From an uncultured Chthonomonas sp. (lineage in GTDB: Bacteria; Armatimonadota; Chthonomonadetes; Chthonomonadales; CAJBBX01), in NCBI GenBank assembly GCA_903885605.1, contig CAISJD010000120.1, forward strand, positions 1-61,202: 61,202 nt of DNA. Reading direction: 5' to 3'. A model generated the notes under the pieces. The model worked only from the letters and a program-made list of their open reading frames with translations. It did no database searches and had not been told where the DNA came from. This document shows, piece after piece, positions 1-61,202 of this stretch (position 1 is its first letter; each line of letters opens with the position of its first letter). Position numbers and translations under genes: made by a program.

Positions 1-1
1 C

Positions 2-598
2 ACCGCCAACGTCGTGGGGGTCCTCCTGTCCAGTTCGCTGGTCGCCTACGGCCTGTCGCGCATCCCGTGGAAGGGCCGCGAACCGCTCTTCGCCATCCTC
101 CTCTCCACCATGATGCTCCCCGCACAGGTCACCATGGTGCCGATGTTCGCTGTCTTCAAGACGTTGGGCTGGATCGACACACTGCTGCCCCTCACCGTTC
201 CGGCTTTCCTGGGCAACGCGTTTTTCATCTTCCTGCTCCGCCAGTTCTTCATGACGATCCCCGCCGACCTGACCGACGCGGCGCGGCTGGACGGCTGCAG
301 CGAGTTCGATATCTACCGCCGGGTGGTGATGCCGCTGGCCAAGCCCGCGCTGGCCACAGTGGCCCTCTTCACCTTCCTTGCGACGTGGAATGACTTCATC
401 GGCCCGCTGGTCTACCTGTACGACGAGGGCAAGTTCCCGCTGTCTCTGGGCCTCGCCATGTTCACCAGCCAGTACGGCTCGTTCTGGGGCCAGCTGATGG
501 CCGTCTCCACGGTGATGACCGCGCCGATCCTGCTGCTCTTCTTCCTGACCCAGCGAACCTTCATCCAGGGCATCACCATGTCGGGGATCAAGGGATGA
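2..598 (+). CDS. Carbohydrate ABC transporter permease, MalG/UgpE type (5' partial)
   Basis: Inner-membrane permease subunit of a CUT1-type sugar ABC importer. The reading frame is open to the window edge, so the N-terminus is missing. The visible part starts in the SSSLVAYGLSRI stretch typical of the second half of the first permease segment. It carries the EAA loop that contacts the ATPase (ADLTDAARLDGCSEFDIYRR, near codons 85-104 from the edge) and ends in a hydrophobic helix and ITMSGIKG, the usual MalG-like C-terminus. The other permease, the binding protein and the ATPase would lie upstream, outside the window. The family assignment is firm but the substrate cannot be read. Confidence 0.93.
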   Translation, partial: TANVVGVLLSSSLVAYGLSRIPWKGREPLFAILLSTMMLPAQVTMVPMFAVFKTLGWIDTLLPLTVPAFLGNAFFIFLLRQFFMTIPADLTDAARLDGCSEFDIYRRVVMPLAKPALATVALFTFLATWNDFIGPLVYLYDEGKFPLSLGLAMFTSQYGSFWGQLMAVSTVMTAPILLLFFLTQRTFIQGITMSGIKG

Positions 599-684
599 TG
601 CCTGCACCCATCATGGCGGCCGAGCGGCGAAACCTGCGCCGACGGGCTGCCGTAATGGGAGCATGGAAGTAGAGCGCCGCCCAG

Positions 685-1299
685 ATGCCACCAACGCCCA
701 ACTCACCCGATCCTCGAGACGCCTCACTGGTTCAGCGTACGCTGGCCGGCGATGCCACGGCCTACGACAGGCTGATCCGACGCTACCAGCGCCAGGTCTA
801 CAACCTGATCTACCGGATGGTGGGCAACACGGACGATGCGGACGACCTGGTGCAGGAGACGTTCGTCAAGGCCTACGGGGCGCTACGCAACTTCCGGCAG
901 GACGCCAGCTTCCTCACGTGGCTCTACAAGATCGCCTCCAACCTGAGCATAGACCTCATGCGCTCCCGGCGGACGCGCGGGGCGCTCTCGCTGGACGAGG
1001 AGATCGAGACCGGGCACGAGCCCGCCGACACCGACCGCAGCATGAGCCCCGAAGGGTCGGCGGTGCGGGGTGCGGTGGCTGATATCGTCGACGAAGCCAT
1101 CATGGCGCTGCCCGGCAAGTACAGGACCGTGATCGTCATGCGGCACATCCAGGGGTTAAGCATCGAGGAAATCGCCGAAGCGCTGGACAAGCCCTCCGGC
1201 ACCATCAAGACGCATCTCTTCAGGGCGCGCGCCCTATTGCGGGAGCACCTACGGCCGGTGCTGGACTTGGATAGCGATGGAAGAGAGAAGCCTCTATAA
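685..1299 (+). CDS. RNA polymerase sigma factor, ECF (sigma-70 family)
   Basis: 204-residue extracytoplasmic-function sigma factor. Region 2 (about residues 30-100) contains DADDLVQETFVKAYGAL and the promoter-melting FLTWLYKIASNLSIDLMR segment. Region 4 (about 135-190) contains ALPGKYRTVIVMRHIQGLSI and the helix-turn-helix GTIKTHLFRARALLREHL. The ATG at 685 is the only plausible start, although the Shine-Dalgarno in front is weak. The 3' end overlaps the next gene by 23 nt; that gene encodes a zinc anti-sigma factor, so the two form a sigma/anti-sigma pair. The regulon cannot be deduced from here. Confidence 0.95.
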   Translation: MPPTPNSPDPRDASLVQRTLAGDATAYDRLIRRYQRQVYNLIYRMVGNTDDADDLVQETFVKAYGALRNFRQDASFLTWLYKIASNLSIDLMRSRRTRGALSLDEEIETGHEPADTDRSMSPEGSAVRGAVADIVDEAIMALPGKYRTVIVMRHIQGLSIEEIAEALDKPSGTIKTHLFRARALLREHLRPVLDLDSDGREKPL

Positions 1300-1585
1300 C
1301 GACGAGGTCGGCGAGTTCTCCCTCTGCCGCCAGGTGCAGGAGCAGCTACCCGAACTGGTAGAGGGCTACCTCGACGCGGTGGCGGCCGAGGCCGTGCGCG
1401 CCCACGTGGCCGTCTGCTTCATCTGCGCCAGGGAACTCCGCGAGATCGAGATCACGATCCGCGTCGTTGAGACGCTCCCCTTCTTCGAGACGAGCCGCGA
1501 CTTCGCGCCGAGCATCATGGCGGCCATCGACGTGCAGACGAGACGCCCCTGGTACCGCTGGCGGCCGCGCCTCAGAGGCCGCTGA
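1277..1585 (+). CDS. Zinc-finger anti-sigma factor (zf-HC2/ZAS type), short and soluble
   Basis: 102-residue protein overlapping the sigma gene by 23 nt. It carries the ZAS signature: a Cys near residue 17 (LCRQVQEQLPELVEGYLD) and a H-x3-C-x2-C group (HVAVCFIC) around residues 43-50. These bind zinc and grip the cognate sigma factor. Family members usually continue into a transmembrane helix and an external sensor. This one stops at a basic tail (RRPWYRWRPRLRGR), just where such a helix would begin, and the convergent neighbour's stop lies one base away. It is therefore either a genuinely cytoplasmic sensor or a 3'-truncated form. Confidence 0.82.
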   Translation: MEERSLYNDEVGEFSLCRQVQEQLPELVEGYLDAVAAEAVRAHVAVCFICARELREIEITIRVVETLPFFETSRDFAPSIMAAIDVQTRRPWYRWRPRLRGR

Positions 1586-1586
1586 C

Positions 1587-2447
1587 TCAGGCCACCCGCC
1601 GCAGGATGTGGATGGGAAGCTCCGGCGGGGCGTTGTAGCGGATGGCGAGGCGCGCCGTGCCGAGCCCGCGCGAAATGAAGACCCTCAGCTCGCCCACGGC
1701 GAACCCCACCACAGCCTCAATCTTGGCCGGACCGTACCAGCCCGAGTAGATCGCCCGCCCGCGCCGCAGGTGCCGGCTGACGGCGCCCAGTATCGGCAAC
1801 TTCACCTGGCCGCCGTGCGTGTGGCCGCAGAGCATCAAGTCGCACCGCTTCCCGCCAATGTCGAACAGCGCCTCGGGCGAGTGCGCCAGCATGAGGGTCC
1901 ATCGGTCCGGGTCCGCCGAGGCAAACGCCGCCTCCGCGTCCGCGTGCCCGGTGTGCGGGTCGTCAACGCCGACGACCTGAAGCTCCCCTCCCCGAACCGG
2001 CGTCAGGATGCACTCGTTCCGCAGCACCGAGACGCCGCAACCGCGCAGGGCCTCCACGACCAGTTCGCGAGGCGCGAAGTGCTTGTACTCGCCGTTGCCG
2101 GTCACAGCCACCGCCGGTAGCGGCACGCCGCCGATGCCGGGCAGCCAGCGAGCGAACTCCTCGCCGCCTCCGTGACCGTACAGGTAATCACCGGTCAGGA
2201 CGAAGAGGTCCGCCCGGGCGGCCTTGATCGCCCGCTCCACAGCCTTGCGGTTGCCCTGGCTGACACCGATATGGATATCGGTGCCATGGGCGATGCGGAG
2301 GCCGTCCAGCTCTTCGGGCAGGCCCGGGCAGGGGATCTCGAACTCCGGCATCAGGATCCGGAAGGGCTCGACGCGGATCGCGTAGTAGGCAACGGCCGCG
2401 GCCGCGACGAGGAGGAGGGCCAGGACGATCATCACCGGAAGCATCAC
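1587..2447 (-). CDS. Membrane-anchored metallophosphoesterase, YkuE-like, with altered GNH motif
   Basis: 286-residue calcineurin-like phosphoesterase with one N-terminal membrane helix (residues 3-25), which places the catalytic domain outside the membrane. Metal-binding blocks are visible: TDIHIG, LTGDYLYG, an HSPE histidine, and CGHTHGGQVKLP near residue 215. The block that normally reads GNH(D/E) reads GNGEYKH here; the codon is ggc, not cac. The usual metal/phosphate histidine is therefore missing, unless the histidine four positions later substitutes. It starts one base after the methyltransferase stop and is the last gene of a leftward three-gene operon. Substrate unknown; UDP-2,3-diacylglucosamine or phospholipid-type substrates are common in the family. 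Confidence 0.85.
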   Translation of the reverse strand: MMLPVMIVLALLLVAAAAVAYYAIRVEPFRILMPEFEIPCPGLPEELDGLRIAHGTDIHIGVSQGNRKAVERAIKAARADLFVLTGDYLYGHGGGEEFARWLPGIGGVPLPAVAVTGNGEYKHFAPRELVVEALRGCGVSVLRNECILTPVRGGELQVVGVDDPHTGHADAEAAFASADPDRWTLMLAHSPEALFDIGGKRCDLMLCGHTHGGQVKLPILGAVSRHLRRGRAIYSGWYGPAKIEAVVGFAVGELRVFISRGLGTARLAIRYNAPPELPIHILRRVA

Positions 2448-2448
2448 G

Positions 2449-3174
2449 CTAGGGCTTCTCGCCGACGCAGAGGACGGTCACGCCGAAGGGCAGGTCGGCG
2501 GCACAGATGGCGCCGTTCTCGGCCCGCAGCAATCCCGCCAGGAGCGCGTTGGCCCACGCCGGAACCTGTACCAACGTGGCCTCCTGCTTCGTGCGGGCGG
2601 CCGTGAGACGGCGCACGAACCAGACCACCGGATAGAGGAACGCCATGGCATACGAGAGCTTGCGTACGCGCAGGCCCGCTACCTCGAAGAGCGCACGGAC
2701 CTCAGAAGCCACATACCTGCGATGGTGCATCAGGGCCAGGTCGTGGCCGCTCCAGAGCGACTGATAGGCCGGCACCGTGATGACCACCCGGCCGCCGGGC
2801 TTGAGGACCCGACGAATCTCCCGCGCCGATGCGGCGTCGTCGGGCAGGTGCTCGAGGATGTCCAGCGCGATGACGCCGTCGAACGTGTCGTCGGCGAACG
2901 GCAAGCGCTGGGCGTCGGCGGCGCAGAGGCGCTTGATGCCCCGCCTGGCGCTATACGAGAGGGCCAGCGGGCTCAGGTCGACGGAGACCACATCGCACTG
3001 CGAACCCAGCTCTACCGACATAGCCCCGGTTCCGCACCCCAGGTCCAGCACCCTGGCGCCGGTGCGCAACACGCCGTAGCGGCGGAGCATTCGCTTGACC
3101 AGGTCGTGGCGGCCTACGAACCACCAGTAGGACTCCTCCAGGCGAAACATGCGGTCATACTCCTGGCTCTCCAT
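2449..3174 (-). CDS. Class I SAM-dependent methyltransferase
   Basis: 241-residue methyltransferase of the Methyltransf_11/25 type. Motif I is VLDLGCGTGAMSVELG (near residues 42-57). It is followed by an acidic strand end (VVSVDLS) and the FDGVIALDILEHLPDD motif IV region; a GGRVVITVPAYQSLWS strand follows. The N-terminus EESYWWFVGRHDLVKR is typical of methyltransferases found beside glycosyltransferases in polysaccharide or polyprenyl-glycan loci. It is placed nine bases after a family-2 glycosyltransferase and one base before a phosphoesterase. The acceptor is probably a lipid-linked sugar, but that is inference from context. Confidence 0.9.
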   Translation of the reverse strand: MESQEYDRMFRLEESYWWFVGRHDLVKRMLRRYGVLRTGARVLDLGCGTGAMSVELGSQCDVVSVDLSPLALSYSARRGIKRLCAADAQRLPFADDTFDGVIALDILEHLPDDAASAREIRRVLKPGGRVVITVPAYQSLWSGHDLALMHHRRYVASEVRALFEVAGLRVRKLSYAMAFLYPVVWFVRRLTAARTKQEATLVQVPAWANALLAGLLRAENGAICAADLPFGVTVLCVGEKP

Positions 3175-3183
3175 GGGCCGCTG

Positions 3184-3948
3184 CTACCGCCTCGTCTCGG
3201 AGCCGGCGACTGCCACCCGGGCGGCCGACGCGCAGGGATATGCGGTGAGGCGGATGCGCACCAGCGTCAAGAGCATGCGCCATGCGTCACGGACGAACCG
3301 TACCTTGCTGCCCTCCTGATGGCTCCAGCGCACCGGAACCTCGGCGATGGAGAGGCCCAGGCGTCGCGCAAGGTAGAGCGCCTCCACGTCGAACGAGAAG
3401 TTGTCGATTCGGCACATGCCGAAGACCTGGCGGCATGCGTCGCGAGTGAACATCTTGAACCCGCACTGGGTGTCGTGGATGCCCGGAACCGCCACCAGGC
3501 GCACGCACCGGTTGAAGAGCTTGCCGCCCAGTTCACGAACGGCCGACTGCCGCCGTTCCAACTTGGCGCCCGGAATGTCGCGGGAACCGATGGCCACAGG
3601 CGAACCAGCGCGAACCGCGGATAGCAGCTGCTCCAACTCCTCGATGGGCGTGGCCAGATCGGCGTCGGAGAAGAGCACGAAGTCGCCCGCTGCGCGAACC
3701 ATGCCGTAGCGCACCGCGTAGCCCTTGCCATGGTTGCAGTCGTACTGTAGCAGCCGACATCGCGGCTCGTCTGCGGTGACGCGACGCACCTGGTCAGGCG
3801 TGTCATCGGTACTGCCGTCATCGACGACCAGGATTTCCCACGGCTCGCCGCGCCCGTCGAGGTACTCGACCATCCGCCGAAGCGATGCCCCAAGCCGGTG
3901 GCTCTCGTTGTAGGCAGGCACCACCACCGACAGCAGCGGTGCGCTCAC
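3184..3948 (-). CDS. Family 2 glycosyltransferase, dolichyl-phosphate beta-glucosyltransferase-like
   Basis: Transfers a nucleotide-activated sugar, in this subfamily usually to polyprenyl phosphate. GT-A landmarks are LLSVVVPAYNESHRLGASL at the N-terminus, ILVVDDGSTDDTPDQV, and the metal-binding FSDADLATPIEELEQLL (the DAD variant typical of ALG5-like enzymes). The acceptor-loop block is GFKMFTRDACRQVF. I chose the GTG at 3948 because a GAGGAAG Shine-Dalgarno sits six bases upstream. An ATG at 4020 would add 24 poorly conserved residues and has no ribosome site. It is first in the operon with the methyltransferase and phosphoesterase. No C-terminal membrane helices are present. Confidence 0.9.
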   Translation of the reverse strand: MSAPLLSVVVPAYNESHRLGASLRRMVEYLDGRGEPWEILVVDDGSTDDTPDQVRRVTADEPRCRLLQYDCNHGKGYAVRYGMVRAAGDFVLFSDADLATPIEELEQLLSAVRAGSPVAIGSRDIPGAKLERRQSAVRELGGKLFNRCVRLVAVPGIHDTQCGFKMFTRDACRQVFGMCRIDNFSFDVEALYLARRLGLSIAEVPVRWSHQEGSKVRFVRDAWRMLLTLVRIRLTAYPCASAARVAVAGSETRR

Positions 3949-4127
3949 ATCGGCTTCCTCTCCCTGGCGTAACGGCACGCTGTCCTCCCCGGCGGGTGTG
4001 GGGCCCGCGCTCCCCGTCATTATGGACGACGGACTCGTGGAGCGTCAAACCCATGAGAGCATTGGTGTGCTAGAGTCGAGTACGTCGGCAGGCGGCCGGT
4101 CCGCCGCTGGAGCTTCAGGAGAACGCC

Positions 4128-5444
4128 TTGAACATCGAGATCAGCACCACGGCCTTCGACTACCCGCAGATCGCCCTGCCCGAGGTTTGGGTGGTGCGCC
4201 AACGGGTAGTAGCCCCGCGTGAGCTCGACCCGGCGGGCGCCGCCGGTCGTGCTGCGGCGGCGATCCTCGCGGGGCCTCGGGCGCCGGCTCCGGGCTCGAC
4301 GCTGGCGCTGGCCGTAGGTAGCCGCGGCATCGCCAACATCGCGGTCATGGTCCGAGCGGTAGTCGATGCCGTGCGCGGCGCCGGGCTCGAGGTCTTCATC
4401 GTGCCGGCCATGGGTAGCCACGGAGGCGCCACCTCGGAAGGGCAGGCCGAGGTGCTGGCCTCCTACGGCATCACGGCCGAGGCCATGGGCGCGGAGGTGC
4501 GCTCCTCCATGGAGGTCCAGCAGGTAGACACGCTGGATGACGGCTACCCGGTCTACTGCGACGTGAACGCCCTCTCGGCCGACGCGGTGCTCCTCATCAA
4601 CCGGATCAAGCACCACACCGATTTCACGGGACCCATCGAGTCCGGGCTCTGCAAGATGTGCGCCATCGGCCTCGGCAAGCGCAAGGGGGCGGACTCGATC
4701 CACTGGTTCGGCGCCGACGGGCTGCGCCACGTGATGCCGGAAGTGGGCCGACGGGTGGCCAGGGCCGCCAACGTGCTGGGTGGCGTGGCGGTTCTGGAGA
4801 ACCAGTATGGCCAGACGGCCGAGGTCCACGCGTTGACGGTGGAAGAGATCGGACGCGAGGCTGAGTCACGCCTCCTGGACCGCGCGCGAGGCCTGGCTCC
4901 CCGGCTCAGCTTCCCGGAGATCGACGTCCTGGTCGTCGATTTCATGGGTAAGGACATCAGCGGTTCGGGCATGGACACCCATGTGATCGGCCGGGTCCGC
5001 ATGCCCAGCATCCCGGAGACGACCTGGGACGGCCCCAACGTCCGCATGGTCGCCACCATGGACGTGAGCCCGGCATCCCACGGCAACGCAGCGGGGCTGG
5101 GCCTCGCCGATATCGTGACGCGAAGGCTCATCGAGCGCACCGATATGGCGGCGACCTACACGAACCACCGCACGAGCGGCGAGGGTGGCGCCTATCGAGG
5201 TCGCATCCCCATCGTCATGGAGGACGGCGCGGCGGCGGTCAGGGCCGCCATGGGCCTCTGCGGTCGCGGCGGACCGGAGCGGACCCGTGTGGCGCGCATC
5301 CGTGACACGGAGCATGTGGAGGTGGTGGAGATCTGCGGGCGCCTGCTGGCCGACGCCGGTGGCCGAGACGATATCGAGGTGCTCTCGGGCCCGCATCCGT
5401 TTGAGCCCGACATCCCATTGGAGCCGTCGCGCTGGCTGAAGTGA
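4128..5444 (+). CDS. DUF2088 / lactate racemase (LarA)-like protein
   Basis: 438-residue protein of the LarA N-domain superfamily. Landmarks are AVGSRGIANI, the strongly conserved AMGSHGGATSEGQAEVLASY near residues 85-110, NRIKHHTDFTGPIESGLCKM and IGLGKRKGADSIHWFG. LarA isomerises alpha-hydroxy acids with a nickel-pincer nucleotide; this branch is uncharacterised and may act on another hydroxy acid or sugar acid. The start is TTG at 4128 with AGGAG seven bases upstream. It is a single-gene unit closed by a strong hairpin that overlaps its stop codon. I saw no larB/C/E genes here, so cofactor supply must come from elsewhere, if it is used. Confidence 0.8.
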   Translation: MNIEISTTAFDYPQIALPEVWVVRQRVVAPRELDPAGAAGRAAAAILAGPRAPAPGSTLALAVGSRGIANIAVMVRAVVDAVRGAGLEVFIVPAMGSHGGATSEGQAEVLASYGITAEAMGAEVRSSMEVQQVDTLDDGYPVYCDVNALSADAVLLINRIKHHTDFTGPIESGLCKMCAIGLGKRKGADSIHWFGADGLRHVMPEVGRRVARAANVLGGVAVLENQYGQTAEVHALTVEEIGREAESRLLDRARGLAPRLSFPEIDVLVVDFMGKDISGSGMDTHVIGRVRMPSIPETTWDGPNVRMVATMDVSPASHGNAAGLGLADIVTRRLIERTDMAATYTNHRTSGEGGAYRGRIPIVMEDGAAAVRAAMGLCGRGGPERTRVARIRDTEHVEVVEICGRLLADAGGRDDIEVLSGPHPFEPDIPLEPSRWLK

Positions 5445-5471
5445 GGCCGCCCGCTCATTGAGCGGCCTCAC
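5441..5471. terminator. Bidirectional hairpin terminator
   Basis: Perfect 10-bp inverted repeat (GTGAGGCCGC at 5441-5450 pairing with GCGGCCTCAC at 5462-5471) with an 11-nt loop. It lies between the convergent DUF2088 and GH172 genes and includes the DUF2088 stop codon. There is no clear T-tract, as is usual for the hairpins in this genome. Confidence 0.7.
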
Positions 5472-5483
5472 CCCGGCCCGAAG

Positions 5484-6590
5484 CTAGATCACCTCGAGCC
5501 CGTTGCGATCCGGCAGGGTGGGATACCCGGCGTGCGGCTCGGCCTGGTACCAGAGCGCCAGCGACGAGATGTCGTCTTGCAGCGGCAGGTACCGCCCGCC
5601 CGAGCGCCAACCCAGCGCCTGGATGGTCACCTTCAGGTCAGACTGGAAGCGCACCGGGTCCATGACGTGCCAGCGGTACATGCCGTGGCGCTGCTGGCTG
5701 CGGTACATGCCCTCGGCGCCCGCTGTGATCACCTGCGGCATGCCGAGGTAGGGCGTGGAGTAGATGCAGTACTGGCCGGCCGGCTGTTCCCAGTCCCAGG
5801 CGCCGCCGAAGTAGTCCTCGGTGCCGGTGCCGCAGATGGTCGGGAAGTCGCTGTCGCCGTCCATGAAGAACTTGATCTCGCCCTCGCCCCACCAACCGCA
5901 GTTGTTGGTCTGCCACGCAAGGTAGGTGCCCACGTAGTGGCCCTGGCCGCGCACGCCGTCGAGCAGCGTGTGGTCCGTGGCGTAGGGCAGCGGGTTGCTG
6001 CGCCGCCACTGGGCGTGAAGGTAGGCGGCATCGGCGGGCACGGTGGTCAGGGCGTAGGTCACCTGGTAGAAGAAACCGTGGCAGGGCTCGTCCCAGAGGT
6101 TCTCCACAGTGATGCGGGCGGACTTGCGGAAGGGCATCTCCCAGTAGGAGTTGAAGCCGCCGGCCGGGTTCACTGCGATGGGTGCGGAGTTGACGTTGGC
6201 GCGCTGGCACCAGCCCATGCAGAAGAAGTCGCCCAGGGGCGTCTCCACCGACGGGGTCTCCTCGCCGTCCCAGTAGATGCGCAGGACCAACCGCCGCCAG
6301 AAGTCGGGATGCACGGTGATCCAGATGTGCTGGATCGCGCCGGGCCCGTCCATCTCGACCACGGTCACGGTGGTCCGTGCAGGCACGGTGATGCACGGCC
6401 GCACCTTCCAGCCCTGGCCCAGTTCGCGGGCGGAGCCGACGCGCGCGCCGTTGGCGTCCACCGGCGGCAGCGCCATCCCGCCCTTGCCCTTGGAGCCGTC
6501 GGGGTTCTCGGCTGAGATCGAGCGCGTCTGCGCCGCCGACAGCCGGCTGATGTTGTGGAGGCCGAGGCCGAGACCGTTGAATGGTTCCAT
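5484..6590 (-). CDS. DUF2961 protein, glycoside hydrolase family 172
   Basis: 368-residue DUF2961/GH172 enzyme, a family of alpha-fructofuranose and related furanosidases/transferases. Typical blocks are GLGLHNISRLS near the N-terminus, DGPGAIQHIWIT, SARITVENLWDEP, GWWGEGEIKFFMDGD and CGTGTEDYFGGAWDW. The glutamates in the last two blocks match the positions expected for the catalytic pair. The ATG at 6590 has AAGGAG eight bases upstream; a GTG three codons earlier is too close to that site. No signal peptide is visible, so it should act in the cytoplasm. It lies 17 bases behind a second glycoside hydrolase in the same leftward operon. Confidence 0.9.
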   Translation of the reverse strand: MEPFNGLGLGLHNISRLSAAQTRSISAENPDGSKGKGGMALPPVDANGARVGSARELGQGWKVRPCITVPARTTVTVVEMDGPGAIQHIWITVHPDFWRRLVLRIYWDGEETPSVETPLGDFFCMGWCQRANVNSAPIAVNPAGGFNSYWEMPFRKSARITVENLWDEPCHGFFYQVTYALTTVPADAAYLHAQWRRSNPLPYATDHTLLDGVRGQGHYVGTYLAWQTNNCGWWGEGEIKFFMDGDSDFPTICGTGTEDYFGGAWDWEQPAGQYCIYSTPYLGMPQVITAGAEGMYRSQQRHGMYRWHVMDPVRFQSDLKVTIQALGWRSGGRYLPLQDDISSLALWYQAEPHAGYPTLPDRNGLEVI

Positions 6591-6607
6591 ACGCGTCACT
6601 CCTTCGT

Positions 6608-8935
6608 TCAGTAGATGAGGGTTGGCCCAGCGATCAGCACCTGCCCCTGCGTCGCCCTGCCGCCGGGACTATCCAGCAAGAATAGCGAATCCCATCGGAT
6701 GGGATAGTGGATAACCCCGTCCTCGGCGCCGCCCCAGCGCCCACTGCGGCTGCCGTCCATAGGGAATGTCACCCACCGCCAGCCGGTCCAGGTGATGGTC
6801 TCACCATCCGGCTGGAACGTCTGGTTCGTGGCATCGACGAAGCGGGCGCGGCACTGGTTCGCCTGGCCGTCGCCATACACCCAGGCGCCCATGGCCCTCG
6901 GCTTGCCCTCAATCGCCCGCTCCGGCTCGGCGAGCGTCCGCACGCAGACGAACTTCCAGCCGGACGAGAAACGGTACTTGAGCTCCACGGCGCCCTCGGC
7001 CGGGGCATCGGGACCCGGCGCGGGAACAACGCTCAAGGTCTGCTCTGAGGCCACCTTGGCGTCGCCGTCAGGCAGGACGGAGATCCACCGCGACGCGTCC
7101 CTCTCACCGACCTTCCACGCGCCCACGGGCCGGTAAGCCACAGGAGGCAAGGCGAGGACCTGCCTGCCCGCTCCATCGCGGACCTCGGCGGAGACGCGCA
7201 CACGGCCGCCCGCAGGGAGGTCGGCGGGGACATCCCAACGAAGCGGCTCGGCTCTTCCCTGCACCCGGAAGACGTGCCGAAAGGTACGGTTCACCACGCC
7301 CGGGGCCTCCACAAAGACCTGGGCCGTGCCCGCGAAGCCGCTGCCGGCCGGATCGGCGATGGTGAACGCCAGTTTGCCGCCCCTGGGCGGCTCCAATGAC
7401 GCGACAAGCGGGTTCGTCACGACGACCCTCGTGGCCTGCGCGATCGGCGCGGAGCCATCCACGCTGAAGGATAGGCGCACATCGGGCCCCTGCTCCGAAC
7501 GATGCAGGTCGACTTCCGCCGCGACCCGATGCGATGCACCGGGCGCAAGCGAAACCGATGGGCCGTCGGCGGCGATCGTTACCGCTGCGTCGGTGGTGTT
7601 CCGAACCATGGCGCCGAGCCGCGCCCTGGGTGCGTAGGCCGTGGGCCATTCCTCGCCGAGGGCATCCCAATCAGCGGCCAACGAAAGCACATGGTTCCGA
7701 GCGGCCGGCCGGATGTAGAGCGGCGCGTCGCTCAGCCCAAGCTCGGCGCCGGGACCCGTCGCCTGCACGTCATTGAGACGCCTGCCCAGGTGGTCGGTGA
7801 CCTCTAGAGCTCCGGGGCTCGCGGGCAACGTGACCTGCCGGGGCTCGGCGGAGGTCGTCCACGCTACGACGCGAACATCACGCCCCTTGCTGAACAGGAG
7901 CACGTAGTTGTCCGCGCCGCCGACCTGTAGCCGCTTGTTGAAGCGATATCCGCGCAGGAAGCTCGTCAGCTGCCGGGCGGCGAGATAGGCGGGCTTGGGT
8001 TCGTAGACCGGGTCGCGGTCGGCATGGTACTCGTTCAGCACGGTGCCGAAGTGGTGCTCCGGCTCCTTGGGGTCAGGGCCGTCATCGTGCCAGTCGTACC
8101 AGATCGAGAGCGGCACGCCGGAGGAGACATTGATGAGCCACTGCCGCGCGAGGAACCGGGCCTGGACATCCGGGTTGACACTGCCCGCGACGGAGCTGTA
8201 ACCCCACTCGCCGGAGATGATCGGGATGCGCTTCCCGTGCGGCGCGTGACGGGCGATCATGGCCCGCAGCCGGCTGTAGTCGCCGGCCGCGGTCTCGGGC
8301 GGCATCGGGCGGTACGGGTGGACGGAGACAGCATCCCAGTACTTCAGCAGCCCTGCCTCGAAGCAGGCCCCCAGGAAGCCGTAGTCAACGCCGGATGTGG
8401 CGGGCCCGACATAGGCCTCTTTCGGCGCGGCCTTGCGGATCGCCACGCCCACGGCTGTGGCCAGGCGGATGTAGTCCCGCACGTTCGGCTTGGGTCTCCA
8501 GAAGGGCAGGATGTTGGGCTCGTTGTACATCTCCCAGACGACGCCCCGCCCTTCGAAGTGCTTCGCCGAGGCGGCTGCGAAAGCAGCGAAGGCCGCGATC
8601 GCCTCGTCGGAGTGGGGCGATTGAGCCTCGTCGTAGAAGCGATGGACATAGTCCAGAATGAAGATCGGCCGGATCCCGTGGGGCTTCAGGGCGGCCATAA
8701 GGCGGTCATACGCGTCGAATCGGTACTTCCCCTTCTCGAACTCCACCTGGTTCCAGTCGTAGTCCATGCGGACCCAGGCGACCCCTGCCTCGGCCATCAT
8801 CTTCATCTCGCCGGGCCGGGGATCGGTGAAGTGGATATTCACGCCCAGACCGTCCGGCAGTGGCCCGTTGGGCAAGCGCGAAGGCCCGGCCGCGATGGCG
8901 AGGAGGCAGACAAGGGCTGTCAGCGGCGCGATCAT
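6608..8935 (-). CDS. Secreted clan-A glycoside hydrolase (GH39/GH5-like)
   Basis: 775-residue protein with a signal peptide (MIAPLTALVCLLAIAAGPS). A TIM barrel of about 300 residues follows, then roughly 450 residues of beta-rich domains. The acid/base glutamate is in VVWEMYNEPNILPFW and the nucleophile in IPIISGEWGYSS, the clan GH-A arrangement. A start at 8935 gives an ATGA overlap with the tlyA stop; the upstream extension to 9031 lies within tlyA and lacks a signal-like start. The C-terminal part (VVTNPLVASLEPP onward) looks like Ig-type or carbohydrate-binding modules ending in a CBM-like sandwich. Probably a beta-xylosidase, arabinosidase or endoglycanase; specificity is open. Confidence 0.87.
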   Translation of the reverse strand: MIAPLTALVCLLAIAAGPSRLPNGPLPDGLGVNIHFTDPRPGEMKMMAEAGVAWVRMDYDWNQVEFEKGKYRFDAYDRLMAALKPHGIRPIFILDYVHRFYDEAQSPHSDEAIAAFAAFAAASAKHFEGRGVVWEMYNEPNILPFWRPKPNVRDYIRLATAVGVAIRKAAPKEAYVGPATSGVDYGFLGACFEAGLLKYWDAVSVHPYRPMPPETAAGDYSRLRAMIARHAPHGKRIPIISGEWGYSSVAGSVNPDVQARFLARQWLINVSSGVPLSIWYDWHDDGPDPKEPEHHFGTVLNEYHADRDPVYEPKPAYLAARQLTSFLRGYRFNKRLQVGGADNYVLLFSKGRDVRVVAWTTSAEPRQVTLPASPGALEVTDHLGRRLNDVQATGPGAELGLSDAPLYIRPAARNHVLSLAADWDALGEEWPTAYAPRARLGAMVRNTTDAAVTIAADGPSVSLAPGASHRVAAEVDLHRSEQGPDVRLSFSVDGSAPIAQATRVVVTNPLVASLEPPRGGKLAFTIADPAGSGFAGTAQVFVEAPGVVNRTFRHVFRVQGRAEPLRWDVPADLPAGGRVRVSAEVRDGAGRQVLALPPVAYRPVGAWKVGERDASRWISVLPDGDAKVASEQTLSVVPAPGPDAPAEGAVELKYRFSSGWKFVCVRTLAEPERAIEGKPRAMGAWVYGDGQANQCRARFVDATNQTFQPDGETITWTGWRWVTFPMDGSRSGRWGGAEDGVIHYPIRWDSLFLLDSPGGRATQGQVLIAGPTLIY

Positions 8936-9681
8936 TCGGGAAGCGCCTCCTGCGGCTTGCGGAAGCACGCCAAATGCTCGCGATTGCCGCCGGTCACTAC
9001 CGGCGACGGCAGCAGGCCCACCTTCTCCCATCCGAGGTCGCGCGTCGCGCAGAGGGTCACGCGGTCCCGCGCCCGGCGGCGATCGGCCTCCTCGCGGACG
9101 ACCCCGCGCTCACCCACCGCCTCGCGGCCCGCCTCGAACTCCGGCTTCACCAGTGCGATGCAGTAGCCACCGGGACGCAAGAGGGGCGCCACGGCCGGCA
9201 ACACCAGCGTGAGGGAGATGAACGAAACGTCGATGGCGACCAGGTCAAACGGCGGGCCGAACTGACCCGGCTCCAGGTTGCGCGCGTTCACGCCTTCATG
9301 GCTCTCGACGCGCGCGTCCGCCGCCAGGGACGGGTGGAGCTGGCCGTGCCCGACGTCGATGGCCACCACGTTTGCCGCGCCGCGCTGCAGGAGGCAGTCC
9401 GTGAAGCCGCCGGTGGAGGCGCCGACGTCCAGGCAGCGGGCGCCGTTCACGTTGACGCGGAAGTGGCGCAGCGCCGCCTCCATCTTCAGGCCGCCACGCC
9501 CGACATAGGCGAGGGCCTCGCCGGTGACCTCGATGCGTCTGTCGTCGTCCACCGCGAGGCTCGGCTTGGTCGCAGCTTCGCCGTCCACCAGAACGAGCCC
9601 GGCGTGGATCAGCATCTGGGCGCGCTCTCGGCTTGGAGCCAGGCCCCGCGCCAGCAGCGCCCTGTCCAGTCTATCAGGCAT
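8932..9681 (-). CDS. tlyA: TlyA-family rRNA (cytidine-2'-O)-methyltransferase
   Basis: 249-residue protein: an S4 RNA-binding domain (residues 1-60, RLDRALLARGLAPSRERAQM) followed by an FtsJ-like methyltransferase. SAM-binding and catalytic blocks are CLDVGASTGGFTDCLLQRGA, VVAIDVGHGQL, FDLVAIDVSFISL and ALVKPEFEAGR. It methylates ribose in 16S/23S rRNA; some relatives are hemolysin-annotated. The ATG at 9681 follows GAGGGAG; the open frame upstream is only GC-rich extension. The stop overlaps the next gene's start (ATGA), so a housekeeping rRNA enzyme is translationally coupled to a secreted glycosidase. Confidence 0.92.
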   Translation of the reverse strand: MPDRLDRALLARGLAPSRERAQMLIHAGLVLVDGEAATKPSLAVDDDRRIEVTGEALAYVGRGGLKMEAALRHFRVNVNGARCLDVGASTGGFTDCLLQRGAANVVAIDVGHGQLHPSLAADARVESHEGVNARNLEPGQFGPPFDLVAIDVSFISLTLVLPAVAPLLRPGGYCIALVKPEFEAGREAVGERGVVREEADRRRARDRVTLCATRDLGWEKVGLLPSPVVTGGNREHLACFRKPQEALPE

Positions 9682-9748
9682 GGCGTTCCCTCCCTCGGGG
9701 CGTGACCGGCCCGCAACCGGCGGGCGCGCAACTTCAGGTGTGCGGCGA

Positions 9749-10003
9749 CTACAGGTTGCTGCCGTCGCCCACCGAGCGATCCAGGGCATCCACCTGCAGG
9801 CCGGTAGTATGCAGCCATGCGATAGCGCGGTGGACTTCCTCGATGGCGCCGGTCAGATCAACCTCGGCCATGGCAGACTCATCGGTTATCTGAGCGCGCC
9901 GGAGGTTGGTCGTGACATTGTAGTCCTTACCAAGGCGGTAGAGGATCGGCTGACCGACCTGCTCGGACGCGCGAGAAGTGACTCGAACGCGGACAGTTGG
10001 CAT
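9749..10003 (-). CDS. Stand-alone NIL-domain protein
   Basis: 84-residue ferredoxin-like fold protein of the NIL family: VRVRVTSRASEQVGQPILYR at the start, then NVTTNLRRAQITDESAMAEVDLTG and a final VHRAIAWLHTTGLQVDAL helix. NIL domains occur as the regulatory C-terminus of the methionine importer ATPase MetN and as small free proteins in sulfur and ferredoxin loci. The ATG at 10003 begins at the domain; a further 17 codons upstream are not conserved-looking. No partner gene lies next to it, so the ligand (often methionine or a sulfur compound) is unknown. Confidence 0.82.
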   Translation of the reverse strand: MPTVRVRVTSRASEQVGQPILYRLGKDYNVTTNLRRAQITDESAMAEVDLTGAIEEVHRAIAWLHTTGLQVDALDRSVGDGSNL

Positions 10004-10188
10004 TGGGAGCTCCCATGGACGCAACTCGGTTGCACGCCGGCCTGTCTGGCCCAACGTACTCTGTCCGATAGTACCACAGCGCCGCCGCGGCAGGAGTGCC
10101 GCCGGTCGCGCACATTGGTGCCCGGGCCCGCGTATGCTAGACTATGTGCCCTAATCGGGACCCATCCCCACTCACGCGAGGATCGAAC

Positions 10189-11793
10189 ATGCACAACCTA
10201 GGAGTCCGGCCCAGCCGTTTCGGCATTGAGAACCACGGCATCAAGAGCGCCCTCTTCGCGCACTGGAACCTGGGAACCGCGGCGCTGGTCGAGAACGCGC
10301 TTGCCCAGCGCGAGGGCCTGTTGGCCTCTGGAGGCGCGTTTGTCTCACGCACTGGGCTCCACACCGGCCGGTCGCCCAAGGACAAGTTCGTCGTGCGCAC
10401 GGCAGGCGTCGAGGACAAGATCTGGTGGGGCCCGGTGAATCAGCCCATCTCCGAGGAGAAGTTCGACTCCATCTTCAAACGCGTGACCGCCTACCTGCAG
10501 GACAAGCGCGTCTACATCCAGGACTGCTACGCCGGGGCCGACCCCCGGTACCGGGTGCCTATCCGCGTGATCACCCAGTTCGCCTGGCACAACCTCTTCG
10601 CCCGGCAGCTCTTCGTACGGCCCGACTGGCATACCACCGACGAGCACGTTCCGGAGTTCGTCATCGTCAGCGTCCCCGGGTTCCATGCCGACCCCGAGGT
10701 CGACGGCACCAATTCCGAGGCGTATATCCTCGTCCATTTCGAGAAGCGGCTCATCCTCATCGGCGGCACTGAATATGCCGGTGAGATGAAGAAGAGCATC
10801 TTCACGATCATGAACTACCTGCTGCCGGATCAGGGCGTCCTCTCCATGCACTGCGCTGCCAACATGGGCACCGCGGGCGACACGGCGCTCTTCTTCGGCC
10901 TGAGCGGCACAGGCAAGACCACGCTGTCGGCCGACCCTGGCCGCCGCCTGATCGGCGACGACGAGCATGGCTGGAGCGACGACGGCATCTTCAACTTCGA
11001 GGGTGGCTGCTACGCCAAGTGCATCAACCTCTCCGCCGAGGCCGAGCCGCAGATCTGGTCGGCCATCAAGTTCGGCACGGTCCTGGAGAACGTGGCGCTG
11101 GACCTCGACACGCGACTGCTGGACTTCGACGACGACGGCCTTACTGAAAACACCCGGGCCGCCTACCCGCTGACCTTCATCCCCGGCGCCGTGATCCCGA
11201 GCGTTGGGTCGCACCCGAACCATGTCTTCTTCCTCACCTGCGACGCGTTCGGCGTGCTGCCGCCAATCTCCAAGCTCACGCCAGACCAGGCCCGGTACCA
11301 CTTCATCTCGGGCTACACCGCCAAGGTCGCCGGGACCGAGGCGGGCGTGAGGGAGCCGTCTGCCACATTCAGCACCTGCTTCGGCGCACCATTCCTGCCG
11401 CGGCACCCCACCATCTACTCCAAGATGCTGGGCGAGAAGCTGGCCAAGCACGGGGCCCAGACCTGGCTCGTCAACACAGGCTGGTCGGGCGGGCCGCACG
11501 GTGTGGGCAAGCGCATGAGCATCCAGCATACGCGCGCCCTGATCGCTGCGGCCCTCTCCGGCGCCCTGCAGGAGGCGCCCTGCCGCGAGGATCCCGTGTT
11601 CGGCGTCATGGTGCCTCAGGAGTGTCCCGGCGTTCCCTCCGAGGTCCTGTGGCCGCGCAACACGTGGAGTGACCAGCAGGCCTACGACCGGCAGGCCCGG
11701 CACCTGGCGCACCTCTTCGCCGAGAACTTCACGAAGTTCGCCGACTCCGCCATGCCCGAAACTGTCGCCGCGGGGCCTCGCCTCGACGTTTAG
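10189..11793 (+). CDS. pckA: Phosphoenolpyruvate carboxykinase (ATP)
   Basis: 534-residue ATP-dependent PEPCK, the first committed gluconeogenic step (oxaloacetate plus ATP to PEP plus CO2). The kinase P-loop GLSGTGKT is at residues 237-244. The metal site DDEHGWSD and the [10 protein letters not shown] block follow, and the N-terminal substrate site [15 protein letters not shown] is intact. Length matches the family. The ATG at 10189 gives the usual N-terminus; the ATG at 10144 would add 15 residues. A stable hairpin ends the gene. It fits with acs and the carboxylate transporter at the right edge of the window in growth on acetate-like substrates. Confidence 0.97.
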
Positions 11794-11800
11794 CCGCATC

Positions 11801-11832
11801 GCCGGGAGGGGCCGACGAAAGCCTCTCCCGGC
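11801..11832 (+). terminator. pckA terminator hairpin
   Basis: 11-bp stem (GCCGGGAGGGG with CCTCTCCCGGC, one G-T wobble) eight bases after the pckA stop codon. It sits immediately before the consensus promoter of the tRNA operon. Confidence 0.75.
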
Positions 11833-11833
11833 C

Positions 11834-11863
11834 TTGACATGGGCCTACGGGCTCGTCTATAAT
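11834..11863 (+). promoter_or_regulatory. Consensus sigma-70 promoter of the tRNA-Phe/Thr operon
   Basis: TTGACA at 11834-11839 and TATAAT at 11858-11863 with an 18-bp spacer, i.e. both hexamers perfect. Transcription should start near 11870, six bases before tRNA-Phe. A GC-rich stretch (CTCCTCGC) follows the -10 box, where a stringent discriminator would lie. Confidence 0.88.
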
Positions 11864-11875
11864 CCTCCTCGCTGT

Positions 11876-11948
11876 GCCGCGGTAGCTCAGTTGGTAGAGC
11901 AGTGGACTGAAAATCCACGTGTCACTGGTTCAAGTCCGGTTCGCGGCA
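11876..11948 (+). tRNA. tRNA-Phe (GAA)
   Basis: Full cloverleaf by eye. The acceptor GCCGCGG pairs with TCGCGGC (one G-U), the D arm is GCTC...GAGC, the anticodon stem is GTGGA/TCCAC with loop CTGAAAA (anticodon GAA), and the T arm is ACTGG-TTCAAGT-CCGGT. Discriminator is A; the CCA end is not encoded (CCT follows). Confidence 0.96.
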
Positions 11949-11963
11949 CCTCGGTTGGGCTGT

Positions 11964-12038
11964 GCCGACGTGGCTCAGTGGTAGAGCAGCTCACTCGTAA
12001 TGAGCAGGTCAGCGGTTCGAATCCGCTCGTCGGCTCCA
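11964..12038 (+). tRNA. tRNA-Thr (CGT)
   Basis: Cloverleaf with acceptor GCCGACG/CGTCGGC, anticodon stem GCTCA/TGAGC, loop CTCGTAA (anticodon CGT), T arm AGCGG-TTCGAAT-CCGCT and discriminator T. CCA is encoded at 12036-12038. It is 15 bases after tRNA-Phe and shares its promoter and terminator. Confidence 0.96.
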
Positions 12039-12041
12039 TTT

Positions 12042-12071
12042 GCGCCCCCGATGCCGTTGGATCGGGGGCGC
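12042..12071 (+). terminator. tRNA operon terminator
   Basis: Perfect 11-bp stem (GCGCCCCCGAT with ATCGGGGGCGC) and 8-nt loop, starting four bases after the encoded CCA of tRNA-Thr. A loosely T-containing stretch (CTAGTCTGTT) follows. Confidence 0.85.
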
Positions 12072-12143
12072 TAGTCTGTTAGGCGCACGGCGCGCGACCG
12101 GCCAGCGGGGCCGCGGGCGCCGGGAGAGGATCGGTTTCGCACT

Positions 12144-12401
12144 GTGAAGCTCCACTACCTCAACGGCTTCATTCTCTCCGCGGCTGCACTCCTGGTCGTT
12201 GCCGTTGCCGGGGTCATATGGGGCAACCAGGCGCTGGCGGAGCCCGGATCGCCCGTGAACAGCCGTGCTTGGGCCGAATACCTGCTGGCGGCGGCGATCA
12301 TGCTGGTCAACGGCGTCCTGTCCATCCAGATCGCCAACGAGGCGCGTTCGCGCCAGCCGGCGGTGACACCCGCCGAGGCCGCCAAGCCGGCGGACGTCTG
12401 A
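12144..12401 (+). CDS. Small two-helix membrane protein, unknown
   Basis: 85 residues with two hydrophobic segments (about 7-28 and 44-64) separated by a short loop (ALAEPGSPVNSRAWAEY), and a soluble tail rich in Ala, Pro and Lys. GTG start at 12144; the nearest purine-rich site (GGAGAGGA) is rather far upstream. It precedes the zinc-ribbon gene by 27 bases and may be cotranscribed. I recognise no family. Confidence 0.6.
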   Translation: MKLHYLNGFILSAAALLVVAVAGVIWGNQALAEPGSPVNSRAWAEYLLAAAIMLVNGVLSIQIANEARSRQPAVTPAEAAKPADV

Positions 12402-12428
12402 ACGAGATTTCGTAGGAGTAAACGGCGA

Positions 12429-12713
12429 ATGACAACCCTGGACGATATCGCGCCCGCCGAGGTTCACTGCTGTGAGTGCGGCAAGGCCATTCCCAAGATG
12501 CCGGTCTGGCTCGTGGCTGCCAAGACGGTGAAATTTCAGTGCGAGGAGTGCCGGCAGAAGAACCCGCGCATCCCGACCCCTGACCCGGGCCCGGTGCGGC
12601 ACCATCAGGACGAAGAGGACGAGGTGGTCGCACCGATCGTCCTGGACGGCGTGGACGACGAGGAAGCCGAGCCGGACGAGGAGCTTCCGGACGACCCGGC
12701 CTACGGCGAGTAG
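12429..12713 (+). CDS. Zinc-ribbon protein with acidic tail, unknown
   Basis: 94 residues. The first half is a treble-clef or zinc-ribbon-like CxxC pair (CCECGK near residues 15-19 and CEECRQK near 38-44) separated by a basic hydrophobic segment (MPVWLVAAKTVKF). The second half is strongly acidic (QDEEDEVV, DDEEAEPDEELPDD), resembling RNA-polymerase- or chaperone-binding tails. GTAGGAG precedes the ATG. It is followed by a convergent hairpin terminator. No named family recognised; a role in nucleic-acid or protein binding is a guess from composition only. Confidence 0.65.
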   Translation: MTTLDDIAPAEVHCCECGKAIPKMPVWLVAAKTVKFQCEECRQKNPRIPTPDPGPVRHHQDEEDEVVAPIVLDGVDDEEAEPDEELPDDPAYGE

Positions 12714-12741
12714 CCGGGCCGACGGGAAGCGACATCAAGTT

Positions 12742-12778
12742 GCGGGCACACTGCCGGGACGGTCCGGCGTGTGCCCGC
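12742..12778. terminator. Bidirectional hairpin terminator
   Basis: Perfect 10-bp stem (GCGGGCACAC with GTGTGCCCGC) enclosing a 17-nt loop that itself contains an inner stem GCCGGGAC/GTCCGGC. It lies between the convergent zinc-ribbon gene and the leftward small membrane protein, touching the latter's stop codon. Confidence 0.75.
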
Positions 12779-13002
12779 TATTCGTGCCTGCGTCGCGGGC
12801 GCTGCCTCTGGGCGGCCTCCTCGGCGTAGAGGCGCGCCAGGGCCATGTAGGGGTCTTCAGGAGGCCCCGTCCGATTGGCCTCCTCTTCCTTCAGCTCCGC
12901 GATCCGCTGGTTCAGGCGCCGCGTCGATGACACGACCCTACGAATGAGCCAGGCGCAAGCCAGTACCCCCGCGGCGACTGCTGCCCAGTACAGGGGATGC
13001 AT
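12778..13002 (-). CDS. Small single-helix membrane protein with coiled-coil tail, unknown
   Basis: 74 residues: an N-terminal membrane helix (YWAAVAAGVLACAWLIRRVV, about 5-24), then a charged amphipathic stretch (RRLNQRIAELKEEEANR) that looks like a short coiled coil, and a basic C-terminus (RQRPRRRHE). It is the last gene of the leftward operon containing dapA-like, fabI and the HD hydrolase, 11 bases after the latter. No family recognised. Confidence 0.6.
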   Translation of the reverse strand: MHPLYWAAVAAGVLACAWLIRRVVSSTRRLNQRIAELKEEEANRTGPPEDPYMALARLYAEEAAQRQRPRRRHE

Positions 13003-13013
13003 GGGATGCCCGC

Positions 13014-13580
13014 CTAGAGGCCCAGCGCCTCGGAGGAGCGCTGCAGCGCGGCAAGGCAGAACCCGATGTGCTCATCCAGGTCGAGTCCTAGCTCCTCGGC
13101 GCCCCGCACGATGTCCTCGCGCGAAACGGACCGGGCGAACGCCTTGTCTTTCATCTTCTTCCGAACCGATCGCACATCGACTTCGGCCAGCGAACGGCCG
13201 GGTTTGACGTAGGCCACCGCCATCAGCAGGCCGCATAGCTCATCCACCGCATAGAGAGTTCGCGCCATCGCCGTCTCGCGAGCCACGCCGGAATAGTCGG
13301 CATGACCGAGGACGGCGGTGATGATCCCGTCGGGCCACGCAAGTTCAGCCAGAATGCGTGAACCCTCCACGGGGTGGCCGGAAGCATCCGGCCAGCGCTC
13401 GTAGTCGAAGTCGTGGATCAGCCCGCAGACGCCCCAGGCATCGGCATCCTCGCCCGCACGCTCGGCATACGACCGCATGGCGGCTTCCACGGCCAGGGCG
13501 TGCTTGCGCAGGCCGTCGCCGAGGGTGTACCTGCAAAGCAGGTCCCAGGCATCGGAGCGGGTCGGCGCGGCGCCGGGCAT
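13014..13580 (-). CDS. HD-domain phosphohydrolase
   Basis: 188-residue HD/HDIG protein. The first metal ligand is the histidine in LRKHALAVEAAMR and the HD pair is in GLIHDFDYERWPD. Further histidines are in SGHPVEGSRIL and VLGHADYSG, and an aspartate in YAVDELCGL. This pattern matches the small bacterial 'HAD-adjacent' HDIG hydrolases that act on nucleotides or phosphomonoesters; the substrate is unknown. It starts three bases after the fabI stop, so the two are cotranscribed. Length and motif spacing look complete. Confidence 0.85.
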   Translation of the reverse strand: MPGAAPTRSDAWDLLCRYTLGDGLRKHALAVEAAMRSYAERAGEDADAWGVCGLIHDFDYERWPDASGHPVEGSRILAELAWPDGIITAVLGHADYSGVARETAMARTLYAVDELCGLLMAVAYVKPGRSLAEVDVRSVRKKMKDKAFARSVSREDIVRGAEELGLDLDEHIGFCLAALQRSSEALGL

Positions 13581-13583
13581 GGC

Positions 13584-14366
13584 CTAGAGCCCCATGATGT
13601 GGTACCCGGCGTCCACGTAGACGGTCTCGCCGGTGATGCCGCGGGAGAGGTCGCTGAGCAGGAATGCGGCCGTGTCGCCTACCTCGTCTGCTCCAATTCG
13701 GCGCAGCAGGGGAGCGCGGTCCGCCACAGCGTCGAGCATTGAGCCGAAGCCCTGAATGCCCTGGGCTGCCATCGTCTTGATCGGACCGGCAGAGACAGCG
13801 TTCACGCGGATGCGATCGGGCCCAAGGTCGTATGCCAGATAGCGGGCACTGGACTCAAGAGCCGCCTTGCAGACGCCCATGACGTTGTACTTGGGGATCA
13901 CGCGGACGCCGCCCAGGTAGGTGAGCGTCACCACGGCGCCGCCGCCGGCCGCCTCCATCAGGGGCTTGGCCCCGTGGGTCAGGGAGATCAGGGTGTAGAC
14001 GCTCGTGGACATGGCCAGGGAGAAGTCCGATCCGGTGGTGTCGACGTATTTGCCGCTCAACGCCTCCCGCGGAGCGTACGCGATGCTGTGGACGAGGCCG
14101 TCCAGCTTGCCGTTGAACCGCTTGCCGAGTTCTGAGTAGAGCGTCTCGACCTCTTCGGGCTTGGTAGCGTCGCAGCGCAGGATCGGCGCGTCGGTCTGCT
14201 CGCTGGTCGAGACCAGCTTCGCCACGTCCTCGTACTCCCTCTCGCTCAAGACCGAGAAGGCGACCTGGGCGCCCTCACGCATGAGAGAAGCGGCGCAGTG
14301 CCAGCCGATGCTCCATCGATTCCTGGCTCCGGCGACCAGAACGCGCTTGCCGTCCATGAACCCCAC
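13584..14366 (-). CDS. fabI: Enoyl-[acyl-carrier-protein] reductase (NADH)
   Basis: 260-residue FabI, the last reducing step of each fatty-acid elongation cycle. The divergent Rossmann start GARNRWSIGWHCA replaces the usual GxxxGxG, as in all FabI proteins. Catalytic Tyr160 and Lys167 lie in the Y-x6-K block PKYNVMGVCKAALESSARYL, with the second active-site Tyr150 in TLTYLGG. The RVNAVSAGPIKTMAAQGI loop is typical. The start is GTG at 14366 behind GGGAGG. Triclosan is the classical inhibitor of this family. It sits between a DapA-like enzyme and an HD hydrolase in a leftward operon. Confidence 0.96.
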   Translation of the reverse strand: MGFMDGKRVLVAGARNRWSIGWHCAASLMREGAQVAFSVLSEREYEDVAKLVSTSEQTDAPILRCDATKPEEVETLYSELGKRFNGKLDGLVHSIAYAPREALSGKYVDTTGSDFSLAMSTSVYTLISLTHGAKPLMEAAGGGAVVTLTYLGGVRVIPKYNVMGVCKAALESSARYLAYDLGPDRIRVNAVSAGPIKTMAAQGIQGFGSMLDAVADRAPLLRRIGADEVGDTAAFLLSDLSRGITGETVYVDAGYHIMGL

Positions 14367-14402
14367 GGTTCTATCCTCCCGAATTCCGCGACGCCCGCGG
14401 AA

Positions 14403-15392
14403 TCAACCGGCCTGCGCACACTTCCGGCGCAGCCGTTCAAGTGTAGTTTTGATGCCATGGATGATACCCGCATCGCAAGGGGGCGCGCCCGACCGGTCGA
14501 AGGGCTGAACTGCGTAGCTCATCGATGCGGCGATCTGCTTCGTCGCGACCACGAAGTCGCGGCCGTCCAGCGCATGGAGCGCCGCGTCCACCAGCTCCTG
14601 CGCCCGGGCCGCCGCATCGAGGTCGCCGGCGCCATGCGCGGCGCGAACCGCCTGCAAGAGGTCGGGGTAGAGCATGCAGCCTCCGCTGATCACGCCCACG
14701 GCGCCCTGCTGCAGCCCCTTGCTGTAGTAGCCCTCGTGGCCGCAGATGAGGCCGAAGGGCCGGGCCGCGCAGACCTCGGCGATGGGGCCGAAGAGCCGGG
14801 GGTCCGTGGTTGATAGCTTGAGCCCCATGATGCGCGGCATCTCGAGCAGGCGGGCCATGACGTCGGGCGTCAGCTGGTAGGGCTTGGGAACGCCGCCGGG
14901 CTGATAGAGGGCCAGCGGCATGGACGTAGACTCGTGGACCGCCTCGTAGTAGCGCAGCACCACATCCGTCTCGGTCTCGCCCTCCTCCGCCGCGATGGCG
15001 TGCGGGATGATGTGTACCGCGACATCGGCCCCGGCGTCCGCAGCGAACTTCGTCAGGTCGATGGCCTGCCGCGTGTACCTCGCCGGGTCCGCGGACCGGC
15101 CGGTCGGCTGTTCCAGCCACTCGCCTGCACAGCCTGCCAGAACGTGCATCCTGCCCGCGGCGTCCTCGGCGACGGAACGGATCAGGCTCCGAGCCTCGTC
15201 AACGGTGAAGGTGAACATCTTGCCCATGCCGCTTCGGGCGAACACGCCGTCCACAGAGCGGGTATCGGCCAGCCATCGAACCAGCTCGGCGCTGCCGCCG
15301 AGATCGAGCGAGCCGTCCTCGTGGACCGCCGTGAAGAGCGGAGCGATCACTCCCGTGAGACTGTCAGGGATCGCCGGTTGCGAACTGGCCAC
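14403..15392 (-). CDS. Dihydrodipicolinate synthase/N-acetylneuraminate lyase family protein
   Basis: 329-residue class I aldolase of the DapA/NanA superfamily. The Schiff-base lysine is Lys192 (IMGLKLSTTD) and the proton-relay tyrosine Tyr163 (LALYQPGG). It diverges from true DapA: the pyruvate carboxylate-binding GTTGE block is replaced by RSGMGKMFTFT. It is therefore more likely a sugar-acid or hydroxyproline-type aldolase/dehydratase than the lysine-pathway enzyme. I chose the GTG at 15392, which has GGGAG seven bases upstream; a GTG at 15419 has no site. It heads the fabI operon, though a functional link to FabI is not obvious. Confidence 0.85.
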   Translation of the reverse strand: MASSQPAIPDSLTGVIAPLFTAVHEDGSLDLGGSAELVRWLADTRSVDGVFARSGMGKMFTFTVDEARSLIRSVAEDAAGRMHVLAGCAGEWLEQPTGRSADPARYTRQAIDLTKFAADAGADVAVHIIPHAIAAEEGETETDVVLRYYEAVHESTSMPLALYQPGGVPKPYQLTPDVMARLLEMPRIMGLKLSTTDPRLFGPIAEVCAARPFGLICGHEGYYSKGLQQGAVGVISGGCMLYPDLLQAVRAAHGAGDLDAAARAQELVDAALHALDGRDFVVATKQIAASMSYAVQPFDRSGAPPCDAGIIHGIKTTLERLRRKCAQAG

Positions 15393-15486
15393 TGCGTTGC
15401 TCCCTTCCGGCGGCCGCACCTGTGGGGCGAAACCCGACCGCCACCGCCTTCGTCATGCCTATATTACAGCACATGGAGATGGACGC

Positions 15487-16119
15487 ATGACCCCCGAGAC
15501 GCTGCGCTCGCTGGCAATCAACGTAGGCCTGGCCTTTGCGCCCGTGGCGCTGGGGCTGGTGGTGGCAGCGGCGCTCGGCGGCGGAAAGCGCAAACCCGGC
15601 CGGGTGGCGCTGGCGATGCTCGTGGGTGTCGTCTGGCTTGCGTTCCTGCCCAACACCTGCTACCTGCTCACCGAATGGAGGCACCTCCTCCTCTCGGGCC
15701 GCTGGAGCCAGATGACCGACAGTGGCGCCGATGATCGGGTGGCCCTGCTCTCGGCGGCGCGCTGGGCGCTCTTCTACGCTGCCTACAGCGGCATCGGGAT
15801 GGTCTGCCTGATCCTGGCGGTGCGCCCTGTCGATATGGCGCTGAAGCTGCGAGGCTTCTGGCGCGGGCTCCTCGGTCTGCTCCTCTTCGCCGCCATGTCG
15901 GTGGGTGTCTACCTTGGGCTGATCGAGCGGTACAACTCGTGGGACCTCGCGATGCGGCCTGTCCAGATCGGCCATACGATCAAGCACGCCGTCACCAACC
16001 CCAGGCTGGCCATCAGCATGGGTGTGCTCACCGTTGCCCTTTGGCTATTCTACTGGGCGGCAGACATCTGGTCTGTGGGCCTTCGAGCCACGCTGGGCAA
16101 GAAGGCCCGCAACGCCTAG
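15487..16119 (+). CDS. DUF1361 integral membrane protein
   Basis: 210 residues with about six membrane helices. The DUF1361 signature is present as FLPNTCYLLTEWRHLL after the second helix and the later LIERYNSWDL motif. Function of the family is unknown. The ATG at 15487 follows GGAGATGGACGC. It is divergent from the DapA-like operon, and a TATATT box lies about 20 bases upstream. Its stop codon shares bases with the stop codon of the convergent DnaJ-zinc-finger gene (4-nt overlap). Confidence 0.87.
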   Translation: MTPETLRSLAINVGLAFAPVALGLVVAAALGGGKRKPGRVALAMLVGVVWLAFLPNTCYLLTEWRHLLLSGRWSQMTDSGADDRVALLSAARWALFYAAYSGIGMVCLILAVRPVDMALKLRGFWRGLLGLLLFAAMSVGVYLGLIERYNSWDLAMRPVQIGHTIKHAVTNPRLAISMGVLTVALWLFYWAADIWSVGLRATLGKKARNA

Positions 16120-16850
16120 CGGCGAATGGGCACGCCGACGCCGCCCTGTGGCGGGCCGGCCTGCCCGCCCATGGGGTTGCCGCCGCCCTGGTAGCCGCCC
16201 ACCCCCACGCCGCCCTGACCATAGGACATCCCGCCGGGTGGCTGCACGCCCATGCCGCCCTGAGCCGGACCACCCATGCCGGGCTGCGTGCCGGGTTGCC
16301 CCATACCGGGCTGCAAACCGGGCTGCATCCCCGGCTGCCCGGCGTTCGGCGCGGAGGCTCCGCCATCGCGGCCCATGCCGTACCGGCTGCCGCGAATGGG
16401 CGCCGTCACGGACTTGCCGTGGGCGCCACGGTCAAGCACCGCCGCACGCTGCTCGGGCAGGATGTCGCGGCCCCAGAGCTGGAAGAAGATGAGCAGCCAA
16501 CCTGCGCCGCCCAGCCCCATCAGCCAGAGCCACTTCTTGCGGTGGATGTTCTCGACATGCCCCTTGCCCGAGCAGGCCACACAGGTCACCGCGCCATGCC
16601 CGTCACAGAGCGCGCACGCCGGCACGTTCCCATCCTCGCCGCGGACGCGTCCCTTGCCGGACCCGGCGCAGCCCGCGCAGGACGTCTTGCACTGGCCCAT
16701 GCATTCGCCGCAGTCGATCTCAGGCTTCAGTGACATATAGCGGCGGGAGCGTGTCCACCGTGAGAAATCCTCGCGGAGCTTCTCCCGGACCTCGCTGGCG
16801 CCCTCGCGAACGACCTCACGCGTCTGCGGATCGCGGAGCAGTTGGCTCAT
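16116..16850 (-). CDS. Membrane protein with DnaJ-type zinc fingers and Gly/Pro/Met-rich tail
   Basis: 244 residues in three parts. Residues 30-105 hold CxxCxGxG-like repeats (CGECMGQC, CAGCAGSGKG, CALCDGHG, CVACSGKGHV), the zinc-finger unit of DnaJ, but there is no J domain. A single membrane helix follows (KKWLWLMGLGGAGWLLIFFQLW). The last 80 residues are a low-complexity tail of GMQPG, GLQPG and GGMG units. The ATG at 16850 has GGAGGAG upstream; 32 extra upstream codons are not needed. It could be a membrane-tethered, zinc-dependent holdase or assembly factor, but that is inference from domain composition. Confidence 0.78.
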   Translation of the reverse strand: MSQLLRDPQTREVVREGASEVREKLREDFSRWTRSRRYMSLKPEIDCGECMGQCKTSCAGCAGSGKGRVRGEDGNVPACALCDGHGAVTCVACSGKGHVENIHRKKWLWLMGLGGAGWLLIFFQLWGRDILPEQRAAVLDRGAHGKSVTAPIRGSRYGMGRDGGASAPNAGQPGMQPGLQPGMGQPGTQPGMGGPAQGGMGVQPPGGMSYGQGGVGVGGYQGGGNPMGGQAGPPQGGVGVPIRR

Positions 16851-16869
16851 CGGCTCTCCTCCAGTCTGG

Positions 16870-17565
16870 TCAGAACGAGAACGGATTGCCGGCGGGCAGG
16901 CCCCAGATACCGCCACGGAAGGTGGCCTGAGGCATGTTCTTGGCATGCCCGTCGAAGTAGACCAGGTTGAACTGCTCGTTGTGCGCCGACCACCCCTCGT
17001 AGTAGCAGTAGCATCCCGGCTCCGGGCAGAGGCCCTGGATCGGCGGTGCAGGATTGGCCACAGCGTAGGAGGTCAGGTAGCGGTAGTCCCAGAGCATCAC
17101 CTTCTGCGACGGCTCCGAGTTCCCGCCCTCACCCCTGCCGGAGGCGAAGCCGTTGTAGACGTAGCTGAGGCCGGGCATCTGCGGGTTCGAGTTCTGCGTC
17201 CAGCCCCGGTTCGACGGGCAGGCGAAGATCCGCGTGTCGCGAGTGGTGAGGCTCAGGACGGCCTGCGCCCAGTTGGCATAGGGACTGCTGCGCCAGTCAG
17301 GCACACCGTAGGCGGCATCCATCCAGAACGGGCAGTTGCCCTCGATGTAGAGGTGGTCCTGGGCCGGGTAGGCGCTGTCGTAGTCCTGCACGTACATGAG
17401 CACGGCCATGCCGAGCTGCCGCATATTGGAGATGCAACTGATGCCCCGGGCCTTCTCGCGGGCCTGGGCAAAGACCGGGAACAGCATCGACGCCAGGATG
17501 CCGATGATCGCAATAACCACCAGCAACTCAATGAGCGTGAACGCCCTCTGCCTCCTGCTTGCCAC
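16870..17565 (-). CDS. Prepilin-type pseudopilin, DUF1559-like (Armatimonadota style)
   Basis: 231-residue type IV pilin-like protein. The basic leader VASRRQR is followed by [20 protein letters not shown]; the prepilin peptidase should cut before the Phe, and Glu5 of the mature helix is present. Next comes [16 protein letters not shown], a signature I associate with Armatimonadota, and the C-terminal [11 protein letters not shown] (the H-x-DGH motif of these exported proteins). The GTG at 17565 sits behind AAAGGAG; a GTG six codons earlier is less well placed. These proteins occur in large paralogous sets; the role is surface or secretion-related but unproven. Confidence 0.9.
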
Positions 17566-17856
17566 TAGCCGGCTCCTTTCCACGTCGTCGCTGATGCGGC
17601 GCCGCCTTGACGTACTGCGAATGTCGTGGACTGCTCGAATGAACGGTGGCGGCCGCTAATCCTCTGCGGATGCCGACCCGGGATGCGCGCCGGAGCGCGC
17701 AGGCACTACTAGTACGCAGAATACGGCGCTGCCGCAACGCTGTTCGCTCCGCCGCCACGAGGCGAGGCAGGAGACAGGCCGCGAGACGGCCAATACTACC
17801 CTGTAGACGGGCCGGGGCTGCATGGCGCAACGGCCGGTGGAGGGATACGCATCACG
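17566..17856. other. Divergent intergenic region, no gene seen
   Basis: 291 bases between the leftward pseudopilin and the rightward YdcF gene. I find no convincing gene or consensus promoter. The only structure is a short perfect hairpin (GCGCGC, loop CGGA, GCGCGC) at 17695-17710. Confidence 0.5.
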
Positions 17857-18657
17857 TTGCAGAAACCCACAGGACGCCGTTGGCCGCGCCGGATACTGCT
17901 CGGCCTTTGCTGCGCCGGGATGGCGGGCGCCGCCTTCCAGACCGCCGTATCGTACCTCTCAGGCGTCTATCCAGTGCCGCTCACCGGAGGTTACTGGGCT
18001 GCCCTGGCGGTTGGGTTCGCCTCGGGCCTCATGGGCCGCCGGCATTGGCTTGTGGCCGCCACCGGCGCCGCGGGCCTGGTCTTCGCGGTAGCGGCGGTCA
18101 CTCCCCTGCCCGCTGCCATGCTGCGCAGCGTCAGCCGCTCTGATGCGCCCCAGCGCGCCGACGCCATCGTGGTCCTGGCCGCCGGGGGTCAGGACAAGCT
18201 CAAGATTACCGACGCCGCCCTGCCGCGCCTACTCCGCGGGGTTGAGCTGTGGCAGGCAGGCTGGGCGCCCGACCTGCTGATCTCACGCGGGCGGGGCGGG
18301 CAGGACAGCTGGATACCCGAGGCAAGGCAGCAGCTGGCAGCCCTGCGGCTCGACGTCCCCATGCTGGAGACCCGCTCCTGCGAGAACACGCATGACGAGG
18401 CGCTGGAGACGGCCCGCATCGCCCGCGAGCGCGGCTGGAAGCACGTGATTGTCGTCAGCCAGGCCTGGCACCTGAAGCGCTCCGGGGGCGTCTTTGAGGG
18501 CGCCGGCCTTCGGGTCACCTGCGTTCCGTGCCGCGAACTGCGTTACGACGCATGGGCGCCGTCCATGCCTGCTTCCCGTGTCGCGGCGCTGCGCGACAGC
18601 CTGCACGAGATCATCGGCCTGGCGATCTACAAACGCCGGGGATGGATACGACCCTAG
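17857..18657 (+). CDS. YdcF/ElyC family protein (DUF218) with membrane N-terminus
   Basis: 266 residues. Two or three N-terminal hydrophobic segments (residues 12-30, 43-58, 64-82) are followed by a DUF218 domain. The domain starts at ADAIVVLAAGGQDKLKIT and contains LLISRGRGGQDSWIPEA, the ENTHDEALETARIARERGW helix and VIVVSQAWHLKRSGGVF. Family members are linked to envelope biogenesis and polyprenyl-carrier metabolism in other bacteria. TTG start at 17857 with GGAGGG 14 bases upstream. It is followed at 80 bases by the oxidoreductase gene. Confidence 0.85.
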   Translation: MQKPTGRRWPRRILLGLCCAGMAGAAFQTAVSYLSGVYPVPLTGGYWAALAVGFASGLMGRRHWLVAATGAAGLVFAVAAVTPLPAAMLRSVSRSDAPQRADAIVVLAAGGQDKLKITDAALPRLLRGVELWQAGWAPDLLISRGRGGQDSWIPEARQQLAALRLDVPMLETRSCENTHDEALETARIARERGWKHVIVVSQAWHLKRSGGVFEGAGLRVTCVPCRELRYDAWAPSMPASRVAALRDSLHEIIGLAIYKRRGWIRP

Positions 18658-18737
18658 GAGACTACGCGCCGCTCACGGGTGTGCCACAATGCCCGAGACA
18701 TGTGCGGCCGACTACCGCCGACCAAAGGAGTTACGGA

Positions 18738-19796
18738 GTGGCTAAGAAGGTTAAGAAATCCGGCAAGATCCGGGTGGGTATCGTGGGCGTCGGCATCGGC
18801 GGCGTCCATGCACAGGGCTATGCCAAGCTGCCCGATGTGGAGATCGCTGCGCTCTGCGACCTGAACACGGCGCGCGCCGAGGGCGTGGGTGAGCGCTACG
18901 GCGTGAAGTCCATCTTCAGCGACTATTCCGCCATGCTGGCCGAGGCGCAGCTGGACGCCGTCTCGGTCTGCACCCCGAACGCGCTCCACGCCGCCGTGGC
19001 TGTGGCCGCGTTGGAGGCCGGATGCCACGTGCTGTGCGAGAAGCCCCTCTCCATCAGCGCCGCCGAGGGCAAGAAGATCGTCGATGCGGCCAAGCGCGCC
19101 AAGGGCAAGTTCATGATCGGCATGAACAACCGGTTCCGCGGCGACTCCCAGGTCCTCAAGAAGTACATCGAGAGCGGCGAGCTCGGCGACATCTACTACG
19201 CCAAGGCGGGCTGGATCCGCCGAACCGGCATCCCAGGCATGGGGAGTTGGTTCACGAGCAAGGAGATGGCCGGAGGCGGCCCGCTGATCGACATCGGCGT
19301 CCACGCTCTGGACCTGACCCTCTACCTGATGGGCAACCCCAAGCCGGTGAGCGTCTACGGCGCCACCTACGCGAAGTTCGGCCCGTTCGGCAAAGGCGGC
19401 GGCTCGTGGGGCGTCCCCGCCAACGGCGGATCCTACGACGTTGAGGACCTGGCCTGCGGCATGATCCGGTTCGAGAACGGCGCCTCGCTGGCGCTGGAGG
19501 CCTCGTGGGCCCAGCACTGCGCGGGCGACAAGCTCTACAACGAGGTCTACGGAGACAAGGGCGGGGCGACCATGGAGCCGCTGCGCATCTTCACCGAGCG
19601 CTACGGCTCGCCCATCGACATCACCCCCGCCTGCCCCGACAGGAACGGGCACGAGGCCGAGGTGGCGCACTTCGTGGAGTGCATCGTGCAGGACAAGCAG
19701 CCCATCGCCACGGCGGATCAGGCGCTGGACGTAATGAAGATACTCGACGCCCTCTATGCATCGTCAGAGAAGGGCACTTCGATCGCGCTGAAGTAG
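18738..19796 (+). CDS. Gfo/Idh/MocA family oxidoreductase
   Basis: 352-residue NAD(P)-dependent sugar or inositol dehydrogenase-like protein. The dinucleotide fold is [20 protein letters not shown], followed by the conserved VLCEKPLS (catalytic Lys of the EKP motif) and [21 protein letters not shown] (catalytic His region). GTG at 18738 is preceded by AAAGGAG seven bases away; the open frame further left is not needed. It is followed 31 bases later by a sugar-phosphate isomerase, a pairing repeatedly seen in catabolic loci for inositols or modified sugars. No signal peptide, so cytoplasmic. Confidence 0.93.
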
Positions 19797-19827
19797 GCGC
19801 GGAACACCAAGGGAGGCATTCCGAGAC

Positions 19828-20835
19828 ATGGCACGACCTGTCACCCTCTTCACCGGTCAGTGGGCCGATCTGCCGCTGACCACCATCGCCGAGAAGGCCG
19901 CCGAGTTCGGGTACGACGGCATCGAACTGGCTTGCTGGGGCGACCACATGGACGTCGCACAGGCCACCGGGCCCGACGCCGCGGCCTACTGCGAGTCCCG
20001 CCACGAGATCCTCGCCGCACAGGGCTTGCAGACCTGGGCGATCTCCAACCACCTGGTGGGCCAGGCGGTCCTTGACCGCATCGACGAGCGCCACAAGGCC
20101 ATCCTCTCGCCGGCCATCTGGGGCGACGGCGACCCGGCGGGCGTGAACGCACGTGCAGCCGAGGAGATGATGAAGACCGCCGTGGCGGCCAAGAACCTGG
20201 GCGTGCCCGTGGTCAACGGCTTCACCGGCTCGTCGATCTGGCACCTGCTCTACTCGTTCCCGCCGAACCTGCCGAGCCAGATCGAGGACGGCTATGCGCT
20301 GCTGGCCGAGCGCTGGAAGCCCATCCTCGACGTGTTCGCCGAGAACGGCGTGAAGTTCGCGCTGGAAGTCCACCCGACCGAGATCGCCTTCGACCTCTAC
20401 AGCGCGAAGAAGGCGCTGGCGGCTCTGGACAACCACCCGGCATTCGGCTTCAACTACGACCCGAGCCACTTCGGCTATCAGGGCGTGGACTACGTGCAGT
20501 TCATCTACGAGCTGGGCGAGCGCATCTTCCACGTCCACATGAAGGATGTCTACTGGTCCGATAGCCCGAAACCCATCGGCGTCTTCGGCGGCCACTCGGA
20601 GTTCGGCAACCCGCAGCGCTTCTGGGAGTTCCGCTCCCCGGGACGCGGCTCGATCGACTTCGAGGAGATCATCCGCGCCCTGAACAGCGTCGGCTACCGC
20701 GGCCCGCTGTCGGTGGAGTGGGAAGACGGCGGCATGGATCGCGAGCACGGCGCCGCCGAGTCGGCCGAGTTCGTGCGACAGATCGACTTCCCGCCGTCGG
20801 CCCTGGCCTTCGACGGCCAGTTCGAGCGCAAGTAG
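19828..20835 (+). CDS. Sugar phosphate isomerase/epimerase (xylose isomerase-like TIM barrel)
   Basis: 335-residue AP_endonuc_2 TIM barrel. Metal-ligand strands are readable: [55 protein letters not shown] and [19 protein letters not shown] precedes the ATG at a distance of about 12 bases. It is the second gene of the unit with the Gfo/Idh/MocA oxidoreductase, which suggests successive oxidation and isomerisation of a cyclitol or sugar. A very strong terminator hairpin follows. The substrate is not deducible from sequence alone. Confidence 0.92.
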
Positions 20836-20842
20836 GAACGGA

Positions 20843-20876
20843 CCGGCCCCCGCCGCGGGTTCGTGGCGGGGGCCGG
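20843..20876. terminator. Bidirectional hairpin terminator
   Basis: Perfect 12-bp GC-only stem (CCGGCCCCCGCC with GGCGGGGGCCGG) and a 10-nt loop, lying between the convergent sugar isomerase and response-regulator genes. Confidence 0.85.
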
Positions 20877-20879
20877 CCC

Positions 20880-21617
20880 TCAGAGCGTGACGTCGGCCTC
20901 GAGGCGGGCCCGTAGCGCCGGCAGAGACTCGTCCACTAGCCTCCCCAACTCAGCGACCGTATCAGGCTCTGGTGGGCGGCCCGTCGCGCGGCACCGGATT
21001 TCCGTAGCCCGGGTGGCGCGCGCCAGCTCCTCCAGGCGCAACATCATGGCCATGCCCTTTAGCGCGTGGGCGGCCGAGACGCTGGCTGCCGTGTCACGAC
21101 GCGCGGCTGCGGTACGCATCTGGTCGAGGTAGTTGCCGGCCTCAACAACGAACAGCGCGACCAACTCGGGCGTTATCGTCGGCGCGGCTTCGCGCACGGG
21201 CTGGGGCTGCTGGATAGGCGGCGAGACCGCTATCCCCACTTCGGACAGCGCTGATAGCAGTTCCTCGACCCGCACCGGCTTACGGACGAGGCCATCCATC
21301 CCGGCCTGCCGACGCGCTTCGGCGTGGCGGGCCGGTTGGCTGGCAGTGACTGCCAGAACCGGCACACGGCGACCGGGCGATTCTGAGGAACGCAAGGCCC
21401 GGGTCGCCTCCAAGCCGTCCATGATGGGCATCCGGCAGTCCATCAGGACGACATCAAAGCGCTCATCGGCGAATGCGTGGACAGCTGCCAGGCCGTTGAC
21501 CACCGCTGTCGTCTTGATGCCCATCGTCGCACACAGCGCACAGAGCATCCTGCGGTTCACCGAGTTGTCGTCCACGACCAGGGCGTGGATGGTCGTGGCC
21601 GGCTGCGCAGGCTCCAT
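20880..21617 (-). CDS. Response regulator receiver-HPt protein
   Basis: 245 residues with two signalling modules. An N-terminal receiver domain (about 10-130) has VVDDNSVNRRML, the phospho-acceptor aspartate in VLMDCRMPIMDGLEATR and the lysine in GLVRKPVRVEELL. A C-terminal HPt domain (about 150-240) has the phospho-histidine in SAAHALKGMAMMLRLEEL. The layout resembles the detached C-terminal part of a hybrid histidine kinase and suggests a phosphorelay intermediate. It starts 11 bases after the NarL-type regulator stop, so the two are probably cotranscribed. No histidine kinase gene lies in the window. Confidence 0.9.
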   Translation of the reverse strand: MEPAQPATTIHALVVDDNSVNRRMLCALCATMGIKTTAVVNGLAAVHAFADERFDVVLMDCRMPIMDGLEATRALRSSESPGRRVPVLAVTASQPARHAEARRQAGMDGLVRKPVRVEELLSALSEVGIAVSPPIQQPQPVREAAPTITPELVALFVVEAGNYLDQMRTAAARRDTAASVSAAHALKGMAMMLRLEELARATRATEIRCRATGRPPEPDTVAELGRLVDESLPALRARLEADVTL

Positions 21618-21628
21618 GACGATCTGAC

Positions 21629-22306
21629 CTACAGGCCGTCCGCGACCGTCGGGTGGCCCCTGATCTCACTCAGGACATGCCGCACCAGGGCGGCCCTGGT
21701 GCGTGGTTCCACACCAAGCTTGTTCATCACACGCTCCACCGTGTGCTTCACCGCGGCCTCGGTGAGTGGTCGTCCACCGGATCCAACGACCTGAGCCGCG
21801 ATCGCCTTATAGGTCAGGTTGGTATCGGCGGCGCGCTCCAAGACTGCTGCCTCGAGGTCGGTGAGGCCGAAACGAAGGGCCATATCACCCAGGCTCACGT
21901 CGGATAGCATCCGCTGGGCTGCGTCGAACCTCTCGCTGGCCCTATTCGCATGGGCGCGGCGCACAGCGGCGACAAGGTCCGATGGATTGCAGGACTTCAG
22001 CAGGCACTCGCTGGCGCCCGCCATCGCGGCTACGGACGCGAGGTTCTGGTGGGCGGTGAGGAGTACGATGCTGGTCTCAGGTTGCATCGCGGTGATCCGC
22101 CGGGCCGCCGCGAGGCCATTCATCACCGGCATATCCAGGTCCATCACGACAACATCGGCGCCCGACTCCTCGGCCACCTCTACTGCCTCGCGGCCGTTCT
22201 CCGCCTCGCCGATCACGTCAAAGCCGGGCTCACGAGAGAGCATATTGACGATGAGTCGACGGATGAGCGTTGCGTCTTCTGCAACTACGATCTGGATGTC
22301 GCCCAA
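21629..22306 (-). CDS. NarL/FixJ-type response regulator
   Basis: 225 residues. Receiver domain: IVVAEDATLIRRLIVNML, phospho-acceptor in VVVMDLDMPVMNGLAAAR, and LLTAHQNLASVAAMAGASECLLKS. The lysine normally followed by P is in LLKSCNP. LuxR-type helix-turn-helix at the C-terminus: FGLTDLEAAVLERAADTNLTYKAIAAQV and TEAAVKHTVERVMNKLGV. The TTG at 22306 lies four bases after GGGGGG-rich purines (AAGGGGGGTCCA), so the 79-codon upstream extension is rejected. It is a DNA-binding output partner for the receiver-HPt protein encoded directly downstream. Confidence 0.88.
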   Translation of the reverse strand: MGDIQIVVAEDATLIRRLIVNMLSREPGFDVIGEAENGREAVEVAEESGADVVVMDLDMPVMNGLAAARRITAMQPETSIVLLTAHQNLASVAAMAGASECLLKSCNPSDLVAAVRRAHANRASERFDAAQRMLSDVSLGDMALRFGLTDLEAAVLERAADTNLTYKAIAAQVVGSGGRPLTEAAVKHTVERVMNKLGVEPRTRAALVRHVLSEIRGHPTVADGL

Positions 22307-22413
22307 TGGACCCCCCTTTTTGTGGCCGGTCTGCGCCCGCAACGCCGAGCGTCGTCGTACAGCGCCACTTACTCCTGATACCTGAACGCCGCCGGACGCG
22401 CTATGATACATCC

Positions 22414-23574
22414 TCAGGCGGCAGTTTGCACGTTCCCCACGGCACCAAGGTCGCCGTCGTCGGGCCGCAGCAAGCTCGGGTACAGGACATCGACGATGCG
22501 CAGGATCGAGGCAGCCACCGGGACGGCCAACAACATGCCCCACACGCCGAACGCCGTTGCACCGGCCATCAAAGCAAAGATGTTGACCAGCGGGTGCAGA
22601 CCTACAGACCCGCCGACGACCCTGGGTGTCACCCCATAGTCAAATGCGAAATGCACCACCAGGAACAACACGACTGTCAGGACTACAAACCCGACGCCTT
22701 TCTGCATCACGGTGGCCACGCATGCGGCGCCGATCACCGCGAGCACGGGACCAACGTACGGTACCGCGTAGAGCACTCCGGCCGAGACGCCGAGGAACAG
22801 CCCATACCGGAGCTGAAGCACGCCAAACAGCACCGTGGCCGCCAGACCGTAGAGCAGGCAGACCTTGGCCAACCCGCGCACATACTGGCCGAAGATGCCG
22901 ACAACCTCGTCGGTCATTCGGGCGGCCTTGGGCCGGTTCGATGCCGGGACGTAGCGTAACAGCGCCGCCTTGATCTTCTGAAACTCCAGAAGGAACCAGA
23001 ACAAGGAGAGCGGTATGATGGCGATCCATAGAATCTGGCTGAATGCGGCGGAGACAGCTCCGTTAATGGAGCTCAGATATGCCCGCAACATGTCAGAGAT
23101 CGGCCCGGCCTGACCCGAGAGGTACGCAGACGGCGACTCCATCATGCCCATGGCCCGGAGCGTCTTCTCATTGCCTCGGTACCACTCGTCGGCGCGCCTG
23201 GACTGCGACGAGAAGTACTGAGATGCCGATTCCCCGTACTGGGGCAGGTTGGTCACCAGGTCGGATGTCTGGCGAACTACGGCAGGAACCAGCAGGATGC
23301 CTGCCAGAGTGACGGCAGCGAAGAAGAGGACGAAGATGGCTCCCACGGCGCGCTGCCGTGGGACGCCGCGCCCCTCCATGCGGCAGACCACGGGGTCCAA
23401 CAGCGCGGCGGCAAAGAGGGCGATGATGAAGGGAGGCAGGACCGAGGCAACGCGCCACACGAACGCCACCAGGGCGGCCACGACAACGAGCCCCGTGACG
23501 ACACGACGCCACGGAAGCCCGAGTAGCCACTGCGATAGGTTCTGGGGGCCTCGGGAGGGTTTGTCGGAATCCAT
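22414..23574 (-). CDS. AI-2E family transporter (UPF0118 permease)
   Basis: 386-residue membrane protein with about eight helices: two at the N-terminus (VVTGLVVVAALVAFVWRVA and IIALFAAALLDPVV), a long extracytoplasmic amphipathic stretch (residues about 90-180), and a helical C-terminal half. Family motifs include LYGLAATVLFGVLQLRYGLFLG, VGPVLAVIGA, GGSVGLHPLVNIFALMAGATAFG and GMLLAVPVAA. Members export AI-2 or indole-like compounds or act as Na+/H+ antiporters. It is separated from the upstream ytxH gene by a terminator hairpin, so it may have its own promoter. Confidence 0.92.
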   Translation of the reverse strand: MDSDKPSRGPQNLSQWLLGLPWRRVVTGLVVVAALVAFVWRVASVLPPFIIALFAAALLDPVVCRMEGRGVPRQRAVGAIFVLFFAAVTLAGILLVPAVVRQTSDLVTNLPQYGESASQYFSSQSRRADEWYRGNEKTLRAMGMMESPSAYLSGQAGPISDMLRAYLSSINGAVSAAFSQILWIAIIPLSLFWFLLEFQKIKAALLRYVPASNRPKAARMTDEVVGIFGQYVRGLAKVCLLYGLAATVLFGVLQLRYGLFLGVSAGVLYAVPYVGPVLAVIGAACVATVMQKGVGFVVLTVVLFLVVHFAFDYGVTPRVVGGSVGLHPLVNIFALMAGATAFGVWGMLLAVPVAASILRIVDVLYPSLLRPDDGDLGAVGNVQTAA

Positions 23575-23597
23575 CGGTTACCGGGTTGGCCTCGACG

Positions 23598-23632
23598 GCC
23601 GGCAAGGGCGCGCTATGCGACCCCTTGCCGGC
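23598..23632 (-). terminator. Terminator hairpin after ytxH
   Basis: Perfect 11-bp stem (GCCGGCAAGGG with CCCTTGCCGGC) and 13-nt loop, ten bases past the stop of the YtxH gene on the minus strand and before the AI-2E transporter. Confidence 0.7.
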
Positions 23633-23641
23633 GCATCGGGC

Positions 23642-23905
23642 TCAGGCCGCGGCGGTATCCTCAGCAGGCGCGGCCTCGGCGGTGCGCGCAGTCTCGACGA
23701 CTGCCTTCACCTTGGTCGCAACCTGCTGACTGAGGTCACCGATCTTGTGCCCCAGGTCGGTCAGCGACTTGCCGATCTCATCCCGGGTCTCGGGACCGGC
23801 CTTGGGGGCGAGCAGCAAGCCGGCGATAGCGCCCACCAGCACACCGACGCCGATACCGGCCAGAATGCTCATCAACACGCTCTTCTCAGTATCCTGAGTC
23901 TCCAC
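23642..23905 (-). CDS. YtxH domain-containing protein
   Basis: 87 residues: one membrane helix (SVLMSILAGIGVGVLVGAIA), the diagnostic GLLLAPKAGPETRDEIG block of YtxH proteins, then an amphipathic helix (DLGHKIGDLSQQVATKVKAV) and an acidic Ala/Glu tail. GTG start at 23905 behind TGGAGG. YtxH and DUF948-type proteins are frequent neighbours in Gram-positive general-stress or cell-surface loci, and the next gene upstream is DUF948-like. The molecular role is unknown. Confidence 0.85.
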   Translation of the reverse strand: METQDTEKSVLMSILAGIGVGVLVGAIAGLLLAPKAGPETRDEIGKSLTDLGHKIGDLSQQVATKVKAVVETARTAEAAPAEDTAAA

Positions 23906-23943
23906 AGTGCACCTCCAGGGATTTGATGCGTCTACTACACTCT

Positions 23944-24441
23944 CTACGATGCTCCCGCATCATGGTGTCGCCGCCCGGCGAACAAAGCCCTGGCGGCGGC
24001 TCCAGCCAGAGCCGTCAGAAGGCCGGCCCGCCCTCCACGCGAGGCGAAGAGCCTGGCAGCCGAAACCAGCGCCGCTGTCGGAGTAGCGATGCTCTCAGCC
24101 GCGGCGGTGACCTTGCGGACTGACAGCGCACTCTCCTGCAGAGTTGATCCGAGCGCCTCCATGCGTTCCGCTGCGGCCTTCAGGGCCTCCAGCGTAGGTA
24201 CCAGATGGCTGTTCGTCACTTCGACCACGGAACACGAGAGGGCCTGCACCTCCGCCAGCGCCTTCCGGGCCTCCACCAAGGTGGAAGCGACTTCACTCTC
24301 GACCTGGGCGATTGCGGACTGCGTCACGCGGGTGAGGTCACCCATACGGCGGGTGATCACGAGCATGCCGAGACCGACGGCCACCAGGTTGGCCACCACC
24401 ACAGCAGCAAGGACGATCTCGACGATATCACGCGCGGTCAA
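23944..24441 (-). CDS. DUF948-like membrane protein
   Basis: 165 residues with one N-terminal helix (IVEIVLAAVVVANLVAVGLGMLVI) and a long helical, coiled-coil-prone body (LTRVTQSAIAQVESEVASTL, VEVTNSHLVPTLEALKAAAE) of the type seen in DUF948 proteins. The C-terminus is a short Ala/Arg-rich helix. TTG start at 24441 with GTGAGGAG six bases upstream. It lies 10 bases after mnmA and 38 before ytxH in the same orientation, hence one operon. Not catalytic by appearance; a cell-envelope scaffold is a guess. Confidence 0.75.
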   Translation of the reverse strand: MTARDIVEIVLAAVVVANLVAVGLGMLVITRRMGDLTRVTQSAIAQVESEVASTLVEARKALAEVQALSCSVVEVTNSHLVPTLEALKAAAERMEALGSTLQESALSVRKVTAAAESIATPTAALVSAARLFASRGGRAGLLTALAGAAARALFAGRRHHDAGAS

Positions 24442-24451
24442 TGACTTCTCC

Positions 24452-25534
24452 TCACTCCCCTGCTTGTCTCGGCTGGATCACGCCGCCGCCCAGAACGGCA
24501 CCGTCCCGGTAGAAGACAGCCGACTGCCCGGGCGTAACCGCGCGCTGCGGCTCGGAGAACCGGCACTCGACGCTGCCATCCGAACGCGGCGCGCTGATAC
24601 ATGCCGCCTGTACGGTGGCATTATATCGGATGCGTACGCTCACTGCAAGCGGCTGGTCGGGTTCAGCTACCGTCACCCAGTTCATTGAGCCCACCTCGCA
24701 CCGGTCCGAAAGGAGCCGGTCGGCCGGCCCGACAACTACTCGCCGGCGGGCGGCGTCGATCGAGACCACGTAGAGCGGCCCGGAAGCCGATGGCGGAAGC
24801 CGCCTGCGCTGCCCCACGGTGAACCGGCCGATGCCGTCATGGTAGCCGAGGAGTGCGCCGGAGCAGTCGACGATCTCGCCCGGCTCGAGCGCATCAGGAG
24901 ACAGGCCGCGAAGCACCTCCGCGTAACCATCAGGACCGACGAAGCAGATGTCCTGGCTGTCCGGCTTCGCCGAGACCGCCATGCCCAGTTCGGACGCGAT
25001 GCGCCGCGTCTCCGCCTTGTCTGCGATCCCACCCAGCGGCAGCAGCGTATGGGCAAGCGCATCCTGCGAGAGGCAGTAGAGGACGTAAGACTGGTCCTTG
25101 GCGCGATTGACCGACTCCCGAAGGCGCCACCTGCCTCCTGGCTCCCGGTCGATGATGGCATAGTGCCCGGTCGCCACCCGGTCGGCGCCCAGTTCGCGAG
25201 CCTTCTCCAGGAACCAGCCGAACTTCACGTGGCGGTTACACTCGATGCAGGGGTTCGGCGTCGCGCCACGCCGATAGGCCTCGGCGAACGGACGCATCAC
25301 CGTCTCAGAGAAGATGCTGCGCGCGTCCAGCACATAGTGCGGTATGCCCAGACGTGCGGCGGCCCTGCGCGCGTCGGCCACTGCATCGATGGAGCAGCAG
25401 CCCGATGCCGGGGCGTCGCCCGGCGCCTCCCAGATGCGGAGGGTGAACCCGACCACCGGCACTCCCTGCCGCTGGAGCAGGGCGGCCGCAACGGCGCTGT
25501 CCACGCCTCCGCTCATGGCCACCGCGACTGTCAT
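24452..25534 (-). CDS. mnmA: tRNA-specific 2-thiouridylase
   Basis: 360-residue MnmA, which thiolates U34 of tRNA-Lys, -Glu and -Gln. The PP-loop SGGVDS is at residues 8-13. The nucleophilic Cys99 is in NPCIECNRHVKFG, and the persulfide-forming second cysteine is in SQDICFVGPDGY. The C-terminal beta-barrel (AVTPGQSAVFYRDG) is present. The ATG at 25534 begins exactly at the conserved N-terminus; the extension to 25597 is rejected. It is the first gene of the operon with the DUF948-like protein and YtxH, and diverges from a PfkB kinase. Confidence 0.96.
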   Translation of the reverse strand: MTVAVAMSGGVDSAVAAALLQRQGVPVVGFTLRIWEAPGDAPASGCCSIDAVADARRAAARLGIPHYVLDARSIFSETVMRPFAEAYRRGATPNPCIECNRHVKFGWFLEKARELGADRVATGHYAIIDREPGGRWRLRESVNRAKDQSYVLYCLSQDALAHTLLPLGGIADKAETRRIASELGMAVSAKPDSQDICFVGPDGYAEVLRGLSPDALEPGEIVDCSGALLGYHDGIGRFTVGQRRRLPPSASGPLYVVSIDAARRRVVVGPADRLLSDRCEVGSMNWVTVAEPDQPLAVSVRIRYNATVQAACISAPRSDGSVECRFSEPQRAVTPGQSAVFYRDGAVLGGGVIQPRQAGE

Positions 25535-25624
25535 GCCTGCCTCCGATCCCGCGGCCCTCTGACCGCACGGCCTCCTCTGGTATCCTTCTGGGCACAAATG
25601 ACGTCGTGACCTCGGGAGGAACCC

Positions 25625-26602
25625 ATGCGCTTCGATGTGTTCGGCATGTGCAATGCCCTATTCGACATTCAGGCCGAAGTGACCGACCGGGACCTCGAGG
25701 AACTTGGCTTCCCCAAGGGCGGCATGTCACTGATCGACCAGCACCAGCACGAGGCGTTGCTGCCGCGACTGGCAGGCCACATAGTAAACCACGAAGCCGG
25801 CGGTTCCGGCGCCAACACCATGATCGGCGTGGCCATGCTGGGCGGGCGCACGTGCTTTACCAGCCGGGTTGCCGACGACGAGTACGGCATCCTCTATCGC
25901 GCATCGTTGCAGGAAAAGCAGGTCCAGGCCAACCTGGGACACGGATCGGGCCACACCGGCGTCTCAGTGATCTTGATCACGCCTGACAAGCAGCGAACCA
26001 TGTGCACCCACCTGGGCGTGAGCCGGGACCTCACCCGCGCGGAGGTCAGCATGGACGACCTGGCCGCCAGCCGCTGCCTCTACGTCACGGGTTACCTCTG
26101 GGATACGTTTAGCCAGAAGGAGGCCGTCACCCACGCCATGGGTAGCGCCAACCGGTTGGGCGTCCAGGTGGCCATGAGCCTCTCCGATCCGTTCTGTGTT
26201 AACCGCCACCTTAATGATTTCAAGAACCTGATCGAAAAGCACGTCGATGTGGTGATGGGCAACGGCGACGAGGCCATGGCCCTGACGGGCTGCGCAGGCC
26301 CCGAAGAGGCCGCCATGGCGCTGGCGTCAGTCTGCAAGGTCGCCGTGGTCACCATGGACAGCCGCGGCTCGCTGGTCGCCACAGGCGGCTCACTCCATCG
26401 TGTGCCGGTCTGGCCGGCCGACCTCGTGGACACCACCGGAGCCGGCGATATGTTCGCAGCGGGCATGCTCTACGGCCTCACACAGGGGCTCGCGCCGGAG
26501 CGCGCCGGCATGATCGGCGCCGAGACGGCCGCCCGCGTGGTGAGCAAGTTGGGGCCGCGGCTCGACGCACTCGATCGGACCTCACTGGAGTCGCTCCGCT
26601 AG
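25625..26602 (+). CDS. PfkB family carbohydrate/adenosine kinase
   Basis: 325-residue ribokinase-like kinase. Signature 1 is HEAGGSGANTMIGVAMLGGR near the N-terminus; signature 2 is DTTGAGDMFAAG at 269-280 with catalytic base Asp275. The lid and N-terminus (FGMCNALFDIQAEV) look closest to the adenosine kinase/2-dehydro-3-deoxygluconokinase-type 'uncharacterised sugar kinase' branch seen in cyanobacteria and Bacteroidetes. GGGAGGAA precedes the ATG. Monocistronic: divergent from mnmA and convergent with mtaB (6-base gap). Substrate undetermined. Confidence 0.92.
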   Translation: MRFDVFGMCNALFDIQAEVTDRDLEELGFPKGGMSLIDQHQHEALLPRLAGHIVNHEAGGSGANTMIGVAMLGGRTCFTSRVADDEYGILYRASLQEKQVQANLGHGSGHTGVSVILITPDKQRTMCTHLGVSRDLTRAEVSMDDLAASRCLYVTGYLWDTFSQKEAVTHAMGSANRLGVQVAMSLSDPFCVNRHLNDFKNLIEKHVDVVMGNGDEAMALTGCAGPEEAAMALASVCKVAVVTMDSRGSLVATGGSLHRVPVWPADLVDTTGAGDMFAAGMLYGLTQGLAPERAGMIGAETAARVVSKLGPRLDALDRTSLESLR

Positions 26603-26608
26603 GGCTAC

Positions 26609-27883
26609 CTACAGCAGGACCGCATCCAGGACCGCGCCGGAGCCACCGGTAACCCGAACGCGCGCCAGCGAACCCGCCAACGCCGGGTCGCCCGCAAAGC
26701 GCACGCGGAGGTAGTTGCCGGTATAACCGGCCAGCCGGCCGGATTCCCCGCAGGCGGGTTCGACTGCCACTTCATGCTCCGTGCCCTGTGCGGCAGCCGC
26801 CTGCTCCGCCTGTACGCGCCCTGCCAGTTCCGCCAGGCGATGCGCTCTGTCTTCCTTCACGTCGGAGGGAACCTGATCCGGCATGTCGGCTGCGGGCGTT
26901 CCGGGGCGCACCGAGTAGCGGAAGATGTGCGCACGGTGGAACGCGGCGTCTCGGACCACCCGGCACGTCTCCGCGAAGTCCTCCTCCGTCTCGCCGGGGA
27001 AGCCCACCATGATGTCGGTGGTGAGGCCCATACCTGGCACGACGGCCCTGGCACGTCGGCAGAGGCTCAGGAACGCATCGCTGTCATACGGTCGGCCCAT
27101 GGCCTTCAGCACTCGCGAGCTCCCGCTCTGCAGAGGCAGGTGAAGCTGCGGGCAGAGCCTGCCGCCCAGGGCCATGGCATGGAGCAACGGGTCGGAAACG
27201 TGGACGGGTTCGATGGACGAGAGACGCAGGCGGGGCCCGTTGGGAAGCTCACAGAGGCGCTCGACGAGCCCGAGCAGGTCGCATCTGGCGCCGGCCTCAC
27301 AGGCATCGTAGAGGCCGATGCAGATGCCGGCAAGCACGACCTCGGGACAACCGGAGGTAGCCAGGCCGGTGACCTCATCGACGATGTCGGCGGGTGGGCG
27401 CGAGGTGGGAGCCGGACGCGTGAATGGAATGGAGCAGTAGGTGCAGTTCAGGTTGCAGCCGTCTTGCACCTTCACGACCGCCCGCGTCCGGTGGGTGCTC
27501 GGGCGGCTCGTCGCCGCTGGGCATGCCGCGACGAGCAGGTCGGGTCGAGCGTCCAGGATGTAACGGAGCGCATTGAGCTTGTCGACATTGGGCACGACCA
27601 GGGCCTGCAGGTCCAGGCCATGCCCCAGGCGACGCAGCATCTCCGGATAGCAGCCGGTGAGTACGAGCAGCGCTTCAGGGCTGGATCGCTGTAGTCGTCG
27701 TAGCGCGCTACGGGATTTGCGCTCCGCCTCGGTCGTGACCGAGCAGGAGTTCACCACGCAAACGTCAGCGGCGAACCCCGGCTCGACCACTTCGAAGCCC
27801 TGCTCCTCGAACCCACGCTGGAGCCGCTCAGTCTCGTACTGGTTGACCTTGCAGCCCAGCGTCAGGAAGCTAGCCCTGGGCAC
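26609..27883 (-). CDS. mtaB: tRNA (t6A37) methylthiotransferase MtaB
   Basis: 424-residue radical-SAM methylthiotransferase that converts t6A37 to ms2t6A. UPF0004 domain cysteines are Cys11 (FLTLGCKVNQYETERL), Cys47 and Cys78; the radical-SAM cluster is Cys143, Cys147 and Cys150 (GCNLNCTYCSIPFTRP). The TLGCKVNQYE start separates MtaB from MiaB and RimO. A C-terminal TRAM-like domain follows. The GTG at 27883 overlaps the preceding gene by 14 nt, so translation is coupled to the large low-complexity hydrolase. The frame upstream is only the GC-rich shadow of that gene. Confidence 0.93.
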   Translation of the reverse strand: MPRASFLTLGCKVNQYETERLQRGFEEQGFEVVEPGFAADVCVVNSCSVTTEAERKSRSALRRLQRSSPEALLVLTGCYPEMLRRLGHGLDLQALVVPNVDKLNALRYILDARPDLLVAACPAATSRPSTHRTRAVVKVQDGCNLNCTYCSIPFTRPAPTSRPPADIVDEVTGLATSGCPEVVLAGICIGLYDACEAGARCDLLGLVERLCELPNGPRLRLSSIEPVHVSDPLLHAMALGGRLCPQLHLPLQSGSSRVLKAMGRPYDSDAFLSLCRRARAVVPGMGLTTDIMVGFPGETEEDFAETCRVVRDAAFHRAHIFRYSVRPGTPAADMPDQVPSDVKEDRAHRLAELAGRVQAEQAAAAQGTEHEVAVEPACGESGRLAGYTGNYLRVRFAGDPALAGSLARVRVTGGSGAVLDAVLL

Positions 27884-30800
27884 CCGCGCCCTCTGCGGCA
27901 GGAGCCGCCCCTTCGCCTTCGCCGCCGCTTCGCGGCCGGCGACGGCGGCTTCTGCCGCCGCGGCGGCGGCGGCGGTGCGGTGACGCGTCGGCTCCAGCCT
28001 CGCCCGGCTCCGTAGCGCCGTCGTCCTCACCGAGCGGCTCAAGCGCCTCGGCTTCGGCGTCGGCCTCCGCAAGCTCATCAGCGGGTGGCTCAGCGTCCGA
28101 TTGGGGCATCAGGTCGATTTTCAGGGCCGAGCGGCGGGGCTTCTCCAGGATAGGCGGCGGCCCGGGTAGTTCCGGCGGGGCCGGTAGCGGCGGAGGCGGT
28201 CCAGGCAGGGCGGCGGCTGGCGGACCAAGCAACGCCGGTGGTGGGCCGGGCAACGCAGGAGGTGGGCCGGGAAGGGCCGGAGGTGGGCCGGGTAGCGCGG
28301 GCGGCGGACCGGGCAAATGTCCGGACGCCGGAAACGGTGTGGCCTCCTCAGCCTGCTTGGCGGCAGGCTGCGCACTCTCCTGCACGACCTTCAATCCAAG
28401 CGCCTGGATCGATGCCGGCGACCCCACGGCGAAGACGTGTGAGGACTTGGCGCGCATGGGAACACGGACAATGCCGTTGGCGGCCTGATGGAACGTGCGC
28501 TCCTGCAGGTCGTACAGGCCCATACCGGCCGGCACACTCAGCGAGCGGACGCCTTCCTTCACGGCATGCACCGAAAGCCAACCGTTGCCGCTGGAGACGT
28601 AGTCGTCGGCGTTGGGCGTGGCCAGCGGGGCGCCGGCAAGGTGGCAGAGCCCGCGGACCACCTCGGCCGTCAGCGCCGTCTCGCCATAGAAGACCGACTT
28701 CCAGCCATCGACATCACGCACAACCAGCGACGGAAGGCCGCTACCGGCGTACTCCCCCACCACCGTCATCCCCGGGCCCAGGTCATCGACGTAGAAGCTG
28801 GGATTGAGGCGCTCGCGAACACCAAACTGGCCGTCGCGGACCTCATGGCCGATCGGATGGTCCCGAGCCACGATCTTGGAGCCCATCTCGGAGCCCCAGG
28901 CCTGCCTGCGCAACGTCATGCCGACGACATCGCGGGCGCCGTCCTCCGGGTCACCGTGGGCGTCGCAGATGCCTGCCGCGTAGACCCAGACGACAACCTT
29001 GCCGGCCTTCTGGAGGCGTTCCCGGACGGCCACGCGCTGCGCGGCCGGCATTCGGAACGGCGAGAGAAAGATGAACAGCTTGGCGTCGTCGGGGAACGAC
29101 TTCAGCAGCACGTCGCTCTGAAGGCAGTACGCGACGGAGGCACCTGACCGCGCCAGGGCTTCGCGCTGGCCGTGCAGGATGCGCCGTGCCACATCCTGGT
29201 TTTGGACATGGAACAGGCTCGACTCGTCAATCATCGCCACGACGTCGGGCGCCACGCGCTTTCGGCCGGGCAACTGACCGTTGTACGCCGCCACGTGGCG
29301 GCCGGCGCGCTCCCAGGCATCCTCGGAGTCCAGCCAGCCGTCGCCCCAAAGGTCCATCCAGCCCAGCCCCACCTGATGGGCAAGGCCGATGCCTATCGAG
29401 CGCAGATGCGCGCTCTCGGTAGCGTGACGGCTCTCCATACGCGGGTTGAAATCATCGGCATCGCCGCCGGCGGGGGCCAGGTGCGTCTTCGAGTCATCCT
29501 CCAGGATGGCGAGCTTGCCGTGTGCCGCCGGCGAGTCTACAGGCCATGGGCAGGCCCCGCTGGCGCCGGGGAGGCGGTCCTTGTAGGACGGAGGACCGGC
29601 GACAGCGTCGATGTAGCTCGAACTGAGCAGCTTGCCCAGCGCCAGGTGGCCCGAACCCGAGTGGGTGAACTCGTAGGTATAACCGTAGCAGACGGAGACG
29701 AGCGCCTTGTCGTCGCCGGCCTCCTTGGCCGCCCGGGCGAGGCCGATCAGCCGCGTGGCCGTCATCTCAGACGTGAACTCGTGGAAGTCAACGCGTTGAC
29801 GCTCCCGCCGCGACTCATAGAAGGCCAGGTCGGAGCGCTTCTCCGTCCGCGGGGACGGGATCTCGGCGGTGTAGAACTGCACGGAGCCGCTGAACCAGGC
29901 CGCCCGCAAGGCCACCTCGCTGCCGCCGTACTTGGTGCGGAGCCAACGACGGAAGGCCTCTCGGTTGGCGAAGGAGCGGTCGTAGCCTGCCTCGGCGGGC
30001 TGGAACCACTCGCCTCGCTCCAGGTGGTACCCGATCACGCGGCGGCCGTACTGAGTTCGCTCGATATGCGTTACGAGGGCGCGGACTGCGTGCTCGGCCT
30101 CCATCCAGTAGGTGTCGGAGGCGATCGAAGGCTCTTCCGATACCCCGGCATCGTAGACCGCCATGTCGCCGGGGTACTGCTGCTTCCAGACCGGTGCGGG
30201 CACGAAGACGATGCGGGGCATGATGCGCGCCGTAGGCGACGCCTGAGCCAGCACGGACAGGCGGGCGTCGACCATCTCGTAGACCGAGTCGTCCGGCGGC
30301 ATGGGGCATGTCAGCTCAACCAACGCTGAGACGATGGGCACGCCCGCCTTGGACGCCCGCTCGATCTCGGATGTAACGCGGCGCTCGCGCTTCTCAGAGC
30401 TGACGTCGCCGAAGAAGAGCGCCGGCGCCAGCGGCTTGCCGTCCAGCACTAGCTCGGGGAGACCCTTGCGCACCACCACGCGAGCGCCCGGCGTCACGGG
30501 CTCAGCCGGCTCGGCCTCCTCGGTGGCGGGCTTGCGCCGGCCGCCGCGTGAACGCTTAGCCTTTTCCGGTTGCGGGGTCGGACCGGCGGGTGCCTCGGCG
30601 GCGGCGGGCTCGACCGCTTCCTGGCCTTCGGCCACATCGGCGTTGTTACTGCCACCGCGTCCGCGGCGAGAGCGCCTGGAGCGCTTCGGCGGAGCGACGG
30701 TTTCAGCAGCGGGCCTGCCTGCTTCTGCTGCCGGCGTCTCGGCCTCAGCCTCGGGAGCATCAGCAAGCGGTTCTACGACCGGCGGCTCACCGGCAACAGG

Positions 30801-31340
30801 CGCCTCGGCCTCCTGCTCCGGCGTCTCGGCAACGGAGACCTCGGCCTCCGGCTCCGCGGGCGCCTCGACGGGGTGCTTCGGCTTGCGTGACCTGGACGCC
30901 GTAGAGCGCTTGCGCCTGGGCTCGGCGAGGGCCTCGGCAGGCTCTGCCTGCTCCTCCGCGGAAGAAGCAGCCTCAGCGACCGCGGGTGCCGGCTCTTCAG
31001 CCGGCGCCGCGGGGATTACGTCAGCCGTAGGCTCCGCGGCAGCGGCAGGGACCGGACGCTTGCGGGGACGCGGAGCACGTTTCGGCTTGGCCGGAGCCTC
31101 AGCGGCCTCAGCCTCGGGCACGGTGGGCTCTGTCGGGGCCGGCGCGGGCTCCGGTACCAGCGCGGGCGTAGGCTCGGCCGACGCGGCCGCAGTCGGCTCG
31201 GGGGCGTCGGCTGCGGCCTTGGCCGGCTTCCGACGCGTAGTCGTCGACCGCGCTCGCTTCGGCTTGGCGGGCGTCTCATCAACCTGCGGCGCAGGCATAG
31301 TGCTCTCGGAGGCGCTCACGAGCGTCTCATCGTTTGTCAT
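27870..31340 (-). CDS. Giant glycoside-hydrolase-like protein with basic and proline-rich arms
   Basis: 1156 residues without a signal peptide. Residues 1-283 are low complexity: acidic Pro/Ala/Glu segments separated by basic clusters (KPKRARSTTTRRKPAK, KPKRAPRPRKRP, PKRSRRSRRGRGG, KRSRGGRRKP). About 284-960 resembles GH42-like enzymes: a TIM barrel with candidate glutamates in IGYHLERGEWF and KLAILEDDSKTHL, then a trimerisation-like Rossmann domain (VAMIDESSLFHV onward). About 1007-1070 is LPGPPPA repeats, then an acidic stretch and an RRRRRGGRSRRRRPRSGG tail. The arms look like RNase E-type RNA-binding scaffolds. Whether the core is active, and where it sits, is unknown. Start ATG behind AGGAG. 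Confidence 0.8.
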   Translation of the reverse strand: MTNDETLVSASESTMPAPQVDETPAKPKRARSTTTRRKPAKAAADAPEPTAAASAEPTPALVPEPAPAPTEPTVPEAEAAEAPAKPKRAPRPRKRPVPAAAAEPTADVIPAAPAEEPAPAVAEAASSAEEQAEPAEALAEPRRKRSTASRSRKPKHPVEAPAEPEAEVSVAETPEQEAEAPVAGEPPVVEPLADAPEAEAETPAAEAGRPAAETVAPPKRSRRSRRGRGGSNNADVAEGQEAVEPAAAEAPAGPTPQPEKAKRSRGGRRKPATEEAEPAEPVTPGARVVVRKGLPELVLDGKPLAPALFFGDVSSEKRERRVTSEIERASKAGVPIVSALVELTCPMPPDDSVYEMVDARLSVLAQASPTARIMPRIVFVPAPVWKQQYPGDMAVYDAGVSEEPSIASDTYWMEAEHAVRALVTHIERTQYGRRVIGYHLERGEWFQPAEAGYDRSFANREAFRRWLRTKYGGSEVALRAAWFSGSVQFYTAEIPSPRTEKRSDLAFYESRRERQRVDFHEFTSEMTATRLIGLARAAKEAGDDKALVSVCYGYTYEFTHSGSGHLALGKLLSSSYIDAVAGPPSYKDRLPGASGACPWPVDSPAAHGKLAILEDDSKTHLAPAGGDADDFNPRMESRHATESAHLRSIGIGLAHQVGLGWMDLWGDGWLDSEDAWERAGRHVAAYNGQLPGRKRVAPDVVAMIDESSLFHVQNQDVARRILHGQREALARSGASVAYCLQSDVLLKSFPDDAKLFIFLSPFRMPAAQRVAVRERLQKAGKVVVWVYAAGICDAHGDPEDGARDVVGMTLRRQAWGSEMGSKIVARDHPIGHEVRDGQFGVRERLNPSFYVDDLGPGMTVVGEYAGSGLPSLVVRDVDGWKSVFYGETALTAEVVRGLCHLAGAPLATPNADDYVSSGNGWLSVHAVKEGVRSLSVPAGMGLYDLQERTFHQAANGIVRVPMRAKSSHVFAVGSPASIQALGLKVVQESAQPAAKQAEEATPFPASGHLPGPPPALPGPPPALPGPPPALPGPPPALLGPPAAALPGPPPPLPAPPELPGPPPILEKPRRSALKIDLMPQSDAEPPADELAEADAEAEALEPLGEDDGATEPGEAGADASPHRRRRRGGRSRRRRPRSGGEGEGAAPAAEGAGAQG
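28150..28316 (-). repeat. 21-bp tandem repeats encoding LPGPPPA
   Basis: Within the large hydrolase-like gene, four near-identical 21-bp units (LPGPPPA) run from 28316 to about 28233, followed by degenerate copies (LLGPPAA, LPGPPPP, LPAPPE, LPGPPPI). The period makes the tract prone to length variation. Confidence 0.85.
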
Positions 31341-31371
31341 CTCTATCTCCTGTTGGGGCGCCGTCGCCGTA

Positions 31372-31441
31372 GGCGCGCCGTATGGCGCACCCCTCGCCCT
31401 GCACCTGAGCTACCAACGACCGGTGCGCCGTGCGGCGCGCC
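31372..31441. repeat. 20-bp intergenic inverted repeat
   Basis: Arms GGCGCGCCGTATGGCGCACC (31372-31391) and GGTGCGCCGTGCGGCGCGCC (31422-31441) pair over all 20 positions on the plus strand with two G-U pairs, around a 30-nt loop. It lies between two leftward genes. It is a candidate terminator, attenuator or REP-like element. Confidence 0.75.
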
Positions 31442-31450
31442 GTCGGAGCT

Positions 31451-32536
31451 CTAGCGCCTGGGCGGCCGCACTACGGTGAGCGAGGCTTGTCCCCGGTTTC
31501 TACTCACGACCCGCATTGGGTCGAAAACGTACTCGCGATCTGCTTCGAAAAACCCCGCCCTGGCCAGCGTGGACTCCACCTTGGGGTCCGGGCCGGTCTC
31601 GCCCTCTTGCTGAGCATAGGCGAGCAGGGCCACCATCATGTCGTTCAGCGGAAATCGCTTACCCACAACGAACTTGCCCTGGTACCGATCGCCTCCAGCA
31701 GGCTCCAGAGGCACCAGGATGTTGGCGCGCTCAATCTTGGCCACCACGCGCACGGGCGTCCTCGGCTCCGTGGGCGTGGGGAAACGGGCCGAGATGGTAA
31801 CCTCGGCCCCCACCTCGGCGATTCCGGGCTCCACACGCACGTTGCTGAAACGCATGAGACCGGAGTCCACGGCGGAGGCGCCCTCGCCTCCAGCCGCCAG
31901 CATAACAGGATCGAGCCAGGCGAGGTACGCCTCAAGCGCCTTGCCGCCCGCGCGATGCTCCTCGCGCTCCAGCCAGTACAACTGCGCCGGCGAGACCAGG
32001 TCCTCGCGGCCCGTGGCCGAGATACGCAGCCACATGGCTCCTGGGGCCAGGTCTGAGCGCCCGCGCTTGCCGGATCCCCCAACGGTATCGATGGCGGACG
32101 TGGCCAGGCCCGCGGCCGCCTGGGCGCCGATCTTGAGCACCGGGTCCGCTGAGGCCGCCGCGGCGGCGGCGCGGATCCCGGCCTTGAGCGGGCCGGATGC
32201 CATGCGGCCGATGCCACCGGTGATCCTGGTCACGCCGGAGCCCACCTTGCGCACGAAGCCGCCACCGGCCGCCTTCTTGATCCTCAGGGCGGACCAGGGC
32301 ACGGCCAGGACATAGGTTCCGTCGGTGTCGGTCTTTGCGTAGTCGATGACCTTGCCGCCCTGGTCATAGACAGCCACGGTCGCGCCGGCAACCGGCTCCT
32401 TGCCGGTCCGGCTGAGCACAACACCGGTCACAAACGCTGTATCCGCGGCCCACGCAGCTTGACGCGCAACGCCTAGCGACAACAGCGTCGCGCCGATGCC
32501 GATTGCGGTGAACCTTGTTCGATAGCCAGAGATCAC
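31451..32536 (-). CDS. Exported protein with carboxypeptidase regulatory-like domain, unknown
   Basis: 361 residues. Signal peptide (about 1-30, ATLLSLGVARQAAWA) then a carboxypeptidase regulatory-like beta-sandwich (FVTGVVLSRTGKEPVAGATVAVYDQGGKV, ending TDTDGTYVLAVP). A glycine-rich helical stretch (about 95-145) and a C-terminal beta domain (VEVGAEVTISARFPTP-like segment) follow, of a kind seen in surface proteins. GTG at 32536 overlaps the vanW stop as GTGA. It is the last gene of the cell-wall operon, so an envelope location is likely. No enzymatic motif seen. Confidence 0.7.
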   Translation of the reverse strand: MISGYRTRFTAIGIGATLLSLGVARQAAWAADTAFVTGVVLSRTGKEPVAGATVAVYDQGGKVIDYAKTDTDGTYVLAVPWSALRIKKAAGGGFVRKVGSGVTRITGGIGRMASGPLKAGIRAAAAAASADPVLKIGAQAAAGLATSAIDTVGGSGKRGRSDLAPGAMWLRISATGREDLVSPAQLYWLEREEHRAGGKALEAYLAWLDPVMLAAGGEGASAVDSGLMRFSNVRVEPGIAEVGAEVTISARFPTPTEPRTPVRVVAKIERANILVPLEPAGGDRYQGKFVVGKRFPLNDMMVALLAYAQQEGETGPDPKVESTLARAGFFEADREYVFDPMRVVSRNRGQASLTVVRPPRR

Positions 32537-34083
32537 TGTTCTACCTCGCTGGAGCCGGCGGCTCCACCGGGCTCGGCGCCTGCCGAGCTCCCGGGGATGC
32601 GGCTCGCTCCGGCCTGCGGCGCCCCGCCCTGCGGCGGGGCCGTCGGTGCGCCAACCGCGATGATCCTTGGGAATGCCGCGTAGTAGTCGCGCGAGATGGT
32701 CTCACGACGGACGGGCTTGCCGGGTTGCTCAACCACGCGCAACGTGGTGACGCGACATCCGGCGTGCCCCTTCTCAACCACCTTGCGGACGCCGGGCGGC
32801 AACGTCCTGTCCGCGAGCGTCTTTGTGGCCTGAGGCCATTTTGATACCCCGGTCTGGACGATGGAGACCCGCTTGCCCGGGCTCGGAGTGCCGAGCAAGC
32901 GTACTTCGACGTGCCCGCCACGGACCTGGGCCATCACTGCCAGCGGCCCTGACGAGCGGTTCCTGAACCGGAAGTCGACAACGCCGTAGGCAACCGTAGC
33001 GTCCAGGCCGGCCGGCACATAGGCGACCGGCGTGCCGTGGTGCGATCGGGACACGATCTCCATATCAGCCAGGAGGGCCGCATTGTAGATGGTGCTCGAT
33101 ACCTGGCAGATGCCGCCGCCGATACCAGGCTTGTAGACGCCGCGAACGATCACCATGGCGGTCCGGAAGCCGCCATCCTCTTCCCTGGGCCCGACCACGT
33201 CGTTATATGCAAAGACGTCGCCGGGTGCGAGGATGTGCCCGTTGATTCTGCGGCAGGCAACCACAAGGTTCTGCGTCCGGTCGGCATTTCGAGCGTAGCG
33301 CGTTCGGTACTGCGCCACGACCTCCCACGGGCCGCCACCCGCAGACTGGCTCACGCGGGGATCAACCACCCGGGAGACCACGCGAACCGAGGGATCGGGC
33401 AGGTTCGTCTCAGGCGTTCCGGTTGCTGACGGCGTGACCGCCTTCAGCACAGGGCCAAGCGCCAGCGCCGTGGTCTCAGCGTCCAGTTCGAGGCCCGGCT
33501 TCGATGACGTGACGCGGTTGCCGCCGACATCCTCTATCAGGCGGGAGTCGACCGGCAGCCTCTGCAACGGCCCGGCAAACAGCCGGCGCAGTTCGTGGGC
33601 GGTCCTGGCCTTGTCGACCTTCCAAACCCAGGGCACATTGACGGGCTTCTCGCCGGAGACCGCCGTGGCCAGGTACTCAAAAACGGAGACGGCGCTTCCG
33701 ATGCCCATGGCCGCACGGAGCGTGGCTTCGATGTCGAGGGTGTACCCCAGAGCCGCCACCGTGGTACGCCGCGTCCGCCTGGAGGCCGAGCCTGGCGTGG
33801 GCGTGAGCTCGGCAGTCGCAGCCTCGCGGCGATCAGCCCACTCCTGCAGGACGCGACGCGCCTCCGGCTCACTGAGGCCGCCTACCTGGATGCCCGCCAC
33901 ACGGACCGAGGCGTGCAGCCGGTCGCCCTGAGGCATCTTCACGGCCGCGCCCGCGCCCACCAGCGCCGCGACGAGCAGGGCAACGGGAAGCCACACGCGT
34001 GTCACGCGGTTGGCTCTTGCTTCAGATCGGCGACGACGATATGCACGGCGAATGCCGGCCGGCTGACGGCTATACGCACCCAT
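32533..34083 (-). CDS. VanW family protein
   Basis: 516 residues: one N-terminal membrane helix (VWLPVALLVAALVGAGAAV), two extracellular PG_binding_4/YoaR-type domains (about 55-290, containing GLSEPEARRVLQEW), and a C-terminal VanW domain. Key VanW blocks are NLVVACRRINGHILAPGDVFAYN, GGFRTAMVIVRGVYKPGIGGGICQVSSTIYNAAL and VAYGVVDFRFRNRSSGPL. VanW proteins accompany peptidoglycan remodelling or vancomycin-type resistance loci, but the activity is unproven. It lies between alr and the carboxypeptidase-like gene in one leftward operon with overlapping ends. Confidence 0.92.
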   Translation of the reverse strand: MGAYSRQPAGIRRAYRRRRSEARANRVTRVWLPVALLVAALVGAGAAVKMPQGDRLHASVRVAGIQVGGLSEPEARRVLQEWADRREAATAELTPTPGSASRRTRRTTVAALGYTLDIEATLRAAMGIGSAVSVFEYLATAVSGEKPVNVPWVWKVDKARTAHELRRLFAGPLQRLPVDSRLIEDVGGNRVTSSKPGLELDAETTALALGPVLKAVTPSATGTPETNLPDPSVRVVSRVVDPRVSQSAGGGPWEVVAQYRTRYARNADRTQNLVVACRRINGHILAPGDVFAYNDVVGPREEDGGFRTAMVIVRGVYKPGIGGGICQVSSTIYNAALLADMEIVSRSHHGTPVAYVPAGLDATVAYGVVDFRFRNRSSGPLAVMAQVRGGHVEVRLLGTPSPGKRVSIVQTGVSKWPQATKTLADRTLPPGVRKVVEKGHAGCRVTTLRVVEQPGKPVRRETISRDYYAAFPRIIAVGAPTAPPQGGAPQAGASRIPGSSAGAEPGGAAGSSEVEQ

Positions 34084-34084
34084 G

Positions 34085-35194
34085 TCATCCTAAGTATACG
34101 CGAGGAAGTAGCGCCGACGTAGGCACTCGGAGGCATGGCGCCTCCGCGATCGATCCAGCGACCACCTCCGGCAGGTCCGTGACATCGGCAACTACCATGT
34201 TCATCGCCACGCGCCCCAGAACCTGGGCGGGCTTGCCGTCGAACAACACATGGAGGCTCCGGCGCCAGCGATCCATGGCAAACCGTAGCGGACTCCGCCG
34301 CATGACGGGCCCGATCGGCGCCAGGGTGAACCCGTCGCCGAAACCCAGAGGCAGCACGGCGGTCCGGGTGGGCCTCCGGGCGGTCCACTCGCCGCCATAC
34401 CCCACTCTGGCCCCCCTGGGCAGCTGCCTGACCTGTAGCACGCGCGCCTTGAGGGCCCAGGTTCGGCGCAGATCCGGCAAGCGCGGCGCCGCGGGTGAGG
34501 GGCTCTGACCGTACAGCAGCGTACCCACGCGGACCATCGTATAGCGGCTCTCAGGGAACAGCATGAGGCCGGCGCTGTTCAACACATGCACCTGAACCGT
34601 GCCGGATGATGCCGCCTGCACCGCGCCGACCAAGCTGCCGAACAGCTTAAGCTGAGAGCGGCAGAGCGGCAGGTCGGCTTCAGCGGCGTTCGGAAGGTGT
34701 GCGTAGACGCCCTCCAGCCGCAGGCCGGGCGTCCCGCCCACAGCAGAGGCCACGACGCCGACTTCGGCAGGGAGGGCGCCGAGCCGACCCATACCTACGT
34801 CGATCTTCAGGTGGAGGGCAAGGGGCTCTGCGCCGGACGGCCTCCCGGAGGCAAGGGCAGCCACGTCCTCCGCGCACGTTACGGTGCAGTCCACGGATAA
34901 CTCGCGCGCGGCCGCGGCGTTCGCGGCCTCGATCGGTGTGAGGACGAGGACACGGGTTCCTACGCCCGCCGACCGCAGGGCCGCCGCCTCGGAGAGCCTG
35001 GAGACGCCGATCCACCTCGCGCCGGCGGCCTCGAACGCCAGGGCGGCGCCCACGGCGCCGTGGCCGTACCCGTTGCCCTTGACCACGGCCATCACGTCGA
35101 CGCCCGCGCCTGCCCTCTCGGCCACCAGCCGGTAGTTGTGCGCTAGCGCGCCGCGATCAACCTCCACCCAGGCGTCGGGCCTTACCTCAACCAT
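34085..35194 (-). CDS. alr: Alanine racemase, C-terminally shortened variant
   Basis: 369 residues; makes D-alanine for peptidoglycan. PLP-lysine Lys39 is in AVVKGNGYGHG, the catalytic tyrosine Tyr266 in RVGYGGEW, and HLKIDVGMGRLG and RVGTLLYGQSP are intact. After the GFGDG loop the canonical GR(V/I)(C/S)MD block reads GRVAMNM. The following strand-loop segment (normally GDEVVLIG...EEIA) is missing: LPEVV runs directly into AGSIAEAPCLRVPTSALLPR. Roughly 25-30 residues are absent at the C-terminus. It overlaps femAB by eight bases. It is probably functional, but the dimer interface may differ. Confidence 0.9.
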   Translation of the reverse strand: MVEVRPDAWVEVDRGALAHNYRLVAERAGAGVDVMAVVKGNGYGHGAVGAALAFEAAGARWIGVSRLSEAAALRSAGVGTRVLVLTPIEAANAAAARELSVDCTVTCAEDVAALASGRPSGAEPLALHLKIDVGMGRLGALPAEVGVVASAVGGTPGLRLEGVYAHLPNAAEADLPLCRSQLKLFGSLVGAVQAASSGTVQVHVLNSAGLMLFPESRYTMVRVGTLLYGQSPSPAAPRLPDLRRTWALKARVLQVRQLPRGARVGYGGEWTARRPTRTAVLPLGFGDGFTLAPIGPVMRRSPLRFAMDRWRRSLHVLFDGKPAQVLGRVAMNMVVADVTDLPEVVAGSIAEAPCLRVPTSALLPRVYLG

Positions 35195-36272
35195 GGGCAG
35201 CGGGCTCCCCTTCCCGGGCCGCCCGCTTCAGGAGCGCCCGCACACGGGGCAGGGCGATGGTCCAGAGCCAGTACCACGCCGGCGACACCACGAGGTCGAG
35301 TTCGCCGATGTACTCCACGAAGCGCGGCGAGAACCCCTCTTTGAACCGATTGAGGCCCTCCAGATGCTCGTCTGCACCGCCTCCTCGCCTGGGGCTGACG
35401 CCGCGGAAATCGTACCAACGGAAGCCTGCATCGCGGGCGCGCTGGATGAGCCGCCACTGCATCAGGTGGTTGGGCATGACGTTGCGGTGCTCGTTGGACG
35501 AGGCGCCGTAGAGGTACCACGCGCGGTCGCCCAGGGTCAGCACCAGCGCGCCGCTGACTGCGGCGCCTTCGAAGCTCGCCTGCGCCAGCCAGATGCGGCC
35601 ATCCGGGCTGAGTTCGTCCCACATGGCCTCAAAATAGGCTAGCGAACGCACTCGGAACCCGTCCCGCCGAGACGTCTCCTGGAGGAGGCGATAGAACTCC
35701 GGGAGATCGGCGCGGCCGAGGTCTGTGCGGACCTCCACGCCCTTGCGCTCCGCCAGGCGGATGTTGTAGCGCCACTTGGGCTTGAAAGAGGCCAGCAGCT
35801 CCTCATCATCACGGCCGAGGTCCAGCTGCATGACGCACAGGGGTTGTGTGCCACCAAACCCGCCCGCGTCGACGGGCCTGAACCCCGCGGCCGCAAGGTT
35901 GGCGGCTCCGAGCTCGCACGGGCGCTCTAGCGGCGGATCGACCTTGACGAGGATGGCTCCGCGCCGCCGGGCGATGCGCACCAACTCGGAGCCGAGCCAG
36001 GCCACCAATGGCGCGTCGTCAAGGTCCATCACGGGCCCGCGCGGAGCATAGAGGATCGACCGGCCCACGCCGGGCAGCTTCCGCTCCAACAGCGATACCG
36101 CTCCACGGACAACGCCGTCATCCTCGACGAGGAGCCTCAGGGGCGTCCAGCCGCTCCGAGCCTTGAGGTCGCCCCAGGCATAGGTCTGGAGCACATCGCC
36201 CGAAGGATGTGCCTCGACGAAGCCATCAAAGAGAGGCCGATCGGTCTCGGATGCGGTGCGGAGTGCCAGCAT
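35187..36272 (-). CDS. FemAB/FemX-like peptidoglycan aminoacyl ligase (GNAT fold)
   Basis: 361-residue protein of the FemAB superfamily (tandem GNAT-like domains). Landmarks are GDVLQTYAWGDLKARSGW, SILYAPRGPVMD, KWRYNIRLAERKGVEV, ALVLTLGDRAWYLYGASSNEHRN and WRLIQRARDAGFRWYDFRG. These enzymes use aminoacyl-tRNA to add amino acids to peptidoglycan precursors, although some family members modify other substrates. The ATG at 36272 is at the domain start; no good Shine-Dalgarno is visible. It heads the alr-vanW operon, consistent with peptidoglycan cross-bridge work. Confidence 0.88.
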   Translation of the reverse strand: MLALRTASETDRPLFDGFVEAHPSGDVLQTYAWGDLKARSGWTPLRLLVEDDGVVRGAVSLLERKLPGVGRSILYAPRGPVMDLDDAPLVAWLGSELVRIARRRGAILVKVDPPLERPCELGAANLAAAGFRPVDAGGFGGTQPLCVMQLDLGRDDEELLASFKPKWRYNIRLAERKGVEVRTDLGRADLPEFYRLLQETSRRDGFRVRSLAYFEAMWDELSPDGRIWLAQASFEGAAVSGALVLTLGDRAWYLYGASSNEHRNVMPNHLMQWRLIQRARDAGFRWYDFRGVSPRRGGGADEHLEGLNRFKEGFSPRFVEYIGELDLVVSPAWYWLWTIALPRVRALLKRAAREGEPAAHG

Positions 36273-36355
36273 AGGTGTTGGTTGGTGCGGAAGGGAGCAG
36301 CTAACGGCCGGTAACGACTCGGGGCGCCCGAGCCCGTGGCCCGCGCGCCCCAGAA

Positions 36356-36431
36356 TGGTAGCGGAGGTGGGAGTCGAACCCACGACCTAACGATTATGAG
36401 CCGTTCGCTCTAACCACTGAGCCACTCCGCC
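36356..36431 (-). tRNA. tRNA-Met (CAT)
   Basis: Minus-strand cloverleaf: acceptor GGCGGAG/CTCCGCT (G1-U72 wobble), D arm GCTC...GAGC, anticodon stem AACGG/TCGTT with loop CTCATAA (anticodon CAT), T arm GTGGG-TTCGACT-CCCAC, discriminator A, CCA encoded at 36356-36358. It lacks the GGG/CCC anticodon stem of an initiator tRNA. It could also be tRNA-Ile2 (lysidine-modified CAT), but I favour elongator Met. Confidence 0.88.
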
Positions 36432-36443
36432 ACAGCGTAGGCC

Positions 36444-36449
36444 ATTATA
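36444..36449 (-). promoter_or_regulatory. TATAAT box of tRNA-Met
   Basis: TATAAT on the minus strand, about 12 bases upstream of the tRNA-Met 5' end, in the extended context GCGGGTATAAT. No good -35 hexamer is visible. Confidence 0.5.
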
Positions 36450-36480
36450 CCCGCAACTCGGCCTCTGGCCCATGCCTTCG

Positions 36481-36831
36481 CTACAACAGGCCAGGCGGAA
36501 GCCCCATGCCACCGGTCAAGCCCTGCATCCGCCGCGACTGCTCGGCGTCCGCGGCCTCCTGGGCCTCTCGCACCGCCGTGACGATCAGGTCCTGAAGCAT
36601 CTCAACGTCATCAGGGTCGACGGCTTCCGGCTTGATAACGACCTCGAGGAGGCGACCCTTGCCGTTCACCACGGCCTTCACCGCGCCACCGCCCGACGTG
36701 GTCTCCACGCGCTCCTTCTCCAGCTCCTCCTGGGCGGCCGCCATGTCCTCTTGCATCTTCTGGGCCTGGCGCAGCAGCTTGCTCATATCACCCAGTCCGC
36801 CGAAGCCGCCACGTCCAATACCGCGTCCCAT
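36481..36831 (-). CDS. ybaB: YbaB/EbfC nucleoid-associated protein
   Basis: 116-residue DNA-binding protein of the YbaB/EbfC family. The core is LRQAQKMQEDMAAAQEELEKERVE followed by the beta-strand block GGGAVKAVVNGKGRLLEVVIKPEAVDPDDVEMLQDLIVTAV, with the usual alpha-helical ends. The Gly-rich N-terminus (MGRGIGRGGFGGLG) and a GGMGLPPG tail are lineage-specific. AAGGAGG precedes the ATG. It is immediately downstream of dnaX, the conserved dnaX-ybaB pairing; recR is not in this window. The function is not essential, but it shapes nucleoid DNA and recombination. Confidence 0.95.
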   Translation of the reverse strand: MGRGIGRGGFGGLGDMSKLLRQAQKMQEDMAAAQEELEKERVETTSGGGAVKAVVNGKGRLLEVVIKPEAVDPDDVEMLQDLIVTAVREAQEAADAEQSRRMQGLTGGMGLPPGLL

Positions 36832-36877
36832 TCCGTCCTCCTTGGAAAGCCGCGAGGGGCGATGCCGCCCACGACGA

Positions 36878-38587
36878 TCAGTCTAGGGGTTTCCCGTCCA
36901 GATGCTCCACAACCAGGTCGACCAGCCAACCTGCAGGCTTCGACGGCGCGTTCTCCTGCACGGGGTCCGACAGTGTGAGCTGAGTAGGCGGCCCAGCGGG
37001 CGCCGCCTCGGAGGCCGCGGCCCCGGCCTCCACACAGCGAACCTTGAGCCCCTGCACCCGCAACTCGTCGCAAATGCTCTGTTCCAGCACCTGCCGCCCC
37101 GCGGGCCGGTCGGCGCGAGAAAGCTGGAAGGCATTCTGGAAGGAGATCGTTATGGTCCGGCCGTCAAAATCGGCCACCGTCTCCTCGCCGAAGATGGCTG
37201 CGGCCGCCCGGGACGCCTGTTTTAGCCGCTCTCGCACGCGGGGCCAAGCGCGGCGGATCACGGCAATCGTCACATCGCCCGGCACCGGTCCCGACAGAGC
37301 GGCCTCCGGCGCCGAGGGGCGGGCCGGCGCGGCGTCCGGCGCAGAAGGCTGAACCACGGGTGCAGGCGGCGGCGCGGGTCGCGAAGGCGGCGGTGCGGGG
37401 TTCGGCGCGCCAGGCGGAGCGGTGGCCGGTTGGCTCTGCCGCACGGCAGGCTGAGCTGCGCGAGCCGGTGCAGGAGCGTGGCCGGCATCCAGTGCCGACG
37501 GCGCCAGCGACCAGAGGGCCCGCTCCAGCAGTAGCCTGTGCTGGTTGGTGAAGCGCAAATCGCGCTCTGCCGCACCCAGCACGTCAAGCATGGCAAGGAG
37601 CTGGTCGGGGCGGAACCTCGATGCCTGGTCCCTGAGCAAGGCGAAACGCTCAGGCGAACAGCTGGGGAGCGCCTCCGGCCCTGCGGCGATGCGGGCCACG
37701 AGCATATCGCGCAGCGTGCCCTGCAGGGCCGACAGGATCTGGCGAACATCCTTACCGGTCTCCACCAGCTCGCCCGCCTTCACGAAGACCGCGTGCAGAT
37801 CGTCCGAAGCGACGGCGTCCAGCAGTTCGTACATCGTCTCCGGGCCCACGGAACCGATGGCGCGATGCACCACCTCAAGGTCCAGGCCGCCGTCGGAGAA
37901 GGCGAGCACCTGCTCCAGGATGCTCAGCGAATCGCGGAAAGACCCCTCGCCTGCCTGCGCGATGGCGGCCAGGGCTTCGGGCGTGCACTCGATCTGCTCG
38001 GCTGTCACCACGCGCTCCAGGTTCCTCACCAGGTCGGGTAACGTGCCGCGGCGGAAGTCCAGCCTCTGGCACCGGGACCGAATGGTGATGGGCACCTTAT
38101 GCGCCTCGGTGGTAGCCAGGACGAAGATCACGTGGCTCGGCGGCTCCTCGATGGTCTTGAGCAGGGAGTCGAAGGCCTTCAGCGAGAGGTCGTGGACTTC
38201 GTCAATGATATAGATCTTTTTCCGCGATTCGGCAGGGGCATAGCGGGCGTTCTCGATGATCTTCTCGCGGACATCGTCGATGCCCGTCTCGGAGGCAGCG
38301 TCCATCTCGATGACATCGATGGCCGTGCCCTCGCGGATGCGCGTACACGAGGGGCACTCGCCGCACGGGTCAGGCGTGGGCCCCGGCGCGGCCATGCAGT
38401 TGAGGGCGCGAGCCAGGAGCCGCGCGGTCGTCGTCTTGCCGCAACCCCGCGGCCCACAGAAGAGGTAGGCGTGCCCTAGCCGACCCGAGCGGATGGCGTT
38501 GCGCAGCACCGTGGTGACATGGTCCTGCCCAATCAACTCGGCGAAGCTCTGGGACCGATACTTGCGGTACAGCGCGACGTAGGCCAT
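36878..38587 (-). CDS. dnaX: DNA polymerase III subunit gamma/tau
   Basis: 569-residue clamp-loader subunit. Walker A is GPRGCGKTT (45-53), zinc cysteines are 64, 75, 78 and 81 (CGECPSC), and Walker B is IIDEVHDLS (about 127). Sensor-type motifs and LDVLGAAERDLRFTNQHRLL follow in domain III. A proline-rich linker (APPGAPNPAPPPSRPAPPPAP) leads to a tau-specific C-terminal region. The ATG at 38587 gives MAYVALYRKYR, the family N-terminus; the frame upstream enters the SRP RNA gene. I saw no A AAA AAG slip site. Its neighbourhood, SRP RNA upstream and ybaB downstream, is ancestral. Confidence 0.96.
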   Translation of the reverse strand: MAYVALYRKYRSQSFAELIGQDHVTTVLRNAIRSGRLGHAYLFCGPRGCGKTTTARLLARALNCMAAPGPTPDPCGECPSCTRIREGTAIDVIEMDAASETGIDDVREKIIENARYAPAESRKKIYIIDEVHDLSLKAFDSLLKTIEEPPSHVIFVLATTEAHKVPITIRSRCQRLDFRRGTLPDLVRNLERVVTAEQIECTPEALAAIAQAGEGSFRDSLSILEQVLAFSDGGLDLEVVHRAIGSVGPETMYELLDAVASDDLHAVFVKAGELVETGKDVRQILSALQGTLRDMLVARIAAGPEALPSCSPERFALLRDQASRFRPDQLLAMLDVLGAAERDLRFTNQHRLLLERALWSLAPSALDAGHAPAPARAAQPAVRQSQPATAPPGAPNPAPPPSRPAPPPAPVVQPSAPDAAPARPSAPEAALSGPVPGDVTIAVIRRAWPRVRERLKQASRAAAAIFGEETVADFDGRTITISFQNAFQLSRADRPAGRQVLEQSICDELRVQGLKVRCVEAGAAASEAAPAGPPTQLTLSDPVQENAPSKPAGWLVDLVVEHLDGKPLD

Positions 38588-38646
38588 GGCAGACTCCGCG
38601 GTGGCCGTGCCGGAGCGCGACGGCGCAGCGAAGACGAGAAGAAGGT

Positions 38647-38917
38647 GATCGTGCACCCGGCCTTTGTTGCGCCTACGCCCGGGAGCAACGCGGAACGACT
38701 ACGGCGAGGGAGTCACGCGGCACTCGGGAAGTCATGCTTAGTGCTGCTGCCTTCCGGCTCTGACACGGTTCACATGCTTGCCGATGCGCGGAGCCAAGCC
38801 ATGAACGCCGCCCGCGGATGTTGAACCAGGTTGTGGACGCACCGGGGGCCGGGAGTTCAACCCCGCTATAGCGGATTGCGGGTACAGGGCACCGCTGGCT
38901 CCCCATCTAGCACGATC
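38647..38917 (-). ncRNA. ffs: Signal recognition particle RNA, large form with Alu domain
   Basis: 271 nt on the minus strand, bounded by a perfect closing helix (GATCGTGC at the 5' end, GCACGATC at the 3' end). The helix-8 core is unmistakable: GTGTCAGAGCCGGAAGGCAG then CAGCAC, with the GGAA tetraloop. The 5' half contains the Alu-type sequence GTGCTAGATGGGGAG, AGCGGTGCCCTGTACC and CGCAATCCGCTATAGC, closely matching the layout of the Bacillus subtilis scRNA from memory. It lies 59 bases upstream of dnaX. A CATAAT box is about ten bases before the 5' end. Confidence 0.93.
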
Positions 38918-38980
38918 CCCTTATTATGGCACCCTAACGGTGGATTGGCCCATGCCCACGGTGCGGCTACGCACGCAAAA

Positions 38981-39011
38981 GGGGCAGCGCAGCAAGAGCC
39001 TGCGCCGCCCC
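38981..39011 (-). terminator. Intrinsic terminator after the TPR-like gene
   Basis: 12-bp stem (GGGGCAGCGCAG with CTGCGCCGCCCC, one mismatch) followed on the minus strand by TTTTGCG, i.e. a short T-tract. It lies 26 bases after the stop of the leftward TPR-like gene and before the SRP RNA. Confidence 0.75.
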
Positions 39012-39036
39012 GAAACAGACAGACCGGCAGACGTAG

Positions 39037-40509
39037 CTACTTCGCCGGTCCCGGCTCAGCCATCACGCGGGCGTACTCCTCGTTGCTGACTACGGCGCTC
39101 TCCGGGATGGAGCCTCCGAAGACCTGCTCGCGGGTGATCCGATAGACCTTGCGGATCCAGCGGACCTCAGGCTGCAGGGACGAGTCTGTCCAGAGGTACT
39201 TCGGGTCGGCCATCCCCTCGCCGCTCCAGCCGAAGCGGTCCTGGATGAAGGGCGATGTAGCCCTCGGATTGAACTCGAACACGAGGTAGTAGATGTTGCT
39301 CTTGAAGCTGTACATCTTGGGATCCTTGCTCATGTCGATCTTGCGGCCGAAGGTGCCGGCCCGGACCGAGTGCTGGTCCAGCATGAGCGTCTGATCCTGG
39401 TTGATGTCGAACGTGAACTCCTTCAGCTGGGCGGTCCGGTAGCTGTCATCATGAAGCCGAACCGTGACCCGCGCGCCGTCGCCGACGTTGAAACGGCCCT
39501 TCACCTCAAGCACCTTGGGCGCCGTGAAGAGCGGGCGCGCATCGAACGCAGTGTTCCACGTAGGCTCGATGGCCGGCGGCCGGGGTGCGCCCACGGCCAT
39601 GGCCGGAGCGGAGAGGCCCGCCTTGGCGTAGGCTGACTGCTTCTGGGATACCTCACTGCCGGTCACGAAGACGAACGTGTCGCGGCTCAGGGGCTCACCG
39701 GTCTCCCGGTTAACGCCCTTGCCCACCTTGGCGTCCACTTCCCAGTCGAGCTCATGCTTGTAGCGGCTAAAGATGCGCTTCTGCGTGAGCTCCAGGTTGT
39801 GGACCTCGCTGCCCCGGACGTTTCGCCGAGAGAAGTCCGTAGGGTTCTTCTTGACGAAGTCCTCGGACATGGCCAGAGCCTTCTTCCAGATATCGACCGA
39901 CTCCTCAAGGCGCCCCAGCCTGGCCAGCGAGTGCGCCAGCTGATGCCACACAAACATCGGCACCGGCGCCTTCGCCTGCCCGCGCTCGTCGGCTCCGTGG
40001 CGGGTTGACGCCTTGCGGTACCAGTACTCAGCCCGGGCGAAGTCCTTGATCTTGTCCGAGTTCTGCCACCCCAACTCGAACGCAATGTCGTAAATCTCCG
40101 GGTTGTTTGCGTCGCCCTCTTCGAGCAGGCGCTGGGACGCCGGTATGTACCGACGATCCGATCGCTCGCTGGAGTCCGTGAAGTTGTACGCCAGGTGCCA
40201 TGCGCCTGTGATATAGACATCCAGCTGGTGCGGATCGAGCCAGGTCACCATGCGGACGATGGGCAGGATCGCGTCATAGTCGCCCGAGTGGAAGAACTCG
40301 TCGGCGCGGACCCACAGGAGGCCGGCGACCGCCTGCTGGAGACCGAGCAACGGCCCCAGCACGAACTCCCCGGACAGGCCCTGAAACGCGGTCTTCTGGC
40401 CCTTGTTGATCTCCCGAACCGACGGGTCAATGGCCGCTTGTAGGAACATCGTGGCGATGAGAAGCGGAATGACGGCGAGGCCCAGGTTTCTCCGTGTTGA
40501 AGCCTTCAT
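39037..40509 (-). CDS. Membrane-anchored TPR-like protein, unknown function
   Basis: 490 residues with an N-terminal signal anchor (LGLAVIPLLIATMFLQAAI). The middle is helical-repeat-like, with aromatic/Ala TPR spacing (ADEFFHSGDYDAILPIVRM, DFARAEYWYRKAST, LAHSLARLGRLEESVDIWKKAL). The C-terminal 200 residues are beta-rich (VLEVKGRFNVGDGARVTVRL). It follows the ABC-2 permease by 14 bases in one leftward operon, so it is probably an auxiliary factor of that transporter. ATG with GGAGG upstream. No enzyme motif; a named family is not recognised. Confidence 0.72.
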   Translation of the reverse strand: MKASTRRNLGLAVIPLLIATMFLQAAIDPSVREINKGQKTAFQGLSGEFVLGPLLGLQQAVAGLLWVRADEFFHSGDYDAILPIVRMVTWLDPHQLDVYITGAWHLAYNFTDSSERSDRRYIPASQRLLEEGDANNPEIYDIAFELGWQNSDKIKDFARAEYWYRKASTRHGADERGQAKAPVPMFVWHQLAHSLARLGRLEESVDIWKKALAMSEDFVKKNPTDFSRRNVRGSEVHNLELTQKRIFSRYKHELDWEVDAKVGKGVNRETGEPLSRDTFVFVTGSEVSQKQSAYAKAGLSAPAMAVGAPRPPAIEPTWNTAFDARPLFTAPKVLEVKGRFNVGDGARVTVRLHDDSYRTAQLKEFTFDINQDQTLMLDQHSVRAGTFGRKIDMSKDPKMYSFKSNIYYLVFEFNPRATSPFIQDRFGWSGEGMADPKYLWTDSSLQPEVRWIRKVYRITREQVFGGSIPESAVVSNEEYARVMAEPGPAK

Positions 40510-40523
40510 ACAACGCGCCTCCG

Positions 40524-41291
40524 CTACACCTCGCGCTTGTCGAACACCAGGATGGCCAGCAGCAAGAGAACCGCGGAATAGATCACAGCATAAACGATGT
40601 TCTGAACAATGAACACGTTCGCATTCGAGATCTCAACAGAAGGATGGATCAGCTTGTTCTGCAGGTTGAAGTTGCCGAAATTCGGAATGATGTAGTGGAC
40701 AGCGCTGGCCATGATCCGCGTCGCCGGGTTCTTGTTGGAGATCAGCGAATCGGTGACCGATGAGAGGTTGCCCACGATGAACAGCCCGAAGCTCAGGAAG
40801 AAGTTCACCACCGGCGTGGCGAAAGTGCTGAAGAAGATCGCCAGCGCTCCGAGAAGCGTCATCTGGAAGAAGGTGAGCACAACGCCCTTGAGCATCTCCG
40901 GGTCGAAGCGCTTCTCCTGCCATGCGAGAACCAGGAGGAAGACCAACCCCATGGCAGCGATCATGACGAAGACCGTGAAGATGCCGCCCAGGAACTTGCC
41001 CAGGACGAACTCGTACCGCTGCACCGGCTTGCTCAGCACGGTGTAGATGGTGCGGCGTTCAATCTCGGTCGGGATCACCTGGATGCCGGAGAGGATGGTG
41101 ATGAGTAGACCGGCAAGCAGGATAACCGCCAGGCCCAGGCTCCGAAGGACGGCCGAGCTCTCGCGCGGGCTAAGGAAACCGACCGACGGCCCAAGGGCGA
41201 TCATTCCGACCGCGATGATCAGCAGCACGAGGAGGATTTTGCGGCGAAGCATGTCCTCCAGGGTCTGCTTGGCGATTGCCAGCGTGACCAT
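40524..41291 (-). CDS. ABC-2 type transporter permease
   Basis: 255 residues with six predicted helices, typical of ABC-2 permeases of the NatB/CcmB-like class: IAKQTLEDMLRRKILLVLLIIAVG at the start, the cytoplasmic coupling block IPTEIERRTIYTVLSKPVQRYEFVLGKFLGG, then helices ending ILVFDKREV. The ATG at 41291 overlaps the ATPase stop by one base (TGATG), with GGGAGG upstream. The substrate is unknown. It forms the membrane part of the transporter with the ATPase encoded just before it. Confidence 0.92.
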   Translation of the reverse strand: MVTLAIAKQTLEDMLRRKILLVLLIIAVGMIALGPSVGFLSPRESSAVLRSLGLAVILLAGLLITILSGIQVIPTEIERRTIYTVLSKPVQRYEFVLGKFLGGIFTVFVMIAAMGLVFLLVLAWQEKRFDPEMLKGVVLTFFQMTLLGALAIFFSTFATPVVNFFLSFGLFIVGNLSSVTDSLISNKNPATRIMASAVHYIIPNFGNFNLQNKLIHPSVEISNANVFIVQNIVYAVIYSAVLLLLAILVFDKREV

Positions 41292-42223
41292 CAAGCGCCT
41301 CCCTCATTCATCACGACATCCACGAACACGTCCTCAAGCATGCGCTTATGCGGCTTTACCGACAGCAACATGGCGCCGCCTCCGCGGATGAGGTCCACAA
41401 CATCGTTCACCTTGGACGGATCGGCCGCGGCAATATGCAGCCGTTGCCCGACCAGTTCGGCAGCGGGCACAACGCCCCTGATCTTGCCTGCCAGGGAGTC
41501 GCTCACCTTGTCGGCGCTGATCTCAACCGTGTCGCCCGTGGTCAGGTCCTGGATGGTCCCCGACGCGAGCAGCTTGCCCTGGTGGATGATGGCCACGCGG
41601 GAGCAGACCAGCTCGACATCCGGCAACTGGTGCGAACTCAGGAAGACCGTCTTGCCCTGCTTGCCGACGTTGACGATGATGTCACGCAGCTCGCGGTGGG
41701 CGATCGGGTCGAGGCCTGAGGTGGGCTCGTCCAGGAAGAGCAGCTTGGGGTCGTTGATCAGCGCCTGGGCAATGCCTATGCGCTGGCGCATGCCCTTGGA
41801 GTAGCCGCGCAACGGGCGCCGCCACGCCTTGGGATCGAGGAAAACATCCTCGAGCGCCTTCTGGATGCGCTTTGACCGCTGCGGCTCGGGAATTCGGAAG
41901 AGGCGACCGTAGAAGTCCATGCAATCCCATCCAGTCATGGACTCGTAGAAGTACGCTTCTTCGGGCAGGTAGCTGATCTGCGCCTTGGCATCGGTGTCAC
42001 CCACCGGCTTTCCCAGCACGGTGGCGGAACCCGATGTGGGGAAGATAAGGCCCAGCAGCATCTTGATAGTCGTGGTCTTGCCGGCGCCGTTGCGCCCCAG
42101 GAACCCGAAGATCTCGCCCTCGCCGACCTCAAGGTTGAGGTTGTCGACCGCAGTGATCTCAGCCTTGTTCCAAACGTCTAGGTACTTCTTGGTAAGTCCC
42201 TGGATGCTGACGGCAGCAGCCAT
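41291..42223 (-). CDS. ABC transporter ATP-binding protein
   Basis: 310-residue ATPase. Walker A GRNGAGKTTTIKMLLG (about 44), Q-loop SYLPEEAYFYESMTGWD, signature LRGYSKGMRQRIGIAQAL, Walker B LLFLDEPTSGLDP and H-loop VFLSSHQLPDVE are all intact. The C-terminal extension after residue 230 is the usual ABC-2 exporter type (GDTVEISADKVSDSL). It is the first gene of the three-gene operon with the permease and TPR-like protein, behind a near-consensus promoter. GGAGG precedes the ATG. Confidence 0.96.
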   Translation of the reverse strand: MAAAVSIQGLTKKYLDVWNKAEITAVDNLNLEVGEGEIFGFLGRNGAGKTTTIKMLLGLIFPTSGSATVLGKPVGDTDAKAQISYLPEEAYFYESMTGWDCMDFYGRLFRIPEPQRSKRIQKALEDVFLDPKAWRRPLRGYSKGMRQRIGIAQALINDPKLLFLDEPTSGLDPIAHRELRDIIVNVGKQGKTVFLSSHQLPDVELVCSRVAIIHQGKLLASGTIQDLTTGDTVEISADKVSDSLAGKIRGVVPAAELVGQRLHIAAADPSKVNDVVDLIRGGGAMLLSVKPHKRMLEDVFVDVVMNEGGA

Positions 42224-42298
42224 ATGGGAGGCCTCCTTACGTCAATTGGGAGCCGCAAAAAAAGCGCGGCGGCACTGGCAGTCGCCCCGCAGAGCAGC

Positions 42299-42328
42299 AG
42301 TATATCCTGCCTGTTCGAGTGGTGTCAA
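42299..42328 (-). promoter_or_regulatory. Near-consensus sigma-70 promoter of the ABC operon
   Basis: On the minus strand TTGACA (42328-42323) and TATACT (42304-42299) with an 18-bp spacer. Transcription would start near 42292, leaving a 5' UTR of roughly 70 nt before the ATPase start. The UTR contains a run of seven A on the plus strand (42257-42263). Confidence 0.85.
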
Positions 42329-42373
42329 ATGGCTGCCCCGGCAGCCTACCGGCACGGTCCTGAGCGCATCGCC

Positions 42374-42403
42374 TTGACTCCCCCATCGACACACCCGCAT
42401 AAT
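42374..42403 (+). promoter_or_regulatory. Likely sigma-70 promoter upstream of the HNH gene
   Basis: TTGACT (42374-42379) and CATAAT (42398-42403) with an 18-bp spacer, reading rightwards and back-to-back with the ABC promoter. Transcription would start about 260 bases before the HNH start codon. Confidence 0.65.
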
Positions 42404-42671
42404 AGAGGGCATCCAGCTCATTCATGGGCGCGTATCAGGGATGGAGCCAATGCAGACGGCCCGCCAACTGCTATACGGCGACCTACGACGATCATATCAC
42501 CACAGGCCGTCGTGTCAGCGCGAGATTGCGATGTGCCCGCCATCATGGCAACCGAAACAGCCAGGATGCGCCCACCATGGATGAGCCCGCCTGCGGCCCC
42601 GAGGCCCAGAGCGGGCTCTTTGCGTTCTGGCGTCCGCCGCACCCCCACGCCAAGGATCAGGGGCAAGCGCG
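42404..42671 (+). other. Long leader of the HNH gene with possible tiny ORFs
   Basis: 268 bases of leader in the 448-base gap between the ABC operon and the HNH gene. Two small frames are plausible: 42450-42584 (44 codons, ATG behind GGAG) and 42577-42675 (32 codons), which would overlap the first stop and meet the HNH start as ATGA. A longer 83-codon frame from 42424 shares the second one's stop. The tiny frames contain several Cys and His residues, but coding is unproven. Confidence 0.35.
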
Positions 42672-43196
42672 ATGAGCATCGAGGTGCTGGTGCTCAACCA
42701 CGACTATGAACCGCTGAATGTCTGCCACCTGCGGCGGGCGCTGGCCCTCGTCTACCTCGGCAAAGCGGATGTACTGCATACGCTGGGACACCCGGTGGTA
42801 GCGGCCTCGATGGTTGTGGACGCACCGTCAGTCGTGCGCCTCAGGTCGCAGGTGCGGCGCCCAATGCCCGAACTCAGGCTCTCCCGCCGCACGGTCTTCG
42901 CCAGGGACGGGTACGTGTGCCAGTACTGCGGCCACGCGGCCAAGGACCTTACGCTGGACCACGTCATACCGCGGCGCCTCGGCGGCGGCAGCGAGTGGGA
43001 CAACCTGGTGACGGCATGCCGGAGGTGCAACGCCCGCAAGAGCGACAAGCTGCTGTCGCAGACCAGCATGCAGTTGATGCACACGCCGCGCCGGCCCCGG
43101 TACACCCCATTCATCAGCCTGCCCAAGTACGTCGCGGGCCGCCGGAACGAGGCGTGGCAGTACTACCTGCCCGTCTTCGCCGACGTGCGGGAGTAA
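42672..43196 (+). CDS. HNH endonuclease
   Basis: 174 residues. The C-terminal HNH domain has zinc cysteines 83 and 86 (CQYCG) and 116 and 119 (CRRC), the catalytic Asp96-His97 in TLDHVIPRRLGGGSEWDNLVTACRRCNARKSD and Asn111. The N-terminal 75 residues (LNHDYEPLNVCHLRRALALV) form a domain typical of small chromosomal HNH proteins with this spacing. These are widespread, often without restriction partners; the function is uncertain. No methyltransferase is nearby, so this is not a recognisable restriction-modification system. Start 42672 overlaps a possible small ORF stop (ATGA). Confidence 0.93.
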   Translation: MSIEVLVLNHDYEPLNVCHLRRALALVYLGKADVLHTLGHPVVAASMVVDAPSVVRLRSQVRRPMPELRLSRRTVFARDGYVCQYCGHAAKDLTLDHVIPRRLGGGSEWDNLVTACRRCNARKSDKLLSQTSMQLMHTPRRPRYTPFISLPKYVAGRRNEAWQYYLPVFADVRE

Positions 43197-43199
43197 GGA

Positions 43200-43228
43200 G
43201 AGGGGGTCGGGCCGTACCCGACCCCCTC
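43200..43228. terminator. Bidirectional hairpin terminator
   Basis: Perfect 12-bp stem (GAGGGGGTCGGG with CCCGACCCCCTC) and 5-nt loop CCGTA between the convergent HNH and Gfo/Idh/MocA genes, four bases after the HNH stop. Confidence 0.88.
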
Positions 43229-43236
43229 CAGTCGGT

Positions 43237-44727
<1,491 letters not shown>

Positions 44728-44880
44728 CAGAAATGCTCCTCCGTGCGCGGGGTTCCTAAGCGTAGGCCGAACAGCTGCCGAACAGGGTTCAACACCGGGG
44801 CGCCGGATTCCTTGCGTGGGCTATACTTCAGGCCGATACCCAATCTGTACGACGGCCGACGGCCGCCGGAGAAGCGCCTC

Positions 44881-45894
44881 ATGAACGGACGCGACCGCGT
44901 ACTGGCCCATCTGGCCGGCGCCCCTGTCGATGGTCTCCCATGTATGCCGATCACGATGCAGTTCGCTGCCGGCCTGATCGGGGCCGACTACCTGTCCTAT
45001 GAGACAGACTACCGCGTGCTGGCCGAAGGTCAGTTGAGGACCGCCGAGCAGTTCGGCCTGGACTACGTGAACTCCATGTCGGACCCGGCAGTTGAGGCGG
45101 CCGACTGCGGCGCCACGGTCGCATTCCACACGGACGGCCCGGCTGCCATCGACGAGGCCACTTCGCTCCTTACGGACAAGTCCACACTGGCCACGCTCCG
45201 TCCCCCTGCCCCACATGACGGGCGACGCATGAGCAACCGGCTCCAGGCTATCCAGGAGCTGAGGCGGCGCGTCGGCGCCGACCTGGTGGTCGAGGGCTGG
45301 ATCGAAGGCCCCTGCGCCGAAGCCGCTGACCTGCGCGGCATAAACCGGCTGATGGTGGACCTCTACGACGACCCCGGCTTCGTCCGCGACCTGTTCGAGT
45401 TCGTGACGCCCATGGAGATCGATTTCGCACGTGCGCAGGTGGCCGCGGGCGCTGACGTGATCGGGATCGGCGACGCCGCAGCTTCACTGGTCGGGCCGCG
45501 CTTCTACAGGGAGCATGTGTGGGAGTTTGAGCGGCGCATGGTCGATGCGATCCACGCCATGGGCGCCGGCGTCCGGCTGCACATCTGCGGCAACACCCGG
45601 CGCATCTGTCGGGATATGGCAGAACTCGGGTGCGATATCGTCGATATAGATTTCCTAGTACCGTTGGACGGCGCGCGGCTCGAGTCCGGTCCCTACTGCG
45701 TACTGCTAGGTAACATGGACCCGGTGCGGACGCTCCGAGACGGGACGCCGGACGATGTCACCTCCTGTGCGGCCCGGTGCCATGCCGACGCGGGAGCCCG
45801 GCACATCGTGGGAGCCGGATGCGAAGTCCCGCGCGATACGCCGCACGAGAACCTGGCCGCACTGGCGCGCTACGCCCACGACCACGTGCCCTAG
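44881..45894 (+). CDS. Uroporphyrinogen decarboxylase-like (corrinoid) methyltransferase
   Basis: 337 residues of the URO-D superfamily. It lacks the arginine-rich N-terminus of heme HemE and instead has the zinc-site pattern of MtaA/CmuA-type methylcobamide methyltransferases: RLHICGNTRRI and GAGCEVPRDTPHEN (His and two Cys). Other landmarks are VVEGWIEGPCAEAADLRG and LLGNMDPVRTLRDG. It transfers a methyl group between a corrinoid protein and CoM, tetrahydrofolate or another acceptor. The start at 44881 follows GGAGAAG; the long upstream frame is not used. The next gene encodes a corrinoid-activating protein. Confidence 0.88.
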   Translation: MNGRDRVLAHLAGAPVDGLPCMPITMQFAAGLIGADYLSYETDYRVLAEGQLRTAEQFGLDYVNSMSDPAVEAADCGATVAFHTDGPAAIDEATSLLTDKSTLATLRPPAPHDGRRMSNRLQAIQELRRRVGADLVVEGWIEGPCAEAADLRGINRLMVDLYDDPGFVRDLFEFVTPMEIDFARAQVAAGADVIGIGDAAASLVGPRFYREHVWEFERRMVDAIHAMGAGVRLHICGNTRRICRDMAELGCDIVDIDFLVPLDGARLESGPYCVLLGNMDPVRTLRDGTPDDVTSCAARCHADAGARHIVGAGCEVPRDTPHENLAALARYAHDHVP

Positions 45895-45924
45895 CGCCGA
45901 AGAGGCCCGACCCCGGAGAACGCC

Positions 45925-47448
45925 TTGACCCCTGACGCCACCTACAGCGTGCGACTACAGCCCATCAACGCGGAGTTGACGGTGACCGCCGGTACGCCCC
46001 TGCGCGATGTCCTCTTCGACCAGGGCGTCGAGTTTCCGTGCGGCGGCAACGGCCGGTGCCGCGGCTGCAAGGTGCGGGTTCTCTCCGGCGACGTGCCGGT
46101 GAATGCGGCCCAGACCGAACACCTCCGACCGCAGGAACTGGCAGCCGGCTGGAGGCTGGCCTGCCAGTGCAAGGTGGAGGACAACCTCGCCATCGAGTTG
46201 CGCCAGTGGGACGCGACGATCCTCGCCAACGACGCGGTCTTCGAGTTCACCCCTTCCGAGGGGCTCGGCGTCGCGATCGACGTCGGCACGACCACCGTCG
46301 TGGCGCAGCTCCTGGACCTCGCGACCGGCCAGGTGCTCGGCGTCAAGACCGCACTGAACCCGCAGGCCCGGCACGGCGGCGACGTCATGAGCCGCATCCA
46401 GTTCGCCGTGGCTGAGAACGGGCAGGCCACGCTGGTTCAAGCCATCCGCCACGAGGTCGGGCGGCTGATTCACCTGCTGTTCGGCACGTCTGGTGCGGAC
46501 ACCAGCCGCCTCAGGCGCGTCGCCCTGGTCGGCAACACGGTGATGCACCACCTCTTCTGCGACATCGACCTGGAGCCGCTCTCGCGCTACCCGTTTGAGC
46601 CGGTGGCCGACGGCCTCCAGACCCGCACGGGCGGCGACCTGGGATGGGACGTGCCCGCCGACACGGTGGTCCAGTTCCTGCCATGCCTGGGCAGTTTTGT
46701 GGGCTCGGACATCCTGGCCGGCATCCTGGCCACCGGACTGCATGAATCGACGGTACCCGCGGGCCTGATCGACCTCGGCACCAACGGGGAGATCGTCCTG
46801 ACCGACGGCAAGCAGATGCTCTGCGCCTCGGCGGCGGCCGGACCGGCCTTCGAGGGCGCAAGGATCGCCGCCGGTATGCGCGCCAGTACGGGCGCCATCT
46901 GGAAGGTGACCGCCAGGGACGGCGAGCTGCACTGCGAGGTCCTGGGCAACGTAGAGCCGCGAGGCGTCTGCGGCAGCGGACTGGTCGACGCCATTGCGGC
47001 GCTGCTTCACACGGGCAAGCTGAAGGCCACAGGCCGGCTGACCGACCGCGCCTCGTCCGTGGCGCTGGCGCCGGGCGTGGACCTGACCCAGAACGACGTG
47101 CGGCAGGTGCAGTTGGCGAAGGGCGCGGTGGCGGCGGGCCTGCGCATCCTCATGGAGCGCCTGGGCATCACGGAGGACGCGCTCACGACGCTCTACCTCG
47201 CGGGCGCGTTCGGCAACTATGTGGACCGGCAGAGCGCACGCACGATCGGGTTGCTCAAGATGCCCCTCGACCGAGTGCATCCTGTCGGCAACACGGCGCT
47301 GTTGGGAGCCAAGATCGCGCTCTTCTCGCCCGAAGAGGCTGACGGCGGGTACCGGCAAATCCGGGAACGGATGGCCCACGTATCGCTGAACGAGGATCCC
47401 CGGTTCCAGGATGTCTACGTCGAGGAGATGTCGTTTGCCGGAGCGTGA
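45925..47448 (+). CDS. Corrinoid-protein reductive activator (RACo-like, ASKHA/2Fe-2S)
   Basis: 507 residues. An N-terminal [2Fe-2S] ferredoxin-type domain has Cys39, Cys45, Cys48 and Cys80 (FPCGGNGRCRGCKV). A linker and an ASKHA ATPase domain (DUF4445) follow, starting at LGVAIDVGTTTVVAQLLDL and containing GLIDLGTNGEIVLTDG and VCGSGLVDAIAALL. Such proteins re-reduce corrinoid from Co(II) to Co(I) with ATP, restoring inactive methyltransferase systems. TTG start at 45925 with CCGGAG eight bases upstream. Thirty bases after the methyltransferase, so cotranscribed. The corrinoid protein itself is not encoded here. Confidence 0.92.
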   Translation: MTPDATYSVRLQPINAELTVTAGTPLRDVLFDQGVEFPCGGNGRCRGCKVRVLSGDVPVNAAQTEHLRPQELAAGWRLACQCKVEDNLAIELRQWDATILANDAVFEFTPSEGLGVAIDVGTTTVVAQLLDLATGQVLGVKTALNPQARHGGDVMSRIQFAVAENGQATLVQAIRHEVGRLIHLLFGTSGADTSRLRRVALVGNTVMHHLFCDIDLEPLSRYPFEPVADGLQTRTGGDLGWDVPADTVVQFLPCLGSFVGSDILAGILATGLHESTVPAGLIDLGTNGEIVLTDGKQMLCASAAAGPAFEGARIAAGMRASTGAIWKVTARDGELHCEVLGNVEPRGVCGSGLVDAIAALLHTGKLKATGRLTDRASSVALAPGVDLTQNDVRQVQLAKGAVAAGLRILMERLGITEDALTTLYLAGAFGNYVDRQSARTIGLLKMPLDRVHPVGNTALLGAKIALFSPEEADGGYRQIRERMAHVSLNEDPRFQDVYVEEMSFAGA

Positions 47449-47470
47449 TGCCGGCATGGGAGGGGTGGGG

Positions 47471-47543
47471 CGCGCTCGGAGGGATTCGAACCCCCGGCCC
47501 TCTGATCCGAAGTCAGAAGCTCTATCCACTGAGCTACGAGCGC
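47471..47543 (-). tRNA. tRNA-Arg (TCG)
   Basis: Minus-strand cloverleaf: acceptor GCGCTCG/CGAGCGC, D arm GCTC...GAGC, anticodon stem TCTGA/TCAGA with loop CTTCGGA (anticodon TCG), T arm GGGGG-TTCGAAT-CCCTC (one G-U). The discriminator is G and CCA is not encoded. A TAAAAT box (47558-47553 on the minus strand) lies about ten bases upstream. Confidence 0.95.
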
Positions 47544-47616
47544 ACAGGGCCGATTTTACCACAACGCCATGCGAACAGCCGCCGCGCGTCCCGACGTCAG
47601 TGATCGCCTGAACGCC

Positions 47617-48633
47617 ATGCGAACGGACCTGTTTGAGTACGACCTCCCGGAGCGCCTGATCGCCCAGGAGCCGCGCCCACGTGGCGAGTCCAGGCTCATG
47701 GTCCTGCACCGCTCCACCGGCGAGACCGAGTTGCGCCGGTTCGATGAGCTACCGGAGTTCGTGCGCCGGAACGACGTGATGGTGCTGAATGACACGCGCG
47801 TCATCGCCCGGAGGCTGCGAGCCCGCTCAGAGCGCGACACCGACGTCGAGGCGCTCCTCCTTCGCAGGACCGCGCCGGATGTCTGGGAGTGCCTGGCCAA
47901 GCCGAGCCGCCGGGTACGCCCTGGGTCCAGGTGCCGGCTCGACCTGGGAGCCGGCGGCTGGATCACCGTCGAAGTCATCGATAGGACAGCCGAGGGCGGC
48001 CGCGCACTGCGGTTCGCCGAACCACGGCTGGCCGACCTTGCCGGCGAGGCCGGCGAGGCGCCGCTGCCGCCGTATATACACAGCCGCCTGAACGATGAGG
48101 AGAGGTACCAGACCGTCTACGCCGCCGCCCCGGGCTCCGCAGCGGCGCCCACGGCAGGCCTGCACTTCACGCCGGAGACGATCGCCCGGTGCAGGGCGGC
48201 CGGCGCGCACGTGGCGCCGATCACGCTGCACGTCGGAGTAGACACGTTCCGCCCGGTGCGCGCCGACGATATTGATGATCACGTGATGCATGGCGAAGAC
48301 TACTGCATCCCGGCGGCATCCGCCGGTATCATCAACAGTGCCGTCGGCCGGTGCATCGCCGTCGGTACCACCGTGGTGCGAGCGTTGGAGAGCGCGGCCG
48401 ACGATCAGGGCGCTGTTCAGGAGGGACCGGGCAGGACGCAGATGTTCATCCGGCCCGGCTACAGGTTCAAAACGGTGGATGCGCTGCTGACGAACTTCCA
48501 TTTGCCGCGGTCGACGCTGCTCATGATGGTCTGCAGCCTGGCCGGTTCCGAGGCGATGATGGCGGCCTACCGGCGAGCGGTTGCCGAGGAGTTCAGATTT
48601 TACAGCTTCGGCGACGCCATGCTGATCGTGTGA
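47617..48633 (+). CDS. queA: S-adenosylmethionine:tRNA ribosyltransferase-isomerase
   Basis: 338-residue QueA, which transfers the ribose of SAM to preQ1-tRNA in queuosine synthesis. Blocks are MRTDLFEYDLPERLIAQEP, the conserved RNDVMVLNDTRVIARRL, the APTAGLHFTPE loop, HVGVDTFRPVRADDIDDH and TNFHLPRSTLLMMVC. Two ATGs in the same context (ACGCCATGCGAAC) occur at 47569 and 47617; the second matches the family N-terminus. It is the only queuosine gene here. It is divergent from tRNA-Arg and followed by an apparently unrelated disordered protein gene. Confidence 0.95.
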   Translation: MRTDLFEYDLPERLIAQEPRPRGESRLMVLHRSTGETELRRFDELPEFVRRNDVMVLNDTRVIARRLRARSERDTDVEALLLRRTAPDVWECLAKPSRRVRPGSRCRLDLGAGGWITVEVIDRTAEGGRALRFAEPRLADLAGEAGEAPLPPYIHSRLNDEERYQTVYAAAPGSAAAPTAGLHFTPETIARCRAAGAHVAPITLHVGVDTFRPVRADDIDDHVMHGEDYCIPAASAGIINSAVGRCIAVGTTVVRALESAADDQGAVQEGPGRTQMFIRPGYRFKTVDALLTNFHLPRSTLLMMVCSLAGSEAMMAAYRRAVAEEFRFYSFGDAMLIV

Positions 48634-48694
48634 GTGCGTGAGACGTGCGCGGCAGATGGTAGCCCGGACGCAAACGGGATGACAGGGGTTTGGC

Positions 48695-49786
48695 ATGACG
48701 GATCAGAACACCAACGCATGGATTGAGGCCCAGTTCGCCGACCACGAGGCCGACGCGCCGCCTGCCGAGCCGGCGAACGTACGGAAGCCTGACGAACCGG
48801 CGCGACCGCCGGCCTCCCCTGTCGGCGCAAGGCCGCCCCAGGTTCAGCCGCGCCCCGCCGCGTCGGTGAGGCAGTCCATCGCCGACCTGATGCGCGGTGG
48901 ACGCCCGCCGGCGCCGACCACGGCGCCGCAACAGGCCGCCGAGCCCATGGAGCGCACCGAGCCGCCGACGGCGTCGGCTGTAGCGGAGGACGCGTTCGCA
49001 GATACGTCCGCCGGCGATGGAACCGCCGGAGCAGCGGAGCCGGCGGCCGAGGTGATCACGGAACCGGAAGGCCCACCGGTGGAGCGCGCGTCCGAGGCAG
49101 AGCCGGTTGCTCCCCCTGCGCCGCAGGCCGGCCCGGTTGCGGCCGCCGAGCCCCGCACGCACTCCGGCCTACCGGACCTGGACCGTTACTTCCCCTGGCT
49201 CCGCGATCGGAAGCAAGGGGAGCCGCCCGCGGCCATGGTCGTTACCGAGCCCGAGCCCGAGCCACAGGCGGAGCCGGCGCATCGGCCCGCACCGATTGTC
49301 ATCGAGCCCTCCGTAGCCCACGACGCCGTGGAGGCTACCGTCACCGCGGCGCCTGAGCCGGAGCCTGCGCCCGCCGACGCACCAGAGCCGGCAGAGGCAA
49401 CGGTCGCGCCATACCCGGCGCCGCAGCCGGCGGCCAAGCCGGCCGGGGCGCAGCCCTCGCGGACGCAGCCGCGCAGGCGGCCTCCTGCGCCTCCATTGGC
49501 CGCTGAGGAGTTCTGGGCGCTACGCCCTGAACCGATCGACCGGTTTGTGGCCATGGGCAGCCCACGGCCCGTTGAGGCCGCCCAGGCTTGCCGCGACCGG
49601 CTAGACCAGATCGCCCGGATGCTCGGCGGCGGCGCCGTGAGCCCGTCAGAGCGAGCGCCACTGGGCGCCGGGCCTGGGACGCGCAAGTCTGGCTGCGCCA
49701 TCCAGCAGACCGACGGCGGAGATGGCGGCACGTTGCGGGCCGCCCTGGAGTTTATTGGGGCCGGGGGCCGGAGGCCCCAGCACTGA
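48695..49786 (+). CDS. Disordered Pro/Ala/Glu-rich protein, unknown
   Basis: 363 residues of low-complexity composition (Pro, Ala, Glu), with an EPEPEPQAEP stretch and no long hydrophobic segment. Islands of order may be SVRQSIADLMRGGR, GLPDLDRYFPWLRDRKQG and the C-terminal AAEEFWALRPEPIDRF/ACRDRLDQIARML. It may act as a scaffold or linker. The stop overlaps the GT4 start by one base (TGATG), so the two genes are coupled and may function together. No family recognised; only the frame, the start site and neighbour coupling support it. Confidence 0.6.
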   Translation: MTDQNTNAWIEAQFADHEADAPPAEPANVRKPDEPARPPASPVGARPPQVQPRPAASVRQSIADLMRGGRPPAPTTAPQQAAEPMERTEPPTASAVAEDAFADTSAGDGTAGAAEPAAEVITEPEGPPVERASEAEPVAPPAPQAGPVAAAEPRTHSGLPDLDRYFPWLRDRKQGEPPAAMVVTEPEPEPQAEPAHRPAPIVIEPSVAHDAVEATVTAAPEPEPAPADAPEPAEATVAPYPAPQPAAKPAGAQPSRTQPRRRPPAPPLAAEEFWALRPEPIDRFVAMGSPRPVEAAQACRDRLDQIARMLGGGAVSPSERAPLGAGPGTRKSGCAIQQTDGGDGGTLRAALEFIGAGGRRPQH

Positions 49787-51027
49787 TGGACGCCGGCGAC
49801 CCTGCCGAGGGGCCACACCCCGGCTCGGGCAGCGGACGCATGCGTATCGGCGTCTTCTCGGAGTGCTACGAGCCCGTGCAGAACGGCGTAACGACGTCGC
49901 TCCGCACCCTGGTGGACGGGCTCCGCCACGAGGGCCATCACGTGTTCGTGGTAGCGCCGCGCTACGCGGGCCACCTCGATGCGGACCCGTTCGTACTGCG
50001 CCTGCCGTCGCTCCACACCTGGTTCAGCAAGAAGTACCCGATCGCTGCGCCCTGGGTGGCCCGGCTGAGCCGCGAGGCGCTGCACCTGGCTCCGAGCCTG
50101 GTGCATTCGCACAATCCGTTCTTCGTCGGGCTTGTGGCGGCTCGCTATGCGCGGGATGCCGGAGTACCGCTCATAGCCACGTACCACACCCTGTACAGCC
50201 ACTATGGCCATTACCTGAAGTTCGTCCCGGACGCCGTGGTGCAAGGCCTCCTGCGATGGTGGATGCCCGCCTATTACAACCGTTGCGCTCAGGTCATCGT
50301 CCCCTCGCGCGTAGCCGCCGACAGCCTCCTGAGCTACGGCGTCCGGGCGCCGATCACGGTCCTCCCGACCGCCGTGCCGCTGCCCGACCCTGCCCTCCTG
50401 ACGGCTGACGCCCGCGTAGCAGCTCGAGCAAGGCTCGGCGTCCCTGCCGATGCTCGGCTCCTCCTCTACGTTGGCCGAGCCGCCAGGGAGAAGAACATCG
50501 AGTTGGTCCTGGATGCGTTTGGCCGCGTAGCTACGGACACTCCGGGCTGCCACCTTGCAGTCGTCGGAGCCGGGCCTCACCTGGACGCGCTCCGGCAGAC
50601 AGCGGCCAACATGGTAGCCGCTGACCGAGTGCACATCGTCGGAGCCATCCCGCACGACGAATTGCCGCCTGTCTACGCCTGCGCCGACCTGTTCGTCTTC
50701 AGCTCGGTAACCGAGACCCAGGGGCTCGTGATGGCGGAGGCGCGCGCCGCGGGTACGCCGTGCGTCCTAGTGCGGGGCGGAGGAGCCAGCGAGACCATCG
50801 TCCATGGCGAGGATGGCCTGGTGGTGGATCAGGACGCTCACGCGTTCGCCGAGGCAGCCTCGCGCGTACTGGGAGACGCGGATCTGCTCGCAACCATGCG
50901 CACCCACTGCCAGCGGCGCGCCTTGCTCTACACACCGGATGCGATGACAAGGCGGGTGGTCGACGTATATGTGCAGGCGCTGTCTGACCAACGCGGCAAC
51001 CCGGCGCCGCACACTGTCCGAACTTAG
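49786..51027 (+). CDS. Family 4 glycosyltransferase
   Basis: 413 residues, GT-B fold. N-terminal domain begins MRIGVFSECYEPVQNGVTTSLRTLVDGL with the acceptor-site glycine loop. The C-terminal domain holds LLYVGRAAREKNIELVL and the E-x7-E motif ETQGLVMAEA, which binds the nucleotide sugar, followed by ARAAGTPCVLV. It most resembles lipid-linked glucosyl/mannosyltransferases (diacylglycerol glucosyltransferase or PimB type). The start is the ATG at 49786 (TGATG with the preceding stop, GGAGG upstream); the ATG at 49840 is an alternative. It is followed nine bases later by dedA. Confidence 0.9.
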   Translation: MDAGDPAEGPHPGSGSGRMRIGVFSECYEPVQNGVTTSLRTLVDGLRHEGHHVFVVAPRYAGHLDADPFVLRLPSLHTWFSKKYPIAAPWVARLSREALHLAPSLVHSHNPFFVGLVAARYARDAGVPLIATYHTLYSHYGHYLKFVPDAVVQGLLRWWMPAYYNRCAQVIVPSRVAADSLLSYGVRAPITVLPTAVPLPDPALLTADARVAARARLGVPADARLLLYVGRAAREKNIELVLDAFGRVATDTPGCHLAVVGAGPHLDALRQTAANMVAADRVHIVGAIPHDELPPVYACADLFVFSSVTETQGLVMAEARAAGTPCVLVRGGGASETIVHGEDGLVVDQDAHAFAEAASRVLGDADLLATMRTHCQRRALLYTPDAMTRRVVDVYVQALSDQRGNPAPHTVRT

Positions 51028-51035
51028 GAGCAACC

Positions 51036-51698
51036 ATGCTGGAGACCATCCTGGGCCCGATCATCGAGTGGGTCATGCACGTCATCCGAACGATGGCCTA
51101 TCCCGGCATCGTTCTGCTAATGGCCATTGAGAGCGCCTGCATCCCCCTGCCCAGCGAGGTGATCATGCCCTTCTCCGGCGCGCTCTGCGGCACGGCGCTG
51201 GCCGCCGCCCAGAAGCCGCCCACGCAACCTTTGGACCTCTGGTGGGTCTCCTTCGCAGGGGCGCTCGGGTGCGCGGTCGGTTCGGCCGTGGCCTATTGGG
51301 TGGGCATCTGGGGCGGCAGGCCCTTCGTTGAGAAGTACGGCAAGTACGTGCTCATCCGCAAGAGGGATATTGACAGGGCTGACAGGTGGTTCCAGCGCTG
51401 GGGCGCCTGGGCCGTCTTCATCTCACGGCTCCTACCCGTGATCCGCACCTTCATCTCACTGCCTGCCGGCATCGCGCGGATGCCGTTCTGGCCCTTCCTC
51501 GCGCTATCGTTCATCGGTTCTCTGCCCTGGTGCTGGTTCCTCGCCTGGATCGGCCTGAAGCTGGGCGAGAACTGGCAGTCCCTGAAGTCCTACTTCCATG
51601 GCGCCGACGCTGTGATCGGCGTGGCGCTACTGGCCCTCTTCGGCTTCTGGCTATGGCACCATCTCCGCCCTGAACCGGAGGAGGAGGCAGCGGCTTAG
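51036..51698 (+). CDS. DedA family membrane protein (VTT/SNARE-associated domain)
   Basis: 220 residues. The re-entrant loop ESACIPLPSEVIMPFSGALCG is the family hallmark, with the second half SRLLPVIRTFISLPAGIARMPFWPF holding the conserved arginine. Several membrane helices and an acidic tail (PEPEEEAAA) complete it. DedA proteins act in lipid flipping (undecaprenyl phosphate or phosphatidylethanolamine) and membrane homeostasis. AGGAGC precedes the ATG. Together with the adjacent GT4 this could be a glycolipid or carrier-lipid locus, but that is inference. Confidence 0.94.
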   Translation: MLETILGPIIEWVMHVIRTMAYPGIVLLMAIESACIPLPSEVIMPFSGALCGTALAAAQKPPTQPLDLWWVSFAGALGCAVGSAVAYWVGIWGGRPFVEKYGKYVLIRKRDIDRADRWFQRWGAWAVFISRLLPVIRTFISLPAGIARMPFWPFLALSFIGSLPWCWFLAWIGLKLGENWQSLKSYFHGADAVIGVALLALFGFWLWHHLRPEPEEEAAA

Positions 51699-51762
51699 TG
51701 CCACACGTCGGGCCGCCGACACGTATGGCTTAGGAGCTTATCGCCCGCTGGAGGAGAACTGG

Positions 51763-54444
<2,682 letters not shown>

Positions 54445-54467
54445 GTCCCGCACCACGGGCTCACGGG

Positions 54468-54493
54468 AATGGCCCGCCGTCCGGCGGGCCATT
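54468..54493. terminator. Bidirectional hairpin terminator
   Basis: Perfect 11-bp stem (AATGGCCCGCC with GGCGGGCCATT) and 4-nt loop GTCC, 24 bases after the acnA stop and 30 before the convergent nuoI stop. The arms begin and end in AAT/ATT, giving a short T end in each direction. Confidence 0.85.
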
Positions 54494-54522
54494 CGCATTG
54501 GGCTACTGCAACAGGGCTACGC

Positions 54523-55014
54523 TCATCCTGCGGCGTCGGGTGCGGGCGTCGGCTCCAAGAGCATCTGCTTCGTATAGAGGAAGTCGGCCCGCTTGTAGTC
54601 TGCCAATTCGAAGTCCTTGCGCAGCGTGATGGCGCCCGTGGGGCACGCCTCCTGGCAGTAGCCGCAGAAGATGCAGCGAAGCATGTTTATCTCATACCGG
54701 GCCGCAAAACGCTCGCCGGGCGAGAAGCGATGCTCGTCGGTGTTCTCCGCGGCCTCCACGTAGATGCAGCGGGCCGGGCAGGCGCCGGCGCAGAGGCTGC
54801 AGCCAATGCACTTCTCCAGACCGTCCTCATGCCGCGTCAGGGCGTGGCGCCACCGGGTGCGAGGGTACTGCTCACGGCGCTCCTCAGGATACTGCACGGT
54901 GACGGAGGTCTTGTCCCGCGCGACGATCATCTGCGTGAAGTGCTTGAGCGTGAGTGCCATGCCCTGGGCGATAGGCCCCCAGGTCTCACGCGTGGCGGTT
55001 ACCGGATTGCCCAT
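54523..55014 (-). CDS. nuoI: NADH-quinone oxidoreductase subunit I
   Basis: 163-residue peripheral-arm ferredoxin subunit of complex I, carrying clusters N6a and N6b. Two [4Fe-4S] motifs: [12 protein letters not shown] (Cys69, 72, 75, 79) and [12 protein letters not shown] (Cys114, 117, 120, 124). The first is spaced C-x2-C-x2-C-x3-C as usual. The ATG at 55014 lies two bases past the nuoB stop; the longer upstream frame is only a shadow of nuoB. Only nuoB and nuoI occur here: nuoA, C, D, H and the membrane subunits are not in the window. It is convergent with acnA. Confidence 0.93.
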
Positions 55015-55016
55015 GT

Positions 55017-55565
55017 TCAGTGCCCCATGCCGGGGAGCTCGACCAGCGCGCCGGACGACCCCGCCTTGATCTGCTCCTGCAGCTTGATGAGTGCGTAGAG
55101 CAACGCGTCCGGGCTGGGCGGACACCCCGGCACGTAGACATCCACCGGGATGATCTGGTCCACGCCCTGGATCACCGCGTAGTTGTTGTAGACGCCGCCC
55201 GACGATGCGCAGGCGCCCATCGAGATCACCCACTTGGGGTTCGGCATCTGATCATAGATCTGCCGAAGCACCGGGCCCATCTTGGTGCTGACGCGTCCCG
55301 CCACAATCATCAGGTCGGCCTGACGCGGCGAGGAGCGGAAGACCTCGGCGCCGAACCGCGAGATGTCGAACCGCGAGGCCGCGGTGGCCATCATCTCAAT
55401 GGCGCAGCAGGCCAGCCCGAAGCCGACGGGCCAGAGGCTGTTGCGCCGGGCCCAGTTGACCACGTCGTCGAGCCTGGCCAGCACATAGGGCGAGCCGGCC
55501 GTACCCGGAAGCGGCGTGATGCTGCCGGAGTCGCGAACGGCGATCTCAGTGATCGATCTTGCCAT
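55017..55565 (-). CDS. nuoB: NADH-quinone oxidoreductase subunit B
   Basis: 182-residue PSST-type subunit binding cluster N2, the last iron-sulfur centre before quinone. Ligands are Cys53 and Cys54 ([10 protein letters not shown]), Cys119 ([14 protein letters not shown]) and Cys148 ([11 protein letters not shown]). The [24 protein letters not shown] block is conserved. The ATG at 55565 has GAGGTG upstream. It is transcribed leftwards with nuoI. The direct nuoB-nuoI arrangement, lacking nuoC/D/E/F/G/H between, is a departure from the usual operon order and implies a dispersed complex I. Confidence 0.94.
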
Positions 55566-55785
55566 GCATGCACCTCGTGGCGCTCCGGCCGCCTCGCCAT
55601 CCGTGGGATCTGCGGCGCTTGGCCGGGCGCCGGACTATCATCTACTGCGTGGTTCTACGAAAGCGGCGGCCCATTCGGCTCCGCACAGGCGCGCAAGGGC
55701 CGTTATACCCCAGCAGCGGGCCGCAGGAGGAGATCGCGGCCCCGACGCCGTATGCATGATGCACAGATCAACCGGGGGAGACGGC

Positions 55786-57387
55786 ATGACGATGACAAGG
55801 CGGGCCTTGCTTGCGGCGGCGGGCGTCGCACCGATGGCGGGGGCATTCGACAGTCCCATGCCGATCCAATCGGAGCGGCGCTTCGAGGTCTGCCTGTCGC
55901 CCGAGGGGCTGAAGGCCGATCCCGAGCTCCTGCGCACCGCCAGGGACGCCGGCATCAACGCGGTGTGGCTCACGGGCTTCCTGTATGGCTACTGGCCCTA
56001 CCCCATGGAGGCTACCCGCTCCCACGCGGCGGCTGCCCGCGCACTGGGCATGGAGGCGCACATGGTGCATGTGCCACTGGGCCATCCGGGTGATTCGCTC
56101 GGTTCCATGAGCAGCGGGGTGCCCCTGACGCCGCCACGCCACTGGCGCATGGGGGTGGGATCAGACGGCGGAGCCTTCTCCGGCACGTCGCTCCATCCGC
56201 CCGCCACCGCCGAGAACGAGGCAGCCCTGCGCGTGTCCGCCGGCGAGGGCTTCCGCAGAATCTTCCTGGATGACGACTTCCGTCTGGCGCGGTCGCCCGG
56301 CTCCATCGGCGGCTGCTTCTGCGAGGCACACAAGCGGGCGTGGCTCCAGCGGCACGGGTACGGTGAGGCCCAGTGGGCGGAACTGATGGCCGACATCGCC
56401 TCGCGATGCCTGACGCGCCTGGTCCGTGAGTGGGTCGATGCCGCGTGCGCCGAGCTGTCCGCCTCATACCTGGCGCAACGCCGGGCGGCGCGGCCCGCGC
56501 GCCTGGGCAACATGGTCATGTTCATGGGATCGGAGCAGGGAGGCATCCGCCTGGAGGACTATCGCACGGAGCTCTTCCGGGTCGGCGAAGGGCACTTCGG
56601 CGACGGCGAGTTCTCAACGACCAAGGGCAAGATGAACGAGCTCTTCAGCTCCCTCTTCCACAGGCGTTTCGCGGCGCCTGAGCTGGCCTACAGCGAGACC
56701 ACGGCCTACCCGGCCAACGCCCTCTCCGCCACCAACATGGCCGCGAAGCTCACCGTCTCCACGCTCTCCGACGTCCGCACCACCTGCTTCATGAGCGGCC
56801 TGACGCCCTTCCCCAAGGCTCACTGGGAAGTCCTCGCCCCCAGGATGAAGCATGAGGCGACCATCCACTTGAGGCTCGCCGGAATGCGCCCGGCGGGCCC
56901 CATCAAGCACTGGTGGGGCGAAGCTGGCCGCTATGTCGGCGATGCCAACCCCTTCAGTCTGGCGCTCGCCATCGGCGTCCCCTTCGAGGCCTGCGGCCGC
57001 GAACCCGCCGAGGGCTGGGTCTTCCTGGGCGACCATGACGCATCGCATGCCCCGGCCAATCCCGGCGGGCCGACACGCGCGGCGGTGGTTCGGCCCGGCG
57101 TCCATAGCCGCTGGACGGGCGCCCGGAGCGTTTCCGAGAGCCTGCCCGAGCTATTCCGGCTGAAGCGGGAGATCATCGCCGGCAAGCCCGACTTCCCCTA
57201 TGTCATAGAGGACTACCCCGCGACGCTGGCCTGGTACCCTCAGGCGGGCCATGCTCTGCTGTGGAATCTGGAGGAGCGCACCGCGCGGCTCACGGTGCGC
57301 TACGGCAATCGCACGGCGCCCGTTGTGGCGCCTCCATTGGGTTCCGTGTTGATCGCTCTGGGCGCGACTGCGAAGGCAAAGCTATGA
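55786..57387 (+). CDS. Exported protein of unknown function, TIM-barrel-like
   Basis: 533 residues. N-terminus MTMTRRALLAAAGVAPMAGA is a Tat-like signal (TRRALL), so the protein is exported. The early region FEVCLSPEGLKADPELLRTARDAGINAVWLTGF reads like the first strands of a TIM-barrel hydrolase. A catalytic-looking acidic block is FRRIFLDDDFRLARSPGS and a conserved-looking SLFHRRFAAPELAYSETTAYPANA follows. ATG behind GGGGGAGACGGC. The stop overlaps the next start (ATGA). I recognise no family with certainty; a sugar-degrading or sugar-binding enzyme is likely by neighbours and style. Confidence 0.72.
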   Translation: MTMTRRALLAAAGVAPMAGAFDSPMPIQSERRFEVCLSPEGLKADPELLRTARDAGINAVWLTGFLYGYWPYPMEATRSHAAAARALGMEAHMVHVPLGHPGDSLGSMSSGVPLTPPRHWRMGVGSDGGAFSGTSLHPPATAENEAALRVSAGEGFRRIFLDDDFRLARSPGSIGGCFCEAHKRAWLQRHGYGEAQWAELMADIASRCLTRLVREWVDAACAELSASYLAQRRAARPARLGNMVMFMGSEQGGIRLEDYRTELFRVGEGHFGDGEFSTTKGKMNELFSSLFHRRFAAPELAYSETTAYPANALSATNMAAKLTVSTLSDVRTTCFMSGLTPFPKAHWEVLAPRMKHEATIHLRLAGMRPAGPIKHWWGEAGRYVGDANPFSLALAIGVPFEACGREPAEGWVFLGDHDASHAPANPGGPTRAAVVRPGVHSRWTGARSVSESLPELFRLKREIIAGKPDFPYVIEDYPATLAWYPQAGHALLWNLEERTARLTVRYGNRTAPVVAPPLGSVLIALGATAKAKL

Positions 57388-58322
57388 GCGGCGCACAGGC
57401 GGCGGTACCGGAGCGCTGGGCGGTGCGGCCCACCACGCTGGTATGCGCGGACGGCCTCAGTGACCGTCTTGGGTGTGACCTCACGTTGGCCGTGGAGTGC
57501 TTCCAACACACCGGCAGCTTCAAGTACCGCGCTGCCCTCAACGTGGCTCGCTCGGTACCGCATGGTCGCATCATCGCGGCCTCGTCGGGCAACTTCGGGC
57601 AGGCGCTGGCGCTGGCATGCCGGGTGACAGGGAAACGGTGTACGGTCGTGATGCCCAGCACATCGGCGCAGGTCAAAATGGAGCGCGTCCGCTGCTTCGG
57701 AGGCGAGGTCGATATTGTGGATGTCGCCACCACGTCACGCTCCGACCGCGTGGCGCAGTTGGCCGCGGACGACCCCTCGGCGTATGTCGCCAGCGCCTAC
57801 GACGACGACCTTGTCATCCAGGGCAACGCCTCCCTGGGCCGTGAGCTGGCCGACTGCGGCCGGGCATTCGACTGCGTCGTGGCTCCCGTTGGCGGAGGCG
57901 GCCTCACGGCAGGCCTGGTGCTTGGGCTGCGGGAGCGCGGAGCGCGGAGCGCCGTCTGGGGCGCCGAGCCTGCGATCGGGAACGATGCGGCTCGATCGCT
58001 GCGAACCGGGAAGATTGAGAAAAACGAAGCGGAACCGGCGACGCTGGCCGACGGCGCACGTACCCTGAGCCTGGGCGAACGCAACTGGGAGATACTCCAG
58101 CGAGGTCTGGCGGGCATCGTGGAGGTGCCTGAGGACCTCATCCGAGCCGCACTGGTCACCATGATGGAAGAGGCCAACGTGAAGTGCGAGCCAACCGGAG
58201 CCCTGGCTGTCGGCGCGGTACTGGCGGAACAGGGGCGCTTCGCAAACAAACGCGTCTGCTGCGTGGTCAGCGGAGGCTCCGTGGATCGGGCAGTGCTCGT
58301 CGCGCTACTGTCGGAAGGCTGA
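57384..58322 (+). CDS. PLP-dependent serine/threonine dehydratase-like enzyme
   Basis: 312-residue fold-type II PLP enzyme (threonine/serine dehydratase or serine racemase). The Schiff-base lysine is in CFQHTGSFKYRAAL, the substrate loop ASSGNFGQALALA, the phosphate-binding GGGGLTAGL, and the C-terminal cofactor loop SGGS (usually SGGN) in CVVSGGSVDRAV. No regulatory ACT domain, so the catabolic short form. It overlaps the preceding unknown gene by four bases (ATGA), implying coupled translation. Ligand specificity between Ser, Thr and threo-hydroxyaspartate cannot be told from the sequence alone. Confidence 0.9.
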   Translation: MSGAQAAVPERWAVRPTTLVCADGLSDRLGCDLTLAVECFQHTGSFKYRAALNVARSVPHGRIIAASSGNFGQALALACRVTGKRCTVVMPSTSAQVKMERVRCFGGEVDIVDVATTSRSDRVAQLAADDPSAYVASAYDDDLVIQGNASLGRELADCGRAFDCVVAPVGGGGLTAGLVLGLRERGARSAVWGAEPAIGNDAARSLRTGKIEKNEAEPATLADGARTLSLGERNWEILQRGLAGIVEVPEDLIRAALVTMMEEANVKCEPTGALAVGAVLAEQGRFANKRVCCVVSGGSVDRAVLVALLSEG

Positions 58323-58435
58323 GCCGACTGACGAGATCGAAGCAAATCGAAGGAGTTCCGGCCCGGACGCACACCCGTATCGCAACCAAACGAAGGCAAA
58401 CAGCGAGCGATCCGGCGCGAATCGCGCCTAAACGC

Positions 58436-58464
58436 TTGACATCGAAGGGCCTGCGGCGTATACT
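58436..58464 (+). promoter_or_regulatory. Near-consensus sigma-70 promoter of the transporter-acs unit
   Basis: TTGACA (58436-58441) and TATACT (58459-58464) with a 17-bp spacer, only one base off full consensus in total. Transcription should begin near 58471, giving a leader of about 175 nt before the transporter start. Confidence 0.88.
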
Positions 58465-58646
58465 GAGAGGCGTAGGGTAAACACTCTACGCAGGTGTGAG
58501 GAAAGTGCTTGGGCGCTGTCGTCCGAGGCTCGCCGGCTTCTATAGAGGCGCACCGAGGGCAGTGGACGGCGCTCCGTACCGGCCGATGGCCGGCGCCGGA
58601 CGTTATTGATCCAGCCCTATGGGGCCCGTCGCAACAGGAGCCGTGA
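58465..58646 (+). promoter_or_regulatory. Highly structured leader RNA, candidate riboregulator
   Basis: Between the promoter and the OFA transporter lie several stems. They are GCGTAG/CTACGC (58470-58475 with 58486-58491), a loop ACAC that could pair with GTGT at 58494-58497, CGTCC/GGACG (58520-58524 with 58564-58568), GGCGC/GCGCC (58568-58572 with 58593-58597) and CCGGCC/GGCCGG (58579-58584 with 58588-58593). An AACAGGAGCC ribosome site precedes the ATG. I recognise no known riboswitch class. The 113 bases 58323-58435, in the same 324-base gap, show no feature. Confidence 0.6.
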
Positions 58647-60059
58647 ATGTCCCACTCCGCCAAGCCTGAACCCCGAGCCGTAGCGGGCCCGCTGACGCGC
58701 TGGAAGGTGCTGGTAGGCGCCATCATCGTTCAGTTGATCCTCGGCACCGTCTACGGCTACAGCATCTTCTGGCAACCCCTTGAAGAGGCCGTCTACCCTG
58801 TCCCGGTCCTGACAGCCGCTGAGCACGCCAAGCTGGAGGCCGCCGGCAAGCCGCACGCCGCCGACGCGATCGTCGCACCGGAGGCGGAGGCAAAGAAGCT
58901 GCACGATGAGCGCCAGGCCCCGCTCCGCTGGGCGTTCGCCCTGGCGATCCTCACCTTTGCGCTGACCATGGTAGGCGCCGGCAAGGTGCAGGATGCCAAG
59001 GGACCGAGGCTGCCCGCGCTGATCGGCGCAGCCCTCATGGGGCTGGGGTTCCTGGCCGCAGGCGGCGTCCTGATGGCCAAACTACCCGGGGTTGGGCTCA
59101 ACACGGCGTTACTCTGCCTGACGATCGGCATCGTGGCCGGAGCGGGGATCGGCTTCGCCTACGTCTGCCCGATCGCCGCGCTGGTGAAGTGGTTTCCCGA
59201 GGCGAAGGGGCTGGTCTCCGGCCTGGCGGTCGCGGGCTTCGGCTTCGGGGCGTTCATCGTCTCTTACAAGGCGCTGCCCTTCAGCGGCACGGTCTTCATC
59301 GCCCAGCACGGGATCGCCAACTTCTATCTGGCCCACGGGCTGGTCTCGCTGATCGCAGTCTCGCTGGGCGCCCTGATGCTCTCCAACCCTCCTGGCACCG
59401 TACCTGCGGCCAAGTCGGACGGCGGCATCGGTGAGCTGCTCACGAACAAGGCGTTCTACATGATCTGGATGATGTTCTTCAGCGGCGCCCTGGCCGGCCT
59501 CACGGTCATCGGCGTGGCGAAGGGATTCGCCGGTGAGCAGCTCGTAGCCGCAGCCGGCGCCGTGGACGCCGAGGCCAAGAAGGCCCTGATGGAGAAGGGC
59601 GCTGCAGCGGTCGGTATGCTGGCCGTCTTCAACGCCATCGGCAGGGTGGTATGGGGCACCGTCTCCGACAAGGTCGGCAGAACTCCGACCTTCATCGCCA
59701 TGTTCCTGTTCCAGACGGTCATGATGTTCCTGCTGCCGACGATGAAGACGGAAACGGCCATCACGCTGGCAGCGGGAATGGTCGGGTTCAACTTCGGCGG
59801 CAACTTCGCGCTCTTCCCGTCGGCGACGGCGGAGCTTTTCGGAGCCAAGAAGCTGGGCCAGAACTACGGCCTGGTGTTCACATCGTACGGTATGGCGGGC
59901 GTTGTCGGCATCCAGGCCGGCAACTACGCGAAGACCGTAACCGGCAGCTATACCGCAGCATTCGCACTCGCCGGGCTTCTGTGCCTTGTATCCGCAATCC
60001 TGGCAATCGCCCTGCACATCACCAGCAAGCGGGGGCCCGCCGCAGCGTCGGCGAGCTAG
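58647..60059 (+). CDS. OFA-family MFS transporter (oxalate/formate/lactate antiporter type)
   Basis: 470 residues with twelve helices. OFA signatures are VLVGAIIVQLILGTVYGYSIFWQPL at the start, a charged periplasmic insertion (HAADAIVAPEAEAKKLHDERQAP), GAGIGFAYVCPIAALVKWFPEAKGLVSGLAVAGFG, and GRVVWGTVSDKVGRTP in the second half. The family moves small carboxylates such as formate, oxalate or lactate. Next to acs, acetate or a related acid is the natural guess. Preceded by a structured leader and a strong promoter, and cotranscribed with acs (30-base gap). Confidence 0.9.
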   Translation: MSHSAKPEPRAVAGPLTRWKVLVGAIIVQLILGTVYGYSIFWQPLEEAVYPVPVLTAAEHAKLEAAGKPHAADAIVAPEAEAKKLHDERQAPLRWAFALAILTFALTMVGAGKVQDAKGPRLPALIGAALMGLGFLAAGGVLMAKLPGVGLNTALLCLTIGIVAGAGIGFAYVCPIAALVKWFPEAKGLVSGLAVAGFGFGAFIVSYKALPFSGTVFIAQHGIANFYLAHGLVSLIAVSLGALMLSNPPGTVPAAKSDGGIGELLTNKAFYMIWMMFFSGALAGLTVIGVAKGFAGEQLVAAAGAVDAEAKKALMEKGAAAVGMLAVFNAIGRVVWGTVSDKVGRTPTFIAMFLFQTVMMFLLPTMKTETAITLAAGMVGFNFGGNFALFPSATAELFGAKKLGQNYGLVFTSYGMAGVVGIQAGNYAKTVTGSYTAAFALAGLLCLVSAILAIALHITSKRGPAAASAS

Positions 60060-60089
60060 CTCAGACCCACACACGGAGGAAGACCTTCC

Positions 60090-61202
60090 ATGTCGGAAGC
60101 AACAAGCGCACTGCACGAGGACAGCCGATCATTCGCCCCCAGCCCGGAGTTCACCGCACAGGCGAACGCCGGCGACCCGAGCATCTACGACAAGGCAGCC
60201 GCCGATCCCGAGGCCTTCTGGGCCGGATACGCCGAGCAGCTCGACTGGTTCCAGAAGTGGACCAAGGTCCTCGATTGGGACGCTCCGCACGCCAAGTGGT
60301 TCGTTGACGGAAAGCTGAACGTCTCCTACAACTGCGTCGACCGCCACGCCAAGGGCGCCCGCAAAGACAAGGTCGCCATGATCTTCGAGGGCGAGCCGGG
60401 CGACGTGCGAAAGATCACCTACGCCGAGCTGTATGACGAGGTGAACCGGCTGGCCAACGCGCTGAAGAGCCTGGGCGTGACCAAGGGCGATCGGGTCTCG
60501 ATCTACCTGCCCATGATCCCCGAGCTGCCGATTTCCCTGCTGGCCTGCACCCGCATCGGCGCCATTCACTCGGTCGTCTTCGGCGGCTTCAGCGTTGAGT
60601 CACTCCGCGACCGCGTCAACGACTGCGGCGCCAAGCTGATCATTACCTCCGACGGCGGCTGGCGGCGAGGCAACGTGGTCGCCCTGAAGAAGACCGCCGA
60701 TGAGGCCGCGGTCGACTGCCCGAACGTCGAGAAGATGGTCGTCGTGAAGCGCATCGGCGCCGAGAAGGCCCCCGTGACCATGGAGGCCGGCCGCGACTTC
60801 TGGTATGACGAACTCCTGGCCGCCGCCGAGCCCGTATGCGAGCCCGAGTGGATGGACTCCGAGGATCCCCTCTTCGTCCTCTACACCTCCGGCTCCACCG
60901 GCAAGCCCAAGGGCATCCAGCACACCACCGGCGGCTACCTCACCGGCGTCTACACCACCTCCAAGCTGATCTTCGACCTGAAGGACAGCGATGTCTTCTG
61001 GTGCACCGCCGATGTCGGCTGGGTCACCGGCCACAGCTACATCGTATACGGCCCGCTGGCCAACGGCGCCACCATGGTGGTCTACGAAGGCTCGCCCGAC
61101 ACCCCGGCCCGCGACCGCTTCTGGCGTGTCATCGAGAAGCACAAGGTCACCGTCTTCTACACGGCCCCGACCGCCATCCGCACCTTCATGAAGTGGGGCG
61201 AC
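60090..61202 (+). CDS. acs: Acetyl-CoA synthetase (3' partial)
   Basis: AMP-forming acetate-CoA ligase; the first 371 codons run to the window edge without a stop. The family N-terminus is present: [18 protein letters not shown], then [19 protein letters not shown]. The phosphate-binding motif [11 protein letters not shown] is at residues 265-275, followed by [21 protein letters not shown] and [14 protein letters not shown]. The ATG at 60090 has GGAGGA nine bases upstream. It activates acetate (or propionate) for the citrate cycle and pairs with the OFA transporter, aconitase and PEPCK for growth on acetate. The acetylation-site lysine lies beyond the window. Confidence 0.95.

Follow-up and report, generated by a model that had tools for sequence, protein, structure and literature searches.

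In other bacteria, degradosomes contain PNPase and Rho along with metabolic enzymes (PMC5472812), and they are assembled by short motifs on the arms of RNase E (PMC11964227, PMC3376730). For example, RNase E from Caulobacter binds PNPase via a C-terminal GWW motif (PMC3376730). The C-terminal scaffold of RNase E (as in E. coli, Caulobacter, or Pseudomonas) combines long disordered arms, basic patches that resemble RNA-binding sites, and short motifs. Here we describe a protein of the Armatimonadota that also has long disordered arms with basic patches and short conserved motifs, but whose core is a glycosidase fold, with no RNase E/G catalytic domain. Its nearest parallels among metabolic enzymes are enolase, aconitase, and phosphofructokinase, which are tied to RNA decay in other bacteria (PMC5472812). 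Those enzymes are clients that dock on RNase E, while the armed protein would carry the arms itself.

The gene lies in the window, by which we mean the whole stretch of DNA that was analyzed (61,202 nucleotides from an uncultured Chthonomonas sp.). It had been predicted from the sequence as an open reading frame of 1156 residues without a signal peptide, and it is present as claimed, on the minus strand, which the prediction did not specify (Table 1). Both arms and the core are in a single frame, and the start region reads CAGGAGATAGAG-ATG. The end of the gene overlaps an mtaB-like gene, whose product has Radical_SAM and UPF0004 domains, by exactly 14 bases (GTGCCCAGGGCTAG). The original prediction pointed out this overlap, but the gene neighbors vary: mtaB and pfkB accompany the gene in the window's family, family f3 has fatty-acid genes there, and the Fimbriimonadales-like family f14 has flagellar genes. 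We dropped the idea of a link to mtaB because the neighborhood changes from family to family. The overlap is lineage-specific. Just upstream, also on the minus strand, are a carboxypeptidase-regulatory-like protein (31451-32536) and a VanW/G5 protein (32533-34083); both have an extracytoplasmic look, and neither is a conserved neighbor.

Table 1. Features of the armed protein and its surroundings, in positions of the window.
Feature	Position	Strand	Remarks
Armed GH42-like protein, 1156 aa	27870..31340	minus	Stop codon at 27870-27872; reading frame without internal stop
Shine-Dalgarno site, AGGAG	31347..31351	minus	6 nt before ATG, good spacing (from sequence)
N-arm, residues 1-283	30492..31340	minus	Alternation of basic clusters and acidic Pro/Ala segments; charge clustering z 8.6; dN/dS 0.27-0.32
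GH42-like core, residues 284-985	28386..30491	minus	AF2 pLDDT 93.1; Foldseek GH42 E 5.8e-25, TM 0.69
E444, candidate acid/base (HLERGEWF)	30009..30011	minus	Aligned to GH42 acid/base Glu; conserved outside f14
E614, candidate nucleophile (KLAILEDDSKTHL)	29499..29501	minus	Conserved outside f14
C-arm, residues 986-1156	27873..28385	minus	Charge clustering z 7.9; dN/dS 0.14-0.18
LPGPPPA repeats through LPGPPPILEKPRR, residues 1009-1070	28131..28316	minus	Conserved in G001 and G002 only
PPELPGPP 8-mer of C-arm	28155..28178	minus	Shared with N-arm of Rho from the same genome (L186/L194)
RRRRRGGRSRRRRPR	27930..27974	minus	Variant of the RRRRRRGGRGRGRR tail in the window's protein
Downstream mtaB-like gene	26609..27883	minus	GTG start, 14-base overlap; context, outside the system

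The core was suspected to be GH42-like, and structure prediction upholds this. When we compared an AF2 model of the core (for which 35 core sequences were aligned) to known structures with Foldseek, ranks 1-29 were all GH42 (E down to 5.8e-25, TM 0.63-0.69). The best solved structures were GH42 beta-galactosidases, aligned over the full length at 12-16% identity; for the likes of PDB 4uzs, 8ibr, and 1kwg, TM is about 0.69 and identity is 13-15%. VIA-align placed GH35 barrels slightly above GH42 by Z, with GH42 at Z 23-24 across about 600 residues. By sequence, the Pfam GH42 score of the core (18-19.1 bits) is just below the gathering score of 21, and a search of NCBIfam with the protein matched no family. 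(A Pfam match to APO_RNA-bind, with E = 0.07, was taken as noise.) The two glutamates that had been picked out as candidates are E444 and E614, and they form a conserved pair. In a profile alignment, E444 (E161 of the core) coincides with the acid/base Glu in the NE motif of GH42, which is at the end of strand 4 and is E160 in BiBga42A; the region of E614 fell outside the HMM alignment to GH42. In clan GH-A, an Asn immediately before the acid/base Glu is a hallmark. In the armed proteins this residue is Gly or another amino acid, and it is Asn in just 1 of 56 sequences. Because the Pfam score is below the cut-off and the usual Asn is absent, we describe the protein as GH42-like rather than as a member of GH42.

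Of the 201 genomes of Armatimonadota that we searched, 89 have an orthologue, defined as scoring more than 500 bits, by our own count from the table of matches. These belong to eight families (f1, f2, f3, f6, f14, f15, f24, and f40) and to no other family listed, and the remaining genomes have only paralogues, which score under 520 bits; the gap in scores is clear. Within the order, an orthologue is present in 28 of 30 relatives (E < 1e-170), with a frame that almost always exceeds 900 amino acids. A few of the orthologues that we fetched are cut by contig ends, but every one that is readable at both ends has both arms, with an N-arm of 120-440 amino acids and a C-arm of 29-357 amino acids. 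The C-arm is short (29-53 amino acids) in f2 and f6, and in f14 genomes of 1.5 Mb, the gene is retained with shortened arms. In a quick LG+G4 tree, a branch with support of 100 separates all of the armed cores, as one clade, from the secreted paralogues that lack arms. The chimera of arms and core is real, old, and conserved.

Armless homologues, which were named beforehand as evidence against the chimera, do exist, but they are found among the paralogues and not among the orthologues readable at both ends. The secreted GH42-like paralogues of Armatimonadota (L058-L066, L131-L139) have a homologous core, with about 30% identity, but instead of arms they have signal peptides or carbohydrate-type N-terminal domains, and their acid/base loop is generally 3 residues longer. 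No armed orthologue that we read has a start resembling a signal peptide. Of the two locations that the original prediction left open, inside the cell or at its surface, this favors the former. The window's own genome (G000) encodes at least seven paralogues of the secreted type (C36, C207, C79, C87, C143, C96, and C97), which are 28-33% identical to the core.

The N-arm of the window's protein is charged and low in hydrophobicity, with basic clusters such as KPKRARSTTTRRKPAK. Its C-arm contains LPGPPPA repeats, an acidic stretch, and an Arg/Gly tail (RRRRRGGRSRRRRPR). The overall charge of the arms is close to neutral or acidic. Relative to shuffles of the same residues, charges are strongly clustered in the window's arms (z = 8.6 and 7.9 for the N- and C-arm), and z exceeds 3 for 72 of 85 N-arms and 65 of 75 C-arms from the orthologues. 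The sequence of the arms changes fast, while their composition and charge pattern are retained. When we compared the gene to those of two sister species, whose cores are 95% identical to the window's, dN/dS was 0.27 and 0.32 for the N-arm, 0.036 and 0.037 for the core, and 0.14 and 0.18 for the C-arm, and all indels in the arms were in whole codons. These in-frame indels and dN/dS values rule out a frame error or a fusion artefact, which was the other outcome that could have overturned the prediction. Given the in-frame indels, the dN/dS values, and the charge clustering, the arms are translated and are under purifying selection, which is weaker than that on the core.

Thus the predicted arms are genuine and are kept in orthologues. 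The LPGPPPA repeats, which were part of the prediction, are present in the C-arm but are confined to the window's genus, so they are not a defining feature. Tails that resemble RRRRRxGGRxR are found in nearly all C-arms from f1 and f3, and C-arms from f6 have KKRRRRGGKKHRKR. A CGN-codon pattern search of the window's own genome for another Arg/Gly tail gave no convincing second protein. In a full-length model of an f14 protein, the arms are disordered (pLDDT under 40-50).

Both glutamates are present in every orthologue outside f14 that covers the site, which argues that catalysis matters there. Within f14, nine proteins lack one or both, and all nine keep the core and both arms. Three have E444N with E614L (L124, L151, and L153), one has E444P with E614D (L152), two have E614L (L155 and L156), and the others have E444I (L123), E444Q (L164), or E444D (L165); proteins with a change from Glu to Asp or Gln need not be fully dead. 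The tree requires four changes to account for the losses, of which at least three are forced by its starred branches, although the tree method is quick and one row is long. Since at least three to four f14 lineages lost one or both of the catalytic Glu yet kept the fold and the arms, the arms outlive catalysis. The plain reading is that the arms and the fold serve a use that is independent of catalysis.

The arms of the f14 proteins also carry short motifs. All 33 of these proteins end with a hydrophobic stretch and FRKR(D/E) or a close variant (FR[KRN][RK] in every case), and their N-arms have repeats such as VSLAFRPR or VPTWRPR. We counted 47 instances of FRxR or WRxR in the N-arms versus 1.7 in shuffles, but FRxR has only three fixed residues and the pattern was picked after looking. 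To find other proteins with this end, we searched the DNA of 16 f14 genomes for the exact codons of FRKR(D/E)-stop. There were 7 matches (0 for the control); those that we translated are the armed protein and, once, the C-terminus of PNPase (...GGSRFRKRD). PNPase was then examined in 28 genomes. The 26 sequences that were readable, from six families, all finish with ARFRP(R/K)R or a similar form. In these sequences (L232-L259), the near-invariant end follows a variable, RG-rich tail. Rho from f14 begins with MTHxFRPRK or a near variant, M..xFR[PSQ][RK], in all of the genomes that we read (L184, L190, L205, and L215-L231), and a short basic tract follows.

We scanned 1.2 Mb (45%) of one f14 genome, G195, with a simple home-made gene caller based on codon usage. 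Among the called genes (1048 predicted genes with 344,391 residues; some N-arms were clipped), FR[PK]R occurs just five times: at the C-terminus of PNPase, at the C-terminus of the armed protein, at the N-terminus of Rho, and twice inside folded-looking enzymes. We saw no docking of the C-terminal motif on the protein's own core in the full-length f14 model, where the arm has pLDDT under 50. The PNPase tail may have a role apart from the armed protein. No RNA protein was matched to the arm motifs of f24 and f6.

In the window's family, the arms have no FRxR motif, and a search of the window's own genome for PNPase gave no match at E ≤ 1e-60. A link to Rho is suggested by another sequence: the C-arm has PPELPGPPPIL, and Rho from the same genome and from both sister species has PPPPPELPGPPAELP. 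A search of the genome for LPGPPxxLP found the armed gene, Rho, and one 75-amino-acid frame that we judged to be probably not a gene. For the shared PPELPGPP, shuffles gave P = 0.002, and a stricter version of the test gave P = 0.017. These values are suggestive only, and the link consists of a single proline-rich 8-mer that is found in three sister species.

In the 11 genomes that we searched for it, RNase E/G is encoded by a separate gene, with frames of 580-714 amino acids. Those that could be read (L140-L149) are RNase G-like and end right after the catalytic part, with no C-terminal scaffold; the exception is from f15 (L150), with an RRRRRRGG tail. The f15 tail ends with GRRRRRRGGQRTGAAA, and it resembles the tail of the armed protein in other families. 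The original prediction had likened the arms to RNase E scaffolds, and this likeness is now backed by the motifs shared with PNPase and Rho. As in such scaffolds, disordered arms surround a folded core (judging by the f14 model and by the composition of all arms). The basic patches, as seen in composition and charge clustering, are putative RNA-binding sites, and the conserved motifs are putative sites for binding partners.

We tentatively propose, at a little under even chances, that the armed protein acts in the cytoplasm within the machinery for RNA decay and transcription termination, as a scaffold or an accessory subunit with a GH42-like glycosidase fold at its base. This fold would be the hub, the polybasic patches on the two disordered arms would hold RNA, and the short motifs would dock on the same partner or partners as PNPase and Rho. 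The protein would stand in for the arms that RNase E has elsewhere, given that RNase E/G in the genomes examined is mostly without arms. The predicted glycosidase site, which is kept in most lineages, would be dispensable, and perhaps acts as a metabolic sensor or as an active enzyme. The window's family would presumably use the protein as f14 does. A more specific version is less probable: in at least two lineages of this phylum, the RNA degradosome would have this glycoside-hydrolase-fold protein as its scaffold in place of RNase E. Its arms would bind the FR[PK]R receptor of PNPase and Rho, either in competition with them or jointly, and its active site would be a sugar sensor or lost.

The main rival is that the protein is an active cytoplasmic glycosidase, with arms that merely solubilize it or bring it to a generic polyanion (the nucleoid, the ribosome, or an anionic polysaccharide), and that it is not specifically connected to RNA decay. 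This is a serious contender, even if we think it is probably wrong. It would fit with the intact catalytic pair in all orthologues outside f14, with the low dN/dS of the core (0.04), and with arms that conserve composition and charge pattern more than sequence; indeed, a polybasic tail might attach to DNA, to ribosomes, or to some other polyanion. But it does not explain why catalytic glutamates were lost repeatedly while the arms were kept, a mere solubility tag would not need near-invariant short motifs at its ends, and the motifs are common to PNPase and Rho. It is also unlikely that the protein is bound to the chromosome or nucleoid by histone-H1-like arms rich in Lys, Arg, Pro, and Ala, as the two other proteins with the motifs, PNPase and Rho, act on RNA. 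N-arm clusters such as KPKRARSTTTRRKPAK do have the look of DNA binders, as do three AT-hook-like KRGRGRPRKP repeats in the N-arm of one f14 protein (L118), but the arms as a whole are near neutral or net acidic. Least probable, and by our reckoning very improbable, is a surface enzyme with a wall-binding tail. The sister paralogues are secreted GH42-like proteins and the window's upstream neighbors look extracytoplasmic, but those neighbors are not conserved, and the armed orthologues lack the signal peptides that the paralogues have.

Whether or not the protein has a role with RNA, a glycosidase fold with selected disordered arms, found in eight families and repeatedly turned into a pseudoenzyme, appears to be undescribed: we found nothing on it in the open-access papers that we searched, nor any mention in that literature of the FRPRR tail of PNPase or of degradosomes from Armatimonadota. 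If the scaffold proposal is correct, then the scaffold for RNA decay has moved from RNase E to an unrelated metabolic fold, and it is the arms and their motifs, rather than the RNase, that define a degradosome. The f14 proteins offer a natural series of catalytic deaths with the arms retained, and FR[PK]R is a concrete short motif that provides a handle on its receptor.

We dropped the idea that arms are a general fashion in these genomes, because several families have an armless Rho and most have an armless RNase E/G. Rho from f24 and f15 (L207, L208, L210, L218, L188, and L226) does have long N-arms that are rich in RG/RD or in proline, unlike Rho from f1, f3, and f6.
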